From the NCBI GenBank assembly GCA_018831195.1, contig JAHJDP010000032.1:1-64000 (forward strand): DNA of 64,000 nucleotides. Reading direction: 5' to 3'. The notes under the pieces are model-generated. The model made no database searches, had not been told where the DNA came from, and saw only the letters and a program-made list of their open reading frames with translations. Position numbers and translations under genes: made by a program. Numbering within the stretch: the stretch's first letter is position 1; every line of letters begins with the position of its first letter. Source of the DNA: Candidatus Eisenbacteria bacterium (GTDB taxonomy: Bacteria > Eisenbacteria > RBG-16-71-46 > CAIMUX01 > JAHJDP01). Positions 1 through 64,000 of the stretch are shown piece by piece.

Positions 1-1
1 C

Positions 2-451
2 TGGTTCAAGGCCCGCACGCTCACAGAAATAGAAGCGGGCCGCCCCCTTCAGCCCTGGGAGACCTTGCTCTATGTACTCCAGAGATTCTTCGAGGTTTGG
101 GATGACGACCGGCTTGTCCGCGAAGCGACCGAATATAAGATTTTGGAACGTGACGGATGGCAATGCGCCGCGCCGGGATGTTCATCCCGCCGCAGCCTGG
201 AAGTTCACCACATCATACCCCGCGCGCGGGGCGGGTCCGACGAACCCGACAATCTCATTACACTTTGCTCCGTGCATCACCGCGGCATTGTACATCAAAT
301 GAGAATGCGCTGCGAAGGCGATGCGCCGGGCGGAGTTATTTATACATTAGGATTGAGGATCTCAGCGGAGTGCGAAGAGCCGGCATACCGGGGAGATGTG
401 CGGATGCGTCCGGCGGCGGACTTTGATCTCAATCATGACGGCCCGAAGTAA
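2..451 (+). CDS. HNH endonuclease, 3' part (5' end outside window)
   Basis: The reading frame is open from the left edge, so this is the C-terminal part (about 149 residues) of a longer protein. A TTG at 65 lies in frame but has no convincing ribosome site. The HNH core is clear: the zinc-type CAAPGC pair, VHHIIPRARGGSDEPDNL and LCSVHH, which give the HH...N...H metal site. HNH domains of this form cut DNA with one divalent metal. They often sit at the end of long proteins in multicopy families of unknown role, so a housekeeping or mobile function cannot be told apart here. The last 23 bases overlap the end of the convergent glycosyltransferase gene. Confidence 0.8.
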   Translation, partial: WFKARTLTEIEAGRPLQPWETLLYVLQRFFEVWDDDRLVREATEYKILERDGWQCAAPGCSSRRSLEVHHIIPRARGGSDEPDNLITLCSVHHRGIVHQMRMRCEGDAPGGVIYTLGLRISAECEEPAYRGDVRMRPAADFDLNHDGPK

Positions 452-1754
452 CCGATTCCAATAATTGCGCCAGGCGTTTCGTCAAGGCTGCCCGGCTGTA
501 GTTTTCAATCGCATCCTCGCGGCGATCGGTTTGCAGCATCCGGCCCTCGCGATGGGTTTTTAGGGCGTTCTGAAGAAGGGCTTTCATGCCCCGTTTATCT
601 TGAGGATTCAGGACCCAGCCGGTGCCGGTCTCCTCGGTGATGCGAGCCGCCTCGCCGGGCGTGCCGATCGTCAAAATCGGGGGGCCGGCGGCGAGGTACT
701 CGAAGATCTTGCCGGTGGCCAGACCCCTCACCTCGGGGCCCGCGCCGACGGGAAGCAGCAGGATCTGGCCGCGGCGGAGCCACCGCACGGCCTCGGCATG
801 GGAGCAATAGCCCTCATCTTGTACAATAGACGATATGGGGGGACTCTGTAGAATGGATCGGGTCTCGGCGTCCAACCGTCCGATGAAAACCAATCGCAAA
901 TCCTCACGGCAGCGGGGGTCGCCGGCCAAGAGATCCCGCACGGCATCAAAAAAGAGATCCGGCCGGCGGTTGGCGAAGAGAGAGCCCGAATGAACAATGG
1001 TTAAGGCCCTTTCCTTTGGCGGTTCGATACCGGCGAAATCATCGGGATCAAAACCATTGGGAATCAGGGCGAAATCGGATTCATTCAGGCCCGAGTGGTC
1101 TTTGATGAACTCGTCGATCATTGCCGGTGAAACGACGATGTTCATCGAGGCGTCGCGAAGGCAGCGTCCCTCGAGTCGGCGGTCCCATGCGCGGACAAGA
1201 CCGGGACGGTTCGGATAAAAGACGGCGCGGGTCCAGGGATCGCGGTAATCGGCGACCCAGGGCCGGCCGATTTTACGCGCCACGGCACGGCCGATGAGGT
1301 GATTTGTAAAAGGAGGACCGGTAGAGAAAACCACATCAAAGGGGTTGGCCCGGTGAATTTTCAACGCCGCTCGTACGGCGAAAGGATACCAACCGATCCG
1401 GGCGTCGGGGACAAAGAAGGTCGCCCGGATGCGGCTCATGATTCGGGCTTGAAGCGGCAGCCTATCCCAGCGGGCCACCGTTTCGACATCGGTCGCCGAT
1501 CCCGACGACCGCCCGGTCAGGCGGCTGTAGAGGGTATGGGGTTCCAGGATCCTGACGCGATAGATCTCGGTTCCTTCCGGGATATCGGCGGCCAGTTTCT
1601 CGTCCCGGGCGGGAAAGGCCGAGTTTTCCGGAACGGTCAATACAACCGGCTGCCACCCATTCCGTGGAAGATATTTTACAAATTTCAGAGGGCGCTGAAC
1701 GCCTGATCCACCCGAAGGGGGGAAGTAGTAGGCGATCATAAGAACCCGTTTCAT
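429..1754 (-). CDS. Glycosyltransferase family 4
   Basis: This 441-residue GT-B enzyme starts MKRVLMIAYYFPP, the usual N-terminal strand of family 4 transferases that build surface polysaccharides from nucleotide sugars. The C-terminal donor-binding half carries VFIGRL and a GKIFEYLAAGPPIL stretch, which matches the E-x7-E region of GT4. An in-frame upstream start at 1895 exists. The ATG at 1754 is chosen because AGAGGA lies a few bases before it and the family begins at this motif. The gene runs divergently from the YfhO-like gene beside it. Donor and acceptor cannot be read from sequence. Confidence 0.88.
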   Translation of the reverse strand: MKRVLMIAYYFPPSGGSGVQRPLKFVKYLPRNGWQPVVLTVPENSAFPARDEKLAADIPEGTEIYRVRILEPHTLYSRLTGRSSGSATDVETVARWDRLPLQARIMSRIRATFFVPDARIGWYPFAVRAALKIHRANPFDVVFSTGPPFTNHLIGRAVARKIGRPWVADYRDPWTRAVFYPNRPGLVRAWDRRLEGRCLRDASMNIVVSPAMIDEFIKDHSGLNESDFALIPNGFDPDDFAGIEPPKERALTIVHSGSLFANRRPDLFFDAVRDLLAGDPRCREDLRLVFIGRLDAETRSILQSPPISSIVQDEGYCSHAEAVRWLRRGQILLLPVGAGPEVRGLATGKIFEYLAAGPPILTIGTPGEAARITEETGTGWVLNPQDKRGMKALLQNALKTHREGRMLQTDRREDAIENYSRAALTKRLAQLLESVTSGRHD

Positions 1755-1875
1755 CTGTATCCTCTTGAAGTTTTGCGGTAATTTCTCATTCTCAGGCTTA
1801 AAGCCTCCTGGCACCCCGCTCAAGGCTAACAGGCGCGGCGGGAGGAGGCCAGCGGGATCATGATTGGAGGTCAGA

Positions 1876-4338
1876 ATGGCGGGGAAGGCAAACAAGACAA
1901 ACAGGACAGGGGACCATTGGAGCGGACTGCGGCGGCATGGGCCATGGCTCCTGGCTTTGATTCTTGTTCCAATGATTTTTCACGCGGCGATGGTGTTGAA
2001 AAATTATGAACCGTTGGCGCCCGATACCCAGATGGCCCAACCTCTGGGGCAATGGGCCAAACAGGCCGAAGTAGAGCTCGGTACGATCCCGCTCTGGTGT
2101 CCCGCCATCTTCGCCGGCATGCCTTCCTATGGCTCCTTCATCTACACTCCGGCGGCTTGGCACCATCTCTTTGATCTCGTGATCAGCCCCTTTGCCGATT
2201 ACCGCGGGATCCGGTATTTTCTCGCGATGCTGTTGGGCGGTTTCTCCTTATACATTTTCGGGATCCGGCTCGGCTTTTCACCGCCCGCCGCCGCCGCGGG
2301 ATCACTGCTCTTCGTCCTCACACCCTATATGGCGGGTGTCATTCAGGCCGGCCACAGCACCAAGCTGCGAGCCCTCTATCACGTCCCCCTGCTCTTCCTT
2401 GCCGTCGAAGAGATGTTGCGCAAACCACGGATCCGGGCCGCCGCGCTCCTCGCCCTCGCCCTCGCTCTTCTCGGCTGGACGCGTCATCCCCAAATTGCCT
2501 ATTACGCTCTATTGCTGGCCGCGCTCTACGCCATCGCCGGATTGATCTGGCTGCGACCGCCGGCCTGGGGGCGAAAGGGCTGGCTGTTCGGTCTGGGGAT
2601 GGTTCTGCTCGCCGGAATGCTTGCCGGTGTGATGCTGCTGGATCCCATCACGAGTGTCCGGGAATACACTCCCTACTCAGAGCGCGGAACACCCGGCGCC
2701 TTCGCCACTGAAGAAGATGTCGCCGGCGGCACCTCCTGGGATTATGCGACGGCCTGGTCTTTCCATCCGAAAGAGCTGCCCTCCTTCCTTGTCCCGGAAT
2801 GGTTTGGTCTGGAAGGGGCGACCTATTGGGGCGAGATGCCGTTCACGCAATCGACCCACTATTTCGGTCTGATGGCGATCGCCCTTTCTCTCTTGGCCCT
2901 GCTTTCTCTCCGCGATCGCCGGTTGTGGATCTGGGCGGGGTTGGCCCTCGTCGTGTTGATCATCGGTTTCGGGCGCATCGTGCCGGTGCTCTACCGGCCC
3001 CTGTTTCTCATTTTGCCGTTCTTTAACAAATTCCGTGTCCCATCCATGATCTATGCCTTTTTGCCGTTATTGGTTCTGCCGTTGGTCGGGGCCGGGCTTC
3101 GCCTGATTCAGGGCGAGGGCATCATGCCGCCCCGTGCGGAGAGACAGGAAAAGTCCAAAGGCAAAACGAAAGGCAAAGCTCCCAAGGACCGGTACCGGTG
3201 GATTCTCTTAACCACGGTGGCGCTCGGCATCCTCTTCATCCTTTGGTTGGCGGCGGGCCCCGGCATCACCGATTCGATGAAGGCTTCGAATCACGGTGGA
3301 GTGGGATGGTTTCAGAAGGTGGGTGATGCCCAGCGTTTCAATCCATCCGTCATTCCCGCATTGCAGAACCGGCGGGCCGAGATGTTTGTTGTTGGTGTCG
3401 GACGGTCACTTTTTCTGCTCACCCTGCTCGGCGCCATCCTGATTCTGCGCCGGCGGCGGCTTCTTCCCGGGTATTGGGCGGTCGTTCTATGCGGTGTCCT
3501 TCTTGTCGGTGATGTTTGGGTCGTTGGAAAACGGTTCCAGAAGCTCGAACCGAAAGCGACCTTCGAAAAAACAGTTCAGATCGACAGCGCCTTGCAATAT
3601 CTTGTCGATGTCGATGAACTCTTCCGTTTTCTGCCGCTTGATGAATCAACCAGCAACCGCCATGCGGCTTTCGGGCTTCAGTCTCTCATGGGGTACCAGC
3701 CGGCGAAGTTGCGCGCCTATAAAGATGTGATGGAAGCGGGCGGTCTGCAGACACTGCCTGTCCTTGATATGCTGCAAACCCGCTTCTTTGTCTCCGGCAC
3801 CGCTGCCGATGTTCCCGGTTTCAAGCTTGTCCACAATGGGTCGCGAAAGGTCTATGAACGGGAAATTGAGTTACCCAGGGTTTGGTTTGTGCAGAAGGTG
3901 GATGCGCTGCCCGATGCCCGGGCGGTATTGGATGGGATGATGCAACCCGGCTTCAAGCCCTTTGATACCGCGCTGATCCCGTTGGATTCGGAGCTGAAGT
4001 CGGGATCGCGGGCCGGTGGGTCGGCTACGCTCCGGGAGTGGAGCGAACACAAGCTTATCGTTGACGCGGAGGTGGAGACGGCCGGAGAGGGCCTGCTGGT
4101 CTACAGCGAGATCGCCTATCCGCCGGGCTGGAAGGCGGAGATCGATGGGATTGAGGCGCCGATCCATACGGTGAATCATATCCTACGGGCGGTCGAGGTG
4201 CCGCAGGGGCATCATGAAGTTATCATGACGGCGGTGGAAAAGAATCGAAGCCGGGCGCGGCAGCTTTCCAAGGCGGCGATGGGGGTTACTCTTCTTCTGC
4301 TCCTGGTTCCCGTTTTTTGGCGGCGCGGCTCCGCCTAA
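1876..4338 (+). CDS. YfhO-family polytopic membrane protein
   Basis: An 820-residue integral membrane protein with roughly 12-14 hydrophobic segments, a basic loop near residues 420-435 (RQEKSKGKTKGKAPKD) and a soluble C-terminal domain of about 270 residues followed by a last membrane helix. The N-terminal features (PLAPDTQ, CPAIFAGMPSYGSF, AGHSTKLRAL) are those of the YfhO family, GT-C-fold proteins tied to glycosylation of cell-wall or surface polymers. The ATG at 1876 is chosen over an upstream TTG because GGAGGT lies just before it. It lies inside a polysaccharide gene cluster, so a role in modifying or polymerising surface glycans is likely but inferred. Its 3' end overlaps the convergent flippase gene by 53 bases. 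Confidence 0.82.
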   Translation: MAGKANKTNRTGDHWSGLRRHGPWLLALILVPMIFHAAMVLKNYEPLAPDTQMAQPLGQWAKQAEVELGTIPLWCPAIFAGMPSYGSFIYTPAAWHHLFDLVISPFADYRGIRYFLAMLLGGFSLYIFGIRLGFSPPAAAAGSLLFVLTPYMAGVIQAGHSTKLRALYHVPLLFLAVEEMLRKPRIRAAALLALALALLGWTRHPQIAYYALLLAALYAIAGLIWLRPPAWGRKGWLFGLGMVLLAGMLAGVMLLDPITSVREYTPYSERGTPGAFATEEDVAGGTSWDYATAWSFHPKELPSFLVPEWFGLEGATYWGEMPFTQSTHYFGLMAIALSLLALLSLRDRRLWIWAGLALVVLIIGFGRIVPVLYRPLFLILPFFNKFRVPSMIYAFLPLLVLPLVGAGLRLIQGEGIMPPRAERQEKSKGKTKGKAPKDRYRWILLTTVALGILFILWLAAGPGITDSMKASNHGGVGWFQKVGDAQRFNPSVIPALQNRRAEMFVVGVGRSLFLLTLLGAILILRRRRLLPGYWAVVLCGVLLVGDVWVVGKRFQKLEPKATFEKTVQIDSALQYLVDVDELFRFLPLDESTSNRHAAFGLQSLMGYQPAKLRAYKDVMEAGGLQTLPVLDMLQTRFFVSGTAADVPGFKLVHNGSRKVYEREIELPRVWFVQKVDALPDARAVLDGMMQPGFKPFDTALIPLDSELKSGSRAGGSATLREWSEHKLIVDAEVETAGEGLLVYSEIAYPPGWKAEIDGIEAPIHTVNHILRAVEVPQGHHEVIMTAVEKNRSRARQLSKAAMGVTLLLLLVPVFWRRGSA

Positions 4339-5794
4339 GGCGCCCAACGAGACGGCGGCGCTCGCCGGGAGTCAGCACGCCGAGGGTCATCACGCCGATC
4401 GGGAAGATCAGCAGCAGCGCCGCCTTAACAACGAATTGGGAGAGGACATATCCGGGAGCCGGAGAGAGCCACCGGCCTGCAATGTATAACCCAAGGGTAA
4501 GCAGGATCAGCTTGCCGACGCGCCACCATTCATAAGGAATTGGATAGTGGCGTTGCGACGCTTGAAGGACCAATCCCGCCATCACCGTATATGAAATGAG
4601 AGTCGCCACGGCCGCCCCGATCATTCCATAGTGGGGGATCAGGATCAGATTGAGGATGAGATTCAGGGAGGCCGCGATGAGAAAAGAGCTGGCCAGCCGG
4701 CGGCTCTTACCCAAGATGTTTAATCCGACCTGGAAGTTTCTGTAAAAACCGTAAATGACATACGAAAGAATCAAAAAAGGCGCCACAAGGGCGGCGCTCG
4801 CGTATTCCGGCGGAGAAACGAGGTCAATAATCTCAGGCGCCAGAAGCCCCAATCCCAAACCCGCCCATAGGAGCAACCCCGCCATATAGGTAAAGATTTT
4901 GGCGAAAAGCCGTTGGGCCTCTTCTTCGGTCTCCTCCCGCGCGATGCTGAACATTGTCGGTGTCCATACCAACGTGAAAGGCCAGATAATCCCGACATTC
5001 AAGGCGATGCCCAGTTTCCCCCCAAGAGCGTAAAGACCGGTTTCAGAAACAAGACCCTTGCCCGAGAGAATGAGCTTATCGGTTGACAGCAGGGCAAAGG
5101 CGCCGAGATTCACCAGGACAAAGGGGAGGCCGTAATTCAGGAACTCGACAAGGTAGCTGGGGATGAATTTCCCTCTCAGTTCAGGCAGCAGTATGAAAAT
5201 GGCGACAATGAGGGCGGCGGCGTTGGCGATGGCTTCACCGACCAAAACACCCCAGATACCCTGTTTTTGTACAAGGACAAAAAAGAGAACAAGGGCGAGA
5301 CTCAAGAGGGTCCTGCCAAGACTGAAAAAAGCGTACAGAACGGGACGTTCCCGCAATCGCAGGTATGTATTGGCCATCGTCGAGAGGACACGAAGACCCA
5401 ACGAGAGGGCCACCAGTTGTACGTAACGGGTATAAATAGTCGATGTGAGAAAGAGCTTGGCCATCGGGGAAGCGAGACTTGCGAGTAAACCGCTTGCCAG
5501 GAGGGTCGCCGCGAGAAGACCGGCGGAGATGGTCACCACCGTATTTTTCCGCTCTTCATCGGTCTTAGCCAGGCCGTACCATCGCATAAAGGCGGCCATA
5601 AAACCGAGATCGGCCGTCATCTGCCCCATCTGATGCATGACAAAGAGAACCTGCAATCGCCCGAAATCTTCGGTGATCAGCACGGCCGTATAGATCGGTA
5701 TCATGAGGAAGCCGGCGGCGCGCCCGGCCATTTCGCCGACACCATAGACAGCGCCTTGTTGCGTCAGCTTCTTAAGGAGGTCGCGAAGTTTCAT
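4286..5794 (-). CDS. Polysaccharide flippase (Wzx/MOP superfamily)
   Basis: A 502-residue protein with about 14 hydrophobic helices, the size and topology of oligosaccharide flippases of the PST group in the MOP exporter superfamily. The N-terminal GAVYGVGEMAGRAAGFLMIP stretch is typical: an amphipathic start followed by helix 1 with the PIY motif. Such proteins move undecaprenyl-linked glycan units across the inner membrane. Its start codon overlaps the stop of the upstream GT4 gene as ATGA, so the two are translationally coupled. The C-terminus is strongly basic. Confidence 0.87.
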   Translation of the reverse strand: MKLRDLLKKLTQQGAVYGVGEMAGRAAGFLMIPIYTAVLITEDFGRLQVLFVMHQMGQMTADLGFMAAFMRWYGLAKTDEERKNTVVTISAGLLAATLLASGLLASLASPMAKLFLTSTIYTRYVQLVALSLGLRVLSTMANTYLRLRERPVLYAFFSLGRTLLSLALVLFFVLVQKQGIWGVLVGEAIANAAALIVAIFILLPELRGKFIPSYLVEFLNYGLPFVLVNLGAFALLSTDKLILSGKGLVSETGLYALGGKLGIALNVGIIWPFTLVWTPTMFSIAREETEEEAQRLFAKIFTYMAGLLLWAGLGLGLLAPEIIDLVSPPEYASAALVAPFLILSYVIYGFYRNFQVGLNILGKSRRLASSFLIAASLNLILNLILIPHYGMIGAAVATLISYTVMAGLVLQASQRHYPIPYEWWRVGKLILLTLGLYIAGRWLSPAPGYVLSQFVVKAALLLIFPIGVMTLGVLTPGERRRLVGRLRRSRAAKKREPGAEEE

Positions 5795-7038
5795 AGGACC
5801 GGCTCCCGCGGATTTCTTTTAAGAGCGATCTTTCTATAAAGTTGCAACAGCGGGTCAATCGTACGGCTCCAATGGTAGTGCTCCTGCACAGCCTTGCGGC
5901 CGCGTTCACCCATCTCCTTCCTGAGAGCCGGATCTTTCAATTTATGGATCGCCGACGCCATTGCTTCAGGGTGGGAGTGGGGTACAACCAGCCCGGCGCC
6001 GGTCTCTTTAACAATGCGCTCCAGGGGCCTGCAGTTGGTGACAATGACCGGCCGGCCGAGACACATATAATGGAAAAGTTTGTGCGGAATCGTTGAATCG
6101 GTGTGAGGCGTCTTGAGATGGGGTATGAGACCGACATGGGAAGCGGCGATATAGGAGGGGAAGGTTGTATAGGGCTGCCATCCCTCAAAACGGAGGTGAT
6201 CCGCCACGCTGAGGTTCTCCGCCAATCTCTCGAGCGCGGCCCGGTTGCGGCCGGTGCCCACCAATGTCATCTCAAGGTGCACCTTGGAAGTCTCCTCCCC
6301 GTGAACGGCCAAGGCCATCGCCTTCACCGCCGTATCGAGACCGCGATGCTCGTCGAATCCGCCGGTATAAAGAATGCGGTACCGATCGGCGGGCATCCGG
6401 CTTATGAGTTCAGCATCAAGACTGAACTTTAAAAATGTCTCCAGATCGACGGTGTTGGGCACAACCGATATTCTTTCATTGGGAACCGCGAGTGACATGA
6501 TCCGATCCCGCGCTTCCTCGATAACGACGACGATATGATCGGCGGAATGGACCATCCTCTTTTCAAAACGCTCCCAGGCGGAAGGCCAAATCAATAATCG
6601 GCCCAGAAAACTCCGGGCATATCCATAGGTTCGCAAGGCCGCCGGATAATTCTCATGCAGATCGAGTATCAAGGGGATGCCATGCGCGCGCGCCGCCTGC
6701 CATCCGACAGCCGCCAGCGGCAAATCGTGAATGTGCAAGGCTTCTATTCTGTGCTGCTTTAAAAACGACGCCAGACGCCTCCGAAACCATGCGGTGTAGA
6801 GCGGAAGAGTAAGGGATAGGGCGCCGGCCTTATTGTGAAAGGTCTTTGACATACTGTACCGGTGAACCTCAATTCCGTCCACCCGCTCCCGCTTTGGCTG
6901 ACCGGCCCAATCGACACAAAAGAGATGAACCTCTTGTCCATCCTCGACGAGTGAGCGGCCTTCTTGCGCGACGCGGGGATCGGGGGGGAAGGGATGGTCC
7001 AACAGCATGCCAATGCGGATCGGAGACCCCGCGCTCAT
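5791..7038 (-). CDS. Glycosyltransferase family 4
   Basis: A 415-residue GT-B glycosyltransferase. The N-terminus has RIGMLLDHPFPPDPRV, then HIHDLPLA and DLHENYP, typical of GT4 enzymes acting on lipid-linked surface oligosaccharides. The C-terminal half has YTGGFDEHRGLD for the donor-site loop and a PHKLFHYMCLGRPVI stretch with the conserved nucleotide-sugar residues. The start ATG at 7038 shares a base with the wecB stop (TGATG), and its stop overlaps the flippase start (ATGA). The three genes therefore form one tightly coupled unit. Sugar specificity is not known. Confidence 0.9.
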   Translation of the reverse strand: MSAGSPIRIGMLLDHPFPPDPRVAQEGRSLVEDGQEVHLFCVDWAGQPKRERVDGIEVHRYSMSKTFHNKAGALSLTLPLYTAWFRRRLASFLKQHRIEALHIHDLPLAAVGWQAARAHGIPLILDLHENYPAALRTYGYARSFLGRLLIWPSAWERFEKRMVHSADHIVVVIEEARDRIMSLAVPNERISVVPNTVDLETFLKFSLDAELISRMPADRYRILYTGGFDEHRGLDTAVKAMALAVHGEETSKVHLEMTLVGTGRNRAALERLAENLSVADHLRFEGWQPYTTFPSYIAASHVGLIPHLKTPHTDSTIPHKLFHYMCLGRPVIVTNCRPLERIVKETGAGLVVPHSHPEAMASAIHKLKDPALRKEMGERGRKAVQEHYHWSRTIDPLLQLYRKIALKRNPREPVL

Positions 7039-8168
7039 CAATTCCCGCCCGAGCCGGCCAGGCTCTCTTCCAATACTTTAACAATGCGTGGAGCGGTTTT
7101 CCCGTCCCATAAGGGGGGATCCTCGGCCTGTGGGGGATAGGGCTGTTTCAGGATCTCCCGAACCGCGGGGAGGATTTTACGGGGATCCTCCCCCAGCAAC
7201 CGATTGGTCCCCATGGAGATCGTGATGGGGCGTTCCGTGTTGGGACGGAAGGTGAGACAGGGAACCCGCAGATGCGTTGTCTCTTCCTGGATTCCGCCGG
7301 AGTCGGTGAGAGCGAGACGAGCATGACGCTGCAACGCCATGAAATCCAAATATCCCAGAGGCTGCAGAAGTCGAAATCCGGGAAGGCTCTCAATCCTCTG
7401 CTCCCACCCGGCATCGATTATTCGGGACCGCGTGCGCGGGTGCACCGGAAAGACGACGGGAATCTCTGCGGCCACGGCCGCCAGAGCCTCCAGAATTCCA
7501 TCCAGCCGGTCAGGCTCGTCGACATTGGAGGGACGATGCAATGTTACTAATGTATAAGATCCTGCATCAAGACCGAGTTGCTTTAAAATTTGCGCAGTGT
7601 CGGTTAAGGGAAGAAAACGAACCAGCGTATCGATCATGATATTCCCGACAAAATAGATCCGGCTTTTCGCGATGCCCTCCTTCAAGAGGTTGTCCTCAGC
7701 CTCCATCGAAGGAATGAACAGCCAGTCACTCAACTGATCGGTGACGATTCGATTGATTTCCTCAGGCATTGTCCTGTCATAACTGCGGAGACCCGCCTCG
7801 ACATGCGCCACTGGAATGCGCAGCTTTGACGCCACCAATGCCCCGGCCACGGTGGAATTCACATCACCGACCAGAACAACGGCCGCCGGCTTCTCTTCCA
7901 GCAGAACGGTCTCAAAGCTCTCCATGATCCGGGCTGTTTGTTGGGCGTGCGAGCCGCTGCCGATACCGAGGGAGCGGTCAGGTTCCGGGAGATGCAGCTC
8001 GTCGAAGAAGAGCTGGCTCATTTCACGATCGTAATGTTGTCCTGTATGAACCAGATAGGGTTCTAGAAGGGTCGAGCCCTTCATCGCGTTCACCAGGGGG
8101 CCGACCTTCATAAAATTCGGCCGGGCGCCGGCGACAAGAACGATTTTCAGTGGCTTTGTCGGCGTCAT
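7038..8168 (-). CDS. wecB: UDP-N-acetylglucosamine 2-epimerase (non-hydrolysing)
   Basis: A 376-residue cytoplasmic enzyme interconverting UDP-GlcNAc and UDP-ManNAc, precursors for surface glycans. Family marks in order are VAGARPNFMKVGPL at the N-terminus, HTGQHYD, VVLVGDVNST, the HVEAGLRS...MPEEINR catalytic region with its acidic residues, TLHRPSNVD with the active-site histidine, and TDSGGIQEE for UDP binding. The ATG at 8168 overlaps the HIT gene's TGA as ATGA. A GTG at 8180 is possible but less like the family start. It heads the coupled epimerase-GT4-flippase unit, which suggests that ManNAc or a derivative enters the glycan made here. Confidence 0.93.
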   Translation of the reverse strand: MTPTKPLKIVLVAGARPNFMKVGPLVNAMKGSTLLEPYLVHTGQHYDREMSQLFFDELHLPEPDRSLGIGSGSHAQQTARIMESFETVLLEEKPAAVVLVGDVNSTVAGALVASKLRIPVAHVEAGLRSYDRTMPEEINRIVTDQLSDWLFIPSMEAEDNLLKEGIAKSRIYFVGNIMIDTLVRFLPLTDTAQILKQLGLDAGSYTLVTLHRPSNVDEPDRLDGILEALAAVAAEIPVVFPVHPRTRSRIIDAGWEQRIESLPGFRLLQPLGYLDFMALQRHARLALTDSGGIQEETTHLRVPCLTFRPNTERPITISMGTNRLLGEDPRKILPAVREILKQPYPPQAEDPPLWDGKTAPRIVKVLEESLAGSGGN

Positions 8169-8698
8169 GAGGAGGGCCACCCATCCTGCTTCAGGGCTTC
8201 ATCGAGACGGGAGTAGGTTGTTTCCAGGGCTTCCACCGGCGTCTGCCGGTGGGAGTTTTGATACGATCGCTCGAGATCCCCATCCCGCCGGGGAACAAGA
8301 TGAATGTGAACGTGTCCCTCGACTCCGGCGCCGGCGCAGCGTCCCACATTAATACCGCCATGGATGAGGGAACATCCATAGGCCCTAATCAGGGCTTTTT
8401 CTCCACGGGCTGCAAAGGAAAGCAACTCCTCGAGCTCTTCCGGTCCCAATGATCCCAAGGAGGCGGCATGCCGGTAGGGGATCGCCATGATATGGCCGGC
8501 GGTATAGGGGTAAGTATTGAGGATCAGAAAGACAGACTTTCCTTTACGTAGGATGTAGGTTGGATCCTGGGATGCTTCAAGAAGCCGGCAGAACAGACAG
8601 CCGCTGTGGCTCTTGTTCTCAAGAATGTATGGCATGCGCCATGGTGTCCAAAGGGGCGCCCATGCCATTGTTGATACCTGGGTTGAAAGTGTCTCCAT
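8165..8698 (-). CDS. HIT-family nucleotide hydrolase/phosphorylase
   Basis: A protein of about 177 residues with the histidine-triad motif GHVHIHLVPRR near its C-terminal third. Its middle histidine is the nucleotidylated residue in this superfamily. The N-terminal LWTPWRMPYI and a CLFCRLLE zinc-type pair place it among the HIT proteins related to diadenosine-tetraphosphate phosphorylase. The start is unsure: ATG 8698 is used, ATG 8668 (MAWAPLW) is the next candidate, and neither has a strong ribosome site. It overlaps wecB by four bases and is the first gene of that transcript, although its role is probably nucleotide housekeeping. Confidence 0.85.
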   Translation of the reverse strand: METLSTQVSTMAWAPLWTPWRMPYILENKSHSGCLFCRLLEASQDPTYILRKGKSVFLILNTYPYTAGHIMAIPYRHAASLGSLGPEELEELLSFAARGEKALIRAYGCSLIHGGINVGRCAGAGVEGHVHIHLVPRRDGDLERSYQNSHRQTPVEALETTYSRLDEALKQDGWPSS

Positions 8699-9057
8699 GG
8701 AGTGGCAGTTTATCAGTCCCCATCGGGTGCGTCCACTCCGGCCTGGGAAGAGCATGACGTTTCAACGGTTGAAGGATTTTCCGTCCCGCTTCCGGCGCAG
8801 GCCGTGGAATTTGGATGGGTCATCATCGAATCCTGGTTGTACTGGAGATCTCCGTTGGGCGTGCTAAGCTCAACGAAGTGATGTCACCGCGAATCAGCCG
8901 AACCGGGAACCCAAGGACAGAATCGCGGTAGGTGAGTGTGGGCCCGGAAGGAAAGGTCTCAACGCCCCGTTGATCAACCTGACCGATCGTTCCCTATGCC
9001 GCGTTCCCTTGGCGACAAGGATCATCCGGCATTATCGGTCCATCCATGGAAGGAAAG
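8699..9057. other. Divergent intergenic region
   Basis: This 359-base gap separates the minus-strand HIT operon from the plus-strand TPR operon, so it should hold both promoters. I found no convincing -35/-10 pair, sigma-54 site, hairpin or coding frame with a ribosome site in it. Confidence 0.4.
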
Positions 9058-12000
9058 ATGCACCGAAGGTTTCCTGCCAATCTCTCGGCGACCTTTCTTA
9101 TGGCCGTCCTCTGTTTGGCAGCCAATATTTTGGCCTATTGGCCTCTGCCGGGGGCGGCGAAAAGTAACTATTCTGCTAATTTCTCAGAGAATGAACTCTA
9201 CCAGCTACCCGTTCCGCCGCAGCTATTCAATCCGCCTGATCTGAATGATTTCACGGCTCCGACGCCCAACACCCTCACGGGGGTGGCCGGTCTCACCCTC
9301 CTGGAATCGGATGCGCTTCCCCCGGCGCCGGGTTTCCTATCCCCAACGTGGGGATGGGATCTTTCTCTGCGAAGAGAGCAGGAACTCTATCCGACATTGT
9401 CCCTCCTTTTCGACGGGGAGGCCGAATCGGAACGCCTGCCTTTCTCCCGGGGTGAACATTTTCTGCGGGCCGAGACAGCGCTGCATCTGGAAAACTGGGA
9501 AAAGGCGGCCGAACTTTTTAGAGAGTTCATTCAACACTATCCCTCGGACACCCTTATCATGACGGCCGAAATCTGCCGGGCCGAGGCTCTCTTCCGCAGC
9601 CAAGAGCCGGTTGCGGCGGCGGAAGGATTCGAGCGGGTTTTTCGACAGGCGGAGGATGCGCGTCTCCGCTGGATTGCGGGACGCAGTCTGGCTTGGATTC
9701 AAAGAATGGAGGGGGACACGACAGCGGCACGGACCGTTCTTGAGTTCTTATTGACGTCAGATTCACCAGCTTCGTTGGCGGACCCCTCTATGGCCCCGAT
9801 GATGGAGGACGCGATCCGGTTGGATTTGGGGGAGTTGGAGCTTGCCGGGAACCGCCCGGAAGAGGCGTGCCGCGTATTGGAGCCGTGGAGCCGGGACGCG
9901 GCCATCTCAGCGCCTTCCGCCAGAGATCCCAGGGGATTTTACATTTTAGGAATTGCTTCCCTTTCGCTGGAAGATTGGCCCCAAGCGATGTCGGCTTTTA
10001 ACGCCCTGCTCCGAACGCAGGCGCCGCCGCCTTCTGTTTGGATCGCCAAGGGACATGCGGTATTGGGGTGGCTGCATCTTCGTGAGGGCGATTTGGATCA
10101 GGCCAAGCTTCATTATGAATCAGCAGCGTTGATTCCCGCTGAAGGAGAGGCACGGGACATTTATGGAATGGCCTTGGCAATGTATAGGCAGGGTGATCTT
10201 TCCGGCGCGCTGCAGCTCTTAAATGGAAACGAAGCGCCTCTCCCGGAAGATCTGCAATGGTCCTGGTCATACACACGAGGTTTTATATACTTTCAGCTTG
10301 GACAATACCAAGACGTTTTCAGCGCCCTCGATCTCTCGCTTCAAAGGCATCATCCCGATTCCCTGCAACTCCAGGCGCTCTTGCTGCTTGGTGATGCCCG
10401 GCGGCGTTTGGATCAGAATCAGGAGGCCCTGGCATCCTACCGTCAAGCGGCCCTTCTCGTGAAAGACCCCCCTGAGGATCTGCTCTGGCGATGGGCGGTG
10501 ACCGCCCTGGATCTTCAAAGATGGGGTGAGGGAACCCGGGTCTTGGGCGATCTCCAAAAACGTTTCCCCGGATCATCCCGCCAGCCGGAGGCCGCCTTCT
10601 GGAAAGCGGAGGCTTACTATAGGCTGGGGCGCTTTCAGGAGGCCGAAGATTCGTATGGGATGGCACTGCGAACGGGGTTTAACAAAGCGGCTGCACAATA
10701 TGGGCTGGGGTGGTGCGCCTATGTCAAAGGACGCTTCCGGGAGGCGGCGGATTATTTTGGCGCGGCGATCGCCGCCGGTCTTGCCTCTCCGCAATCGGTG
10801 GATGCGGCCATCCGGCGGGGTCACTCCCTGTCAAATCTGAGGGAATGGGATGCCGCCTGGGATTCCTATGAAGCGGCGGCGCGGATGGGAGCAGGAACTC
10901 CCATGGAGGACGAAGCCCGCTTCCGCCAGGGACGCCTCCTGCTGCGCCGGGATCGGCCGGCCGAGGCCGCCCGCTTGTGGGAGGGTCTAGCGGCCTCCTC
11001 CGACCAGCGGACCATCGCCGCGCTTTCGGCCTATTGGGCCGGCGCCGCCTGGTTTGCCGCGAGTCAGTTCGGCGACGCTGAGAGAATGTTTCGCGACGCT
11101 TCACAACGGATCGTGCTGAGCGATTCACTCCGCACGGCGGCCGATCTCGGCGCAGCCGATGCCTTGTACAATGGTGGAAACCAAGATCAAGCCCTTGATG
11201 ATTACAGAAGCCTGCTCCAAAAAGACAAGGCGCCAATCGCCATCCGAGCCGCGGCGGCTGACGGTGTGTATAACATTCTTGTGCTCCGTAAGAAATGGGA
11301 TGAAGCCGCCCGTTTCATTGACGATGTTTTGCAGACTTTTCCGGAGCTTTCGCGCCTGGGTGAACGTCATCTGCGGATCGCCGACGGCTATCTGGAGGAG
11401 GGGATGCTCGAAAAGGCGGCCTCGGCATACAAGGCCCTCCTGGCCAGGGATGATCTTATCCCGGCCCTGCAAGCGCGGAGCCATATCGGCAGCGCTCGGA
11501 CTCAGGAACGATTGGGACATGGTTCGCAGGCGGCCTACCATTGGGAGGCGGCGGGGCGTCTCAGCGATCCGGCCCACCGGGGAAAACTCTGGCTGGATGC
11601 AGCTGGCTTGTACTTAAAGGCCGGGCAGCCCCGCGAGGTTGTCCGCCTGCTGGAAGAGCTGAGGGGCTTGGAAATTCCGGTTGCGGATCGTTGGCGGGTT
11701 TCTTTCCTCCTGGCTCAGGCTTATGAAGGGTTAGAGAGACTCGAGCCGGCGGTTACGGCCTGGCAGGAGACCGTCGACACCGCCCCGACGGATACGGTGC
11801 GGATCCAATCTCTGGCCCGGATCGGGTATCTGCAATTCCAGTTAAAGAATTGGCCGGAATCAATAGCGGCTTATCAACGCGCCGACTCCGCCGGCGCCCT
11901 GGCCAAGCCCTTTCGATCTCTCTATTGGATCGGAGAATCTTTCTTTCAGATGGAGCGATGGGATGAAGCCCAGGAGGTTCTCAGCCGCTTCTTGAAGAAT

Positions 12001-12237
12001 CCGCCCGAAGAAGCTCTTTGGGAAGCCATGGCTCGCCTGCGACGAGCGGATGCGCTGGAGAAGCTGGAGCGGTGGGATGCGGCCTTGGAGGAATATGATC
12101 GTGTTTTAACATTGAATGTCGGTGACGCCATACGGGAAGAGGCGGGTATCCGCCGCCGCCAGGTCCAAACCTGGTCCGGCGCTCCAAAAAATGAGAAGAG
12201 AGATGTCAAAGACGGATCACAAAATGACTCGCCATAA
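9058..12237 (+). CDS. Large exported TPR-repeat protein
   Basis: A 1059-residue protein with an N-terminal signal segment (MHRRFPANLS...LMAVLCLAANILA) and then TPR-like helical pairs over nearly its whole length. The recurring pattern is A-x2-W-x3-A-x7-P, as in LENWEKAAELFREFIQHYPSDT and WDEAQEVLSRFLKNPPEEA. TPR arrays act as docking scaffolds, and similar periplasmic ones accompany Tol/TonB systems. The ATG at 9058 is preferred over 9046 because AAGGAAAG precedes it. The 3' end overlaps the outer-membrane barrel gene, and ExbB/ExbD/TonB follow, so a scaffold role in that energised envelope system is inferred. Confidence 0.85.
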   Translation: MHRRFPANLSATFLMAVLCLAANILAYWPLPGAAKSNYSANFSENELYQLPVPPQLFNPPDLNDFTAPTPNTLTGVAGLTLLESDALPPAPGFLSPTWGWDLSLRREQELYPTLSLLFDGEAESERLPFSRGEHFLRAETALHLENWEKAAELFREFIQHYPSDTLIMTAEICRAEALFRSQEPVAAAEGFERVFRQAEDARLRWIAGRSLAWIQRMEGDTTAARTVLEFLLTSDSPASLADPSMAPMMEDAIRLDLGELELAGNRPEEACRVLEPWSRDAAISAPSARDPRGFYILGIASLSLEDWPQAMSAFNALLRTQAPPPSVWIAKGHAVLGWLHLREGDLDQAKLHYESAALIPAEGEARDIYGMALAMYRQGDLSGALQLLNGNEAPLPEDLQWSWSYTRGFIYFQLGQYQDVFSALDLSLQRHHPDSLQLQALLLLGDARRRLDQNQEALASYRQAALLVKDPPEDLLWRWAVTALDLQRWGEGTRVLGDLQKRFPGSSRQPEAAFWKAEAYYRLGRFQEAEDSYGMALRTGFNKAAAQYGLGWCAYVKGRFREAADYFGAAIAAGLASPQSVDAAIRRGHSLSNLREWDAAWDSYEAAARMGAGTPMEDEARFRQGRLLLRRDRPAEAARLWEGLAASSDQRTIAALSAYWAGAAWFAASQFGDAERMFRDASQRIVLSDSLRTAADLGAADALYNGGNQDQALDDYRSLLQKDKAPIAIRAAAADGVYNILVLRKKWDEAARFIDDVLQTFPELSRLGERHLRIADGYLEEGMLEKAASAYKALLARDDLIPALQARSHIGSARTQERLGHGSQAAYHWEAAGRLSDPAHRGKLWLDAAGLYLKAGQPREVVRLLEELRGLEIPVADRWRVSFLLAQAYEGLERLEPAVTAWQETVDTAPTDTVRIQSLARIGYLQFQLKNWPESIAAYQRADSAGALAKPFRSLYWIGESFFQMERWDEAQEVLSRFLKNPPEEALWEAMARLRRADALEKLERWDAALEEYDRVLTLNVGDAIREEAGIRRRQVQTWSGAPKNEKRDVKDGSQNDSP

Positions 12238-13984
12238 GAGTGGATGCGAAACGAAGCCATTGGGGTGTCTGCGAAAAGCGACGGCCGGTTGCGGATGGGT
12301 TTCGCTCGCCTTCATCTGCCTTTTGCTGACTCTTTTCCCGCAGATCTCATTGGGCCAGACTCCCGACGTTTCACAAAATGACTCATTGGATACGGCGATT
12401 CCCAATCCGCAAGAGCGTCTTCCCTTTGAGTTGCCGGAGGTTGTCGTTCGCGGAGAAGACCTTTCACTCATTGTCGGTGGCCGGCATCTCGAGGCGGACC
12501 AGCCCTCACTGGAACTCTCGCCTTTAGGGCGGCCGCAGATTTCTAATCCGCCGCATCCGGTTCTAAACTGGCTTCGCCAGCGGCCGTTTCAACTCCACCC
12601 GTCCGTCCCGGCCGCGGCATCAAGGCCCCGGTCATTTTTAGAATGCCGCGGGGGACCGCTGCCCGATGCCGGTCTCCGTTTCATAACGGCCGGCGGGAAA
12701 GACACCGCCTGGCGTTTGGATGCCCGTGGGGAATGGGCGGAGGATCCGGTGCCTGATACAAATCGGCGCGCCCTCTCGGTCAAATACCAAGCGGCGCGCG
12801 GGTTTTGGCCGCAGGATCGGTGGAGTTTGCGGGGTGAATTTTCCGCCCGCCGGTCCGATTGGGATTTGCCGGCGCTTCATGTTAAAGGTCCGCAGAGATT
12901 CACCGGTACGCGATTCGGATACGACCGGTTCGGGCATCATTCAGGATTGGCTCTTCAGTTTGAGGGCGCCGGCTTTGAATCCATGAATAATATGGAGGCA
13001 TCCCATTGGGCTTCAACCGAGCTTCGCTGGGATTACAGCCTAAAATCTTCACACCCGGAACTCCGCCGGCCGGAATTTTCATTATGGGGCAAAGGCATCT
13101 GGTCGGAACAATCGGGGAGGAACGAAGTTTATCCCGCTTCGGCGCTTTTTGAAGATCCAAACCATTCCTGGGCCCCTTGGCGGAGCTTGGGGGAGGCTCA
13201 GGCCGGAACCTGGATCGCTGAATCGGCGGATCTTGATCTCTGGTTGGGAGTCCAAGGACTTTGGGATCAGGAGCGGGTCTTCCTCTCCCCACATATCCTC
13301 GCGCGGTGGAGTTTGAGACCGCATCGGATGATCCTCTGGTCGGAGGTTGTTTCCCGTGTTCAACTCGACCCCTGGTGGGAGGAAAGTCTGAATCGTGATT
13401 ATGCTGTCCAAGACCTGCACCGTGAATCGACTTTGGAATTGCCGGCCTTCAAAATCGGCGGAGATTGGGAATCTGCGGGTTGGCGGTTGCGCGCGGAAGC
13501 GGCTCTCCGGCGGTTGCGATCGCCCAGAACTTGGATTGAGGATGAGATCAGCGGTTTCTATCTTCCCGTCACAACGCAAGGCCGTTGGATTGGAGATGGC
13601 CGTGTTGTTTGGAGCTCACCGGCGGGCAAGCGGCATAGCTTCGAGCTTGCCGCCGGATTCTTCCATGATGGAGCTGGGGACGGGGATATCAATAGCGAGG
13701 TGATAACCTTTCAGCCTCCCTTGTGGGTTAAACTGACGGCGACATCAGGATGGGGTCCCTATACCGCCGGACTGACTGTGGAGGGATGGGGCGAGACGCC
13801 GCAGGATAACGAGGAATCTTTGCCGGAATGGATGACAGCGACCTTGGAGCTCGGTCGTTTCATGGGATCTATTGGGCGGTTTTGGTTTCGTGTGAATAAT
13901 ATAATGAATGATCCAGCGAAACGATGGACCTTCGTCGATGGATCCCAAAGATCCTATCATTTGGGTTGGGATTTATACTTTTAA
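12203..13984 (+). CDS. Outer-membrane beta-barrel protein
   Basis: A 593-residue protein with a signal peptide (hydrophobic LAFICLLLTLFPQISLGQ, cleavage near LGQ). A region near residue 75 (LPFELPEVVVRGEDL) looks like the TonB-box-side start of a receptor. The rest is a run of alternating amphipathic strands ending LGWDLYF, an aromatic C-terminus as needed for BAM insertion. There is no visible plug domain of normal size, so it is smaller than a classic TonB-dependent receptor. The ATG at 12203 follows GAGAAGAG and lies inside the TPR gene. It is followed by exbB/exbD/tonB, and energised transport or secretion through this barrel is inferred. Confidence 0.78.
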   Translation: MSKTDHKMTRHKSGCETKPLGCLRKATAGCGWVSLAFICLLLTLFPQISLGQTPDVSQNDSLDTAIPNPQERLPFELPEVVVRGEDLSLIVGGRHLEADQPSLELSPLGRPQISNPPHPVLNWLRQRPFQLHPSVPAAASRPRSFLECRGGPLPDAGLRFITAGGKDTAWRLDARGEWAEDPVPDTNRRALSVKYQAARGFWPQDRWSLRGEFSARRSDWDLPALHVKGPQRFTGTRFGYDRFGHHSGLALQFEGAGFESMNNMEASHWASTELRWDYSLKSSHPELRRPEFSLWGKGIWSEQSGRNEVYPASALFEDPNHSWAPWRSLGEAQAGTWIAESADLDLWLGVQGLWDQERVFLSPHILARWSLRPHRMILWSEVVSRVQLDPWWEESLNRDYAVQDLHRESTLELPAFKIGGDWESAGWRLRAEAALRRLRSPRTWIEDEISGFYLPVTTQGRWIGDGRVVWSSPAGKRHSFELAAGFFHDGAGDGDINSEVITFQPPLWVKLTATSGWGPYTAGLTVEGWGETPQDNEESLPEWMTATLELGRFMGSIGRFWFRVNNIMNDPAKRWTFVDGSQRSYHLGWDLYF

Positions 13985-14024
13985 TCGAAGTTTGGTTCAC
14001 ACTAAAAAGCGGGAGACCTGAATT

Positions 14025-14687
14025 ATGGAATTGATTCTCAAGGGCGGGGTCCTCATGATCCCTATTCTCCTCTGTTCCATTGTCGCTCTGGCTATCATCT
14101 TGGAACGACTCATCCGCTATCACCGGGTTCGGAAGGAGAATGAACTCTTCATCCAGAAGATTCGCGGTCGAATTTACCCGGAGAGATTGGGTGAGGCGAT
14201 TCGGATTTGTGAAGAGGATCCATCTCCGCTCGCCGCCATTTTTCACGAAGGATTGAAGCACCTGAATCTGGGTGAGAAACGGACACGAGAGGCGATTACC
14301 GATGCCGGAGAGAGAGAGGCGCGTTTCCTGGAAAGGAATATCGGCGGATTGGCAACCATTGCCGGTGGAGCACCCCTCCTTGGATTCCTGGGTACCGTTC
14401 TAGGAATGATAAAGGCCTTTCGCCAGATCCAGGAACTCGGCGGCAATGTCAATGCCAGTGTCCTGGCCGGCGGGATTTGGGTGGCCTTGTTGACGACAGC
14501 CGCCGGTCTCGCCGTCGCCGTGCCCACCTTCTTCGCGCATAACTACCTGGTCTCAAAGGTTCGGACTCTCATCATTGATATGGAAGAACGTTCCCGGGAT
14601 CTTGTATTCCTCCTCATAACCGGAGGTCAAAGGGAGGACAAGCCGGTGAACCGCGATAAAAGCTCTGTTGCGGGAGATTCGCTATGA
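14025..14687 (+). CDS. exbB: ExbB/TolQ-type proton channel subunit
   Basis: A 220-residue inner-membrane protein of the MotA/TolQ/ExbB family. One helix lies near the N-terminus (GVLMIPILLCSIVALAIILERL), followed by a cytoplasmic loop and two further helices with GGLATIAGGAPLLGFLGTVLGMIKAF and VALLTTAAGLAVAVP, the conserved pore-lining segments. With ExbD it uses the proton gradient to move TonB. Its TGA overlaps the exbD ATG (ATGA). ExbB and TolQ cannot be told apart by sequence alone. The adjacent tonB-like gene favours ExbB. Confidence 0.9.
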   Translation: MELILKGGVLMIPILLCSIVALAIILERLIRYHRVRKENELFIQKIRGRIYPERLGEAIRICEEDPSPLAAIFHEGLKHLNLGEKRTREAITDAGEREARFLERNIGGLATIAGGAPLLGFLGTVLGMIKAFRQIQELGGNVNASVLAGGIWVALLTTAAGLAVAVPTFFAHNYLVSKVRTLIIDMEERSRDLVFLLITGGQREDKPVNRDKSSVAGDSL

Positions 14688-15091
14688 AATTCCAGACAGA
14701 AAATCGGTTTCTGACCGGGATGGAATCAACCGCCATGGCGGATATCATCTTCCTTCTGCTGATCTTCTTTCTGCTCTCTTCCTCGTTTATTCTTCAAACC
14801 GGAATCAAGATCACGCTGCCGGAGGTCACACAACCGGAGATGGAAGAACGCCAGCAAATCGTCGTCACGGTGACACGCGATGATCAGCTCTTTGTCAATG
14901 AGCGAAAGATCACCTGGTCGAATCTGCGGACCGAGATGGAGCAGGCTCTTTCGGAGAGCTCCTCACGCACGGTCATCGTGAAGGGTGATGCGGAGGTTTC
15001 CCTCGGACGCACCGTTGAAATCATGGATGTGGCGCGTGAACTGGGCGCCGAGCGGTTGGCTATCGCGGCAAGCCCCAAGACAAAGAGCTAG
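14684..15091 (+). CDS. exbD: ExbD/TolR-type energy-transducing protein
   Basis: A 135-residue protein with one N-terminal membrane helix (MADIIFLLLIFFLLSSSFIL) whose aspartate is the conserved proton-carrying residue of ExbD/TolR. A periplasmic domain follows, with the usual LPEVT start and VIVKGDAEVSLGRTVEIMDVA end. It partners ExbB in the inner membrane. It is coupled to exbB by a four-base overlap and precedes tonB by 15 bases. Confidence 0.9.
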   Translation: MKFQTENRFLTGMESTAMADIIFLLLIFFLLSSSFILQTGIKITLPEVTQPEMEERQQIVVTVTRDDQLFVNERKITWSNLRTEMEQALSESSSRTVIVKGDAEVSLGRTVEIMDVARELGAERLAIAASPKTKS

Positions 15092-15106
15092 GCATCGGAG
15101 GTCGTG

Positions 15107-15958
15107 ATGGAATGCCTCATCGATGAAAGCCGGTACAAACCGGACCGGCGACGGAAAACGCCCTGGCTTCCGATCGCCGGCTCCATCCTGCTCCATACCG
15201 CGATTCTTTGGTGGCTAACCGGCACACTTGAAGCCGGATTACCGCAAATTCAGACACCTTTCGTCGTGGATCTTGTGAAAGAAAGCGCCGGTGAGAAAAC
15301 TGATGTGCAATCAGGGCAGGGACGGACAGATCCCAGAGTGGGAGAAGGCGAGGAGCCGCTTCCCCCTCAGGAAGTGCAACCCATTCCGCAAGAAGATAGA
15401 TCGGCGTCCACGGTTTCACCCGTTGCTGAAGCAGCGGCCCCGCAAGAACTCTCCGGAGAGGAAATGATTTTGCCCGCACCGGATGAAGTCTCTCCGGAAC
15501 GGAATGAAGATATTCTCAATGCGCTTCAGAAAGAGCTTCTTTCCAGAAGCTCGCCCGCCTTGGAACTGCCCCAGGGCCGGACCAGCACGCCCAGCGGCGG
15601 TGGTGAAGGGGTGCCGGGCGCGTTGGGCAGTTCAGCGGGAATCACGGGTCCCCTGGGACAACGTACCCTACGTCATCTCGAATTGCCTGAGTATCCGGCC
15701 TGGGCCCGGCGTCAAGGGATCGAAGCTTCTATTCGTTTTCGTTTTTGGGTTTCTCCTGAAGGTGATGTGATTCGTATTGAGACAATTCACCGATCTGGTT
15801 ACCCTGAATTGGAATCATTGGGGAGAGAGGCCTTGCTTCATTGGCTCTTCGCACCGCTTCCCCAAGGTGAATTCCAAGAAGAGTGGGGCGAGGTGCCTAT
15901 CCTTTGGCGATTGACCGGGACGGGCGATGCTGGTGTTGCCACTCAGGAGGAACCATAG
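15107..15958 (+). CDS. tonB: TonB-like energy transducer
   Basis: A 283-residue protein with an N-terminal anchor (LPIAGSILLHTAILWWLTG, carrying the SxxxH-type helix of TonB). A Pro/Glu-rich periplasmic spacer covers about residues 60-170, and a C-terminal TonB domain runs from LPEYPAWARRQGIEA to PILWRLTG, with the YPxxAR motif. It passes ExbBD motion to an outer-membrane protein, most simply the barrel encoded upstream. ATG 15107 is chosen because GGAGGT lies four bases before it; a GTG at 15104 is adjacent. The histidine kinase gene starts three bases after the stop. Confidence 0.88.
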   Translation: MECLIDESRYKPDRRRKTPWLPIAGSILLHTAILWWLTGTLEAGLPQIQTPFVVDLVKESAGEKTDVQSGQGRTDPRVGEGEEPLPPQEVQPIPQEDRSASTVSPVAEAAAPQELSGEEMILPAPDEVSPERNEDILNALQKELLSRSSPALELPQGRTSTPSGGGEGVPGALGSSAGITGPLGQRTLRHLELPEYPAWARRQGIEASIRFRFWVSPEGDVIRIETIHRSGYPELESLGREALLHWLFAPLPQGEFQEEWGEVPILWRLTGTGDAGVATQEEP

Positions 15959-15961
15959 TAC

Positions 15962-17080
15962 ATGCTCGGGACGAACCGTTCTCTGAGTTGTGAGGATTCT
16001 CTTCAGCTTCTTAATCATTTGGACACAGGCCTCATCTATTTGGATCTCGGGCGCCGGGTCATCTTTATGAACCGCCAAGCCGAAGAAATCTGCGACGTAT
16101 CATCGAAAAAGTTTATCGGAAAATCGCTCTTTGATCTCTTTACCCCGCTCGATCGGACCTGGCTCGGTCCGGAGGATCCTTGCTGGGAGTTATTCACTTT
16201 TCCCACAAGTGAGCTTCAAGTGCGCCGTGGAGCGCGAGAGTTGAGTCTGGAAGCTCGGCTCGTGCCGGTGGAGAAAGCGAAGCGTTTGCAGGGCGGGTTA
16301 TTCCTTTTTCAAGACGCCTCGGAATCGGTTGAGGAACGGGAATTTCAACGTAGCGTTGATCGGTTCAGTTCCATAGGTGATCTCTCCGCTATCATCGCCC
16401 ATGAGATGCGCAATCCCCTGACGGGAATCCGAACGACGATTCAGTATGTCGGTGGGAAGCTCGACAATCCGACACTCCAGCAAGATCTCGAGGATGCCAT
16501 CGGCGAACTGGATCGAATTGAGCAATTCACAACCGACCTGCTTCAATTTGCGCGTCCCAAAACATCAACATTCGAAGAACATGATTTGAATGAAGTTTTG
16601 GAAAGTTGCCTCGATAATACGGCGCTTCAGTGTGAGCAAAAGAATATCCAGGTCAAAAGGGATCTTGCCTCACCACTTCCCCGGATCCCTCTGGATCCTG
16701 ATGCCTTGCGTCAGGCTTTCTTGAATATTATGCTCAATGCCATTGAAGCGATCCCCAACGATGGAGGAGTGATCCGGGTGACGACATCAAGCCGGCGCTA
16801 CCGGACACGCCAAGCGGTGGAGGTTGCCTTCAGCGACACAGGATGCGGCATCAAGCAAGAGGAGATGGATAAAATCTTTGATCCGTTCTTCACAAGCAAA
16901 GGGGCTTCGGGCACCGGTCTCGGGCTTTCCATTACTTTGCAGATTGTCAAAGAACATTCCGGAAGGATCTACGTGCGAAACCGTGCGCAGGGGGGTGTTA
17001 CCTTCCGAGTCTCCTTGCCGGTTCCGTCTGAATCGAATAACGGATCCGCCACGGGCGCACCATCCAGGAAATCAGGATGA
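15962..17080 (+). CDS. PAS-domain sensor histidine kinase (NtrB type)
   Basis: A 372-residue soluble kinase: PAS domain about residues 10-110, HisKA with the phospho-acceptor His147 in IIAHEMRNPLTGIR, and HATPase with N-box LNIMLNAIEA, G1 SDTGCGIK, F-box DPFFTSK and G2 GTGLGLSI. The lack of membrane helices and the HEMRNPL motif match NtrB-like kinases that pair with sigma-54 activators. Its TGA overlaps the next gene's ATG, so kinase and regulator are coupled. It follows tonB by three bases, which suggests that the kinase is transcribed with the envelope module and may report its state. The ligand is unknown. Confidence 0.92.
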   Translation: MLGTNRSLSCEDSLQLLNHLDTGLIYLDLGRRVIFMNRQAEEICDVSSKKFIGKSLFDLFTPLDRTWLGPEDPCWELFTFPTSELQVRRGARELSLEARLVPVEKAKRLQGGLFLFQDASESVEEREFQRSVDRFSSIGDLSAIIAHEMRNPLTGIRTTIQYVGGKLDNPTLQQDLEDAIGELDRIEQFTTDLLQFARPKTSTFEEHDLNEVLESCLDNTALQCEQKNIQVKRDLASPLPRIPLDPDALRQAFLNIMLNAIEAIPNDGGVIRVTTSSRRYRTRQAVEVAFSDTGCGIKQEEMDKIFDPFFTSKGASGTGLGLSITLQIVKEHSGRIYVRNRAQGGVTFRVSLPVPSESNNGSATGAPSRKSG

Positions 17081-18591
17081 AACCAGCAAAAGTCCTTGTT
17101 GTCGACGATCAACCTTTGATTTTGAAATCCTTGCGGCGGGTCCTCGAGGATGAAGGTCTGGAGGTCAAGACGACCTCAACAGGATCATCCGGGTTGGAGA
17201 CATTCAAGAGTTGGCTCCCCCGTGTGGTTGTTCTCGATATGAAACTGCCTGACGCGAATGGTCTGGAGATTCTTCCGGAGATGCTCCGAACCGATCCCGG
17301 CGTCCGTGTGATCATGGTCACCGCGTATGGGGACACAAAATCCGCCGTACAGGCGATGAAGCTTGGGGCACAGGATTTTCTACGGAAGCCCTACGAATTG
17401 GAAGAGCTGCTGCATGCCATTCAAACGGCTCTGCGCAGCCAGGAACAGGAAACGCAACTCAAAGTTTATCAACGCCGTGATCGTGTGCGATACGCCAAAG
17501 ATCGAATCATTGGCCGTTGTGCGGAGCTCCGGCGGATTCTCGGATTGGTGCGAAAAGTCGCCCGATCCGATGCCACGACAGCCTTAATTACCGGAGAGAG
17601 CGGCACTGGGAAAGAATTGGTGACACGAGCCATCCATTTTCAGAGCGCCCGCCGTAGTTCCCCACTGATGGAATTGAATTGCTCGGCTTTTCAAGAGTCC
17701 TTACTCGAAAACGAACTCTTCGGTCATGAAAGAGGGGCTTTCACCGGGGCGACACATTTGAAAAGGGGATTAGTGGAGCTTTCTGATAAGGGATCGCTGC
17801 TGCTGGATGAGGTCGGGGAGCTGCCTCTTGGAATACAAGCGAAACTTCTCCGATTTCTGGATGATCAGACCTTCAGACGTGTCGGTGGGAACGCGGATCT
17901 GGCGGTGGATGTCCGGCTCATTGCCGCCACAAACGCCGACTTGCCCACACTTTTAAATGAAGGCCGATTCCGCAAAGATTTATTTTACAGGCTCAAGGTT
18001 GTAAGTCTGCACCTTCCGCCCCTTAGAGAACGCGGTGAAGACATCATTCTTCTCGCGGAGCACTTTTTTAAGGTGTTCAATACCAAATTCCATAAAAATT
18101 TTAATCAGATCTCACCGAAGGCCCGGGAAGCCCTTCTACAATATCCGTGGCCCGGTAATGTAAGAGAATTGAAAAATCTGCTGGAACGCATTGTTCTTTT
18201 GGAGGAAGGTACAACATTGGAATTACGCCATCTTCCTCTTGAACTGACGGACTTAACAAAACAGCAGATGATCTCAACCGATCTCATTTCATTGGAGGCT
18301 GACGCGCTGGAAAGGGCGGGGAGGGACAAGGGACCCGGGCGTGTTTTATTACCTTATACAAAACCTCCTCTTTCATCGCCGAATTCATCAAATAGAGAAA
18401 ATCAAAAAGGCTCTAACGATCTCCGATCTTTGCGCGAAGTTTCCGAGGAACATATTCTGCACGTCCTGCATCAGGTCGAGGGAAATAAAAGCCGCGCCGC
18501 GCGCATTCTCGGTCTCTCGCGACAAGGCCTGCTTGACCGCTTGAAGAGAATCACCGAATCAGGCCGTGTCGTTGACCCGTCAAAAAACTAG
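17077..18591 (+). CDS. NtrC-family sigma-54-dependent response regulator
   Basis: A 504-residue activator. The receiver domain (about 1-120) has Asp54 in VVLDMKLPDANG. The AAA+ domain has Walker A GESGTGKE, the sigma-54 contact loop GAFTGA at residues 220-225, and the PWPGNVRELKN region. A Fis-type helix-turn-helix lies at the end (EGNKSRAARILGLSRQGLLDRLKR). The linker between AAA+ and DNA-binding domains is unusually long and Ser/Asn/Pro-rich (about residues 410-450). Phosphorylation by the coupled kinase should allow it to open sigma-54 promoters. The closest -24/-12 site lies about 200 bases downstream, before the receiver/histone-like operon. Confidence 0.94.
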   Translation: MKPAKVLVVDDQPLILKSLRRVLEDEGLEVKTTSTGSSGLETFKSWLPRVVVLDMKLPDANGLEILPEMLRTDPGVRVIMVTAYGDTKSAVQAMKLGAQDFLRKPYELEELLHAIQTALRSQEQETQLKVYQRRDRVRYAKDRIIGRCAELRRILGLVRKVARSDATTALITGESGTGKELVTRAIHFQSARRSSPLMELNCSAFQESLLENELFGHERGAFTGATHLKRGLVELSDKGSLLLDEVGELPLGIQAKLLRFLDDQTFRRVGGNADLAVDVRLIAATNADLPTLLNEGRFRKDLFYRLKVVSLHLPPLRERGEDIILLAEHFFKVFNTKFHKNFNQISPKAREALLQYPWPGNVRELKNLLERIVLLEEGTTLELRHLPLELTDLTKQQMISTDLISLEADALERAGRDKGPGRVLLPYTKPPLSSPNSSNRENQKGSNDLRSLREVSEEHILHVLHQVEGNKSRAARILGLSRQGLLDRLKRITESGRVVDPSKN

Positions 18592-18614
18592 ACATGTCCG
18601 ATATATATACACCC

Positions 18615-18643
18615 TGTAACTTCTTGATAATACGAATGTTACA
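18615..18643. promoter_or_regulatory. Inverted repeat TGTAAC-N17-GTTACA, candidate activator site
   Basis: Perfect 6-bp arms (18615-18620 and 18638-18643) separated by 17 bases, about 150 bases upstream of the -24/-12 promoter. The spacing and dyad fit a dimeric enhancer-binding protein. There is no T-run, so a terminator is unlikely. Binding by the adjacent NtrC-type protein is inferred from position. Confidence 0.55.
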
Positions 18644-18738
18644 TTGTCAGTGTTAATTATGCCCATCAAATGGACGGCTTATACACGACAAACTGAAGAG
18701 TATTCGGCTTGCCTTCTGATTTTTCAAACCAGCGAATT

Positions 18739-18767
18739 TGTAACCTGTTGAAGTTCAAGTTGTTATC
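18739..18767. promoter_or_regulatory. Second copy, TGTAAC-N17-GTTATC, candidate activator site
   Basis: It has the same left arm and the same 17-base spacer as the 18615 site. The TAAC/GTTA core is symmetric, and the central TTGAAGTTCAA is itself palindromic about base 18753. It lies about 25-55 bases upstream of the -24 element. Two equally built dyads in one intergenic region support a specific regulator site. Confidence 0.5.
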
Positions 18768-18792
18768 AGATGTGCCGAAATTTATTCTCGGA

Positions 18793-18808
18793 TGGCATAC
18801 TTTCTGCC
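18793..18808 (+). promoter_or_regulatory. Sigma-54 (-24/-12) promoter
   Basis: TGGCATACTTTCTGCC matches the consensus TGGCAcr-N4-tTGC with GG and GC at exactly the required 10-base separation (GG 18794-18795, GC 18806-18807). The predicted start is near 18819, leaving a 15-base leader with GGGGAGGT before the GTG at 18834. It lies directly downstream of a gene for a sigma-54 activator. Confidence 0.72.
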
Positions 18809-18833
18809 TTATGTAAGAGGTGGGGAGGTAACC

Positions 18834-19256
18834 GTGTCTCATCGGGTTCTCATCGTTGATGACGAAGGCCTCTTGGTGAGGACGTTGGTTCAAGCCTTTC
18901 GAGAGAGAGGTTTCGATATCCAATCGGCTTCAACCGCGGAGGATGCCCAAAAGCGTTTCAACGCTGGGGATACGTTTGACCTTCTGATTTTAGACAACAA
19001 ACTTCCCGGGATGTCTGGTTTGGATCTTTTAGAGAAACAAAGCTCTTCCCTGGATAGGACGCGGATCATCCTCATGACGGCCTTTGATACTGCTGAAACG
19101 CAGGATCGATGCCGTCGGCTTGGTGTGGATCGGTACCTTCGCAAGCCGTTTGACCTGAGCGCCATCTTGGATTTGGCGTCGCAGTTGGTTTCGGAGGATG
19201 AAAACAGGGGAGCTTCTCCCCAAGGCAGCAACCAATCCTCAAAAGAGGGGGGGTGA
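18834..19256 (+). CDS. Receiver-only response regulator
   Basis: A 140-residue CheY-like protein made of one receiver domain: acidic pair VDDE at the N-terminus, the phosphorylated Asp in LLILDNKLPG, the Thr of LMTAFDT, and Lys-Pro in YLRKPFD. No output domain is present, only a polar tail. The GTG at 18834 is chosen because GGGGAGGT lies four bases before it and the receiver fold starts there. The frame also runs upstream to ATG 18792, but that ATG lies within the -24/-12 element and would be upstream of its transcript. The histone-like gene begins seven bases after the stop, so the two form an operon. Confidence 0.88.
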   Translation: MSHRVLIVDDEGLLVRTLVQAFRERGFDIQSASTAEDAQKRFNAGDTFDLLILDNKLPGMSGLDLLEKQSSSLDRTRIILMTAFDTAETQDRCRRLGVDRYLRKPFDLSAILDLASQLVSEDENRGASPQGSNQSSKEGG

Positions 19257-19263
19257 GTGAAGC

Positions 19264-19620
19264 ATGGCGAAAGCCAGGCGTAAAGCTACGAAGAAGGCAA
19301 CAAAGAAGAAAGTCACTCGCCGTAAAGTGGCGAAAAAAGTGACCAAGAAAAAAGTGGCGAAAAGAAAAGTCACTAAAAGGAAAGTCGCGAAAAGAAAGGT
19401 GACCAAGAAGAAGGCCACCAAGAAGAAAGCGACCAAAAGAAAGGTGACCAGGAAGAAGGCCACTAGAAAAAAGGCGACCAAGAAGAAGGCTACTCGCAAG
19501 AAGGCTACTCGCAAGAAGGCCACAAAGAAGAAGGCCACTCGCAAGAAAGCGCCTCGCAGGAAGAAAGCCCGAGCCAAGGCGTCTGTGGAAACCCCGCCGC
19601 TATTCGGTGAAGGACTCTGA
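19264..19620 (+). CDS. Histone H1-like Lys/Arg-Ala-Thr repeat protein
   Basis: A 118-residue, extremely basic, low-complexity protein built from about 19 copies of a five-residue unit (KKATK, KRKVT, RKKAT variants) with a short non-repetitive end (SVETPPLFGEGL). Such (K/R)-K-A/V-T repeats resemble the C-terminal tail of eukaryotic H1 and bacterial H1-like proteins (Hc1/HctB, AlgP tail), which bind and condense DNA without a folded domain. Here the whole protein is tail. It follows the receiver gene by seven bases and shares the sigma-54 promoter. A nucleoid-compaction role is inferred. Confidence 0.8.
   Translation: MAKARRKATKKATKKKVTRRKVAKKVTKKKVAKRKVTKRKVAKRKVTKKKATKKKATKRKVTRKKATRKKATKKKATRKKATRKKATKKKATRKKAPRRKKARAKASVETPPLFGEGL
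19276..19565 (+). repeat. 15-bp coding tandem repeat
   Basis: The histone-like gene is built from a degenerate 15-base unit of the form aagaaggcyacy with AAG/AAA/CGC codon changes, repeated about 19 times. The frame is kept throughout, so copy-number change by slippage would alter length without frameshift. Confidence 0.75.
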
Positions 19621-19625
19621 GTGGT

Positions 19626-19656
19626 CCCCAGGCGTCGGATAGATTGGGGTTTTTAT
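19626..19656 (+). terminator. Weak intrinsic terminator after histone-like gene
   Basis: CCCCA (19626-19630) can pair with TGGGG (19645-19649), followed directly by TTTTTAT. The 5-bp stem with a 14-base loop is weak, but position and T-run fit the end of the receiver/histone-like operon. Confidence 0.45.
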
Positions 19657-19752
19657 AAATTCCAAGCGGTACGGGGCGACGGCCAGGTCCGATCCCTGAG
19701 TGCCTCGCCCACGCTTGGTCAAGGATGTTGGAGGGGAGAATAGAAATCCGGC

Positions 19753-19885
19753 AAAAAAAAGAGTTCCCCACCACTCACGCATCCGAAACCCCTAGACCTC
19801 GACTAGGAAGTTAGCCCGCTTCATGGATTAGGTTACGAGCCCCGGATGTCCTCGCTTAGGCAGGGAACTCCGCTTCGCTTTCGCC
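19753..19885 (-). ncRNA. Unassigned small RNA, about 133 nt
   Basis: The minus strand has a near-consensus promoter (19890-19918), a structured body, and an end of paired arm plus eight T. GAGTTCCC (19870-19863) near the 5' end pairs with GGGAACTC (19768-19761), which is followed at once by T8 (19760-19753). Inside, CATCCG can pair with CGGATG, and CCTAG with CTAGG forms an apical hairpin. No ribosome site or frame is seen. The closed-rod layout resembles 6S RNA but is shorter than known 6S RNAs. It also lacks recognisable SRP, tmRNA or RNase P motifs, so no family is assigned. Confidence 0.65.
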
Positions 19886-19889
19886 AATT

Positions 19890-19918
19890 AATGTAGCATT
19901 TCTGCGATTTCGTGTCAA
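19890..19918 (-). promoter_or_regulatory. Sigma-70 promoter of the small RNA
   Basis: Read on the minus strand, TTGACA (19918-19913), a 17-base spacer and TACATT (19895-19890). The predicted start is at G about 19883-19885. This is one of the best -35/-10 matches in the window. Confidence 0.7.
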
Positions 19919-19960
19919 CTCGTCTTGTGTCAGTTTATCCTCTACAGAGATTGTCAATTC

Positions 19961-19989
19961 TTGTCATTTGTACGGCTTGAAGTTAGAGT
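19961..19989 (+). promoter_or_regulatory. Possible promoter for galE
   Basis: TTGTCA (19961-19966), 17 bases, TAGAGT (19984-19989), about 30 bases before the galE start. A second TTGTCA lies 10 bases upstream. The match is moderate. Confidence 0.4.
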
Positions 19990-20019
19990 TACCCTCAAAA
20001 CGGGAAAAGGGGGAATCGA

Positions 20020-21015
20020 TTGAAAGTCCTTGTCACGGGCGGCGCAGGATATATCGGGAGTGTCACATCATCCCGGCTTCTCAGTCATGGCCATGAGGTC
20101 GTTGTCCTGGATAACCTATCGCGGGGGCATCCTGAGGCCGTTTCAAGAGGCTGTCCACTCGAAGTTTTGGATACCCGGGATCGAAACGGCATCATTGATC
20201 TTCTGCGAAAGTATGGCATTGAGTGTGTAATGCATTTCGCGGCCAGCAGCCTGGTCGGGGAATCGATGGAGAAGCCGCTGGAATATTTTGATGCTAATAC
20301 CGGCGGGATGATCTCCTTGCTGGGAGGGATGGAAGCCTGCGGTGTCGAGCGCATCATCCTGTCATCCACGGCGGCGATTTATGGACAGCCGGAAGAAATT
20401 CCAATCCTTGAATCGGCTCCTGCTAAACCGACAAACCCTTATGGGCACTCCAAGTTGATGTGTGAAGGCCTATTGCGATGGCAAGCCCAGGCCGGGCGCC
20501 TGCGGTTTGTTTCTCTCCGATACTTCAATGCGGCAGGCGCTTCCCCGGATTTGGGCGAGGATCACAATCCGGAGACGCATCTCATCCCCTTGGCTCTCGA
20601 TGCGGCGGCCGGTCGGCGCTCCGAACTGACCATCTTTGGCGACGACTACCCAACGATGGATGGGACATGCGTGAGGGATTATATCCATGTGGAGGATCTC
20701 GCCGATGCTCATATCCTGGCCTTGAAAGTGATGGAGGAGCGCCAGTCGACCATTGTCAATCTGGGGAATGGAAAGGGTTTCTCCGTGCGTCAGGTGATCG
20801 ATGCGGTGGAGCACGTCACCGGCCGGAAGGTCAGCACCCAGATGGGACCGAGACGTCCAGGCGATCCCCCCGTCCTCGTCGCATCGTCACAGAAGGCAAG
20901 AGACATTCTCGGTTGGAAGCCGCAAAAGGGCGATCTCAATACGATTGTTGAGACAGCGTGGAAATGGTCACTGCGTCATCCAAACGGGTATGGTTCGGTC
21001 GCGGCCGATGGATAG
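20020..21015 (+). CDS. galE: UDP-glucose 4-epimerase
   Basis: A 331-residue extended short-chain dehydrogenase. It has the NAD-binding GGAGYIGS at the N-terminus, DNLSRGHPEAV, the FAASSLVGES loop, catalytic Ser/Thr in SSTAAIYG, YGHSK as the YxxxK pair, and YFNAAGA plus DGTCVRDYIHVEDLADAH, which are diagnostic for GalE. It interconverts UDP-glucose and UDP-galactose for surface glycans. The start is TTG at 20020 with AAAGGGGG about seven bases upstream; no ATG fits the Rossmann start. It stands alone between the small RNA and rarA. Confidence 0.95.
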   Translation: MKVLVTGGAGYIGSVTSSRLLSHGHEVVVLDNLSRGHPEAVSRGCPLEVLDTRDRNGIIDLLRKYGIECVMHFAASSLVGESMEKPLEYFDANTGGMISLLGGMEACGVERIILSSTAAIYGQPEEIPILESAPAKPTNPYGHSKLMCEGLLRWQAQAGRLRFVSLRYFNAAGASPDLGEDHNPETHLIPLALDAAAGRRSELTIFGDDYPTMDGTCVRDYIHVEDLADAHILALKVMEERQSTIVNLGNGKGFSVRQVIDAVEHVTGRKVSTQMGPRRPGDPPVLVASSQKARDILGWKPQKGDLNTIVETAWKWSLRHPNGYGSVAADG

Positions 21016-21064
21016 CCCGATTCTTTAGCCTCTTTTTTGACCCGATCTTTAGGATGTACCGATC

Positions 21065-22495
21065 ATGCCGGATTCCGAGTCATCTGATCTCTTCGACGAT
21101 CCGGAAGCCCATCCCGATAAATCGAGGGGCAGCTCATCCGCACGATCACCTTTAGCGGATCGATTGAGACCTCGTTCGCTTGAGGCGGTTGTCGGTCAGG
21201 AGCATCTCACCGGTCCCGGCGGTCTGCTTCGAAGGGTGTGCGAAACGGGACAAATCCCCTCCATTATCTTTTGGGGTCCTCCGGGTACGGGAAAAACGAC
21301 GCTCGCCCGTCTCCTTGCCTCGATTCCAGGTTACCGTTGGGCGACATTCAGCGCCGTTCTTTCGGGTGTCGCGGAGATCCGGGCCGTCGTTAAATCCGCC
21401 AAGCATACCTTTGATATAAAAGGTGTTCGCACCCTCCTCTTTGTCGATGAAATCCACCGATTCAATAAGGCGCAGCAGGACGCCTTTCTTCCCCATGTGG
21501 AGGAGGGGACGATTGTCCTGGTGGGCGCCACGACCGAGAACCCATCCTTCAAAGTCAATGATGCCCTCCTTTCCCGGGTGCATGTCTTGGTCCTCAAATC
21601 ATTGGAGCCCGAGCACCTCGAGACATTGATGAACCGTGCTCTGGAGGATTCAGAGGGAGGGCTCGGTGAGGCGGGATTGGAGTTTGATGAAGAGACCCGC
21701 TCCGCCGTGCTGGTTCTTTGCGGAGGGGACGGCCGGCAGCTTTTTAATCTTTTGGAGACACTGGCCGAGACGGTCGTTGCAGATGATCTGGGTCGGCGCC
21801 GGGTCACTCCCGAGCATTTGGAGCGGGTTCGTGACCGGGTTCCCTTGAGAGGGGATCGAGCCGGTGAAGAGCATTTCAATCTTATTTCAGCCTTGCAGAA
21901 AAGTATCAGGGGGAGCGATCCCGATGCCGCGCTCTACTGGCTGGTCCGTCTCCTTGAAGGGGGGGAGGATCCACTCTATGTGGCCCGTCGATTGGTTCGG
22001 ACCGCCTCGGAAGATGTTGGTCTCGCCGATCCCCAGGCGCTTTCCCAGGCCATGGCCGCGGTCCATGCCATACAATTTATCGGATACCCGGAGGGGGTGC
22101 TGGCTCTCGCTCAAGTGGCCGTCTATTTATGCCTGGCGCCGAAAAGCAATCGATTGGAGTCCGCCTATCAGGCGGCATTGGAGGATGTTCGCGAGAAGGG
22201 CAGCCTTCCCGTTCCTCTGCATCTCTGCAATGCGCCGACACGATTGATGGATCAACTCGGCTATGGGAAGGGGTATAAGTATCCTCATGCTTTTCCCGGG
22301 AGTTGGGTTTCGGAGGTTTATCGTCCAGAGGCGATCCAGGGGCGGCGCTACTACCAACCCGGCTCCCTTGGAATGGAGCCCCGCCTCTGGGATCGGTATG
22401 TGGAACGGTTGCGTGAGGCCGCCCGTCTGCAGGGTGAAGACGCCACAAGGGGGGCTGAGGGGGGAACACCCGGGGATCGCCCATCCAAGGGTTGA
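21065..22495 (+). CDS. rarA: Replication-associated recombination protein A (RarA/MgsA)
   Basis: A 476-residue AAA+ ATPase related to clamp loaders and Holliday-junction helicases that acts at stalled forks. LADRLRPRSLEAVVGQEHL opens the domain, Walker A is GPPGTGKTT, Walker B is LLFVDEIHRFNKAQQD, sensor 1 is GATTENPSF, and the tetramerisation C-terminus has HYNLISAL-like (HFNLISALQKSIRGSDPDAALYW) and a KGYKYPHAFPG-type end. All family landmarks are present and in order. The N-terminal 30 residues are acidic and Ser-rich. A tRNA gene follows about 70 bases after the stop. Confidence 0.96.
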   Translation: MPDSESSDLFDDPEAHPDKSRGSSSARSPLADRLRPRSLEAVVGQEHLTGPGGLLRRVCETGQIPSIIFWGPPGTGKTTLARLLASIPGYRWATFSAVLSGVAEIRAVVKSAKHTFDIKGVRTLLFVDEIHRFNKAQQDAFLPHVEEGTIVLVGATTENPSFKVNDALLSRVHVLVLKSLEPEHLETLMNRALEDSEGGLGEAGLEFDEETRSAVLVLCGGDGRQLFNLLETLAETVVADDLGRRRVTPEHLERVRDRVPLRGDRAGEEHFNLISALQKSIRGSDPDAALYWLVRLLEGGEDPLYVARRLVRTASEDVGLADPQALSQAMAAVHAIQFIGYPEGVLALAQVAVYLCLAPKSNRLESAYQAALEDVREKGSLPVPLHLCNAPTRLMDQLGYGKGYKYPHAFPGSWVSEVYRPEAIQGRRYYQPGSLGMEPRLWDRYVERLREAARLQGEDATRGAEGGTPGDRPSKG

Positions 22496-22563
22496 CGAAA
22501 AGGGGAAGGGGTCCCATACTGTGCCGAGTCGGAGGCTGTATTTTTCGTGCAATCCACTTCAAT

Positions 22564-22638
22564 GGGCCCATCGTTTAGTCTGGCTCAGGACACCGCCCTT
22601 TCACGGCGATAACACGGGTTCAAATCCCGTTGGGCCCA
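22564..22638 (+). tRNA. trnE: tRNA-Glu (anticodon UUC)
   Basis: A 75-base cloverleaf: acceptor GGGCCCA pairs with TGGGCCC, the anticodon arm CCGCC-CTTTCAC-GGCG has TTC in the loop, and the T arm is ACGGG-TTCAAAT-CCCGT. The CCA end is not encoded (ACA follows). Confidence 0.95.
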
Positions 22639-22668
22639 CATTTTCATACCCATCAACAAGAAGAAGAA

Positions 22669-22712
22669 AACGGGAGGAAAGAGAGCTGTTGAGGCGCTCG
22701 CATCCTCCCGTT
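22669..22712 (-). terminator. Terminator of the selenoprotein gene
   Basis: AACGGGAGGA (22669-22678) and TCCTCCCGTT (22703-22712) form a perfect 10-bp stem. On the minus strand it is followed by TTTTCTTCTTCTTG, a T-rich tract. It lies about 30 bases after the minus-strand gene's stop. A second perfect hairpin, GGATCTG-TAT-CAGATCC (22724-22740), sits between. Confidence 0.6.
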
Positions 22713-22742
22713 CGATTCTGAAGGGATCTGTATCAGATCCGC

Positions 22743-24764
22743 CTATTTTATAAGAACCAACTTGGTTTTGACCTCTCCATCCATGCTCTGCAACTTGGCG
22801 AAGTAGATCCCCGGTGTAACGGAACGACCGTGATCATCACGCCCATCCCATACGACCTGGTTCATGCCGACAGGACGAAGGCCGTCAATCAGCGTTCTCA
22901 CCCGGCGTCCAGAGACATCCATCAAGGCCAGGCTGACCGGTCCCTTGGCCGCTTCATTGGAAAGACTGAAGCTGAGCCGGGCCTGTGACACGGCGGGGTT
23001 CGGTCGGGTATGGAACAAACGGGTCGCGCTCGGTACGGCATCCGTCTCAACATCAGCCGTTATGGGAGCGTCCACCAGCCAGTTAATAACCTTTAGGATG
23101 AAGATCGAGCTATCATTCGGTATGGGCGATTCATTCTCCATCGCCAACTGCATGATGCTCGAGAAGACCGTCCGGCCCAATCCAGGGATCTCATTCCGCA
23201 GAACATTGGATTCGCCCAATTCGTTGGCGGCGACCGTCGCGGCATAGGGTCCCGGATTAATCGTATCGGCGCGGTTGAGAGAAGCGAATGGCCAGTCGAG
23301 AGTATAATGGAGGCCATTGCCGATCGGATCACCCGGCGTCCCGATCATTTCACTCGCTTGGGAATTGACAGCGAAGGTACTCACGCCGAAGTAATCTTCG
23401 AAGAATGGTTCGAGAGTTGAACCCACCAGGCAGTCCATCGAACTCAGAAAGAGATTTCCGCCATTGTCCAAGTAGGCCATGATGGCGGCCTTATCATCAC
23501 TGTTCAATGGAAGGACAACCCAAGCCGTCTGCCAGATGACAACATCGTAGCCGTTCATATCGCCAAAGGTCGGCGTCGCATTGCCGTGGTCGCCGTTGAC
23601 ATCCCAGAAATCATAGAAGAAACCATTCAATTCCAAAGCCTGAATGAACGGCTGCTCCGTCGGGTAATCAATGGCATAGCCGCCGTCATCATCCACCATG
23701 AGAACGGAGTAGGAACCGTTGATGACGCGGAGTGACATCGGCTGCATCCGGCCGCTGTTGTTTGATGAGGCTGCAAATGTGCCGAATCCTTCACGGACCT
23801 CACCATCGGTTTGGACGCGGATCGTGACTTCGACTTCTTCGGCGGGATCGAGAGCGACACTGGTCGAGGTGTACCAAGTTGCGTCACCCTCAATCTGGAA
23901 ATCGGCCGACCAACCGTCAAAGATTGCATCAATCGAGAGATCGATATTGTCGGCGACGGTGCCGATATTCTCGAGAGTTCCGGAAAAGATCGCTTCACCA
24001 TCGCCCAAGGGGACCGATTTCATCCGGATCGGGATCGTAAGAGCAAAGTCTTGAACCTGGCTCAGGAACCCCGTCTGAATGATTGCTCTGCCGGCATTGT
24101 GCTCTTGCAATATAACAACGCCGTGGAGATGGCTTGGATCCACACCGTAGGGAAGATTTACTTCGACCACGGCGGTGGCGACATCGTTCACATCCGTCAG
24201 CGTGATAGGGGCGCTGCCGAACGCCACGACACCGTTGCCATAGGTCCCGAAATTGTCTTGATAGACAAAGAAGTCAGCCTCGGTATTATTGAGCGTTACA
24301 GGATCCAGAAGTTCGAACGTGGCTTGAACATAACCAACATCACCCACCGGCGCGAAGTAGCCGTTGGTGATTTCCACCGGGCTCACGCCGCCGGTATTGG
24401 TCATCCGGGTGACATATCTTGTCCGGTAATTTGAATAAGCGGATGTGCAACTGCTGGCGCCGGTGACGGTATACATTCCGTCAATCTTAACGTCAGGGAT
24501 ACCACTCACACTATACCAAGAGGCGCGTGCATTGACTTCAGGGAGCTCATAATCATCGCCGACATGCAAATCGAGCCAAAAGAAGGTATCAGGAAACTCA
24601 TTTTGTAAGGTTTCTAGCCCGCACCGGGCGTCAGGACAGTATCCTCACCAGGTGGCGCCGTATTCCTCGCCGAGAATGATCTTGGGAACACCGGCCAGGA
24701 CCGGGCTTCCCAAGGCGAAGAGGAATGCGACCAACAGCATCAAGACATTCCGGGTCAAACGCAT
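22743..24764 (-). CDS. Exported thioredoxin-fold protein with in-frame TGA (probable selenoprotein), FlgD-like C-terminus
   Basis: A 673-residue protein if the TGA at 24647-24645 (codon 40) is read as selenocysteine. ATG 24764 follows GGAGGAGACAG and starts a clear signal peptide (MRLTRNVLMLLVAFLFALGS). Right after cleavage the frame reads EEYGATW-[TGA]-GYCPDARCGLE. The TGA thus replaces the first Cys of a thioredoxin-type CxxC, giving UxxC. The frame stays coherent after it, with Trx-like LDLHVGDDY and WYSVSGIPDVKIDG (cis-Pro loop). Later parts are beta-rich domains, a GATase/ThuA-like domain (VLMVDDDGGYA) and a C-terminal FlgD Ig-like domain. A hairpin just after the TGA fits a bacterial SECIS. 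Alternatives are a nonsense mutation, or a start after the TGA, which would lack a signal peptide. A periplasmic or surface thiol/disulfide role is inferred. Confidence 0.78.
24606..24647 (-). promoter_or_regulatory. SECIS-like hairpin at the in-frame TGA
   Basis: On the mRNA, UGAGG at the stop codon can pair with CCUUA (24610-24606). Above it GCCC pairs with GGGC around a GGUGC loop (or GCCCG/CGGGC around GUG). The loop begins 19 bases after the UGA with GGU, within the spacing and loop rules known for bacterial SECIS elements. Confidence 0.6.
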
Positions 24765-24869
24765 CTGTCTCCTCCTATGATATATTGTTGCGGGATGTCC
24801 ACAGATATCTCATCGGCGAGGGATAAAGCCGAAGCCCCATCCATCCCGTTTCCCCATTACTACCTATAA

Positions 24870-24878
24870 ATTATAACA
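24870..24878 (-). promoter_or_regulatory. Extended -10 promoter of the selenoprotein gene
   Basis: On the minus strand TGTTATAAT is a perfect extended -10 (TGnTATAAT). A poor -35 (TGGCTA) lies 17 bases upstream, as is usual for this class. The leader is about 100 bases and contains CGGGATG...CATCCCG, which can form a stem. Confidence 0.55.
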
Positions 24879-25057
24879 TGATTCATATAAAGTAGCCAGT
24901 CCATGGTGACTATCCCGACAAAAAAGGTGGGAAATATTCAAGGCGACTTATCAAGAGGTAGAGCGGGGCGACCCGAAAAAATCCCAATAGCCTGTAATGA
25001 TTTGTTTTACAATCAGTTATGTGACCAGTAGTCGACAGAGTCACGAGATTTGCCGGT

Positions 25058-25138
25058 ACCCATAGCCCGGCGGGGGTTGTCACTGGAATCTCCCGGCCGG
25101 GCTCGAAACAGGGTGCCCTATCGTAGCCCTCTATGGGT
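25058..25138. repeat. Nested inverted repeats
   Basis: ACCCATAG (25058-25065) pairs with CTATGGGT (25131-25138), and AGCCCGGC (25064-25071) pairs with GCCGGGCT (25096-25103). The two 8-bp stems share two bases. They lie in the 392-base gap between two minus-strand genes, just after the transporter stop. There is no T-run beside them. A 3'-end structure or REP-like element is possible. Confidence 0.5.
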
Positions 25139-25143
25139 GACGT

Positions 25144-25175
25144 CCCTTTTCTTGGCCTAACCCCTTTTCTTGGCC
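25144..25175. repeat. 14-bp direct repeat at transporter 3' end
   Basis: CCCTTTTCTTGGCC occurs at 25144-25157 and 25162-25175. The second copy encodes the last residues of the transporter (AKKRG) and the first lies beyond its stop, consistent with a small tandem duplication. Confidence 0.6.
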
Positions 25176-26587
25176 GCCTCCGGGATCGCCTTCCAGATTC
25201 TCACCGCCAAGATCGCTCCAATGACGGCGAATGGGAATAAGAAGAGGGGCCAGATCGACCAACCCCGCTGGCTATCGCTAAAATAGCCGCCAAAGGTCCA
25301 CCCCTTTTGGCTTTCAGTGATAAAGCCGAGGCAGAGTGATTGCACACCGGTTCCAAGATAAACCAGCCCATCGATCAGACCGACAGCCGTGCCGACATTT
25401 TTGCGGCCGCCAAAATCCATGGAGGCGGTCCCGGACAGCATCCCATGCGTGCCGATGACACAATAGGAGATGAGAAAAACGCAGACCCCCAAAACCCAAA
25501 TATGACTGAGACCAAAAACCATGACGAGGACGCAGACCGCCATCAAGGCATAGAGAAGGCCGGCGACGGGTCCCCGGCGGGAGCCGAAGACTTTGTCTGA
25601 GATCCAGCCGGCGGTCATCCCGCCGGTGGCGCCGGCCAGGAAGAGCATGGAACCCCAATTCTGGGTCACAAAAAAGGTTTTATAATATCCTAAGTCCTTC
25701 GCGAAAATCGGATACCAATGCATAATGCCCTGGCGGAGAACGCCGGTGCAGAACTCAATAGCTCCGATGGTGATGACAACCGGATTCGTTACGACCTTCT
25801 TCAGGATGACACGGATGGGATCAGGTTTGTCGTCTTCACCGCTTGAGGCGTCGCCGGTTTCGATATCCTTCATGCCGGCTTTGCTGGGGCTGTCCTGGAC
25901 CATGAGATAATTGATGAGCACGAAGATGAAGAGTAAGACGGATGGGATCCAGAAGACCCAATAGGGGGCCGACACGACAACCGTTCCATCAGGACTCGTG
26001 GTGGTGTGGAGTAGATTAACAATGAATTGCCCGATCTGAAATGCGAAGAATATGCCCGTCGAGATCAGAATGCCGAAGATTCCACCGAACATCCCGCGCT
26101 CGCGGACATGGAACCAATGGCTGTTGACTTTCACGATGCTGACGGCGCCGAAGCTCTGGAAATACATATTGATCGCGTAGAGGATTGAGAAGACCAAGAC
26201 AAGATTCGTTTCCGGTTTCGTATAGGTAAAGAAACCCATCAGTGCATTGGCCACACCGGCTCCGGAAGCGGAGAGGAGCATCGCCTTGCGGCCGCCGATT
26301 TTGTCTGTCATCGGGCCGTTGATGATGAAGGCGAAGGCGTAGGTGATCGTACCGATGGCGAAGATGATTCCAAAGTCGGCTTTTGTCATCAGATCGCCGA
26401 AGGCGATTTTCGCCACGGTGAGGTTGTAGCGCCCCATATAGAGCAGGGCGTAGGTCACTCCCAAAGGCACCCAGTTAAAAACCCTCCGGCGCATGAAGGC
26501 GCTTGAATGGTTCATGGGGTTTCCCATCATCCTGGTGAAGATGATCACCACGATAATGATCCCGAGAAAAACGACTAAGTTCGACAC
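25157..26587 (-). CDS. OPA-family (GlpT/UhpT-like) major facilitator transporter
   Basis: A 476-residue inner-membrane protein with about 12 helices. The organophosphate:phosphate antiporter subgroup is indicated by NWVPLGVTYALLYMGRYNL, the MTDKIGGRKAML loop 2-3 motif, SIVKVNSHWFHVRERGMFGGIFGI, and WISDKVFGSRRGPVAG. GlpT and UhpT exchange phosphate for glycerol-3-phosphate or hexose phosphates. The substrate here is not determined. An extra N-terminal helix precedes the usual first one. The start is GTG 26587 with AAAGGAG eight bases upstream. It lies 42 bases after the P-loop gene and probably shares its transcript. Confidence 0.88.
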   Translation of the reverse strand: MSNLVVFLGIIIVVIIFTRMMGNPMNHSSAFMRRRVFNWVPLGVTYALLYMGRYNLTVAKIAFGDLMTKADFGIIFAIGTITYAFAFIINGPMTDKIGGRKAMLLSASGAGVANALMGFFTYTKPETNLVLVFSILYAINMYFQSFGAVSIVKVNSHWFHVRERGMFGGIFGILISTGIFFAFQIGQFIVNLLHTTTSPDGTVVVSAPYWVFWIPSVLLFIFVLINYLMVQDSPSKAGMKDIETGDASSGEDDKPDPIRVILKKVVTNPVVITIGAIEFCTGVLRQGIMHWYPIFAKDLGYYKTFFVTQNWGSMLFLAGATGGMTAGWISDKVFGSRRGPVAGLLYALMAVCVLVMVFGLSHIWVLGVCVFLISYCVIGTHGMLSGTASMDFGGRKNVGTAVGLIDGLVYLGTGVQSLCLGFITESQKGWTFGGYFSDSQRGWSIWPLFLFPFAVIGAILAVRIWKAIPEAAKKRG

Positions 26588-26629
26588 ATCAGGGCTCCTT
26601 TCGAGGAGGGATTGTATTCCCCCAATGCC

Positions 26630-27418
26630 TTATAGGCTCCGCCGCGCCTTCCACAGCTTCGCACAAACCTCTTCCAGGTGGGGACCGAGCCGTTTCGGAT
26701 CAAGGGTCTTTTCCGGCATATTTTCAAAAACGGCATAAGGGATTTTTCTGTCGCCGACAATCAGAAAATCGGGGTCCTTCGATGAAAACTCGGCCCACTC
26801 CGATTCTTTGTATAAGAACTCGATTTTTTTATCTTCAAGGGCGTGTTCGAGGATGCTATCCGGCTTATCTGGATTATAGCGGCGCCGGTTTTTGCGCAGC
26901 GATTCCTCCCAATCCACATTAATATAAATGGTGTTGGCCTTGGCGAGGACAACATCGGCCAGATACTTATAGGCCTCAGCGAAGCCGCCGTGCTGCGTTC
27001 CTCGGGCGAACTCAAAGATCGCGGTGTGGGTGTCGTGATAACGGGGACAATCCCGAAGTCGTTTTGAGTAAAAGAGGTTCAATTTCTCGATCAGGAAATT
27101 CCAAAAAAACGGATCTTTAAAGACATAACCGGGTCTTGTCTCTCCTTCGTAAAAATAGTGAGTATCGGAAATCAGGCGGTCTTTGCCGTGGCGTTGGTAG
27201 ATATCATCATCCTCAAACCGCTCCCAGAGAATCGGAAAATCATCGAATTCCTCAAATTCACCAATGTGAAAGCGGCGGATTCTTTCTTCGACAGGTGTTT
27301 TTTTCAGATAATCGATCACCTCAGATTTGCCTGCGGCGGGGCGCCCATTGAGGATGATAATATCGAAGATCTCTTTGATGCCGCTGAAATCCTTGCCCGT
27401 GTTGCCCATGTCGCCCAT
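26630..27418 (-). CDS. P-loop protein, kinase-like, function unknown
   Basis: A 262-residue soluble protein with a Walker A motif near residue 25 (LNGRPAAGKSEVIDYL), a nucleoside/polyphosphate-kinase-like layout, and a possible lid region rich in Arg (ESLRKNRRRYNPDKPDSIL). I do not recognise a named family. ATG 27418 follows AAAGGA by seven bases. It is directly upstream of the organophosphate transporter, so phosphorylation of an imported or exported small molecule is a reasonable guess only. Confidence 0.7.
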   Translation of the reverse strand: MGDMGNTGKDFSGIKEIFDIIILNGRPAAGKSEVIDYLKKTPVEERIRRFHIGEFEEFDDFPILWERFEDDDIYQRHGKDRLISDTHYFYEGETRPGYVFKDPFFWNFLIEKLNLFYSKRLRDCPRYHDTHTAIFEFARGTQHGGFAEAYKYLADVVLAKANTIYINVDWEESLRKNRRRYNPDKPDSILEHALEDKKIEFLYKESEWAEFSSKDPDFLIVGDRKIPYAVFENMPEKTLDPKRLGPHLEEVCAKLWKARRSL

Positions 27419-27564
27419 GATTCGGTCCTTTCCCGATCCCGCCGCCTTCGCGCCGTGATCCTCTGCGGTCCTTCAGATCGCCTCAGGGGAGCCATCAAAA
27501 GGGATGGTCATGAGACGCCGAGTTTAGATGAGGCATGTCAAATGAAACATTTCAAATTATGCGT

Positions 27565-27592
27565 ATTATAGAGCAGGGAAATTTTAGAGCAA
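27565..27592 (-). promoter_or_regulatory. Promoter of the P-loop/transporter operon
   Basis: On the minus strand TTGCTC (27592-27587), a 16-base spacer and a perfect TATAAT (27570-27565). The predicted leader is about 140 bases. The rest of the 27419-27735 gap shows nothing else I can support. Confidence 0.5.
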
Positions 27593-27735
27593 GAACATGT
27601 ATTCTGTTGTGATGGAACCGGTTAGAAGATTCCAAGCGGGAATGCCCAGCGGAATTGCCGGAATTTCGTTGCCATCGGGTCATTTCAGCTGTAAACGCAT
27701 ATCGGGTCGTTCGCGAGAGGAGTCTAGCATCCTCA

Positions 27736-28116
27736 TGATTTTTCGCATTGCTCTGTCAATATATGGATGCCTCTTCTTGCTTGCCGGGGCAGCGTTCACC
27801 GAAACTCTTGAGTTGGAATCAGAACCCGACCCGGCCTGTATCACCATCAAGCCGGTCTGGAATGGCCTTTCCGGGGTCACCCGTGGAACAGGTGTCGTTC
27901 TGTTGGATCCGCGTGTGGGGGGAGTGTGAAGAGTGTACCGTTATTGTCCGGGCCAACGCCATCACGGTCGGCACCTATCAGATCATCAGGAGTACCGACT
28001 TCAACGGTGCCGTGGGTGATGGCGTGGTGAATGCCGCCGATCTCTCCTTCTTTGCGACGGCTTTCAATTATACACAATTTGCATGTGCTGACTCGAATCC
28101 GGGGGGCTGCCGCTAG
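27736..28116 (+). pseudogene. Relict of a secreted protein with dockerin-like end
   Basis: ATG 27736 opens a signal peptide (MIFRIALSIYGCLFLLAGAAFTETL) whose frame stops at 27929. The next reading frame, overlapping this region, carries a dockerin/EF-hand-like ending, DFNGAVGDGVVNAADLSFFATAF, to the stop at 28116. The two halves look like the start and end of one secreted protein joined with a frameshift and probably an internal deletion. A sequencing error alone would not explain the short length. Confidence 0.5.
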
Positions 28117-28243
28117 ACATGCCGAAGTCCGGCCTAAGACTTTTGTAATGTCCATGAATCGGAGGATAGCCGCCTTCCCTCAATTTGGCTGACTAAAACC
28201 GGCGCAGCTTAGGTTCTATCAGACTCTTAAACCCTTCAAAGTC

Positions 28244-28272
28244 TTGACGCGACCCCATTGGATGCATAACTA
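28244..28272 (+). promoter_or_regulatory. Promoter upstream of the antiporter
   Basis: TTGACG (28244-28249), 17 bases, TAACTA (28267-28272), about 50 bases before the antiporter ATG. It may serve the whole antiporter-GRE-hyp run. Confidence 0.5.
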
Positions 28273-28327
28273 TTCGTCATAAGAATTCATTCAGAGATTC
28301 CTTGATTGGAGCGATGAAGGAGAGCCC

Positions 28328-29575
28328 ATGAGTCTTTTTGCCATCTTCGCTTTATTGATGACGATAACGGCTCTATTCAGTTTTTTAAACGAACGGTGGT
28401 TCAAGTTGCCAACAACCATCGGGGTCATGGTCGCTTCATTGTTAGCTTCCATTATACTTATTATCCTCAGCAGGCTCGGTCTCAATGCTTCAGGATGGGC
28501 TTTTTCCATTCTTCAACGGATAGACTTCAATGCCCTATTAATGAAAGGAATGCTGAGTTTTCTTTTGTTTGCCGGGGCGCTGCATTTGGATCTCGATTCG
28601 CTCCTGGATAGACGATGGAGTATTCTGACACTGGCAACGGTGGGGGTCCTGATTTCGACTTTTATGATCGGAACGGCATCCTGGCTCATCTTTAATGCAA
28701 TCGGTTTGGAAGTCCCATTTGTCTATGCATTATTATTCGGCGCCCTCATATCACCGACTGACCCCATCGCCGTTCTAGGGCTGCTGAAAAGAGCCAAGAT
28801 GCCGGGAACGCTCGAAACGATGATTACCGGAGAATCCCTGTTTAATGATGGTGTTGGAGTGGTTGTCTTTACCCTGGTTTTAGGATTTATAGCCGGTGGG
28901 CATGAAATGTCCTTGTGGGAGACCGGAAAATTGTTTTTTGTGGAGGCCATCGGCGGCGTGATTTACGGCATACTCCTCGGCCTACTTGGTTACCTTTTCC
29001 TCAAGAGCGTAGATAATTATAAAGTCGAAGCTCTGCTGAGTCTGGCGCTTGTAACTGGAGGATATGCTCTGGCTGGTTTTCTGCATACATCCGGCCCCAT
29101 CGCAATGGTCGTGGCCGGGTTATTTATTGGGAACCGTGGCCGGGCTTTCGCGATGTCGGATAAAACAAGGGAGCGATTGGATGACTTTTGGGAGCTGATG
29201 GACGAGATTCTCAATGCTCTTCTTTTTGTCATGATCGGTTTGGAAGTCCTGGTCCTGGATTTGATGCGGCCCTATTTTGTTGCGGGCTTCCTTCTCATCC
29301 CCACCGTCTTGATATCGAGGTTTTTCAGTGTCGGCATACCATTGTCGTTGCTGCGGTATTATAAAGCCCCGCCCCCGTACACGATTCGTATCATGACATG
29401 GGGAGGACTTCGCGGGGGTGTTTCGATCGCGCTCGCTCTATCACTGCCCCTGTCTCCGCAGAGGGGATTGATATTAATGTCCACATATATCATCGTTATT
29501 TTCGCAATACTTGTACAGGGGCTGACATTCGGGCGGTTGGCCCGATGGGTGTCGGCAAAAATACCGAGTGTTTGA
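28328..29575 (+). CDS. Na+/H+ antiporter, CPA1 (NhaP) family
   Basis: A 415-residue inner-membrane protein with about 12 helices. The CPA1 ion-site motifs are present: ALISPTDPIAVLGLLK and the catalytic ND pair in GESLFNDGVGVVVFTLVLGF. GGLRGGVSIALALSLP in helix 10-11 is also conserved in the family. It exchanges cytoplasmic Na+ (or K+) for protons. AAGGAG precedes the ATG. It lacks the long cytoplasmic C-terminal domain of some NhaP proteins. The glycyl-radical activase starts 16 bases after it, so co-transcription is possible though a functional link is not evident. Confidence 0.92.
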   Translation: MSLFAIFALLMTITALFSFLNERWFKLPTTIGVMVASLLASIILIILSRLGLNASGWAFSILQRIDFNALLMKGMLSFLLFAGALHLDLDSLLDRRWSILTLATVGVLISTFMIGTASWLIFNAIGLEVPFVYALLFGALISPTDPIAVLGLLKRAKMPGTLETMITGESLFNDGVGVVVFTLVLGFIAGGHEMSLWETGKLFFVEAIGGVIYGILLGLLGYLFLKSVDNYKVEALLSLALVTGGYALAGFLHTSGPIAMVVAGLFIGNRGRAFAMSDKTRERLDDFWELMDEILNALLFVMIGLEVLVLDLMRPYFVAGFLLIPTVLISRFFSVGIPLSLLRYYKAPPPYTIRIMTWGGLRGGVSIALALSLPLSPQRGLILMSTYIIVIFAILVQGLTFGRLARWVSAKIPSV

Positions 29576-29591
29576 AAAGCAGAAGCTGGAT

Positions 29592-30491
29592 ATGACAGGC
29601 ACTTGTTTTGATATAAAGCGATATGCGATCCATGACGGCCCGGGAATTCGTACCACTGTTTTCCTCAAAGGATGTCCTCTCGATTGCCCCTGGTGTCATA
29701 ACCCTGAGGGGAAGAGCCGCGAGCGGGAAATCCTCCTTATTCCGGACCGTTGTATTGAATGCGGTGCCTGTCTGGAGGTATGTCCGACTTCCTCTATCGT
29801 TAGAAAAGGGGATACCATTGAAACGCAAACCCGCCTCTGCACTCAATGCGGACAATGCGTTGAAGTATGCCCCTCTGAAGCGAGGAGACACATTGGATGG
29901 GAGATCTCGGTGCCGGAACTGATGAATCGCATTCTACGGGATCGTCCTTTTTTTGAGGAATCCAATGGAGGCGTCACCTTCTCGGGAGGTGAGCCGTTTT
30001 ATCAACCTGAATTTCTCCTTGCCTGTCTGGCATCCTGCCGTGAGCATGGGCTGCATACCGCGGTCGATACCAGCGGCTTTGTCGCCAAAAGCGTTCTGAT
30101 GGATTCAGCACCTCTGATCGATCTCTATCTTTTTGACTTAAAGACCGCAAATGATGAGTGTCATCGGTCCTGGACCGGCGTATCGGTCATACCGATTCTT
30201 GAGAATCTTCGGATATTGGATGAAATGGACAATGAGGTATGGATCCGGATTCCACTGATACCCGGTCTCAATGACGATGCGCCAGCTCTCGCTTCCTTGG
30301 GGGAATTCCTGCTCTCATTGAAAAGAAAACATCCCATTACCATCCTGCCCTATCACATGGTAGGCTCTGATAAGGCGAGGCGATTACTAGGATCCATGAA
30401 ATCCTTCAGGCAATTCGAACACCCTTCAATTGAAACAATCCGCCGCATGAGGGATCATTTGGCCTCCCTGGGTTTGGATCTTCAGTTTTGA
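29592..30491 (+). CDS. Glycyl radical enzyme activating protein (radical SAM)
   Basis: A 299-residue radical SAM enzyme that abstracts a hydrogen from the glycine of its partner to start catalysis. The radical SAM cluster motif is CPLDCPWCHNPEG (CxxxCxxC). Two extra ferredoxin-type 4Fe-4S motifs follow, CIECGACLEVCP and CTQCGQCVEVCP, as in activases of dehydratase-type partners rather than pyruvate formate-lyase itself. SGGEPFYQPEF is the SAM-binding GGE. ATG 29592 (MTGTCFDIKRYAIHDGPG) matches the family start; a GTG at 29568 overlaps the antiporter end. Its partner is encoded 50 bases downstream. Oxygen sensitivity of both proteins indicates anaerobic growth. Confidence 0.93.
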   Translation: MTGTCFDIKRYAIHDGPGIRTTVFLKGCPLDCPWCHNPEGKSREREILLIPDRCIECGACLEVCPTSSIVRKGDTIETQTRLCTQCGQCVEVCPSEARRHIGWEISVPELMNRILRDRPFFEESNGGVTFSGGEPFYQPEFLLACLASCREHGLHTAVDTSGFVAKSVLMDSAPLIDLYLFDLKTANDECHRSWTGVSVIPILENLRILDEMDNEVWIRIPLIPGLNDDAPALASLGEFLLSLKRKHPITILPYHMVGSDKARRLLGSMKSFRQFEHPSIETIRRMRDHLASLGLDLQF

Positions 30492-30541
30492 ATATTCGGG
30501 TTCGACATTGTGGTTGAATTAGAAAAGGATCTCCTGATTCC

Positions 30542-32902
30542 ATGAATTCGAGGATTCAAAGATTGCGTGAGCAAAGCCTCTCATCAAAACCGATTCTATC
30601 AACCGAACGGGCGGAATTGTTGACCCGGTTTTATCGAGATAACATCGATAAATATCCGACGCCTATCCTGCGCGCCCTTTCCTTTAAGTACCTTTGTGAA
30701 CACAAAGTAATCTATATCGGAGAAGAGGAGTTGATAGTCGGGGAAAGGGGGCCGGAACCCAAGGCCACACCCACCTATCCAGAATTGACATGCCATAGTA
30801 TTGAAGATTTGAGGATCCTTAACAGCAGGAGCCGGACTGATTACGGCGTCTCCATCGAATCGATATCCATCTATGAGAATGAGATCATTCCTTTCTGGAG
30901 GGGGCGAAGCCTCAGAGATCAGATTTTCAATGAACTGCCGCGGGATTGGGTGCTGTCTTACGAGGCGGGGATTTTTACAGAATTCATGGAGCAAAGAGCC
31001 CCGGGACACACCGTTGCTGATGGGAAAATCTATCTGAAGGGGATGAACGACTTTAAAGCCGACATCAAAGAAGTATTGGAGAAGCTGCATTTCATAGAGG
31101 ATCCCTTGGCGCTTCAAAAAAAAGTTCAGCTTCAGGCCATGATCATCGCTGCGGATGCGGTGATCCTTTTTGCGCGGCGACATGCCGACCTCGCCCAAAG
31201 ATTAGCGGAACGGGAAATCGATCCGCATAGAAAACAGGAGCTGGAGAAAATCCGGGAGACTTGTCTCCGTGTGCCGGCGGCTCCTCCCAGGGATTTTTGG
31301 GAGGCGCTCCAAATGTACTGGTTCTGTCATTTGGCTGTTATTACGGAACTTAATGGGTGGGATTCTTTCTGCCCCGGTCATCTGGATCAACACCTCGAAC
31401 CCTTCTATCAGAATGGGTTGCATGATGAAGTCATTTCAAGAGAAGAGGCCAAGGAGCTTCTGCAGAGCTTCTTCATCAAGTTCAACAACCACCCCGCGCC
31501 CCCGAAGGTCGGTGTTACGGCCGCCGAAAGCGGGACCTACACCGATTTCACAAATATAAACCTGGCAGGCTTGAGGAAGGACGGCTCCAGCGGTGTCGGT
31601 GAGGTTTCCTATCTTCTGTTGGAAGTCATCGATGAGCTGCATATTCTCCAACCTGGCCAGAATGTTCAGATTTCCGGGGAAACTCAGACTGAGTTTCTTC
31701 ATGAAGCTTGCCGGGTGATCAGGAAGGGGTACGGATTCCCTTCCGTTTTCAATGCCGATATGATCGTCAAAGAGTTGATACGCCAGGGAAAAGAAGTGGA
31801 GGATGCCCGCGAAGGAGGGGCCAGCGGTTGCGTCGAGGCGGGCGCCTTCGGCAAAGAAGCCTATATTCTGACCGGTTATCTCAATCTTCCCAAGATCTTG
31901 GAAGTGACCCTCCATGACGGTCTGGATCCCGGAACAGGAATCCAATTGGGGCCCGAAACCGGCGCGCCGGAGGATTTTAAGACATTTCAAGATCTGTTTC
32001 AGGCTTGGGAAATGCAGCTTCATCATTTTATTGATGTAAAGATGCGCGGGAACCTGCTCATCGAGCGGATCTATGCAGAGCGGATGCCGGCGCCGTTTCT
32101 CTCTTTGATCACGGATGATTGTATAAAGAAGGGAATGGACTACAACGAAGGGGGCGCTCGATACAATACGAGTTACATCCAAGGCGTCGGCATCGGGACA
32201 TTGACCGACAGCTTCGCCGCCATCAAGTGGATTGTCTATGACAAAAGAATCCTGACACTTGCGGATCTTCTCACCGCGACGGACGCTGACTTTGAAGGAA
32301 AAGAAGAACTCCGCCGGCTCCTCCGGAATAAATCCCCCAAATGGGGGAATGATGATGACAGCGCGGATGAAATCATGCGTGCGGCCTTTGACGCTTTTTT
32401 TGCGGCGGTCGACGGACGTCCGAATCTACGCGGAGGCACGTATCACATTAATATGTTGCCGACGACCTGCCACATCTATTTCGGGTCGGTAACCGGCGCG
32501 ACGCCGGACGGGCGGAGGGCTGCGGAAGCCCTTTCTGAAGGGATCTCTCCCGTACAAGGCATGGATCGCCACGGACCGACGGCGGTGCTGCTGTCCGCGG
32601 CGAAGATGGAGCATGTCAGGACCGGCGGCACGCTGTTGAATATGAAGTTTCTTCCCCATGTTCTCGAAGGCGAGGATGGATTGAAGAAGCTGGCTGCACT
32701 CATTCGAACTTACTTCAGGCTCGGAGGGCATCACATCCAATTTAATGTTGTCGATGAGAAGATTCTCCGACAAGCTCAGGTGTCGCCGGAAGAATACCGG
32801 GACTTGATTGTTCGCGTCGCCGGCTACAGCGATTACTTTTGTGATCTTTCCGAATCGCTTCAGGATGAGATCATTTCTCGAACGGCCCAGTCGGCCCATT
32901 AG
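30542..32902 (+). CDS. Glycyl radical enzyme, 4-hydroxyproline-dehydratase-like
   Basis: A 786-residue glycyl radical enzyme. The thiyl-radical cysteine is Cys430 in GASGCVEAG and the glycyl radical site is Gly761 in RVAGYSDYF near the C-terminus. Sequence features along the whole length (EFMEQRAPGHTV, QMYWF, WVKF-like FIKFNNHPAPPKVG, GGARYNTSYIQGVGIGT, LPTTCHIYFG, GHHIQFNV) recall trans-4-hydroxy-L-proline dehydratases, which make pyrroline-5-carboxylate. As I remember that enzyme, residues next to the Cys loop differ (here VEAGAFGKE), so the substrate is uncertain. No pyrroline-carboxylate reductase lies next to it. It is cotranscribed with its activase, and hypF starts nine bases after its stop. 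Confidence 0.88.
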   Translation: MNSRIQRLREQSLSSKPILSTERAELLTRFYRDNIDKYPTPILRALSFKYLCEHKVIYIGEEELIVGERGPEPKATPTYPELTCHSIEDLRILNSRSRTDYGVSIESISIYENEIIPFWRGRSLRDQIFNELPRDWVLSYEAGIFTEFMEQRAPGHTVADGKIYLKGMNDFKADIKEVLEKLHFIEDPLALQKKVQLQAMIIAADAVILFARRHADLAQRLAEREIDPHRKQELEKIRETCLRVPAAPPRDFWEALQMYWFCHLAVITELNGWDSFCPGHLDQHLEPFYQNGLHDEVISREEAKELLQSFFIKFNNHPAPPKVGVTAAESGTYTDFTNINLAGLRKDGSSGVGEVSYLLLEVIDELHILQPGQNVQISGETQTEFLHEACRVIRKGYGFPSVFNADMIVKELIRQGKEVEDAREGGASGCVEAGAFGKEAYILTGYLNLPKILEVTLHDGLDPGTGIQLGPETGAPEDFKTFQDLFQAWEMQLHHFIDVKMRGNLLIERIYAERMPAPFLSLITDDCIKKGMDYNEGGARYNTSYIQGVGIGTLTDSFAAIKWIVYDKRILTLADLLTATDADFEGKEELRRLLRNKSPKWGNDDDSADEIMRAAFDAFFAAVDGRPNLRGGTYHINMLPTTCHIYFGSVTGATPDGRRAAEALSEGISPVQGMDRHGPTAVLLSAAKMEHVRTGGTLLNMKFLPHVLEGEDGLKKLAALIRTYFRLGGHHIQFNVVDEKILRQAQVSPEEYRDLIVRVAGYSDYFCDLSESLQDEIISRTAQSAH

Positions 32903-32911
32903 GCGTGTCCC

Positions 32912-35248
32912 ATGATGAAAGCCAATCGACAGGTTCGCCGGCGCATTCAATGCAGGGGGACGGTGCAGGGAGTCGGTTTTCGTCCCGCGATTTACCGTCT
33001 GGCGGTATCGCTTGAATTGGGCGGATGGGTTCTCAACAGCCCGCAGGGCGTCATTATTGAGATTCAAGGCTCCCCAAACGTCTTGGATCGGTTTGTGAAA
33101 GATCTGCCCGCTGCTCTACCCATTCTGGCCGATTTGCAGGACATCGAATCATCGATTGTCCCCACCGAGGAATGGTCCCCATTCCAGGTCAGACGCTCCG
33201 AAGGGGGAGATCAGGCCCGTGGCTCTCTTCCTCCGGATAGCGCACCCTGCCAAGAGTGTCGTCAAGATATGGAAGAAGTTTCCAACCGGCGGCGACATTA
33301 TCCCTTTACCACCTGTTCCAATTGCGGACCGCGATTCTCGGTTGTCCACAATCTTCCGTATGATCGTGAGCGGACATCGATGGGCTGCTTCCCCATGTGT
33401 CCGGATTGTGAAAGCGAATATACCAATCCCGCGGATAGGCGTTTTCATGCGGAGCCTCTGGCATGCCCTGCTTGCGGGCCGCGTCTCTGGCTGGCGGCCC
33501 GAGGCGGAGAGGCGTTGGGAGAGGGGGAAGAGGCCCTCTTTAAGGCTCAAAGGATGCTGTCGGATGGAGGGATCGTCGCGGTGAAGGGGATGGGTGGTTT
33601 CCAGCTCGCCTGCCGCGCCGATCGAGCAGCCTCGGTAGAGACTTTGCGGGAACGCAAACGGAGATTCGGGAAGCCCTTCGCCGTCATGGCCCGGGATATC
33701 GAAACGGCGCGCCAATGTGCGCACCTTCACCCATCCGACGAAAAACTTCTGCAATCCGCGGCGGCGCCGATACTTCTCGCACCGCATCGCAAGGGGAGCC
33801 CGGTGGCCCGCGCCGCGGCCCCGGGATGCGCCGATATCGGAATCATGCTTCCGACAACACCTCTCCATATCGAACTCTTTCGTGGAACCGACTATGCTCT
33901 TTTGGTCATGACTTCCGGGAATATTTCCGATGAGCCGATCTGTTGTGGCAATCGCGAGGCTCTGAAAAGATTGGCCGGCATCGCCGACCTTTTCCTTCTG
34001 CACGATAGGGATGTCGTTCGACGTCTTGATGATTCCGTGATGCGGACCGATGACGGCATCCATTATTCTGTACGGCGCTCGCGGGGATCCGTCCCTCAAT
34101 CTCTGCCGTTGCCCGAGACATCGCCGCAACCGGCCCTCGCGCTGGGAGGGCACCTGCAAACGACCGCATGTCTCGCCATTGAAGATGCGGCCGTGCCGTC
34201 GCAGCATGTGGGTGACCTCGATCATGAGGAGGCCCGGGAGTTTCTGTTGGAAGCGGCTTTGGGTCTTGAGGAATTAACTCAGACACGGGCTTCGGTTGTG
34301 GCCGTCGATCTCCATCCCGATTACAGTAGTACTTGGCTTGGAGAGGCGCTTTCAATGGAGCGTGGCATTCCTTTGCTCCGGTTTCAGCACCACCTGGCGC
34401 ATGCCGCAGCCGTGCTGGGGGAACACCGTGAGTTTCCGCAGCGCGGAGAAAGATGCGCCGCCCTCCTTCTTGATGGAACCGGGTGGGGTCCGGATGGCAT
34501 CGCATGGGGCGGGGAGTGGCTTATCTTGGATGGCGCTTTAACGTGGCGGCGCAGCGCCCATCTGGAACCGCTACCCCTTGTCGGTGGTGAGCAGGCCGTA
34601 CGCCAGCCCTGGCGGGTGCTTTGTGCCGCTTTAACAAAGGCCGGTGGGCGGGATCTTCTCAAAGCGCTGCCCTGGACGGCGGAGATCGGTGAAGAAACCA
34701 TCGACACGGTTTGCCGGCTCTCTGTCTCCGAAGTTTGGCCATTGGCGACGGGCGCAGGGAGATTGTTTGAGGCCGCCGGCGCCCTTCTCGGTCTTGCCTT
34801 GCAAAACCGATATGAGGGAGAGGCCGCCGCTCGATTGGAATCCAAAGCCTCGGAGGCCGGAACGGGATCGGATTGGTCTGAGGTTCTGATTCCAGCTGGG
34901 GATCCTCCGGTTTTACCGGTGTCCGAATTGCTGCTTGCCGCCGCCGTACGGATGGTGGAGGGTTGCCCGGCGGCCTCTGTCGCCCGTGACTTTCACGAAA
35001 CATTCTGCCGCCTGGCGGCCGACCTGACGATGAAGACTATCCCTGAAAATGTGCGGATCGTCGCTCTCGGTGGAGGGTGCTTCGTCAATCGTCTGCTGCG
35101 GCGGGGTCTCAAGGAGAGATTGGTGCGATCAGGCTTCACCGTTCTTCTTCCGGAAAGGGTGCCGGCGGGCGATGGTGGATTATCTTATGGCCAATCCGTC
35201 TTGACCGCTGTCGCATTGGCCCGGAACACGAAACCGGAATGGGTGTGA
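32912..35248 (+). CDS. hypF: Carbamoyltransferase HypF, [NiFe]-hydrogenase maturation
   Basis: A 778-residue enzyme that turns carbamoyl phosphate into the carbamoyl-adenylate used to make the CN ligands of the NiFe site. Domains run in order. The acylphosphatase (about 1-90) has CRGTVQGVGFRPAIYRLA. Two zinc fingers follow with C-x2-C-x18-C-x2-C spacing (CQECRQDM...CSNCGPRF and CPDCESEY...CPACGPRL). A YrdC-type domain has KGMGGFQLACRA. The Kae1-like carbamoyltransferase has FQHHLAHAAAV and ALGGGCFVNRLL. The size is normal for HypF. It stands nine bases after the glycyl radical enzyme gene and leads hypC-hypD-hypE. Confidence 0.96.
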   Translation: MMKANRQVRRRIQCRGTVQGVGFRPAIYRLAVSLELGGWVLNSPQGVIIEIQGSPNVLDRFVKDLPAALPILADLQDIESSIVPTEEWSPFQVRRSEGGDQARGSLPPDSAPCQECRQDMEEVSNRRRHYPFTTCSNCGPRFSVVHNLPYDRERTSMGCFPMCPDCESEYTNPADRRFHAEPLACPACGPRLWLAARGGEALGEGEEALFKAQRMLSDGGIVAVKGMGGFQLACRADRAASVETLRERKRRFGKPFAVMARDIETARQCAHLHPSDEKLLQSAAAPILLAPHRKGSPVARAAAPGCADIGIMLPTTPLHIELFRGTDYALLVMTSGNISDEPICCGNREALKRLAGIADLFLLHDRDVVRRLDDSVMRTDDGIHYSVRRSRGSVPQSLPLPETSPQPALALGGHLQTTACLAIEDAAVPSQHVGDLDHEEAREFLLEAALGLEELTQTRASVVAVDLHPDYSSTWLGEALSMERGIPLLRFQHHLAHAAAVLGEHREFPQRGERCAALLLDGTGWGPDGIAWGGEWLILDGALTWRRSAHLEPLPLVGGEQAVRQPWRVLCAALTKAGGRDLLKALPWTAEIGEETIDTVCRLSVSEVWPLATGAGRLFEAAGALLGLALQNRYEGEAAARLESKASEAGTGSDWSEVLIPAGDPPVLPVSELLLAAAVRMVEGCPAASVARDFHETFCRLAADLTMKTIPENVRIVALGGGCFVNRLLRRGLKERLVRSGFTVLLPERVPAGDGGLSYGQSVLTAVALARNTKPEWV

Positions 35249-35300
35249 TTGTCCTGGTGTGATTCATGCAGGAGTCATTAATACAGGAGTGATTTATACA

Positions 35301-35588
35301 ATGTGTCTTGCTGTGCCGATGAAATTAATTGAGAAGAAAGCTCAATCGGGGATTGTGGAACTCAAAGGTATCCGGCGGCAGGTTTCCCTCATGCTGGTGC
35401 CCGAGGCGCAACTCGGCGAGCATCTTCTTATCCATGCCGGATACGCCATCGGATCAGTGGATGAGAATGAAGCCGCTGAAACGATCCGTATTCTTGAAGA
35501 AATGGCCGAGCTTGATGCGAAAGCATCGCGGGAAGAGATTGTGGGGGACAAGGCTCGGGAGAATGGGAGCCTGAATGATGAGCGATGA
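35301..35588 (+). CDS. hypC: Hydrogenase assembly chaperone HypC/HupF
   Basis: A 95-residue protein starting MCLAVPMKL, whose Cys2 holds the Fe(CN)2CO unit passed to the large subunit. It continues with the beta-barrel fold typical of HypC (GIVELKGIRRQVSLMLVPEAQLGEHLLIHAGYA in sequence order). AGGAGTG precedes the ATG. A GTG or other start upstream would hide the essential Cys2 and is rejected. The upstream 50 bases contain two similar AGGAGT segments. The last codons overlap hypD. Confidence 0.95.
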   Translation: MCLAVPMKLIEKKAQSGIVELKGIRRQVSLMLVPEAQLGEHLLIHAGYAIGSVDENEAAETIRILEEMAELDAKASREEIVGDKARENGSLNDER

Positions 35589-36675
35589 CCGTATCTTCAG
35601 TGATTCCAGATCGGTTTCAGCCCTCTTGAAACAGATCAAGGAAGTCGCGCGGGGAATCCCCGCGACCGTGACTTTCATGGAGGTTTGCGGCACCCACACG
35701 CACGCCATCGGCGCCGCCGGTCTTCGCCGTCTGCTCCCCGAGAAGATCAGATTAGTATCGGGACCGGGATGTCCGGTCTGTGTCACACCGGTAGGTTTTT
35801 TGGATCGGGCCGAGGCCCTCGCCGCGCTTCCCGAGACGGTGATTTGTACATTTGGGGATCTTTACCGTGTTCCCTCGAGCCGGGGCAGTCTCGAGAGAGC
35901 GGCGGCGGAGGGCTGCTCCATTCAAATTGTCTATTCTCCGCGAGACGCCCTGGAAATAGCCGCGCAGCACCCGCAAAAGAGAGTGATCTTTCTCGCCGTC
36001 GGTTTTGAGACAACCACCCCTGGTATTGTCGCTACCCTGGCGGAGGCGGAGGAACGCCAACTCCGGAATTTCATGATCCTGCCGGGAAATAAGATCATCC
36101 CACCGGCATTAGAGGCTTTGGCCGATGATCCTGAACTTCGACTCCACGGATTCATCCTGCCGGGCCACGTATCGGTCATTACGGGATCCGACTTTTATTC
36201 ATTTCTGGCATCTCGTTTCCACCTACCCGCCGTTGTCACCGGTTTCACACCCGCCGATATTCTCCGGTGTGTGTTGGAACTCTGCAGGCAGGTTGCGGAA
36301 GGAGAGGCGAAAGTCGTGAACCACTACGGCCGGGTTGTCACCGCCAAAGGCAATGGCGTGGCCCAGGACCTCGTGAAACGGTATATGGAGCCGGCAGACG
36401 CCGACTGGCGGGGATTGGGACCCATCCCCGGATCCGGTTTGGCCTTGAGGAAGGAGTGGGTCCATCGGGATGCTTTGGAGATTCCCGTTCCTCTGCCGAA
36501 AACAAAGGAACCGGAGGGCTGCCGGTGCGGGGATGTTTTGAAGGGGCTCATTGATCCGCCTGAATGCCACCTCTTTAACAAGGGATGCTCGCCGGACCAT
36601 CCCGTGGGCGCCTGCATGGTGTCGAGTGAAGGCTCCTGCGCAGCATGGCACAGGCATGAACGGAGGGTTTCGTGA
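35575..36675 (+). CDS. hypD: Hydrogenase formation protein HypD
   Basis: A 366-residue iron-sulfur protein that, with HypC, is the scaffold for Fe(CN)2CO assembly. Signatures are FMEVCGTHTHAI, SGPGCPVCVTP (redox cysteines), FAVGFETT-like FLAVGFETTTPG, and a C-terminal cysteine cluster (CRCGDVLKG, CHLFNKGCSPDHPVGACMVSSEGSCAAW) that binds the 4Fe-4S cluster. The start ATG 35575 lies inside hypC, with 35578 as an alternative. The stop overlaps the GTG of hypE. Confidence 0.96.
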   Translation: MMSDDRIFSDSRSVSALLKQIKEVARGIPATVTFMEVCGTHTHAIGAAGLRRLLPEKIRLVSGPGCPVCVTPVGFLDRAEALAALPETVICTFGDLYRVPSSRGSLERAAAEGCSIQIVYSPRDALEIAAQHPQKRVIFLAVGFETTTPGIVATLAEAEERQLRNFMILPGNKIIPPALEALADDPELRLHGFILPGHVSVITGSDFYSFLASRFHLPAVVTGFTPADILRCVLELCRQVAEGEAKVVNHYGRVVTAKGNGVAQDLVKRYMEPADADWRGLGPIPGSGLALRKEWVHRDALEIPVPLPKTKEPEGCRCGDVLKGLIDPPECHLFNKGCSPDHPVGACMVSSEGSCAAWHRHERRVS

Positions 36676-37706
36676 AACAAACGATAAGCGGCACCGGCAA
36701 GGTTCTATTGGCGCACGGATCCGGCGGCCGGATGACCCATGAGTTGGTCCGCGATGTTTTTGTGGCCCACCTGGATAATCCGTTTTTATCGACCCTCTCC
36801 GATGCGGTGGTTCTCCCCGAACTGACCGCAGGGTGCCGGCCGGCTCTGACCACCGATGCCTTTGTCGTCGACCCCGCTGTCTTTCCGGGTGGGGATGTCG
36901 GCTATCTCTCCGTATGCGGCACGATCAATGATTTGGCGGTGGCGGGAGCCAAACCGCTCTATCTCACCTGGGCCCTGATACTTGAGGAAGGGGCCGATGG
37001 CGAATTGCTCGAGGTTTGCGCAAAAGGCGCCTCCAGAGCCGCCGAAGAAGCAGGTGTCCTGATCGTGGCCGGCGACACCAAGGTCGTTCCCCACGGCAGG
37101 GGTGATAAGATATACATTACGACGGCCGGGCTGGGCGAGATCCCGATGGAGAGGCATGTTGGAGATGATCGAATCGCCGTGGGAGATGCCATTCTAGTGA
37201 CCGGTTCCATCGGCGAGCATGGCGCAACGATCATGGCCTGCCGGCATCATCTTTCGGGAGACAATCTCAAATCCGACTGCGCTCCATTGAATCATCTTTT
37301 GGAGTCTCTCTTCAGAGCGGAGTTGGAGATCCATTCCATGCATGATCCGACCCGTGGAGGGATTCTCACCACCTGCCATGAAGTGGCCGGACGGACGGGT
37401 CTTCGCATATCGCTTGAGGAGGAGTTGATTCCCGTCCGCCCGGAAGTTCAGGCGGTCTGCGAGTTGTTGGGATTGGATCCGCTCTCCGTACCCTGTGAAG
37501 GGCGCGCCCTTATTTGGTGTCCGGCGGAGCAAGCCGATCCTATTCTGAATCTACTCCGGCAGCACCCGCTGGGGGAGGGGGCCGTGCGCATCGGGATGAT
37601 GGCACCGTTGGATCCGGGGAAGGCTCCGGTGATCCTCACCAATGCTTATGGAGCGGATCGTCCCCTGGATCTCCTCGCCGGTTCCGATCTCCCTCGGATT
37701 TGCTGA
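36672..37706 (+). CDS. hypE: Carbamoyl dehydratase HypE
   Basis: A 344-residue PurM/AIR-synthase-fold ATPase that dehydrates the carbamoyl group on its C-terminal cysteine to thiocyanate. LLAHGSGGRMTHELV starts the protein, GDVGYLSVCGTINDLAVAGA and TKVVPHGRGDKIYI mark the ATP site, and the chain ends PRIC, the expected C-terminal cysteine. The GTG start overlaps hypD's stop as GTGA. PurM-fold SelD can look similar, but the PRIC end and the neighbours settle it as HypE. hypA and hypB are not here, nor any hydrogenase structural gene. Confidence 0.96.
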   Translation: MKQTISGTGKVLLAHGSGGRMTHELVRDVFVAHLDNPFLSTLSDAVVLPELTAGCRPALTTDAFVVDPAVFPGGDVGYLSVCGTINDLAVAGAKPLYLTWALILEEGADGELLEVCAKGASRAAEEAGVLIVAGDTKVVPHGRGDKIYITTAGLGEIPMERHVGDDRIAVGDAILVTGSIGEHGATIMACRHHLSGDNLKSDCAPLNHLLESLFRAELEIHSMHDPTRGGILTTCHEVAGRTGLRISLEEELIPVRPEVQAVCELLGLDPLSVPCEGRALIWCPAEQADPILNLLRQHPLGEGAVRIGMMAPLDPGKAPVILTNAYGADRPLDLLAGSDLPRIC

Positions 37707-37723
37707 TATTTAAAGATCTCCCC

Positions 37724-37752
37724 TTGACTGTCCGTTACATTTGTCGCACACT
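37724..37752 (+). promoter_or_regulatory. Promoter of the BlaI/M56 operon
   Basis: TTGACT (37724-37729), a 17-base spacer and CACACT (37747-37752). The -10 falls on the centre of the palindrome, the normal arrangement for a repressor that blocks RNA polymerase. Confidence 0.5.
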
Positions 37753-37772
37753 ACGTGCGACAGGTGTAACGG
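37732..37772. promoter_or_regulatory. 41-bp palindromic operator
   Basis: There are two nested pairs of arms around base 37752: outer CCGTTACA (37732-37739) with TGTAACGG (37765-37772), inner TGTCGCAC (37742-37749) with GTGCGACA (37755-37762). All 16 arm positions pair. It overlaps the promoter and precedes the gene of a BlaI-family repressor, whose known sites are dyads containing TACA/TGTA. Autoregulation is likely. Confidence 0.7.
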
Positions 37773-37816
37773 AACCGGCAGAGGGATTATTCACCCGATT
37801 ATCAAGAGGACCATCT

Positions 37817-38230
37817 ATGAAGGCGCTTCCCGATCTCTCCCGATTTGAGCTTCAGTGCCTGAGAAAGCTCTGGAGTTGCAAGGAAGGGACGGTCAGAGAT
37901 ATCTATAAAGCCCTTGAAGATCCTCCGAGTTATTCCACCGTTCGGAAAATCGTGGAACGCCTTGAGGAGAAGGGGGCCGTCGAGCGGGTTCGGATGGAAG
38001 GCAAGGCCTGGCTTTACCGGTCGACCGTCTCAGCCCCCGCCATGATCCGCAAGGAGATCCGGCGTTTTCTCGATGTTGCCTTTGACGGCGCGGCTTTGCC
38101 TCTCATGTCTCATCTGGCGGATATGAAGGAGGTGAGTCTAAAGGACCTTAGAGAGATCGAAAAGAGGGTCGCATCGCATCGATCCGGTCAGCGCTCCTCG
38201 GAGGGTGGGCAACCGGGTTCCGGGAAATAG
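37817..38230 (+). CDS. BlaI/MecI/CopY-family repressor
   Basis: A 137-residue winged-helix repressor. The fold is readable as LSRFELQCLRKLW, VRDIYKALEDPPSYSTVRKIVERLEEKGAVERV (recognition helix) and KAWLYRSTVSAPAMI, where BlaI-type proteins are cleaved or bend, followed by the dimerisation helix. ATG 37817 with AAGAGGA seven bases upstream is chosen; the frame also runs further upstream inside hypE and across the operator, which is not plausible as coding. It is followed by the M56 sensor gene seven bases later, the standard repressor-sensor pairing. Confidence 0.92.
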   Translation: MKALPDLSRFELQCLRKLWSCKEGTVRDIYKALEDPPSYSTVRKIVERLEEKGAVERVRMEGKAWLYRSTVSAPAMIRKEIRRFLDVAFDGAALPLMSHLADMKEVSLKDLREIEKRVASHRSGQRSSEGGQPGSGK

Positions 38231-38237
38231 GTGAATC

Positions 38238-39590
38238 ATGATCTTGCTCGCGAGCCACATAATGGAACGAATCTGGTTGATGGTCGCTACTCACCTCTGG
38301 CAAACCACGCTGTTTCTGGTTCCATTGTTTCTCACGGGTTTGCTCCTGCGCCGGGCGCCGGCGAGGTTTCTGAACAGACTCTACTGGCTGGGTTTGATCA
38401 AATTATTCCTTCCGCTCTCTCTCTTGAACGGTATCGGCTCGCGGCTGATCGGATGTTGGATGGATCAAGGGGCGGGGGGAAATGAAGAACGGTTTCTCAC
38501 AACGATTTGGCACAACACCTCTTCGATTCTCAATCCCATCACCGTGGTAACGGGAAATTCGTCGGGAATCTATCATTTTGTACAAGGTGTCGGTGTCTAT
38601 CTCTCGGCATTCTGGTTTGCCGGAGCGACCGGTCTCGGAGTTTTGTGGATTCTCGAAATCTGGCGCGGGAGGAGGCGTGATACCTTTGAATCTGTCTCTT
38701 CGGACGCGCTCTTGCAGCGTCGGCTCCTGGAAGCCGGCTGTGGTAAGGAAATCCCTTTGAACTCACTTCAAATAGATGAGCATGCGACAATGCCCCGGGT
38801 TACGGGATTGCTGCGGCCCAAAATCATCATCCCCAAAATTCTCATTCATAAGCTAACGCCGCTGGAACTTCGATGTATTCTATTGCATGAGAACGCCCAC
38901 CGATTGCGGATGGATCCGCTGCGCGGTCTCATTCAGAGGATTGTTGTGATGGTTTTCTTTTACTATCCGCTGCTCTGGCCCCTCATGAGCCTGCTGAGGA
39001 CGACCCGAGAAATGGCTTGTGATGAAGCAGCGGTGGAAGGTGGAATTCTGCCGGGATTCTATGGGAATGCCCTGGCTCGGGCGTTCAGCGCTGGGCTTCG
39101 GACAGCGGGGGAGTTTGCGGCGATACCCGGGGGAGATCGATCCCTCGTCAGTCGAAGACTCCGCCGGTTGGATCAACCTTGGAGGTTTAGGAATATGGCG
39201 AGATATCGAATTATTTTGGCCGCATGTGTTGCCCTTTTGGTGGCTGGCTCTATCTTCCCGCTTTCCCCGCCGGCTCGGGCGGAGAGTGCGGTGAAGGAAA
39301 ACTCCACCATGCCTGAAGTTGTACATCAGGTCAGCCCCGATTATCCAGAAGAAGCCCGGAAGGCCGGATTGGAAGGGAAAGTCATCTTGCAGGTTACCAT
39401 AAAGAAGGATGGTTCTCTCCGGGATATCACCGTTCTGGAAGAGGTCGAGGAAGGGGAGATCCTAACCAAAGCCTCCATCAAAGCCCTTGAGCAATGGAAA
39501 TTCAAACCGGGAACCGAAGATGGGGAGCCTGTCGAATTGACGATTGCGATTCCATTCCAATTCCGACTGGATAGCGAACCCAAAAACTGA
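38238..39590 (+). CDS. M56 (BlaR1-like) membrane protease fused to a TonB C-terminal domain
   Basis: A 450-residue protein. The N-terminal half has four hydrophobic segments and the M56 zinc motif LHENAHRLRMD (HExxH) followed by ACDEAAV, as in BlaR1/MecR1 proteases that inactivate their repressor. After a last membrane helix (ILAACVALLVAGSIFPL) the outside domain is not a penicillin sensor but a TonB C-terminal domain: YPEEARKAGLEGKVILQVTI...ALEQWKFKPG. Such M56-TonB fusions are common in FCB bacteria, and the signal is unknown. It probably controls the upstream repressor by proteolysis. Confidence 0.9.
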   Translation: MILLASHIMERIWLMVATHLWQTTLFLVPLFLTGLLLRRAPARFLNRLYWLGLIKLFLPLSLLNGIGSRLIGCWMDQGAGGNEERFLTTIWHNTSSILNPITVVTGNSSGIYHFVQGVGVYLSAFWFAGATGLGVLWILEIWRGRRRDTFESVSSDALLQRRLLEAGCGKEIPLNSLQIDEHATMPRVTGLLRPKIIIPKILIHKLTPLELRCILLHENAHRLRMDPLRGLIQRIVVMVFFYYPLLWPLMSLLRTTREMACDEAAVEGGILPGFYGNALARAFSAGLRTAGEFAAIPGGDRSLVSRRLRRLDQPWRFRNMARYRIILAACVALLVAGSIFPLSPPARAESAVKENSTMPEVVHQVSPDYPEEARKAGLEGKVILQVTIKKDGSLRDITVLEEVEEGEILTKASIKALEQWKFKPGTEDGEPVELTIAIPFQFRLDSEPKN

Positions 39591-39743
39591 TGATATTTCG
39601 GTGGGGAGCTTTCCGCTCCCCGCCATCTTTTCCCCACCTTTTCACTTCCAGACATTTCGTTTTAAATCAGTACAGAGGCTGGTAAGATCCTCCAGGCGGG
39701 CGGATCGATTCTATCAGACCTTCGGGAACGGATGGGGGAACAG

Positions 39744-40127
39744 ATGTCCTATCGCACGATTCAAACAGGCGGGGCTCCGGCGGCGGTCGGGCCCTATTCG
39801 CAGGGCGTTGTCGCGGGGGATCTTCTCTTTACGGCGATGCAGATTGCCCTGGATCCCGCGACCGGTGAGATGCTCGGTGAGACGGCGGGCGATCAGGCGC
39901 GGCAATGCCTTAGGAATATCAAAGTCATTGTTGAAGCCGGTGGAAGTCGAATGGATCGTGTCGTCAAGACGACAATCTATCTGACGGATATCTCCGAATT
40001 CGGAAATGTTAATGCGATCTATGCCGAGTTTTTCGAAACCGCCCTGCCCTCGCGCGGGGTCTTAGAGGTTTCGGCGCTTCCCAAAGGGGCGCTGGTTGCC
40101 GTTGAGGCCGTCGCCGCCATTGGATAA
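39744..40127 (+). CDS. ridA: RidA family enamine/imine deaminase
   Basis: A 127-residue trimeric enzyme that hydrolyses reactive 2-aminoacrylate and related imines to keto acids. Marks are AAVGPYSQGVVAGDLLFTA, the Arg of LPSRGVLEVSALPKGALVAVEAVA (substrate carboxylate clamp), and the usual length. ATG 39744 is preferred because GGGGGAACAG sits just before it; an ATG at 39732 lies within that ribosome site. It is followed by an ornithine-cyclodeaminase-family gene about 80 bases later. Both handle imine intermediates of amino acids, so joint action is plausible. Confidence 0.93.
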   Translation: MSYRTIQTGGAPAAVGPYSQGVVAGDLLFTAMQIALDPATGEMLGETAGDQARQCLRNIKVIVEAGGSRMDRVVKTTIYLTDISEFGNVNAIYAEFFETALPSRGVLEVSALPKGALVAVEAVAAIG

Positions 40128-40210
40128 CGGCTGAAGGATTTAAAATCGATGTTATTCACATGGTAAATAGTCCCATTGGAGAATTGGACGAATTATGAAA
40201 GGAGGCGGTC

Positions 40211-41197
40211 ATGCCGCTGCTCATCTCCCGGAAAGATGTCGAGAAGGTCCTCACGATGAAGGATTGTATCATTGCCGTCGAAAAGGCATTTGCGGAGCTG
40301 GCCAACGGCAGGACGATCATGCCTCAAAGGGCCGTCATTCCCATTTCGGATCACAAAGGGGTTTTTCTCGGTATGCCGGCCTATATCGGTGGGGAGATGA
40401 ACGCCCTCGGCATCAAGATCGTCACCGTTTATCCTGAGAACCCCAAGAAATACAATATCCCAACCATCTTTGGAACCTTATCGCTCTGCGATCCAGCGAC
40501 GGGCCGGACGATCGCAATTATGGACGCCGGTTATCTCACCGCGGTCAGAACAGGCGCCGCAAGCGGTGTCGCGACGAAATTTCTGGCCCGCGAGGATTCA
40601 AAAATCGCCGTCATCTTCGGAGCTGGTGTTCAGGCGCAAAAACAGCTTGAAGCGGTCCACATGCTGAGACCGCTGGAGAAGGTTTATGTGTTGGATCTCG
40701 TGACGAAAGCGCGGGATAAGTTTGCCCATGATATGAGCGAGACCTTCGGTATCGAGATGATCCCGACCGATGATGCTGAAATGGCGGTTAAAGATTCGGA
40801 TATCATCATCACCGCTTCAAGTTCGCCCAATCCTGTCTTTGATGGGAACTGGATGAAGCCCGGGACCCACATAAACAATATCGGATCCCATTCTCCGACC
40901 GCTCGTGAACTGGATACCACAACGGTGAAACGGTCAAAATTCGTAGCCGATCTGAAAGAGGCCAATCTGGCGGAAGCGGGTGATATCCTTATCCCGATCA
41001 AGGAAGGGGCGGTGACGCAGGATCACATCTACGCGAGCCTCGGCGAGATTGTCACCGGCCGGAAAGCGGGCCGTGAGAATCCCAAAGAGATCACCCTTTT
41101 CAAATCCTGTGGACTCGCGATCCAGGATATCTCGACCGCTCTCTCTATTTATACCGCCGCCCGCGAAAAGGGGATCGGCACCGAAGTGGAGCTTTAG
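40211..41197 (+). CDS. Ornithine cyclodeaminase / mu-crystallin family enzyme
   Basis: A 328-residue NAD(P)-dependent enzyme of the OCD/mu-crystallin family, which covers ornithine cyclodeaminase, alanine dehydrogenase and imine (ketimine) reductases. Signs are the MPQRAVIPI substrate strand with its Arg, GIKIVTVYPENP, LTAVRTGAASGVATKFLA, and the Rossmann turn VIFGAGVQAQKQLEAV. AAAGGAGG precedes the ATG. Which reaction it performs cannot be read. An imine reductase or cyclodeaminase fits the RidA neighbour, and proline formation would fit the hydroxyproline-dehydratase-like enzyme 8 kb upstream only loosely. Confidence 0.88.
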   Translation: MPLLISRKDVEKVLTMKDCIIAVEKAFAELANGRTIMPQRAVIPISDHKGVFLGMPAYIGGEMNALGIKIVTVYPENPKKYNIPTIFGTLSLCDPATGRTIAIMDAGYLTAVRTGAASGVATKFLAREDSKIAVIFGAGVQAQKQLEAVHMLRPLEKVYVLDLVTKARDKFAHDMSETFGIEMIPTDDAEMAVKDSDIIITASSSPNPVFDGNWMKPGTHINNIGSHSPTARELDTTTVKRSKFVADLKEANLAEAGDILIPIKEGAVTQDHIYASLGEIVTGRKAGRENPKEITLFKSCGLAIQDISTALSIYTAAREKGIGTEVEL

Positions 41198-41214
41198 GCC
41201 GTCAGCGAGGCTTC

Positions 41215-42810
41215 ATGAAAAAACGGCAAGTTCCATCAGATCCCCCCGCAGATGCCATGGCGGGCCCTGCGATGCGTTTCTTTGCGCCGGTCAGGCGTCA
41301 TTATGTCTGGGTGCCCATGATCCTGCTGGGTCTTGCCGCTCTTCTGACCTTGGATCTGCGCCTGCACATTAATGGCGATAATGTCTCGTATATGCGCCTT
41401 GCCGAGTCAATCCGCAATGGGGAGGGGATCTGGCCCGCCAGCCGATTCCCCCCCGGATTCCCCTGGCTCCTCGTTCCCATCCAGTCAATTTGGGGACTGA
41501 ATCTCCTTCCGCAGAAGATTTTGGTATTCACGGCGTATCTCGTCGCCGTTTTCTTCGGCACGCATTTAACATTCCGTTTCTGGGGGCCGTGGCGCGGTGG
41601 GCTGGCCGCCCTTCTGGGGATGAGTCTCATTCCCGTCGTTGAGTATTCGCACTACGTGATGAGTGAAATTCCTTTTCTTGCGGTCGTTATGGCCTGTTTC
41701 TGGTGGGTCGATCGGCGGGATGGGGAAGCCGCCCATTCTTTTCGGGAGGGTTTCATCGCAGGGGCATTGGCGATGGCGGCTTTCTGGATCCGCAGCGCCG
41801 GGCTGGTGATACCCGCCGCGGTTCTCGGGGCGTACGGGCTCCAGCGCCGCCGCAAAGCCGCCATGGGCGCCGCGCTGGCGATCATCCTCCTCATCCTTCC
41901 ATGGATTGTGAAGACAGCGATGGGTGGGGCCGGGCAATCGTATATCCGTCAATTTTTTCTCGTGAATCCCTATTTTCCCGAATTCGGATTTCTAGGATTT
42001 CCCGATCTCCTCGATCGTCTCCTTCACAACGGCAAAGAGTATTTTTTGCTGGAAATACCTCATCTGGTCTGGCCGGCGATCTTTCGATCGACTTATACAA
42101 ATGTGGCTGAGTTGAGCCGGTACCTACCGATTCCAGCAGTGGGCGCCGCATGGCTCCTCATCCTCATCGGTCTGGTGCAAGGCGCACGGCGACTCCAGGC
42201 CTGGGTTCTGGCAAGCCTGCTGACCCTTGTCCTGTGCCTGCTGTGGCCCCCCATTTGGGGATCATCCCGGTTCCTTGTTCCGATCGCCCCCTTCCTCATG
42301 TGGGCTTTCTTAAATGGCGCCTGGATTTTCTTCCGCTGGATCCTGGGTCCCAGAGGGCGTTGGTTTTTCAGGGTGGTCGTGCTGGCCCTCTTGATTCTGG
42401 CGGGCCAGAACCTTGTGAAATTGAAAATACAAAGCCGGACGTATCCTCCGGCTTGGGACGCTTACTTTCAGGCTGCGCGGTGGGTCCGTATGAATATGCC
42501 GGAGGGCATATTGATCATCGATCGGAAGCCCGGCCTTTTCGGATTTGTCAGCGAACGTCGCTGCGAAGGGTTTCCCCGGGAAGCCGATTCGCAGAAGATG
42601 CTGCAGAATTTTGAAGAACGCGACGTCGATCTCGTGGTCCTCTCCCGCATCCCCTACGATGACATCGGTCGGTTTCTCCTTCCCGCCATCAGCCGGCATC
42701 CCAACCGGTTTGAGCTGGTCTACAGCGATCGGGGCATTCCGGAGAGGGAAGTCTTCCTCTTCCATCTTCTCAGTCCGGCGGAAACCCCGGATTCATTGGG
42801 AATTCAGTAG
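41215..42810 (+). CDS. GT-C-fold membrane glycosyltransferase-like protein
   Basis: A 531-residue protein with about 10-12 hydrophobic helices. A periplasmic loop after the first one carries the acidic motif LRLHINGDNVSYMRLAESI, where ArnT/PMT-type (GT39/GT83) enzymes hold their catalytic Asp. PASRFPPGFPWLLVP and EYSHYVMSEIPFLAVVM are also typical. The soluble C-terminal domain is of about 130 residues. It would transfer a sugar from a polyprenyl-phosphate donor outside the membrane. Donor and acceptor are unknown. It starts 17 bases after the OCD gene but is probably unrelated in function. Confidence 0.8.
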   Translation: MKKRQVPSDPPADAMAGPAMRFFAPVRRHYVWVPMILLGLAALLTLDLRLHINGDNVSYMRLAESIRNGEGIWPASRFPPGFPWLLVPIQSIWGLNLLPQKILVFTAYLVAVFFGTHLTFRFWGPWRGGLAALLGMSLIPVVEYSHYVMSEIPFLAVVMACFWWVDRRDGEAAHSFREGFIAGALAMAAFWIRSAGLVIPAAVLGAYGLQRRRKAAMGAALAIILLILPWIVKTAMGGAGQSYIRQFFLVNPYFPEFGFLGFPDLLDRLLHNGKEYFLLEIPHLVWPAIFRSTYTNVAELSRYLPIPAVGAAWLLILIGLVQGARRLQAWVLASLLTLVLCLLWPPIWGSSRFLVPIAPFLMWAFLNGAWIFFRWILGPRGRWFFRVVVLALLILAGQNLVKLKIQSRTYPPAWDAYFQAARWVRMNMPEGILIIDRKPGLFGFVSERRCEGFPREADSQKMLQNFEERDVDLVVLSRIPYDDIGRFLLPAISRHPNRFELVYSDRGIPEREVFLFHLLSPAETPDSLGIQ

Positions 42811-42855
42811 GCCTCAGGCGGGCTTATTTCTCTGAATCCTAGCTCTTGGTAGGAC

Positions 42856-42884
42856 TTGAATTTTTGCCATAATCTTGATATTCT
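42856..42884 (+). promoter_or_regulatory. Promoter of the M36-like protease
   Basis: TTGAAT (42856-42861), 17 bases, TATTCT (42879-42884). It predicts a leader of about 270 bases containing GGATCCCC/GGGGTCC pairing near 42924-42944. The rest of the 42811-43157 gap holds nothing else I can name. Confidence 0.5.
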
Positions 42885-43157
42885 AACAGTGCTGCTAAAA
42901 TAGCTTTGCTGTGCCGCGTCGCAGGATCCCCAGGATGGGGTCCTTAGGGGAATGGGGAAGGATGAACTCCCCATCAAAGAGGAGAAGGTAACCCGGATGA
43001 GCCGATCGGGAATCTCATTATCCGTGGGATTTCTGCTTCACAGTGTCTCTATCTCCTTGTAAATCTAAGAGATACACCATTCGGTTCGTTCGTCTCAAGG
43101 GCGGGTTCGGGTCTGGGTGGCAATGGGCTCAACCCAAGGAAAGGAGATTTCCAGACT

Positions 43158-46091
43158 ATGATGCTTAGGAACTCGCGGGGCCTAATCGGCCTTGCCATGG
43201 CACTCCTTGTCATTGGAGGTGGGTTGGTTCCGGTCCAGGGATTTACTCCTGCGGAGCAAAATTCGGCCTATGAAATCCCTCTAAAGGAGTTTGATCTTCA
43301 CAATTATCGCGTCGAGCGGTTTGATGAGATAAGCCGGGATGTCACGACCAGTATCGCCAATCGTTATGGTGGAAACTGGACCATCTACTCCTGGAATCCG
43401 CAGACCCGTACGCCATCCTACATTTATGGCAGCGGTGTCGATTTGGCTGTCTCGCTCAGCGATGATTTCAATGCTGAAAGCGCCGCCCGCACGGCTCTGG
43501 CAGCCAATGCCGGTGTTCTCGGTCTTAATCCGGCCAATCTTCAGCTCCATGAAGTTACAAGAGGCCTCGGAAAGACAGCCGTCCACTTCCAGCAGATGTA
43601 TGAAGGATTGGAAGTCGAGGGTGGCCGGGCGCACACAACCTTTATGGATACCGGACGACTCTTCGTGATGAGTTCAAACTATTATTCCGATATCCAGGTG
43701 GATCCCCATCCGACATTGATTGCTTCCGTGGCGGAAGAGGTCGCGCGTCAAGACCTCCCCTACAACTACGCCACTGATTCGATTGAGGATGGAACCCATC
43801 TTCTCATTCTGCCGGTTCCGGCATCTGAGACGGATGTTTCCTTTCATCTCGTTTGGCGTATCCGTGTTCGCACCGAGGACCCGATCGGGATCTGGGTGAC
43901 GCATGTTGATGCCCATAGCGGCGGGATCCTCTGGCGTTACAATGATGTCCAATTCCTCAATTTCTCAGGCGACGATGAAGCCGAGGTTCAAGATGCGACC
44001 TATTGCAACGGCATCAATGATCAAGCGCAGGGCTATCAGTATGTCACCGTCTCCGGTGTCGGCACCGTCACGACCGATATCAATGGCAACTGGTCGCTTT
44101 CCTACGGCGGCACCGATAGCAAGGCGATTACTTCGGAAATGAACGGCCCTTGGTGTCATGTCGAGAATGTGGGCGGCGGTGAAGCCCTCTACTCGGGCAC
44201 GGCGACGCCGGGCGTTCCATATACCGTCCACTGGGATGGGACCTGGGCGCAGAATGACGAGCGGGATGTCTTTAACGCTGTCAATGATATCCATGATTAC
44301 TTCCTGGAGTTCGCTCCGACCTTCAGTTATGTCAATACGCGGATGAACTCCTTTGTCAGCCGCAACAGCACCTGTAATGCCTACTGGGATGGTACAATCA
44401 ACTTCTACATCGAGGGCGGCGGATGCGCCAACACCGGCGAGATACAGGGCGTGGTGCATCACGAGTTCGGCCATGGTATCCAGTACACCATTCTGGGTTC
44501 CCAGGGCAACGAGGGTCTCGGCGAGGGGAACGGCGATATCATTGCGACCCTCATGACGGGCGAATCGATCATCGGCCGCGGATTCTATCTGAACCAGTGC
44601 GGCAGCGGGATCCGTGACTGCAACAACAACCTGATTTATCCCAATGATGTCGTGGGCCAGCCGATCCACTCCGCCGGCCGTGTCATCTGCGGTTTCAACT
44701 GGGACATGTGGCAGGAGCTGCAGAACACCTATGATTATGAGAGCTCACGGATCCTGGCCGGCGAGTTGTGGCACTATGGCAGAGTGCTGGAACATCCCAT
44801 GTATCAGCCGGATCAGGTCCTCGCTTATTTCATCGCCGATGATGACGACGGCAATCTCGATAACGGCACACCGCACTACAATGCGATCTGCACGGGCGCC
44901 ACAAATCATAACTTCGATTGCCCCGAGATTCTCGAGGGTGTCCTCATCAGCCATATCCCGCCGGTGACTCCGGTCCCCGAGGGTGATGTCATCTTGGCTG
45001 CCGAGATCTTCTCGACGATCACCGCCATGGATCCCGATTCCGTGCGGGTCATCTACCGCAAGAACGGCGGGTCGTTCATCAGTGCGCCCATGACGAACAC
45101 GGGCGGCAACGACTACGAACTGATCCTGGCCGGCCAGACCGAACCGGCTGATGTCGAGTATTACATTCACGCCGTCGATCAAGAGGGCAACTACCGCAAT
45201 GCGCCTTCAACGGCTCCCGCGGAGTTCTACAGCTTCGCCATTCCAACCCTCTTTGATGATATCGAAAGCGAGGAAGGTTGGAGCGTGAATGACGAAGGGT
45301 CCGATAACGCCACGACGGGTGCCTGGGAAAGGGGCGATCCGGAAGCGACCTCGGCTCAGCCGGAAAATGATCATACACCGGCGCCGGGGGTTAACTGTTG
45401 GATCACCGGTCGGGCCTCCGGCACCGCTGACGGCACCTTTGACATCGACGGCGGTACCACGAGCCTCTACTCACCGGTCTATGATATGTCGGGCGCTTCC
45501 TTCGCGCGCGTTAAGTATCATCGCTGGTACTCGAATGATAAGGGGAACGCCCCCAATGCCGATATCTGGGTTGTACAAGCCCGCAACAACGGCGGCGCCT
45601 GGCAGGATATCGAGAACACTCAATCGAACCAGAACCAGTGGTACCTCACCGGTGGCGATCTTCTGGCCCTCTTCGGTAGTGGCATCGGCGATGTCCAGTT
45701 CAAGTTTATCGCCTCAGATCTCAGTGATCCCTCTCTCGTAGAAGCCGGCGTGGATGATTTCATGCTGCTTCTCTCTCAGGGCGCCACTGATGTCGAGGGG
45801 ACGACCACCCGGTTGGCCTACCGCCTTGAAGGCGCGGCGCCCAACCCCTTCACACCGCAGACCGTCCTCAGATTTGAGGTGCCCGAGGCGGTTCGCGCAT
45901 CGCTTAGGATTTACGGTGTGGATGGACGTCTTGTCCGGAACCTGATGGAAGATACCGTACAGCCTGGTCGCTACTCGCAGACATGGGATGCTCGTGATGA
46001 CGCCGGCCGGGAAGTCGCCGCGGGTGTCTACTACTACATTCTCGATGCGGGCGGCTTTAGGGCGACACGCCAAATGGTTCTCGTGAAGTAA
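43158..46091 (+). CDS. Secreted M36/M4-like zinc metalloprotease with FlgD-like C-terminal domain
   Basis: A 977-residue preproprotein: signal peptide (GLIGLAMALLVIGGGLVPVQG), an FTP/PepSY-type propeptide (about 100-230), and a gluzincin catalytic domain with HEFGH at His435-His439 and the third ligand Glu456 in GLGEGNGD. A beta-sandwich region follows, and the chain ends with a FlgD Ig-like domain (APNPFTPQTVLRFEVPE to QMVLVK). Fungalysin-type M36 enzymes degrade proteins outside the cell. The C-terminal domain is used in this kind of bacterium for surface attachment or sorting. KAENG-like inserts differ from M4. A strong terminator follows. It resembles the protease at the right edge of the window. 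Confidence 0.9.
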   Translation: MMLRNSRGLIGLAMALLVIGGGLVPVQGFTPAEQNSAYEIPLKEFDLHNYRVERFDEISRDVTTSIANRYGGNWTIYSWNPQTRTPSYIYGSGVDLAVSLSDDFNAESAARTALAANAGVLGLNPANLQLHEVTRGLGKTAVHFQQMYEGLEVEGGRAHTTFMDTGRLFVMSSNYYSDIQVDPHPTLIASVAEEVARQDLPYNYATDSIEDGTHLLILPVPASETDVSFHLVWRIRVRTEDPIGIWVTHVDAHSGGILWRYNDVQFLNFSGDDEAEVQDATYCNGINDQAQGYQYVTVSGVGTVTTDINGNWSLSYGGTDSKAITSEMNGPWCHVENVGGGEALYSGTATPGVPYTVHWDGTWAQNDERDVFNAVNDIHDYFLEFAPTFSYVNTRMNSFVSRNSTCNAYWDGTINFYIEGGGCANTGEIQGVVHHEFGHGIQYTILGSQGNEGLGEGNGDIIATLMTGESIIGRGFYLNQCGSGIRDCNNNLIYPNDVVGQPIHSAGRVICGFNWDMWQELQNTYDYESSRILAGELWHYGRVLEHPMYQPDQVLAYFIADDDDGNLDNGTPHYNAICTGATNHNFDCPEILEGVLISHIPPVTPVPEGDVILAAEIFSTITAMDPDSVRVIYRKNGGSFISAPMTNTGGNDYELILAGQTEPADVEYYIHAVDQEGNYRNAPSTAPAEFYSFAIPTLFDDIESEEGWSVNDEGSDNATTGAWERGDPEATSAQPENDHTPAPGVNCWITGRASGTADGTFDIDGGTTSLYSPVYDMSGASFARVKYHRWYSNDKGNAPNADIWVVQARNNGGAWQDIENTQSNQNQWYLTGGDLLALFGSGIGDVQFKFIASDLSDPSLVEAGVDDFMLLLSQGATDVEGTTTRLAYRLEGAAPNPFTPQTVLRFEVPEAVRASLRIYGVDGRLVRNLMEDTVQPGRYSQTWDARDDAGREVAAGVYYYILDAGGFRATRQMVLVK

Positions 46092-46116
46092 CCCGATTTA
46101 ATATCGAGGAACATTA

Positions 46117-46143
46117 GAGGGCCGTCCCGGTGGGGCGGCCCTC
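46117..46143 (+). terminator. Strong hairpin terminator after the protease
   Basis: GAGGGCCGTCCC pairs with GGGGCGGCCCTC (one G-T pair, 12-bp stem, three-base loop), followed by ATTTCATG rather than a pure T-run. The gap up to 46442 shows no other supported feature. Confidence 0.65.
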
Positions 46144-46442
46144 ATTTCATGCGATTTATAATAAATATGCCGGAAGAGAAGACAAAAACTGGCGGTGGCC
46201 GCGAGAGACACTCCATAATGGGGGGTACGCAGGAGAGGGTGCCAAGGCTCGCAGCCACCATGTTGGGACCGCTTTCCCCTGGGGTCTCGGTCCGCACGAA
46301 ACGAAACCGTGCCGTGCGAGTGGAGGGCCCCAGAAAGATCGCAGTGCCCAAGACTGTTATTTTCTATACAACGGCCCGCTTGTTGGGTTCCCAAAATCGG
46401 TTCCAATATCCGAGCCAAAGAAGGCCGGGGAGGACCAAGCCT

Positions 46443-46817
46443 ATGATCCGATCATCAGGGGAATCAGAGCCGGGGCATGGATCAACACCCCCCTTCCGGG
46501 CGATCGAAAGGCTGACGGCCAGCATCCGGGAGCTTGAAAAGGAAGGCTATACCATTGATCCCTGGATCGTCCCGGCCGGTACTGAATACCGCTCCCAGGT
46601 CTCCAATGTCGACAAGATTCTCGCCGTTCTAAGGGGATGTTTGCGCCTTGAACTTCCCACCGGCAGCCGCATCCTTAACTCGGGCTCGATTGCGAATATT
46701 GTACACGGCCTCAGACATTCGATCCGTGTCGAGGGTGAAGAAGATGCCTACGTGATGGTGGCGCACCGTGATCCCCCGCCGATTCCACCGGAGGCGTTTG
46801 AGACGGATGGCGTTTGA
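46443..46817 (+). CDS. Small hypothetical protein, possibly cupin-like
   Basis: A 124-residue protein of no family I recognise. The C-terminal 90 residues read like a small beta-barrel: VPAGTEYRSQ, ILAVLRGCLRLEL, LNSGSIANIVHGLRHSI and AYVMVAHRDPP. This is a spacing of Gly turns and a late His that recalls cupins, but the metal-binding histidines of a true cupin are not all visible. ATG 46443 is chosen because GGGGAGGA lies nine bases upstream. The frame is open further upstream, but that part is unlike protein. The AsmA-like gene starts 25 bases after its stop. Confidence 0.5.
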   Translation: MIRSSGESEPGHGSTPPFRAIERLTASIRELEKEGYTIDPWIVPAGTEYRSQVSNVDKILAVLRGCLRLELPTGSRILNSGSIANIVHGLRHSIRVEGEEDAYVMVAHRDPPPIPPEAFETDGV

Positions 46818-46841
46818 GAAGAAGATGAATCCTAAAGAGAA

Positions 46842-48605
46842 ATGCTGGATCAATCGATGAGACGGATTCTGTGGATCACTCTTGGCGTTGGCGCCGGTCT
46901 TTTCCTTCTTGCCGCTTTATGGGGGCATGGAAAGATGCGAAAACTGATGGATTCCCGGCCGCTGTTCGAAGTGATCCCCTCGATCGGCAGGGTGGAGTGG
47001 AGTGAAATCCGGTGGAGCTATCTGCCCCCGCGGGTATTTCTGGACGATATCAAGGCGGAAGGGGAGTTCAGCAATGTTTTGTTAAAGGTTTCTTTTGAGC
47101 GGATCATTCTAAAACCAAGTTTGGGTGTCGTCGTGGGACGCGGACTCCGGTACAGCGATTGGTCGGCCGTCCTCGAGGGCGGCCGGCTCCTTGTTCCGGA
47201 ATCCCTTGGATTCCTCTTTCCGAGCGTAGAGGTAAGGGACCGCATCGATGGGGCGTCCATGGGGGAAGGCGCCGATTCCCTCCCGGCGGTTCTGGCGGAT
47301 TCTGTGAAAGAGATTTCAACCCATCGCACCGGAACGATCGATGCGAAGGCAACGGGTCCCGTCCGGCATCGGAAAGGTGGAGAATCAAATCGGGGACGGC
47401 AGGGTCATGCTCAATGGAGTTTGACCGCCCCCGAATTGATCCTGGCCGCCGGGGTGGCTGGAGATGATACCCTTCTACTGAAAATGGAAGGATTGAGGGT
47501 CAATATAGGAGAGCGAGAAGGCCGGACGCGATGGAGCGCCGATTGGACGATCCCGGGAGACGGCCGGCCCTGGTCCCTACTTGCTGAACGCGAAGGGAAT
47601 GCCTGGGAGGGACCGCCCCGCAGCGTGATCCTCAAGGGCGGATCCCTGGATGGCCGGTGGTTGAATGCGCTCACCGGATCCCGCTTCCCCATTGGAGAAG
47701 CAGCGCGCTTTACCGGAATAAAGGGGCGCTGGGAAAACGAACTCTGGAGTCTCGAGGGGGCGTTTCAGGGCCCGGTCGTCCAGGATGGAATAAGCATTTG
47801 GATCGGACCGATGCCCGCAGACGCCGATTCGAACCAGGACCGGATTCATCCGATAGAGCGTTTTGACTTTCACATTTATGGCAGAACCGATACCTGCCCC
47901 CTGATTGTCGAAGATCTTCCCACAGAAGCGGGTTTGTCATCAACAGCCGACGTCAAGGTTCTCATCCACAATCATGGGTTGGGGACGCCCGGCCTTGAAA
48001 CGGAGATACGCCTGAATCTTATCAAGATGGATGGCGTACCCCTGCCGGGGTCTCTTTCGCCCGATGCGGGATCTTGGAATCTCGCGGGACCTGCTTCTGG
48101 ATGGGGCCGGTTAACCTATCCCCTGGCGCTGCTGCGCGGAGAGCCTTCCCCGCCCCCGACATGGGAGGCCGACCTCCATCTCGCTCAGGGAACGATCTCT
48201 GGTTTCCAGCCCCTTGAGGATGTCTTTCAATTGACCGGATCAAAACGGGCGATCGCTTATCAACAGCTGGACGCCCATCTTGAGGGGTGGGGGCGGGAGA
48301 TTCTTATCGAGTCCATCGAGGCGGAAGGCGGTTCGGGACGGATTGATGGATCGCTAGCCATCGACGGCGCTCGCTATGAGGCTTACATTGCGGTGGTCCC
48401 CGAGACAAGTGACATCGGCTGGCTGGAGGATCTGCAGGTAAAGTCTCCCACACTTTATGCCCGGGCCGTTGATAACGGATCCCGGCGGAGGGTTGATCTT
48501 ATACGATCAAGGCAGTGGAAAGCTCAGCGATCCAGTCTTATACAAAAGTGGAAATCCCGCGTGGCGGCTACTGAAGATTCCTTCCTCCATCCACAAGAAG
48601 ATTGA
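46842..48605 (+). CDS. AsmA/DUF748-like membrane-anchored protein
   Basis: A 587-residue protein with one N-terminal membrane helix (ILWITLGVGAGLFLLAALWGHG) and a long, mostly beta periplasmic part. Its start (EVIPSIGRVEWSEIRWSYLPPRVFLDDI) and repeated G-x-W/hydrophobic strands look like AsmA-clan proteins, bridge-like carriers of lipids between membranes. The match is by style, not by a hard motif, so the assignment is cautious. It is preceded by the small hypothetical gene. Its 3' end overlaps the convergent SDR gene by 38 bases. Confidence 0.6.
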   Translation: MLDQSMRRILWITLGVGAGLFLLAALWGHGKMRKLMDSRPLFEVIPSIGRVEWSEIRWSYLPPRVFLDDIKAEGEFSNVLLKVSFERIILKPSLGVVVGRGLRYSDWSAVLEGGRLLVPESLGFLFPSVEVRDRIDGASMGEGADSLPAVLADSVKEISTHRTGTIDAKATGPVRHRKGGESNRGRQGHAQWSLTAPELILAAGVAGDDTLLLKMEGLRVNIGEREGRTRWSADWTIPGDGRPWSLLAEREGNAWEGPPRSVILKGGSLDGRWLNALTGSRFPIGEAARFTGIKGRWENELWSLEGAFQGPVVQDGISIWIGPMPADADSNQDRIHPIERFDFHIYGRTDTCPLIVEDLPTEAGLSSTADVKVLIHNHGLGTPGLETEIRLNLIKMDGVPLPGSLSPDAGSWNLAGPASGWGRLTYPLALLRGEPSPPPTWEADLHLAQGTISGFQPLEDVFQLTGSKRAIAYQQLDAHLEGWGREILIESIEAEGGSGRIDGSLAIDGARYEAYIAVVPETSDIGWLEDLQVKSPTLYARAVDNGSRRRVDLIRSRQWKAQRSSLIQKWKSRVAATEDSFLHPQED

Positions 48606-49326
48606 TCCCGGTCGTAAAGTCCGATCGTTCGATAAGGAAAAGAACCGTTTCGGCGATGTCGGCCGGCCTCCCCATTCGTTTCAGCACAGCCGCTTCGGCC
48701 ATCATTTTGATTTTTGCGGTCATTTTCGCATTCTTTTTTAAAGTTAAAGCGCCCGCGGGGGGAAGGATCGCTCCCGGGCTGATCATATTCACACGCACCT
48801 CAGGGGCCAGTTCTCGAGCCAGGACCTTGGTTAAGGCCTCGAGCCCGGCTTTGCTTGCCGCATAGGCCGCATAACCGGCGTAGGGCCTCTGAATGGACCA
48901 ATCTCCAAGGTTAATGATGACGCCCTGACCGGCTTTTTTCATCTTGGGACCCACGGCCCGGGAAAGAAGGGCCGGAGCCCGAAGATTAACGGCCATCACT
49001 CGATCCCATTCGCTTACGGAAAATTGATGAGGGGAGGTCATTTGATAGATTGAGGCGGAATTAATAAGGACGCTGACGGGCCCCAGCCTCTTTTCAATCC
49101 TTCGAACCAGTTCTTCAATCGCCGCGGGGCGGCTGAGATCGGCCCGGAAGGGCAGCCCCTTCAGACCCTTCTTCTGGAGCCCGGCCGCGAGAGATTTCGC
49201 TTCTACGGATGATGTGTGGTAGTGAATGGCGACAAGCGCACCCCGCCCGGCGAGATGCTCCACGATAGCTTTGCCGATCCGGCGGCCGCCTCCTGTGACA
49301 AGCGTAACGCACCCTTTGAGTTCCAT
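48568..49326 (-). CDS. Short-chain dehydrogenase, pteridine-reductase-like
   Basis: A 252-residue SDR. The cofactor motif TGGGRRIG has the Arg pair seen in NADPH-dependent pteridine reductases (FolM/PTR1) in place of the classical TGxxxGIG. LINSASIY (NAG-type position), Ser-replaced NLGDWS, and the catalytic YAAYAASKAG follow. It could reduce dihydromonapterin, dihydrofolate or a related pterin. Other SDR substrates cannot be excluded. ATG 49326 with GGAGGA just upstream is chosen. Runs divergently from the acyl-CoA dehydrogenase. Confidence 0.82.
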   Translation of the reverse strand: MELKGCVTLVTGGGRRIGKAIVEHLAGRGALVAIHYHTSSVEAKSLAAGLQKKGLKGLPFRADLSRPAAIEELVRRIEKRLGPVSVLINSASIYQMTSPHQFSVSEWDRVMAVNLRAPALLSRAVGPKMKKAGQGVIINLGDWSIQRPYAGYAAYAASKAGLEALTKVLARELAPEVRVNMISPGAILPPAGALTLKKNAKMTAKIKMMAEAAVLKRMGRPADIAETVLFLIERSDFTTGINLLVDGGRNLQ

Positions 49327-49466
49327 CACTCCTCCAGAGTTGACCCGGCAAACGGTTCCTATATTCTGATTCTATACAACAATGCTCAATCTTGCCGGGG
49401 AGATACAAGCGCCTACAATGTCCTTCTTCGCCGGAAAGCATGGATTCGTTTAAAAGGAGGTTCCCG

Positions 49467-50624
49467 ATGATCGGTTTCGGTTTGACCGATGAACAGCAAG
49501 ATCTTAGGAAATTGGCCCGCGATTTCGCTAAGCAGGAAATTGCACCCAAAGCCGCCCATCATGATAAAACCGGAGAATTTCCCCGCGAGATCATAAAGAA
49601 GGCCTGGGAATTGGGTCTTATCAATACCCATATTCCCGAGGAGTACGGTGGGTTGGGCCTCAGTGTTTTGGACGGATGTCTCATATCCGAGGAATTTGCC
49701 GCCGGCTGCAGCGGCATCGGAACCGCGATGGAGGCCAACACCCTCGCGCAAGCTCCCGTCATCGTCGGCGGCACCGATGAGCAGAAGAAGAAATGGCTGT
49801 CTCCGATGTTGGATGAGTTGAAATTCGCCGCCTATTGCGTGACCGAACCGGATGCCGGATCCGATGTGCAGGGAATAAAAACCACGGCGGTGAAAAAGGG
49901 TAATGATTATGTCATCAACGGCCAGAAAATGTGGATCACCAACGGCTCAGTGGCCGATTGGCATTTTGTCGTTGCTTATACCGATCCAGAGGCCGGCACG
50001 CGCGGCATGAGTGCTTTTATCGTCCCCACACATCTGGATGGAGTAGAGATCGGGAAAAAAGAATGGAACATGGGCCAACGGGCATCCGACACGCGGGGGA
50101 TCTCCTACAGCGATGTGGTTGTCCCGGCCGAGAATCGGATTGGTGAAGAAGGCAAGGGCTGGTCGCTTGCCATGGCCGCCTTCGATCATACCCGGCCGGT
50201 CGTCGCTTCGGCTGCCGTCGGTGTCGGCCGTTCAGCGATGGAGCACGCGATCCGTTATACAAAGGAAAGGAAGACGTTCGGCGTCTCCATCCACCGCCAT
50301 CAAGCGATTGCCTTTATGATCGCCGATATGGCCAAGGATCTGGAGGCGGCGCGTCTCCTGGTCTGGCAGGCGGCCTGGAAAATCGATCAGGGTGAATCGA
50401 ATACACTTGAGGCGGCTTATGCCAAGGCCTTCGCGGCTGATACGACGATGCGGGTCACAACCGACGCAGTGCAGATCTTCGGTGGCTACGGTTTTAATTC
50501 CGAGTACCCGGTCGAGAAACTCATGCGGGATGCGAAAATATTCCAGATTTATGAAGGAACGAGCCAGATTCAGAGGTTGATCATTTCAAAGATAGCGATT
50601 TCAAGACTCGCGCGATCCTTCTGA
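49467..50624 (+). CDS. Acyl-CoA dehydrogenase
   Basis: A 385-residue FAD enzyme of fatty-acid beta-oxidation or branched-chain amino acid breakdown. It has the N-terminal helical domain, YCVTEPDAGSDVQGIKT and WITNGSVADW for flavin and acyl-CoA contacts, QIFGGYGFNSEYPVEKLMRDAKIFQIYEGTSQIQR at the end with the catalytic Glu in IYEGT, all as in short/medium-chain enzymes. ATG 49467 follows AAAGGAGG; an earlier in-frame ATG at 49392 adds a sequence unlike the family. No electron-transfer flavoprotein gene is nearby. The last bases overlap the convergent Nudix gene. Confidence 0.95.
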   Translation: MIGFGLTDEQQDLRKLARDFAKQEIAPKAAHHDKTGEFPREIIKKAWELGLINTHIPEEYGGLGLSVLDGCLISEEFAAGCSGIGTAMEANTLAQAPVIVGGTDEQKKKWLSPMLDELKFAAYCVTEPDAGSDVQGIKTTAVKKGNDYVINGQKMWITNGSVADWHFVVAYTDPEAGTRGMSAFIVPTHLDGVEIGKKEWNMGQRASDTRGISYSDVVVPAENRIGEEGKGWSLAMAAFDHTRPVVASAAVGVGRSAMEHAIRYTKERKTFGVSIHRHQAIAFMIADMAKDLEAARLLVWQAAWKIDQGESNTLEAAYAKAFAADTTMRVTTDAVQIFGGYGFNSEYPVEKLMRDAKIFQIYEGTSQIQRLIISKIAISRLARSF

Positions 50625-51275
50625 TGGGCGTTCTGATCCTGGATCATGGCTGGGAAGGATCCAGATCGGTTTCTTCATGGCTTCACGCTCCTCGAGGGTT
50701 CTGAGGGTCATAATGTGAGGTTTGGCGCGGAAACGCCCCCAGAGCGACCATGGCGAAGGCAGACGCCGCAGCCGGTGAGCCATCCCTTTTAATTCTTCCA
50801 GGGGGAGGTCATTAAACCCTGTGATCCGCTCATCGGTATCCTGAATGGACGGCGCCGCCGATGTCGGCTCCAAGAGGAAGCCAAAGGAGTGGAATCTCCT
50901 CTGTCTCGTGCTCTCTATCATCCGGACCTCGAGATGAAAGAGGAACTGGAGGATACCCAATTTGAACCCGGTCTCTTCGTGAAGCTCCCGGTGGATGGCC
51001 ACAGAGAGTTCTTCACCGCCTTTGAGCCCTCCGGTGGGGAGGCGGAAGAGGTCGGGAGGATAGAAGGACTTCGTGTGGACGAGGACGGCCCGTGGGGGGC
51101 GCGGGATGACCAAAACAATTTCCCCGGGTCGTTTGCGGTTGAAAGGATAACTAAATCTGGAATCGGGGCTTTTAGGGCGACGCAAGACCAGCGTCCGGCG
51201 GAGAGGCGGCCCGTACTTCTCGATGAGATCGGTATAGTCAGGGAAGTTTTGTGTCGGCCCGCTTCTTTTCCGCAC
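50601..51275 (-). CDS. Nudix hydrolase
   Basis: A 224-residue protein with the Nudix box GGLKGGEELSVAIHRELHEETGF (GX5EX7REUXEEXGU) in its middle, the metal-binding helix that hydrolyses nucleoside diphosphate-X compounds. The start is GTG 51275, because GAGGAGG lies five bases before it. The frame stays open to 51623, but that region is poor as protein and would run into the 5'-nucleotidase promoter. Substrate unknown. The C-terminus is rich in Arg and Pro. Confidence 0.85.
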   Translation of the reverse strand: MRKRSGPTQNFPDYTDLIEKYGPPLRRTLVLRRPKSPDSRFSYPFNRKRPGEIVLVIPRPPRAVLVHTKSFYPPDLFRLPTGGLKGGEELSVAIHRELHEETGFKLGILQFLFHLEVRMIESTRQRRFHSFGFLLEPTSAAPSIQDTDERITGFNDLPLEELKGMAHRLRRLPSPWSLWGRFRAKPHIMTLRTLEEREAMKKPIWILPSHDPGSERPSEGSRES

Positions 51276-51476
51276 CAAAACCTCCTCTGCAGGTCTTCCT
51301 TTCCTCGACAGGGAAAGCTTCAATCCAGAGGGCGATCTGATCCCTCTATCTCCCCAGTTACCCTGACCGGCATATCGGTTAGAATAACCGGGGATGATCC
51401 CGTCGTCGAGAAATGCGTGTCCTCCGGATACGAGGAGTTCGTCGATTTCAGTGGGCGTTTTTGAGGAGCAATGGCC

Positions 51477-53027
51477 ATGGCAAACCAATTGAAAAAAAAG
51501 GGCAAAATGAGTTTTGGGCCGATTGCCGGTGGGATCCTCATGGGTCTCCTCCTGGCGGTGGCCATTTCCACTCTGACCTCGCAGGCCCAGGAGATCACGA
51601 TCCTCCACACAAATGATATCCATGGATCCTATTTATCCAGGGAAGCCGATTGGAGGGATGATAGACCCCTCGTCGGGGGGATGGAAGCCTTGGCAGGCGA
51701 GGTTCGAGCGACCCGCGCCGATGTCGAGAATCTTCTCCTCCTGGATGGGGGGGATGTGATGACGGGACATCCGATTTGCGACTTGGTCGTTGATGATGTT
51801 CACGGAGGCGGTCTCATCAAGATCATGAATGCTCTCCAATATGACGCCATGACGCTGGGGAATCATGATCTGGATATATCCCAGGAAAATGTTCATGGAT
51901 TGGAAGCCCTGGCCGATTTCCCCTTTCTCTGCTGCAATCTGGTCTATGAAGACGGACGGGGTTTTCTTGGCAAGGCTTGTGTCATCAAGAGAGTTGGAAA
52001 GCTGCGGGTCGGAATCATCGGCGTTATTACGGAGTTTCTCGCCGGCGTCGTTCAGAAGAAGAATATCGAGGGATTGAAAATTCTCGACCCCCTGGAACAG
52101 GTTCAGGCCCTGGCTGACAGCCTTGATTCTGAAACCGATCTCATCATTCTTCTCTCTCATATGGGTGTTGAGGCCGACCGGGAACTCGCGGCGAAGATTA
52201 AAAATGTCGATGTCATTGTGGGAGGGCATAGTCATACACGAATTAAGGAGCCGGAGGTGGTCGGGGATGTGCTCATCGTTCAGGCGGGAGGGCGGCTGAC
52301 GCAGGTTGGACGCCTGGATCTGACGGTGAAGCATGATCGCGTCGTGGCTTATAAGGGCCGCCTGATCGATCTATGGATTGAGGGGATGGAGCCACAGGAA
52401 GATATCCGGCGGATGGTTCAAGGGTATGAGGAGGCGATCGGCGAGACCTTCGGCGAGGTGCTTGGGGAACTCAAAGTCGCCTGGACAAGGGATCATTACA
52501 GTGAAAGCAATCTGGGGGATTGGGTCTCGGATATCTTGAGAGTCGCCGGCGCGGGCGATTTCGCCGTTATGAATAGTGGGGGGCTCAGGAAGGATATGCC
52601 TCCGGGACCCATCCACCGCCTCGACATTTATGAGATCCTGCCGTTTGACAATGAGGCCTGCCGGTTCACCTGCACCGGTGAGGAACTCATGACGATGATT
52701 CGTCATAATGCGCAGGGCCAAGCCTTTCAGACGTCCGGGATTCTTCAGGTCTCAGGTTTGAGCTACTCCTTCAGATCGACTGCCGACGGCGGGGTTGAAA
52801 TCATCAATGCCATGGTCAATGGAAAACCCATTAAACCCAAACAGACCTATACGGGGATCTCGGTGGATTTTGTCGTGATCAGCCAGGCTGAAAACTACCT
52901 CAGATTTAAACCGTCCAATGTGGTCAATCTGGGTTATAAACTCAATGAACTTGCCGTGCAGGCCGTTCGTGACGCAGGGATCTTGGGCGAAGACGTTCAG
53001 GGGAGAATGCAACAACTCACGCCGTAG
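51477..53027 (+). CDS. Exported 5'-nucleotidase / UshA-like metallophosphatase
   Basis: A 516-residue protein with a signal anchor (GPIAGGILMGLLLAVAISTLTSQA). The calcineurin-type metallophosphatase domain has ILHTNDIHGSY, LLLDGGDVMTG, TLGNHDLD, LLSHMG and GGHSHT. The C-terminal 5'-nucleotidase domain has NSGGLRKDMPPG and IYEILPFDN. It dephosphorylates nucleotides or UDP-sugars outside the inner membrane to salvage nucleoside and phosphate. ATG 51477 is chosen since GAGGAG lies eight bases upstream, while ATG 51471 would be only two bases from it. Confidence 0.93.
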   Translation: MANQLKKKGKMSFGPIAGGILMGLLLAVAISTLTSQAQEITILHTNDIHGSYLSREADWRDDRPLVGGMEALAGEVRATRADVENLLLLDGGDVMTGHPICDLVVDDVHGGGLIKIMNALQYDAMTLGNHDLDISQENVHGLEALADFPFLCCNLVYEDGRGFLGKACVIKRVGKLRVGIIGVITEFLAGVVQKKNIEGLKILDPLEQVQALADSLDSETDLIILLSHMGVEADRELAAKIKNVDVIVGGHSHTRIKEPEVVGDVLIVQAGGRLTQVGRLDLTVKHDRVVAYKGRLIDLWIEGMEPQEDIRRMVQGYEEAIGETFGEVLGELKVAWTRDHYSESNLGDWVSDILRVAGAGDFAVMNSGGLRKDMPPGPIHRLDIYEILPFDNEACRFTCTGEELMTMIRHNAQGQAFQTSGILQVSGLSYSFRSTADGGVEIINAMVNGKPIKPKQTYTGISVDFVVISQAENYLRFKPSNVVNLGYKLNELAVQAVRDAGILGEDVQGRMQQLTP

Positions 53028-53084
53028 AGTTCCATCCTTTTGCCGCTCACCGGTCCGGCGCCCACTGATGAGGCCGGCGGGATT

Positions 53085-54086
53085 CTAAAAATCGACGGAC
53101 GGCTCGTCATCATCCGGAATGAGTTCTTCCTTCTCCAGCAGGAGTTCGTTAGGTTTTGGCTGTGAAGCGGTAAGCTTTCTCACCTCTGCGGAGAATTTTT
53201 TTCGCTTTCTCTCGTAAAAATTCGCTCGCTCCGTATTGTCCTTCTGCTTGAATCCCTCAACCAACTTTTCACATTTGAAAACGATCTGCTCGGCGACCAT
53301 CCGGCGGTACTCTGAATTGAGGTACCCGCTCTGGAATGCTTTTTCCAGCGCATAGACACGGAAGCGGTGGGTGGCCCAGGTACTCTTCCCGTCTGAATTC
53401 CGGTGAGGAGTGTAGATAAGGGATTCCTGCATCGTGTGGATTGGGAAATTGGCCGAGAGACGCACCCAGAGATCGTAGTTTTCACAGTTGGGAAGATTTT
53501 CATCGAATCCCCCGATGACATCCAGGCATTTGCGGTGAATAATCGCTGCATTGTATGAAAGTTGGCGGTCGCAGATGATCTCCTCGAAAAGCCATCCGCC
53601 CGGTCCCGGCGTGCTGGCTTTTTTCAATGGCGTGCCATTGCGCATTGGGATTTGACCGGCGACAGTGATATAGACTCCTGTTTTTGTCTGGAAAAAACGA
53701 ACTTGTTGACTCAATCGCTCGGGGAACCATCGGATTTCCGGATCAGAAACGGACACGAGTTTTCCGCGGGCCAAACGAACACCGCGATTGCAGGCGGTGC
53801 TGAATCCCCGGTTGCGCTGATAGACGTAGCGGAGCGGAATCCCATCAATTGTAAAGGTAACATTCCGGCGCTCTCTCGGATTCCTAATAGCGCGGGCGAT
53901 ATCCAGCGGTTCATCAAGATTGTCTTTCCAGCGTTCTGCAATGGATTCAAACGTCGTATCCGTTGAGCCGTCATCCATGATGATCAACTCAAAGCTGCGG
54001 TAGTTTTGATTTAAAATCGAATCAAGACTTACGAGAAGTTCATCTTTCTTATTACATGTCGGGAGAATCACACTCACCATTGCCAT
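53085..54086 (-). CDS. Glycosyltransferase family 2
   Basis: A 333-residue GT-A enzyme. VSVILPTCNKKDELLVSLDSILNQ opens the nucleotide-sugar fold, IIMDDGSTD holds the first acidic pair, RNRGFSTACNRGVRLARGKLVSVSDPE the DxD-like region, and GGFDENLPNCENYDLWVRLS the acceptor/ED motif. The C-terminal 80 residues are charged and helical. ATG 54086 is chosen because GGAGAAGG precedes it; longer starts exist. It is unlinked from the 0-8 kb glycan cluster. Its leader carries a candidate RNA switch. Confidence 0.9.
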   Translation of the reverse strand: MAMVSVILPTCNKKDELLVSLDSILNQNYRSFELIIMDDGSTDTTFESIAERWKDNLDEPLDIARAIRNPRERRNVTFTIDGIPLRYVYQRNRGFSTACNRGVRLARGKLVSVSDPEIRWFPERLSQQVRFFQTKTGVYITVAGQIPMRNGTPLKKASTPGPGGWLFEEIICDRQLSYNAAIIHRKCLDVIGGFDENLPNCENYDLWVRLSANFPIHTMQESLIYTPHRNSDGKSTWATHRFRVYALEKAFQSGYLNSEYRRMVAEQIVFKCEKLVEGFKQKDNTERANFYERKRKKFSAEVRKLTASQPKPNELLLEKEELIPDDDEPSVDF

Positions 54087-54256
54087 TGAACCTTCTCCTT
54101 CCCTGAGAAATGCGTTAACAAACCGCCCCGGTCTTCCATGCCCTTTTACCACCGGTCAATCCCTGAGATTGCAATGGGGCGTTCCGTTAAATGCGTGACT
54201 CGGAGTGCAAATCCATCGCTGCCGAATCAAGAGGGTGGGGGGGGATGGTACAATGT

Positions 54257-54360
54257 AAAAAGCAGAGTCGCCGTTGAAATCGCTGATGACTCCCTCGACG
54301 ACTGTAGGCGACGGTCTTTGCCGTCCCATAACCCCCGCGCATTGGTGCCCTCCAGGTCGA
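54257..54360 (-). promoter_or_regulatory. Candidate riboswitch/attenuator in the GT2 leader
   Basis: The minus-strand leader holds GGGACGGCAAAGACCGTC and GCCTACAG, close to the GGGACGCAAAGCC and GGCCTA boxes of c-di-GMP-I (GEMM) riboswitches. A terminator-like GAGTC/GACTC stem followed by T5 (54261-54257) comes after it. GTCGCC (54312-54307) can pair with GGCGAC (54272-54267) and would then break the GACGG/CCGTC hairpin, so two exclusive folds exist. The rest of the GEMM consensus, especially the GGGCAAACC strand, is poorly kept. Confidence 0.35.
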
Positions 54361-54371
54361 AACCCTCACAG

Positions 54372-54401
54372 AACTTAGCCTAAAACAGGGGCGATTGTCA
54401 A
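54372..54401 (-). promoter_or_regulatory. Promoter of the GT2 gene
   Basis: On the minus strand TTGACA (54401-54396), an 18-base spacer, TAAGTT (54377-54372). The start would be near 54365, giving a leader of about 280 bases that includes the candidate switch. Confidence 0.5.
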
Positions 54402-54430
54402 GGGGTCGGCGCTTCACAATCTGCAATACG

Positions 54431-54459
54431 TTGACACGCCGGGGGGCGAATCATAGACT
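54431..54459 (+). promoter_or_regulatory. Promoter of the lpoB operon
   Basis: TTGACA (54431-54436), 17 bases, TAGACT (54454-54459), 78 bases before the lpoB start. It stands back to back with the GT2 promoter. Confidence 0.6.
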
Positions 54460-54536
54460 TCAGCCAACGAAGACCGATCTAATGAAGCCGGTCAATTGCC
54501 CCGCCTCTTGAATCCGGTTTCTCGAAGGAGGAGACA

Positions 54537-55157
54537 ATGAAGAGACGAAGGATATGGGGTTTTGTTCAGGTCATCTTTGCAATGCTGCTTGTGATGGTTA
54601 TGGGGTGCAGCCAGAAGAAGGTTGTCTCTAGAATCGATCCCTCGGCCACGGTGGACCTTTCCGGTCGATGGAATGATACAGACAGCCGTCTTGTTGCTGA
54701 GGAGATGGTTGCGGACTGTTTGAGCCATGTCTGGATTACCGATCATATGGCTGACAAGATGGGGAAGAAGCCTTCAATCATTGTGGGAGCCGTAAAGAAT
54801 CTCACAACGGAGCATATTTCCGTCACGACCTTTCTAAATGATATAGAGGGTGCCATTATCAACTCCGGTAAAGTCCGTCTTGTCGCCTCAGCCAAGGAGA
54901 GGGAGTCGATCCGGGAAGAACGACTTGATCAGTGGGAGAATGCTTCTCCTGAGACTGTCAAAAAATTAGGCGTTGAGCTCGGCGCCGATTACATGCTGTC
55001 CGGATCCGTGAACAGTATCATGGATGAAGAGGATGGCGAGAAGATTGCCTTTTATCAGACGGATCTGACCCTCTTGCGGATCGAAACAAATGAAAAGGTT
55101 TGGATGGGGCAGAAGAAGATTAAGAAGTACATTGCCCGGAAACAATACAAGCCATAG
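54537..55157 (+). CDS. lpoB: LpoB-like lipoprotein (penicillin-binding-protein activator family)
   Basis: A 206-residue lipoprotein with signal MKRRRIWGFVQVIFAMLLVMVMGCS (lipobox VMGC, lipidated Cys). The folded domain is typical of LpoB/YcfM: SRLVAEEMVADCL, PSIIVGAVKNLTTEHIS, GKVRLVASAKERESIREERLDQ, LGADYMLSGSVNSI and WMGQKKIKKY. LpoB in E. coli reaches from the outer membrane through peptidoglycan to stimulate PBP1b. In distant phyla the partner is not proven. GAAGGAGGAGA precedes the ATG. The COG3014 lipoprotein gene follows, the same pairing as in many diderm genomes. Confidence 0.9.
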   Translation: MKRRRIWGFVQVIFAMLLVMVMGCSQKKVVSRIDPSATVDLSGRWNDTDSRLVAEEMVADCLSHVWITDHMADKMGKKPSIIVGAVKNLTTEHISVTTFLNDIEGAIINSGKVRLVASAKERESIREERLDQWENASPETVKKLGVELGADYMLSGSVNSIMDEEDGEKIAFYQTDLTLLRIETNEKVWMGQKKIKKYIARKQYKP

Positions 55158-55167
55158 GGATCGTTCC

Positions 55168-56589
55168 TTGACCTCCCCTACCCGAAGGATCCGGTTGGTA
55201 GCGATTCTACCAGCCGGTCCGCTTCATCTTTTCCTCTGTGCTCTGATCCTCCTTACGGGATGCAGTACTTACCAGCATCGTATCGCTCCCGTCAGAGAAT
55301 TTGCGGCGCAGGGGGAGATGGAGCGTGCTCTCGATCATGTCGCCAAGATGATGAAGCCGGGAGATCTTCTCTACCATCTCGAAACCGGCATGCTTCTGCA
55401 CCTCATGGAGCGTTACGAGGAAAGTGATGCCCAGTTCGACCTCGCGGAACTCCTCATTGAGGATCTCTATACCAAGAGCCTTAGCCGGAAGGGTTTTTCC
55501 TACCTTCTCAACGAGGAGGTCGAGGCCTATGACGGAGAACCTTTTGAGCGGTTCCTCATTAACTATTACCGTGCTCTAAATCATCTTCACATGGGACATT
55601 TGACGGGGGCTCTGGTTGAGGCTCGAAAGATCGATTTAAAGTGGGCTCTGCAGGCGGATTCCAAGGGGAATCTTATCGAACAGGGCCGTCTTCCCTTTGT
55701 TGAGTACTTTGCCGCTCTGCTGCATGAGGAGGGCGGCGAGTTGAATGATGCTTTGGTCTCCCTTCGTCTGGCGGAAGAAGCCTATTCACGGCTGGAAGAT
55801 CGGGTATCAGCGCCTGAGCCGCCTTGGCTTGCGGCGGATCTTGACCGTGTGGCCCTGAAGGGCGGCTTTACGGATTTTATAGAGAAGATCCCTCGGGATC
55901 AGGACCAAGAGGGGATCGAGGAGGGGCAAGGGGAGATAGTCCTTCTTCTAGAAAATGGCTGGATCCCGATCAGGGGCGAAACACGCATCAGTATACCCCT
56001 TCTCGAATCGGAATCGGATATTGACGATGATGGGGTGATCCTTCTGGCGGGAAGGCTCCATCACCGTTACGAGACTCACAGGATGCACGGCGCCTGGTTT
56101 CCCGAGCGTGTCAAAATCACCTACTGGTTGGAGGTGGCCCTGCCCTTTTTCCCGCCTCTGCGGCCGCTGGTTGTTCAAACCGCACGGCTTTCCTCCGGCT
56201 CACTCCATGCAGAAACGATACGAGTTGAGGATCTTGGAGTGGCGGCGCAGATCTCCTTCGAGGCTCAAGAGGGAGAGATCATCATGCGCGCCATCGTCCG
56301 TGCGCTTTTAAAATACATCGGTCATAGGCTTGCTGAGAAAAGTGGGGGAGCGGTGGCGGGATTCCTGGCCAATTTCGTCGGTGTCGCCACAGAGACTGCG
56401 GACACCCGCGCGTGGTCAACCCTGCCGCGGGAGTTTCAGATGGCTCGTTTGTTTCTTCCCGAAGGCTCCCATCCATTAACCCTTGATTGTCTTGGATCGC
56501 GAGGAGAGATCATCGAATCTGTAGATCTCGGCACGGTGGAAGTGGAAGCCGGCAGGAGGATCTTTATCAATTGGCGGGCTCATTATTGA
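55168..56589 (+). CDS. COG3014-type lipoprotein
   Basis: A 473-residue protein with a lipoprotein signal (LHLFLCALILLTGCS), a helical TPR-like N-terminal half (ERALDHVAKMMKPGDLLYHLETGMLLHLMERYEESDAQFD in sequence) containing LINYYRALNHLHMG, and a beta-rich C-terminal half ending DLGTVEVEAGRRIFINWRAHY. This matches the uncharacterised COG3014 family that travels with lpoB, so a cell-wall or lipoprotein-complex role is inferred by association. The start is TTG 55168 (basic n-region, weak AGGGATCG site). TTG 55195 after AAGGATCC is the alternative. Confidence 0.8.
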   Translation: MTSPTRRIRLVAILPAGPLHLFLCALILLTGCSTYQHRIAPVREFAAQGEMERALDHVAKMMKPGDLLYHLETGMLLHLMERYEESDAQFDLAELLIEDLYTKSLSRKGFSYLLNEEVEAYDGEPFERFLINYYRALNHLHMGHLTGALVEARKIDLKWALQADSKGNLIEQGRLPFVEYFAALLHEEGGELNDALVSLRLAEEAYSRLEDRVSAPEPPWLAADLDRVALKGGFTDFIEKIPRDQDQEGIEEGQGEIVLLLENGWIPIRGETRISIPLLESESDIDDDGVILLAGRLHHRYETHRMHGAWFPERVKITYWLEVALPFFPPLRPLVVQTARLSSGSLHAETIRVEDLGVAAQISFEAQEGEIIMRAIVRALLKYIGHRLAEKSGGAVAGFLANFVGVATETADTRAWSTLPREFQMARLFLPEGSHPLTLDCLGSRGEIIESVDLGTVEVEAGRRIFINWRAHY

Positions 56590-56621
56590 TCCCTGAGCAA
56601 ACTGGAATGAACACAAAAAAA

Positions 56622-56650
56622 AGAGAGCCGGCCTATTGGCCGGCTCTCTT
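56622..56650. terminator. Bidirectional intrinsic terminator
   Basis: AGAGAGCCGGCC-TATT-GGCCGGCTCTCT is a perfect 12-bp stem with a four-base loop, flanked by A-run on the left and TTTT on the right. It ends both the lpoB operon and the convergent secreted-protein gene. Confidence 0.9.
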
Positions 56651-56671
56651 TTACTTATGGTCAAGAATTGT

Positions 56672-57385
56672 TTAGTACAGATTCTTGATGGATCCCCAGG
56701 TGGTCTCGACTGTAGGTGTGGGATTCGTTCCACACTCGTCCAGATACCACTCGCGAATCGCGATGTCCAAGCAGTTCGGGAATGCAACTGTGACGGGGAC
56801 CCAGCCGGTGCCGTAAGCGGAGCCGGCAGGAACCTTCGTCAACGGGCAACCAAGCCCGAAACCATCTTCATCCGCGCCAACGTAGAACGCGCAGTGCTGG
56901 CCTGGCCAGTTGGACCAGTAGCCGGCAAAGTGCGCGCCTTCAACGCAGCAGTTGATGTCGATCAGGTGCATTGAGATGACCGGCCAGAATGCAGGGGCAG
57001 AAATGAGGTGGCCAATAACGCTGCAGACCACATTGCCCGGGATTCCACCATCATCGGCCCAAACATAGGCATCGATCAGCTGACCCGCGAAATAACCGGT
57101 TTGCGTGAAACCGATTTCAAGGGAACAGACATAAATGTTGTTATAGCACTCGGCAAAGGAACCGTAATCAGGAGCAACGACTCCACCGTACTGCCAGCAG
57201 TAGCCATTCTCAAACGTGCCATCATCGTTCTGTGCGAGCACCGCGTCGGCGCAATCTTCATCCGGCGTAGGCCCATAGACGATGGTCGTATTGATATTGA
57301 AGCCGAGTTCGGCCGGCTGAGCTAACGCTAACGACGTTAGACCAACAAGCGCGAATACGACGAGAAGAGCTGCTAATTTCTTCAT
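56672..57385 (-). CDS. Secreted protein, function unknown
   Basis: A 237-residue protein with a classical signal peptide (MKKLAALLVVFALVGLTSLALA, cleavage after ALA) and a Cys-rich beta-type body (about 10 Cys, among them DEDCADAV, GYCWQYGG, YVCSLEIG, NCCVEG, QHCAFYV). Aromatic and Gly residues are frequent, and acidic residues outnumber basic ones. No known domain is seen. GGAGAGAGGAAAAG precedes the ATG, and it has its own promoter, a 250-base leader and a strong terminator, so it is probably a well-expressed single gene. Confidence 0.8.
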   Translation of the reverse strand: MKKLAALLVVFALVGLTSLALAQPAELGFNINTTIVYGPTPDEDCADAVLAQNDDGTFENGYCWQYGGVVAPDYGSFAECYNNIYVCSLEIGFTQTGYFAGQLIDAYVWADDGGIPGNVVCSVIGHLISAPAFWPVISMHLIDINCCVEGAHFAGYWSNWPGQHCAFYVGADEDGFGLGCPLTKVPAGSAYGTGWVPVTVAFPNCLDIAIREWYLDECGTNPTPTVETTWGSIKNLY

Positions 57386-57644
57386 GGTTGCTTTTCCTCT
57401 CTCCTTTCCTAGGGCTGCTGCAGCTGCGATTTTTTAACCGTTAGCTGAACACCCCTGTGGGTTTTCTCACCACCCCACCCATCCACATCAGGTGTTTGTG
57501 ACCTGAGTCACTCCACCACCTTCATATTCCTGACGGACCTACGAGACACCCGGTGGCGCATGCAGCGCCAAACTCTTTAAAGCGTTCGTTGCCTCCGAGG
57601 AAAGCTCAAAGGTCGAACACAACCTAAACCTTCCAACAAAGCTA

Positions 57645-57674
57645 ATAATACAGGATCGAAGCGGCATCCGTCAA
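57645..57674 (-). promoter_or_regulatory. Promoter of the secreted-protein gene
   Basis: On the minus strand TTGACG (57674-57669), an 18-base spacer, TATTAT (57650-57645). The leader of about 250 bases contains perfect short hairpins: GGCGC-TGCAT-GCGCC (57552-57566) and CAGGT/ACCTG (57490-57506). The remaining 57675-57942 stretch shows nothing I can name. Confidence 0.55.
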
Positions 57675-57942
57675 GGATTTCTTTTCTAATCCTACGCAGC
57701 AATAATGCGTGCCAATAATGACTTCCAGGTTTTCTTGCTCCGGCTCTTCCCGTTGGTTCAAGGGTGGTATTTTCCTGGATTCGGACGGTATGGAGAGGTA
57801 TGACGAAGTTCGAATTCCTTTAACTGAATGATTTGCATGCAGATACGAGGTCTTGACAAAGACGATCGACAATTCCAGCGTGAAAGAGAATCGCTTACGA
57901 GATCGGTGAACCCGTAAGCGATTCGGCAATATTTCCCGTGAC

Positions 57943-58929
57943 TCAACTCTTTCCAGCTGAATTCGTGGGCTTTGAGCTCTTTCTTGGTTTGGACTCAGGT
58001 GGTTTTTTGTCGCCCGATCGTGGACTCGGAGCCCTCGGAGCCTGAATCGCTGGTTTGGATTTGTCAGATTTTGGAGCCTTCACCTGGCTTCGGGATGGGG
58101 TCCTGGCCGGCCGTGAACCCTGCTGTCTCGAGGGCTTGCTATTCGGCTTGCTGTAACGGGGCGGGGTGCCCGTGCTACCCCTCAATCTCTTCGTCCGGGT
58201 CCGGCGGTCATAGATTTGGCGGGAGGGCGTGGATCGCTGGGGCTTTTGATAGGTTCGGCTCCACCTTTCGGCTCCCGGGCTTCTCCGTGTTGCGCGGGCA
58301 TAGACTCCCGTTTGTCCGCGGGGCGTTTTACGGCTCACCACATAATGCGTTCTGTTCCGGCCGCCGTGCCGGCTCCACAATCCACCGCGGTAAGACCGGC
58401 GGGGAGGATAGTGGTAACCGCAATCGTAGGCATAGTATGAGTAGCGGGCTCCCCAATGGGCCCAACCCCAATGGATATGGGCGCCATAGTAAAAACCAAA
58501 ATCAAAACAGGAGAAGGGAGCGCAATAGGCGAAATAGTAGGGCCATGGATACCAGTAATATCCAAAGGGATCATAGTATATGGATACAGAAGCCGGCTGA
58601 TAGACGTCATAACCCCTGTCGATGACAGGAGCGTCTGAAAGACTCCCATCAGGATCGTCGCTCTGTTCACCCCTTGTCTGAATCAGAGCAAGAATCAGAT
58701 CATCGCTTCCACCGGCATCCTTTATATCCAGGATATCGCCAGTATCAAGAGAGAAAGTCGAGCCGTCCGCCGCAACCTGTTGGAGGATAACCTCTTCTCC
58801 TATCCCGGCATCGAGGAGGGCGATAACATCATCGACCGTTAGGGCGGAGGCCCCACCGAACCAGAGGAAGGAGAGAAGAAGTCCGATCATCAATGCGGTG
58901 AGTGAGGAAAAATGATTGCTGGCCGTCAT
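57943..58929 (-). CDS. Exported Tyr/Trp-rich protein with long basic Ser/Pro/Lys tail
   Basis: A 328-residue protein in three parts. A signal peptide (MIGLLLSFLWFGGASA) leads into a small helical domain (LTVDDVIALLDAGIGEEVILQQV...DILDIKDAGGSDDLILALI). The middle segment is very aromatic (YYDPFGYYWYPWPYYFAY, HIHWGWAHWG). The C-terminal 150 residues are basic and low-complexity, rich in Arg, Ser, Pro and Lys. The helical start resembles small domains that precede low-complexity regions in exported proteins of related bacteria. Function is unknown. Adhesion or binding to acidic polymers is possible. Confidence 0.75.
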   Translation of the reverse strand: MTASNHFSSLTALMIGLLLSFLWFGGASALTVDDVIALLDAGIGEEVILQQVAADGSTFSLDTGDILDIKDAGGSDDLILALIQTRGEQSDDPDGSLSDAPVIDRGYDVYQPASVSIYYDPFGYYWYPWPYYFAYCAPFSCFDFGFYYGAHIHWGWAHWGARYSYYAYDCGYHYPPRRSYRGGLWSRHGGRNRTHYVVSRKTPRGQTGVYARATRRSPGAERWSRTYQKPQRSTPSRQIYDRRTRTKRLRGSTGTPPRYSKPNSKPSRQQGSRPARTPSRSQVKAPKSDKSKPAIQAPRAPSPRSGDKKPPESKPRKSSKPTNSAGKS

Positions 58930-58997
58930 GTCAGATCACCTGCCTTTTTGTAGATTGTTCGACCCCCTATGAGGATACGATCTCTCGGGGGTCACCG

Positions 58998-59384
58998 TCA
59001 ACTCGAGGGTGTTCCGATATTTTTCCATTCATCCTCTTCAAGATCGAAGAGATAGCAGGTGCCGCTCTGGGTTACCAAAAAGCCGAAGCTCTCCATCGAC
59101 CTGATCTCATCGACCGCAACCGGGAGGGGGAGGACATGGGTATCCTGTCCCTGGTCCTTAAAGGCCTGATCAATGGTGACCCAATCCTTTGTATCCAGAC
59201 GATACTGCCAAAGGGCTCCCGAGCGGGTCAGAACACCGCCGGGGCCAAAACTCAATACGACTTCATTCTTGTCCGGGGCGGCTTGGAGGTCGCTGGGGAT
59301 TGAGAAAAAGACTCCCAAGGCGACGAGAGCTATCATGATGGCCGCCAGGGCCCAGAAGTGACGCCTGCTGATGATGGATCGCAT
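58998..59384 (-). CDS. Small exported protein, function unknown
   Basis: A 128-residue protein with a signal/anchor segment (RRHFWALAAIMIALVALGVFF) and a beta-rich body of kelch- or propeller-like phrases (GGVLTRSGALWQYRLDTKDWVTID, SGTCYLFDLEEDEWKNIG). This suggests two beta-blades, too few for a closed propeller. GGAGGAAAATC precedes the ATG. It lies about 70 bases upstream of the aromatic protein on the same strand and may share its transcript. Confidence 0.7.
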   Translation of the reverse strand: MRSIISRRHFWALAAIMIALVALGVFFSIPSDLQAAPDKNEVVLSFGPGGVLTRSGALWQYRLDTKDWVTIDQAFKDQGQDTHVLPLPVAVDEIRSMESFGFLVTQSGTCYLFDLEEDEWKNIGTPSS

Positions 59385-59464
59385 GTCGGATTTTCCTCCC
59401 TGTATCTACACACTGTCTCCACTTTGTTAGGAATCGACACATATGAAGTACCCCTGAAGGGCAG

Positions 59465-60778
59465 CTAAAGTCCCCGATGTTGAGCCATAAGAGATTCGAT
59501 CTCTTCCCTTTCTTTGGGGACACCCTTTGTCAGGATTTGGTTCCCCTCCATTGTGATGAGAAGGTCATCTTCAATACGAATTCCGATGCCTCGGAACCTG
59601 GGATCGATCTCCAGATTATCTTCAAATAGATAGAGCCCCGGCTCGATAGTCAGGATCATTCCGGGCTCGAGGAGGCGAGACTCTCCTATAACATAGCGTC
59701 CGGCATCATGCACATCCAAACCGAGCCAATGTGAGGTCGGATGCAGCGTATACGCTTGGTACCGGCCGGTTCGCAAGATCTCCTCCAGGTCGCCCTGCAG
59801 GATCCCTATCCGCAGAAGGCCCTCTACCAACATGGTGCAGGCCATCTGATGGACCGATTGTAAAGATGATCCGGGAAGCGCCGCCTGGATGGCCGCCGTT
59901 TGAGCCTCGAGGACGATATCGTAGAGAGCGGCTTGATCCGGCGTGAACCGCCCGGACACCGGGCAGGTCCGGGTGATATCGGCGGCATAGAGCTCGTATT
60001 CAGCCCCGGCGTCGATCAGCAGGAGATCGTCCGGCAGCATCTGCCGGTTGTTTGATTGATAATGGAGGGTGCAAGCATTGGGTCCGCTGGCGACAATGGA
60101 GGGATATGAGCATCCATCAGCTCCCCGGCGCCGGAATTCGTATTCAATAACCGCCTGAATCTCATATTCAAACAAACCCGGCCCGACACGCTGGAGAGCT
60201 TCGCAGTGGGCTTGTGCTGATATTTGAGCGGCGCGGCTCATTGTATCGATTTCAACCACGTCTTTACGCAGCCTCATCTCATGGAGAATTTCCGCGGCAT
60301 CGACCAGCGTCGTGGGACCCGTACCGCCGCTGCGTTGCAAACCCCGAAAGGTGGACACCAGGTCCGTCATCATCTTATCGATTGCGGGATCGACGCCGAA
60401 GGAAAAGTGCAGGGTGTCGATTCCTTCCAAGAGGTCGGGCAGGCGTTTTGAAAGCTCCCCTATAGGATAGGCCTCTCCGGCCCCATAGATGCGGCGGGCG
60501 CCATCCAATCCGGTCCGGAATCCGGTCCAGTTCTCTATCTCCCGCTCTCGGGGGCGAACAAAAAGAACAGACTCGGGTCCGGTTTCTGCGGCCCGGAGGA
60601 GCAGTGCTGAATCCGGTTCTCTTAATCCGGTGAGATAGTACAAATCACTGTTCGGACGGTAGGGATAATGGACATCGCCGTTCCTCAAAGATTCCGGAGC
60701 GGAGGGAACGAGGATGGCGCCGCGTCCGACTTTTTCGAGGGCGCGGCGCCGTCTGCGGGCGAAACTATCGGAAATCAT
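59465..60778 (-). CDS. pepP: Xaa-Pro aminopeptidase (M24B)
   Basis: A 437-residue metallopeptidase that removes N-terminal residues before proline. The N-terminal AMP_N domain has YRPNSDLYYLTGL. The catalytic pita-bread domain has the five metal ligands in order: LLIDAGAEYELYAADITRTCP (two Asp), TSHWLGLDVHDAG (His), LTIEPGLYL (Glu) and GIGIRIEDDLLIT (Glu). The start ATG shares a base with the stop of the upstream protease gene (TAATG), so the two are coupled. Together they would first cleave external proteins and then trim proline peptides. Confidence 0.95.
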   Translation of the reverse strand: MISDSFARRRRRALEKVGRGAILVPSAPESLRNGDVHYPYRPNSDLYYLTGLREPDSALLLRAAETGPESVLFVRPREREIENWTGFRTGLDGARRIYGAGEAYPIGELSKRLPDLLEGIDTLHFSFGVDPAIDKMMTDLVSTFRGLQRSGGTGPTTLVDAAEILHEMRLRKDVVEIDTMSRAAQISAQAHCEALQRVGPGLFEYEIQAVIEYEFRRRGADGCSYPSIVASGPNACTLHYQSNNRQMLPDDLLLIDAGAEYELYAADITRTCPVSGRFTPDQAALYDIVLEAQTAAIQAALPGSSLQSVHQMACTMLVEGLLRIGILQGDLEEILRTGRYQAYTLHPTSHWLGLDVHDAGRYVIGESRLLEPGMILTIEPGLYLFEDNLEIDPRFRGIGIRIEDDLLITMEGNQILTKGVPKEREEIESLMAQHRGL

Positions 60779-63700
60779 TACCGGGTCAAAACCAGGCGCC
60801 TGACACGCCGTTCATGGTCCTGTCGAAGAACGCCGAAGTAGACGCCGGAGCCGACAGGGTGTCCCGACGCGTCCCGGGCGTCCCACGTCCTCTCAAAGAC
60901 GCCTCGCTTGGAGGGGCCATTGCACAATGTAGTTACCCGGCGTCCACGGACATCAAAAATGGCGAGCTCCATCTCTCCCGGCTTTGGAATTCCGAACCGC
61001 AATGTGACCTGGGACCGGAAGGGAACCGGCCGGGGCGGCATCAGGCTGAGAACCTGGGGGATCTCCGGTGAAAAGACAGCGAAATCAGAGCCGAAACTCA
61101 TCGAAGAACCATCCGGATGGACCCCGACAAAGTGGTACTCATAGGAATGGCCGGGTTCCACATCCTGATCGAAGAATGTATAAGAACCGTCGGCGCCGGG
61201 TCTCAGCGGTGTCGGCCCCGAGATAAGCTCCTCACCGGGTGTGACGCCGTCGCGGCGATAGAGCCGGAAGCCGTCGACTCCGATATCGATCGGCGGCGAC
61301 CAGACGATCTCCAGTCCGTCAGTGAGGCTGTTGAAATCCAGGAAGGAAAGGAAAGTCGGCGTGAATCCGACGCCCAGTTTGACTTCAACAGTTAAAATCG
61401 GCTGATTGATATCGTTGGTCTCAATAATCAACCGGGCGGCGTAATCTCCATCCGGCAGATCGGCGGCCGCCATGGTGACCATGATTTCTCCTGGATTTGT
61501 GGGAGTGGCCGATCCTGTATAAGCGTCACACGAGAGCCAAGACGCCATCAATGGGTCGGGTTGGCTGTCCACGAGATCAAAGGCGGCGTCAATCACGAAT
61601 GAAGAGACCGCCGTTTCCGTTGGGTCTCCCAGCAGCGACAGAGGAAGGGCGATGCGAATCGAGTCGCCGCCCGAATCCATCTGAATGACGTTGGGGAAGC
61701 CGGCTATTTCTCCTTCTCCGTTGAGAATAAAGCCGGGGTAGAAGCCGTAGGCATTGGCCAGAGCCCCGACAACGACCGTGAAGTCGGCCCCCAAATTGAG
61801 ATCCGGCATCCCTGTCGAGATATCCAGATCGGTATCGAGTTCGAGAACCACCGAGAAATCGGAAGCAGGATTCCCGTGCGCCTCATACTCGGTGATGAGG
61901 AAGGTGACCTCGGTATCATCATCTCCAGCGAAGAGTCCGGCGATATCGGGCGTTGAGTCGTTGTCGTCGGGGTCCTCGTGAAGAAGGACAAGGTCATCCG
62001 GGGTTGCGCTTCCAAGGGTATAGATGAGACGGATGTCATCAAAGTCCTGATCGGCGTCGGCCAGGAATACCGTGTAGTTCAGAGAGCCCGCCCCGGCATT
62101 GGAGATGGTCAGAGTCGTATCAATATCGGTGGTGCCGTCGATGACAACACTGAGCGTATCGTATGGCATTGAAACGATGGCCTGATAAGACGTTCCCATC
62201 GCCTCATTGGAAGGCAGGCTTTCGTCCTCGTCGTAGAGCGCAGTGACAATGTAGAAGTAGTCGGTCATCGGCGCGGCGCTGGTGTCATGATACTGGGTGC
62301 TCTGAAGCGGCGCCGTGTTGAGCGGATCGGTTCCATATTGGCCGGATGTGGTGGAGCGGTAGATATTATATCCGAGAAATGGATCGCCGGATGTATTGAT
62401 GCCCGGCGGCTTCGACCAGCTGAGGGGAATCCGGTCAGGCCAACCGCTATCAGCGGAAAGATCGGCCGGCTCAGCGAGCGTCTGCCGCTGGACGATCCGG
62501 ATATCATCGAGAAACCAGCCCGGTTCTTCGACACCGACATCGCTGCCAAAAAGGAATCCCAGAACGATGGACTCTCCGATATAGTTGTCGAGTGGAACCT
62601 CCACCCGTTCCCATCCATCACTATCCCCCGTGTAGGCCGGGCCGGCGTAGGCGTCGACATTCCGGTGCGGGTAGCCGCCCCGCGGCGTGAGCGGCCGGAA
62701 GGACTGGCCGCCGTTGCGGGAGACCTGAATCTGGCCTCCGTCATAACCCCACTCCGCTTTGTAAAAATGCTGGAATTCGAGTGTGGCCCTGTCCCAACCC
62801 GATCCGGCCGTGAGATCCAATTCAGGCAATTGAAGCATCGAATAGACAAGGGTACTGTAGTTATTTGTCAGACCCGTCGCCCAAACATTGCCGCCTGAAT
62901 AGGGGCTCGCTTGGATCGGATCGGGATTGCCCCACTCCCAATCCCCATCGGCTGTATAACCTCCGTTATCCGACTCAAGATCGTTAAAGGTGCCGGCCCG
63001 AAGATGAAAGGCTTCCCACTGATCGAGCGCCGGCCAGGCGCCGGTATTGGGCGTCTGCGCCGCATCGATCGCTTCGATCCGGTACGGAATCGAGTCCCCG
63101 ACAGATAGGGCGCCGGGGGAAATGTAAGCGCGATAGGTGCTGCCCTCGGTCAGGGTGAGACCTTTCGTTGTTTCCACCTGGTCTGAAGGACGAAGGTAGC
63201 GGATCTGCACCGATCCCACGCGGGCGGAGTTGTCCGTGACATCGACTTCGACACGGAAAGAATCCTGATCGACCGTTCCATCCCAAAGAGGCGACATAAC
63301 GAATGTGGGCGCAACCGTGTCCGTTCCGACATAGAACGAATAGACCGTCTCCGGCGCTTCCGCCGGAAGCGTTGAGCGATGATCCATCGTGTCGGCGGCG
63401 GAAATGTAATACTCGATCATCGTGCCGGCCGATTGACCTGGAATGATCGCCGAGAAATTCCTGATGCCGCCCGCATCCATCAAGTCGACGGGTGTGTATG
63501 GGACCGGAGGCGTCGATGCCACCCTGTAGTAGATCCGGAGAGAATCGGCATCCAATCCGTAGAGAGAGAGAATCGTCGCATCAAGAGCGATTTCTGTATT
63601 CACGGCCTCAGTGTCGGGAAGCCGGTTATGCTGGATACGGATCGATGTGTCGCCGATCCCGTGCGCGCGGAAAGCGGTCAGGATAGAGTCGAAATGCGGC

Positions 63701-64000
63701 GTTCCGTTGTAAATGTTGCCGTCATCGTCATCGACAATCAGGACTTCAATCAGGGCGTCGTCATAATTCATCGGCTTGCCGTAGCGATGGAAATGATAAA
63801 GGTAGTCGGCTGTCGCCGGTCCCACATCCGTTCTCAGATCCCAGAAGGCGCCCGAAATGATGATGCCGTCGTGATGGGGCTCGCCGCTGATGTCATCCGG
63901 ATAGACTAAATCCTCATCGATGTCGCGAAGATACGAACCGGGCCCGGTGAAGCCTTGTCCGATCTTCGGATTATTCGTGATAGTAGCCCCATAGTAGTCG
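60778..64000 (-). CDS. Secreted M36-like metalloprotease, partial, with FlgD-like C-terminus
   Basis: The frame is open to the right window edge, so the signal peptide, propeptide and HExxH are outside. The visible 1073 residues start at DYYGATITNNPKIGQG and GEPHHDGIIISGAFWDLR, the part of the catalytic domain after the zinc helix. Then come VDDDDGNIYNGTPH (as LDNGTPH in the other protease of this window), several beta-sandwich and fibronectin-type segments, a MAM-like domain around WEWGNPDPIQASPYSGG, and a FlgD Ig-like domain ending in RRLVLTR. It should be exported and digest proteins outside. It is coupled to pepP. Confidence 0.88.
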   Translation of the reverse strand, partial: DYYGATITNNPKIGQGFTGPGSYLRDIDEDLVYPDDISGEPHHDGIIISGAFWDLRTDVGPATADYLYHFHRYGKPMNYDDALIEVLIVDDDDGNIYNGTPHFDSILTAFRAHGIGDTSIRIQHNRLPDTEAVNTEIALDATILSLYGLDADSLRIYYRVASTPPVPYTPVDLMDAGGIRNFSAIIPGQSAGTMIEYYISAADTMDHRSTLPAEAPETVYSFYVGTDTVAPTFVMSPLWDGTVDQDSFRVEVDVTDNSARVGSVQIRYLRPSDQVETTKGLTLTEGSTYRAYISPGALSVGDSIPYRIEAIDAAQTPNTGAWPALDQWEAFHLRAGTFNDLESDNGGYTADGDWEWGNPDPIQASPYSGGNVWATGLTNNYSTLVYSMLQLPELDLTAGSGWDRATLEFQHFYKAEWGYDGGQIQVSRNGGQSFRPLTPRGGYPHRNVDAYAGPAYTGDSDGWERVEVPLDNYIGESIVLGFLFGSDVGVEEPGWFLDDIRIVQRQTLAEPADLSADSGWPDRIPLSWSKPPGINTSGDPFLGYNIYRSTTSGQYGTDPLNTAPLQSTQYHDTSAAPMTDYFYIVTALYDEDESLPSNEAMGTSYQAIVSMPYDTLSVVIDGTTDIDTTLTISNAGAGSLNYTVFLADADQDFDDIRLIYTLGSATPDDLVLLHEDPDDNDSTPDIAGLFAGDDDTEVTFLITEYEAHGNPASDFSVVLELDTDLDISTGMPDLNLGADFTVVVGALANAYGFYPGFILNGEGEIAGFPNVIQMDSGGDSIRIALPLSLLGDPTETAVSSFVIDAAFDLVDSQPDPLMASWLSCDAYTGSATPTNPGEIMVTMAAADLPDGDYAARLIIETNDINQPILTVEVKLGVGFTPTFLSFLDFNSLTDGLEIVWSPPIDIGVDGFRLYRRDGVTPGEELISGPTPLRPGADGSYTFFDQDVEPGHSYEYHFVGVHPDGSSMSFGSDFAVFSPEIPQVLSLMPPRPVPFRSQVTLRFGIPKPGEMELAIFDVRGRRVTTLCNGPSKRGVFERTWDARDASGHPVGSGVYFGVLRQDHERRVRRLVLTR

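Follow-up and report, generated by a model that had tools for sequence, protein, structure and literature searches.

The 64,000-nt stretch of DNA analysed here (the window) carries, on its minus strand, a 673-codon frame that is interrupted by one TGA and very probably encodes an exported thioredoxin (Trx)-fold selenoprotein (Table 1). A preliminary description of the locus, silent on strand, had proposed a strong ribosome-binding site, a signal peptide, an in-frame TGA exactly at the position of the first redox cysteine and a coherent continuation of 633 residues, and each of these features is present. The reading runs from the ATG at 24764 to 22743; AGGAGG precedes the ATG by 6 nt, the TGA is codon 40 within GEEYGATW-U-GYCPDARCGL (active-site motif ATW-U-GYC), and after codon 40, 633 codons stay open to the TAG at 22743-22745, giving 673 amino acids with selenocysteine (Sec). 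Without Sec, the product would be a 39-residue scrap and a long remainder that, as had also been pointed out, has no signal peptide; the list of open reading frames begins this downstream part at a TTG within the Trx domain.

When the window was scanned for a further read-through frame, one weak, unrelated candidate was all that emerged. The neighbours of the gene are an MFS-type transporter (by inspection) and a tRNA gene, with no redox partner gene adjoining. Directly past the TAG, at 22724-22740, lies a perfect 7-bp inverted repeat (GGATCTG-TAT-CAGATCC) with a T-rich tail on its plus-strand side only. Elsewhere in the window, 19264-19620 on the plus strand encodes a 118-residue protein of repeated lysine/alanine-rich units, resembling a histone H1-like tail, and 29568-32902 holds, by inspection, a glycyl-radical-enzyme-like gene beside a likely activating radical-SAM enzyme, a pair that suggests anaerobic life.

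Table 1 Features of the predicted selenoprotein gene (window coordinates)
Feature	Position	Strand	Remarks
Predicted selenoprotein gene, 673 codons, stop TAG	22743..24764	minus	TGA at codon 40 predicted to be read as Sec
Ribosome-binding site AGGAGG	24771..24776	minus	6 nt ahead of ATG; from sequence
Signal peptide (MRLTRNVLMLLVAFLFALGSPVLA, then G), residues 1-24	24693..24764	minus	By eye: positive start, hydrophobic core, VLA cleavage box
Predicted Sec codon TGA, codon 40	24645..24647	minus	25 TGA / 14 TGC across 39 homologous sites
SECIS-like hairpin GCCCG-GUG-CGGGC	24617..24629	minus	Loop begins 20 nt past UGA; -8.4 kcal/mol
Thioredoxin-fold domain, ~residues 25-120	24405..24692	minus	U40, C43 (UxxC), cis-Pro90, extra pair C48/C106
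Middle, residues 121-566	23067..24404	minus	Omp28/HBP35-like to ~residue 240, then part without family name
C-terminal FlgD_ig / T9SS-sorting-like domain, residues 588-673	22746..23003	minus	FlgD_ig 2.5e-8; TIGR04183 3.4e-4

Protein architecture

The N-termini of homologues are hydrophobic like that of the window protein, in which no lipobox was seen. Against the PDB, a profile of the Trx domain matched the thioredoxins 1nho (8e-8) and 1fo5 (2e-7) and also HBP35 (5y1a); the single sequence falls below the Pfam Thioredoxin cut-off (13.1 vs 23.5). Positions invariant in an alignment of 18 members include the Sec/Cys site, C43, R80 and Pro90, the last of these bearing out the cis-Pro loop recognized earlier. 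C48 and C106 occur together in 19 genes, are jointly missing from 20 and never stand singly, and they probably pair as a second disulfide. An alignment-free structure prediction of the Trx domain was unusable (pLDDT 33.8). No Pfam family name applies to residues 342-564, a stretch also seen in other large proteins of the class. The FlgD-like end that had been noted corresponds to a FlgD_ig match at residues 594-663, above the Pfam cut-off, and this tail is present in 15 of 15 homologues.

Conservation of the redox-site codon

We searched residues 1-566 against 47 genomes of the same phylum and recovered homologues over most of this length, many with exactly one in-frame TGA. Their redox sites, located by the Trx-domain profile, provide the comparison at codon 40 that the preliminary description had called for: across 39 distinct genes in 12 genomes, 25 carry TGA and 14 carry TGC, and none has TAA, TAG or any other codon at the site. 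All but one of these genes (38 of 39) belong to the same order (genomes G000-G010), the exception being a TGC gene in G015. The frame downstream of the TGA is conserved for >500 amino acids. The genome that holds the window has a TGC paralogue of its own (motif ATWCGYCPDA; L019/L060), and G010 has a tandem pair (L055) of which one member carries TGA and the other TGC. With the site column left out of tree building, the TGA/TGC label changes at least 5 times (3 changes being forced by well-supported branches), compared with 11.7 changes when labels are shuffled. Judged from the sequences, such a distribution is to be expected of a Sec/Cys family and not of errors.

Tandem homologues were observed at L055 (G010:C172), L049 (G008:C143) and L040 (G005:C278). 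More distant groups with TGA in the same Trx domain comprise L089 and L130 (TATWUGYC), L091-L093 (KFG...UPFC/UPNC) and L094 and L095 (EYFTSTTUGGC). These lack the hairpin of the main subfamily, as well as C48 and C106, and probably represent additional Sec subfamilies, each using a SECIS form of its own. One relative (G006:C172:9794-10459; L075, L098) contains a single TAA inside the stretch matched by the protein family model NF045500, and its redox site is TGC. Beyond the phylum, a search of genome contigs returned only a match to the FlgD-type tail, in a Bacteroidetes genome.

A SECIS-like hairpin under codon constraint

The bacterial SECIS (bSECIS) model describes a loop of 3-9 nt with G in the first two loop positions, a stem of 4-16 bp, a distance of 16-37 nt from the UGA and an energy <= -7.5 (PMC13188914). 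The hairpin downstream of codon 40 agrees with every point, with a 3-nt loop (GUG), a 5-bp stem, a distance of 20 nt and -8.4 kcal/mol. It overlies the A-R-C-G codons, and its pairing is partly forced by the protein sequence; for this reason, we tested the stem by recoding these codons synonymously according to the usage of each gene (5000 draws). The complete 5-bp stem occurs in 14 of the 19 main-subfamily TGA genes (1.8 +/- 1.3 expected; the highest draw gave 8). In 18 of 19, the loop G comes from a codon whose third base is G (8.8 expected). Both figures are somewhat flattering, as the specific stem was picked after the sequences had been viewed. The Ala codon, too, follows its partner codon in its third base, with C or T opposite GGN and G opposite GCN; L120 (GGC, which pairs in another register) and L091 are exceptions. 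In the two TGC genes that share the motif, the stem is preserved and the loop codon is CGC instead of CGG. Taken alone, the hairpin of the window gene is unremarkable in energy (z -1.16 vs shuffles), and its support comes from the cross-gene comparison. Synonymous recoding applied to overall folding energy gave a weak signal (mean z -0.75, with 4 of 25 below p 0.05), since pairing is inherent in the protein motif. The codon patterns indicate that the stem in the main subfamily is maintained by synonymous codon choice.

Decoding of the in-frame TGA

The search for selA, selB, selC and selD that had been suggested as a check recovered complete Sec machinery in the same genome: tRNA-Sec (68.4 bits; Rfam cut-off 47), called by ARAGORN as well (tRNA-SeC, tca anticodon), SelA (509 bits; cut-off 268), SelB (348.8 bits; cut-off 242) and SelD (366.7 bits; cut-off 125). 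This SelD (L069, G000:C61:21734-22666) carries a TGA inside its own frame, within CAGUAAK, and is itself a selenoprotein. Across the phylum, tRNA-Sec was detected in 39 of 47 genomes, including 8 of the 11 genomes of the order; at the threshold used it was missing from G003 and G009, which are incomplete drafts, and from G004, which is rated complete and consists of 370 contigs. TGA ends 16 of the 35 long open reading frames in the window and is the commonest ordinary stop, and the genome has thus not simply reassigned it.

Two readings would dispense with Sec. Were the TGA a true stop, the gene would be a pseudogene, or an ordinary CxxC protein carrying a sequencing or assembly error; TGA is one base from TGC and TGT, and metagenome-assembled genomes contain errors. 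Against this stand the recurrence of the TGA in 25 distinct genes, which span several families and include tandem copies, the long conserved frame behind it, the absence of TAA and TAG at the site and the synonymous constraint on the downstream codons, which together make a stop or error vanishingly improbable. The comparison with homologues, through its 25 TGA genes, rules out sequencing error, and a chance open frame is ruled out by the 25 of 39 homologous sites that have TGA at the same codon, the others all having TGC. The TGA might instead be decoded as Trp, Cys or Gly, through a changed code or leaky suppression, and an open frame by itself would not discriminate between these and Sec. 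We nevertheless regard another amino acid as highly improbable, given that the alternative codon at the site always specifies Cys (14 of 14), that the genome has the complete Sec machinery together with a Sec-containing SelD, that a SECIS-like hairpin is there, and that TGA serves as a terminator in the window; a recoded genome is rejected on the last count. Sec at codon 40 remains our reading.

Export and the type IX secretion system

A match to FlgD_ig alone is no proof of export by the type IX secretion system (T9SS). The T9SS sorting model TIGR04183 scores 20.6 bits on the window protein, just under its cut-off of 23, and matches 11 of the 15 homologues; a profile of the tail matches the C-terminal domain of PorU (6za2, 2.4e-4). 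The same genome encodes SprA, above cut-off (548 bits over the frame), and PorU (550 bits; cut-off 420). SprA is above cut-off in 38 of the 47 genomes, which marks the T9SS as general in the phylum and does not alone tie it to the selenoprotein family. About 150 places in the genome match the query, nearly all through the FlgD-like C-terminal domain alone, and these constitute a putative large set of T9SS cargo. On balance, we favour a route in which the FlgD-like tail directs the selenoprotein through the T9SS, and consider it fairly likely.

The selenoprotein could also stay in the periplasm, with the FlgD-like domain acting as a structural Ig-like module and not as a T9SS signal. The best score of the tail is to FlgD_ig, with the sorting model narrowly missed, and T9SS function in the phylum is a prediction; the TIGR04183 matches among homologues, the likeness to PorU, the many tail-only matches in the genome and the presence of SprA and PorU point the other way, leaving periplasmic retention a doubtful but serious contender. 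In a further reading, to which we give little credence, the Trx domain would not be a thiol enzyme and would act in adhesion or in the binding of heme or metal, roles put forward for Omp28 and HBP35, and Sec would be a ligand. A Sec that occupies the attacking position of UxxC, together with a conserved cis-Pro, argues against this, being how such redox sites are usually arranged. The reading draws on HBP35 (5y1a), a hemin binder (PMC2907840) that aligns colinearly, as a distant relative, with residues 18-237 (E 1.2e-6, full-length profile); HBP35, however, has thioredoxin activity too, which needs both cysteines (PMC2907840).

For Sec insertion, export, reaction, substrate and cell location we infer a model in which SelB and Sec-tRNA-Sec would decode UGA 40, aided by the hairpin whose loop lies 20 nt on, and the signal peptide would take the protein out of the cytoplasm. 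The FlgD-like domain would most likely send it on through the T9SS, and the Sec site would act either in the periplasm or at, or beyond, the cell surface. There, away from the cytoplasm, the U40 selenol would attack a disulfide or some other oxidised substrate and C43 would resolve the intermediate, the reaction being thiol/selenol-disulfide exchange or the reduction of another oxidised substrate; C48-C106 would be the second disulfide. To the broader proposal, that a T9SS-secreted selenoprotein family, often multi-copy, forms a surface or extracellular Sec redox system in this uncultured order, we assign an even chance.

If the T9SS route is true, Sec translation would be linked with type IX secretion; the open PMC literature yielded no relevant paper combining the two. 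Annotation pipelines would tend to yield a 39-residue scrap and a protein without a signal peptide, so that a multi-copy exported redox family will likely be overlooked or misread in the order. The mixed TGA/TGC family, with its tandem pair, offers a natural system for asking when Sec repays its cost outside the cytoplasm.

Relation to known selenoproteins and surface thioredoxins

Precedents for Sec outside the cytoplasm include periplasmic formate dehydrogenase-N and NiFeSe hydrogenase, and DsbA/DsbG-like selenoproteins are exported. The preliminary description had held exported selenoproteins of this kind to be rare: its reading of the protein as exported stands, and it is not unprecedented, since exported UxxC selenoproteins of the broad kind are known. 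DsbA/DsbG-like proteins are listed, with Trx and thiol:disulfide interchange proteins, among the Trx-type UxxC selenoproteins in which Sec replaces the first redox Cys (PMC13188914, Table 1). The window protein shares with them the Trx fold and the position of Sec; it differs in being a large multi-domain selenoprotein with a sorting-like tail that scores under the Thioredoxin Pfam cut-off.

The nearest named family is NF045500, 'Omp28-related selenoprotein', identified in a 2026 review as GOS_C from the Global Ocean Sampling survey (PMC13188914, Table 1); GOS_C comprised 74 Sec and 312 Cys sequences with a Trx-like fold, UxxC and no function known (PMC2398784). NF045500 matches residues 30-180 of the selenoprotein (3.9e-11) and 15 of 15 homologues (best 4.8e-21), in keeping with the shared Trx-like fold and UxxC. 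The score of the selenoprotein, however, is 42.9 bits against a curated cut-off of 200, the best in the phylum is 68.8 (47 genomes, none of which passes), and the long forms described here add a large second half and the FlgD-like tail. As all members lie far under the cut-off, we file them as a divergent subfamily related to GOS_C/Omp28 and not as members of NF045500. Of the earlier label 'probable new selenoprotein', the selenocysteine is thus upheld and a wholly unknown family is not.

Two families with established names lie further off. Omp28 models match some homologues (PF11551 in 4 of 15, NF033782 in 10 of 15; E <= 0.01), whereas the selenoprotein is below both cut-offs (12.8 of 150 bits for NF033782) and lacks the lipobox, NF033782 being a lipoprotein family. 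HBP35 of Porphyromonas gingivalis is a surface protein with thioredoxin activity that is secreted by the T9SS (PorSS) (PMC2907840, PMC3120885). It is colinear with the selenoprotein across the Trx domain and the domain that follows, but it has Cys where the selenoprotein has Sec, is shorter and matches distantly, at the profile level only. The window gene is thus very probably a new branch of an already known, little-studied group of secreted UxxC selenoproteins; the novelty lies in a divergent subfamily, present in multiple copies within one uncultured order, in its SECIS and in its probable secretion by the T9SS.
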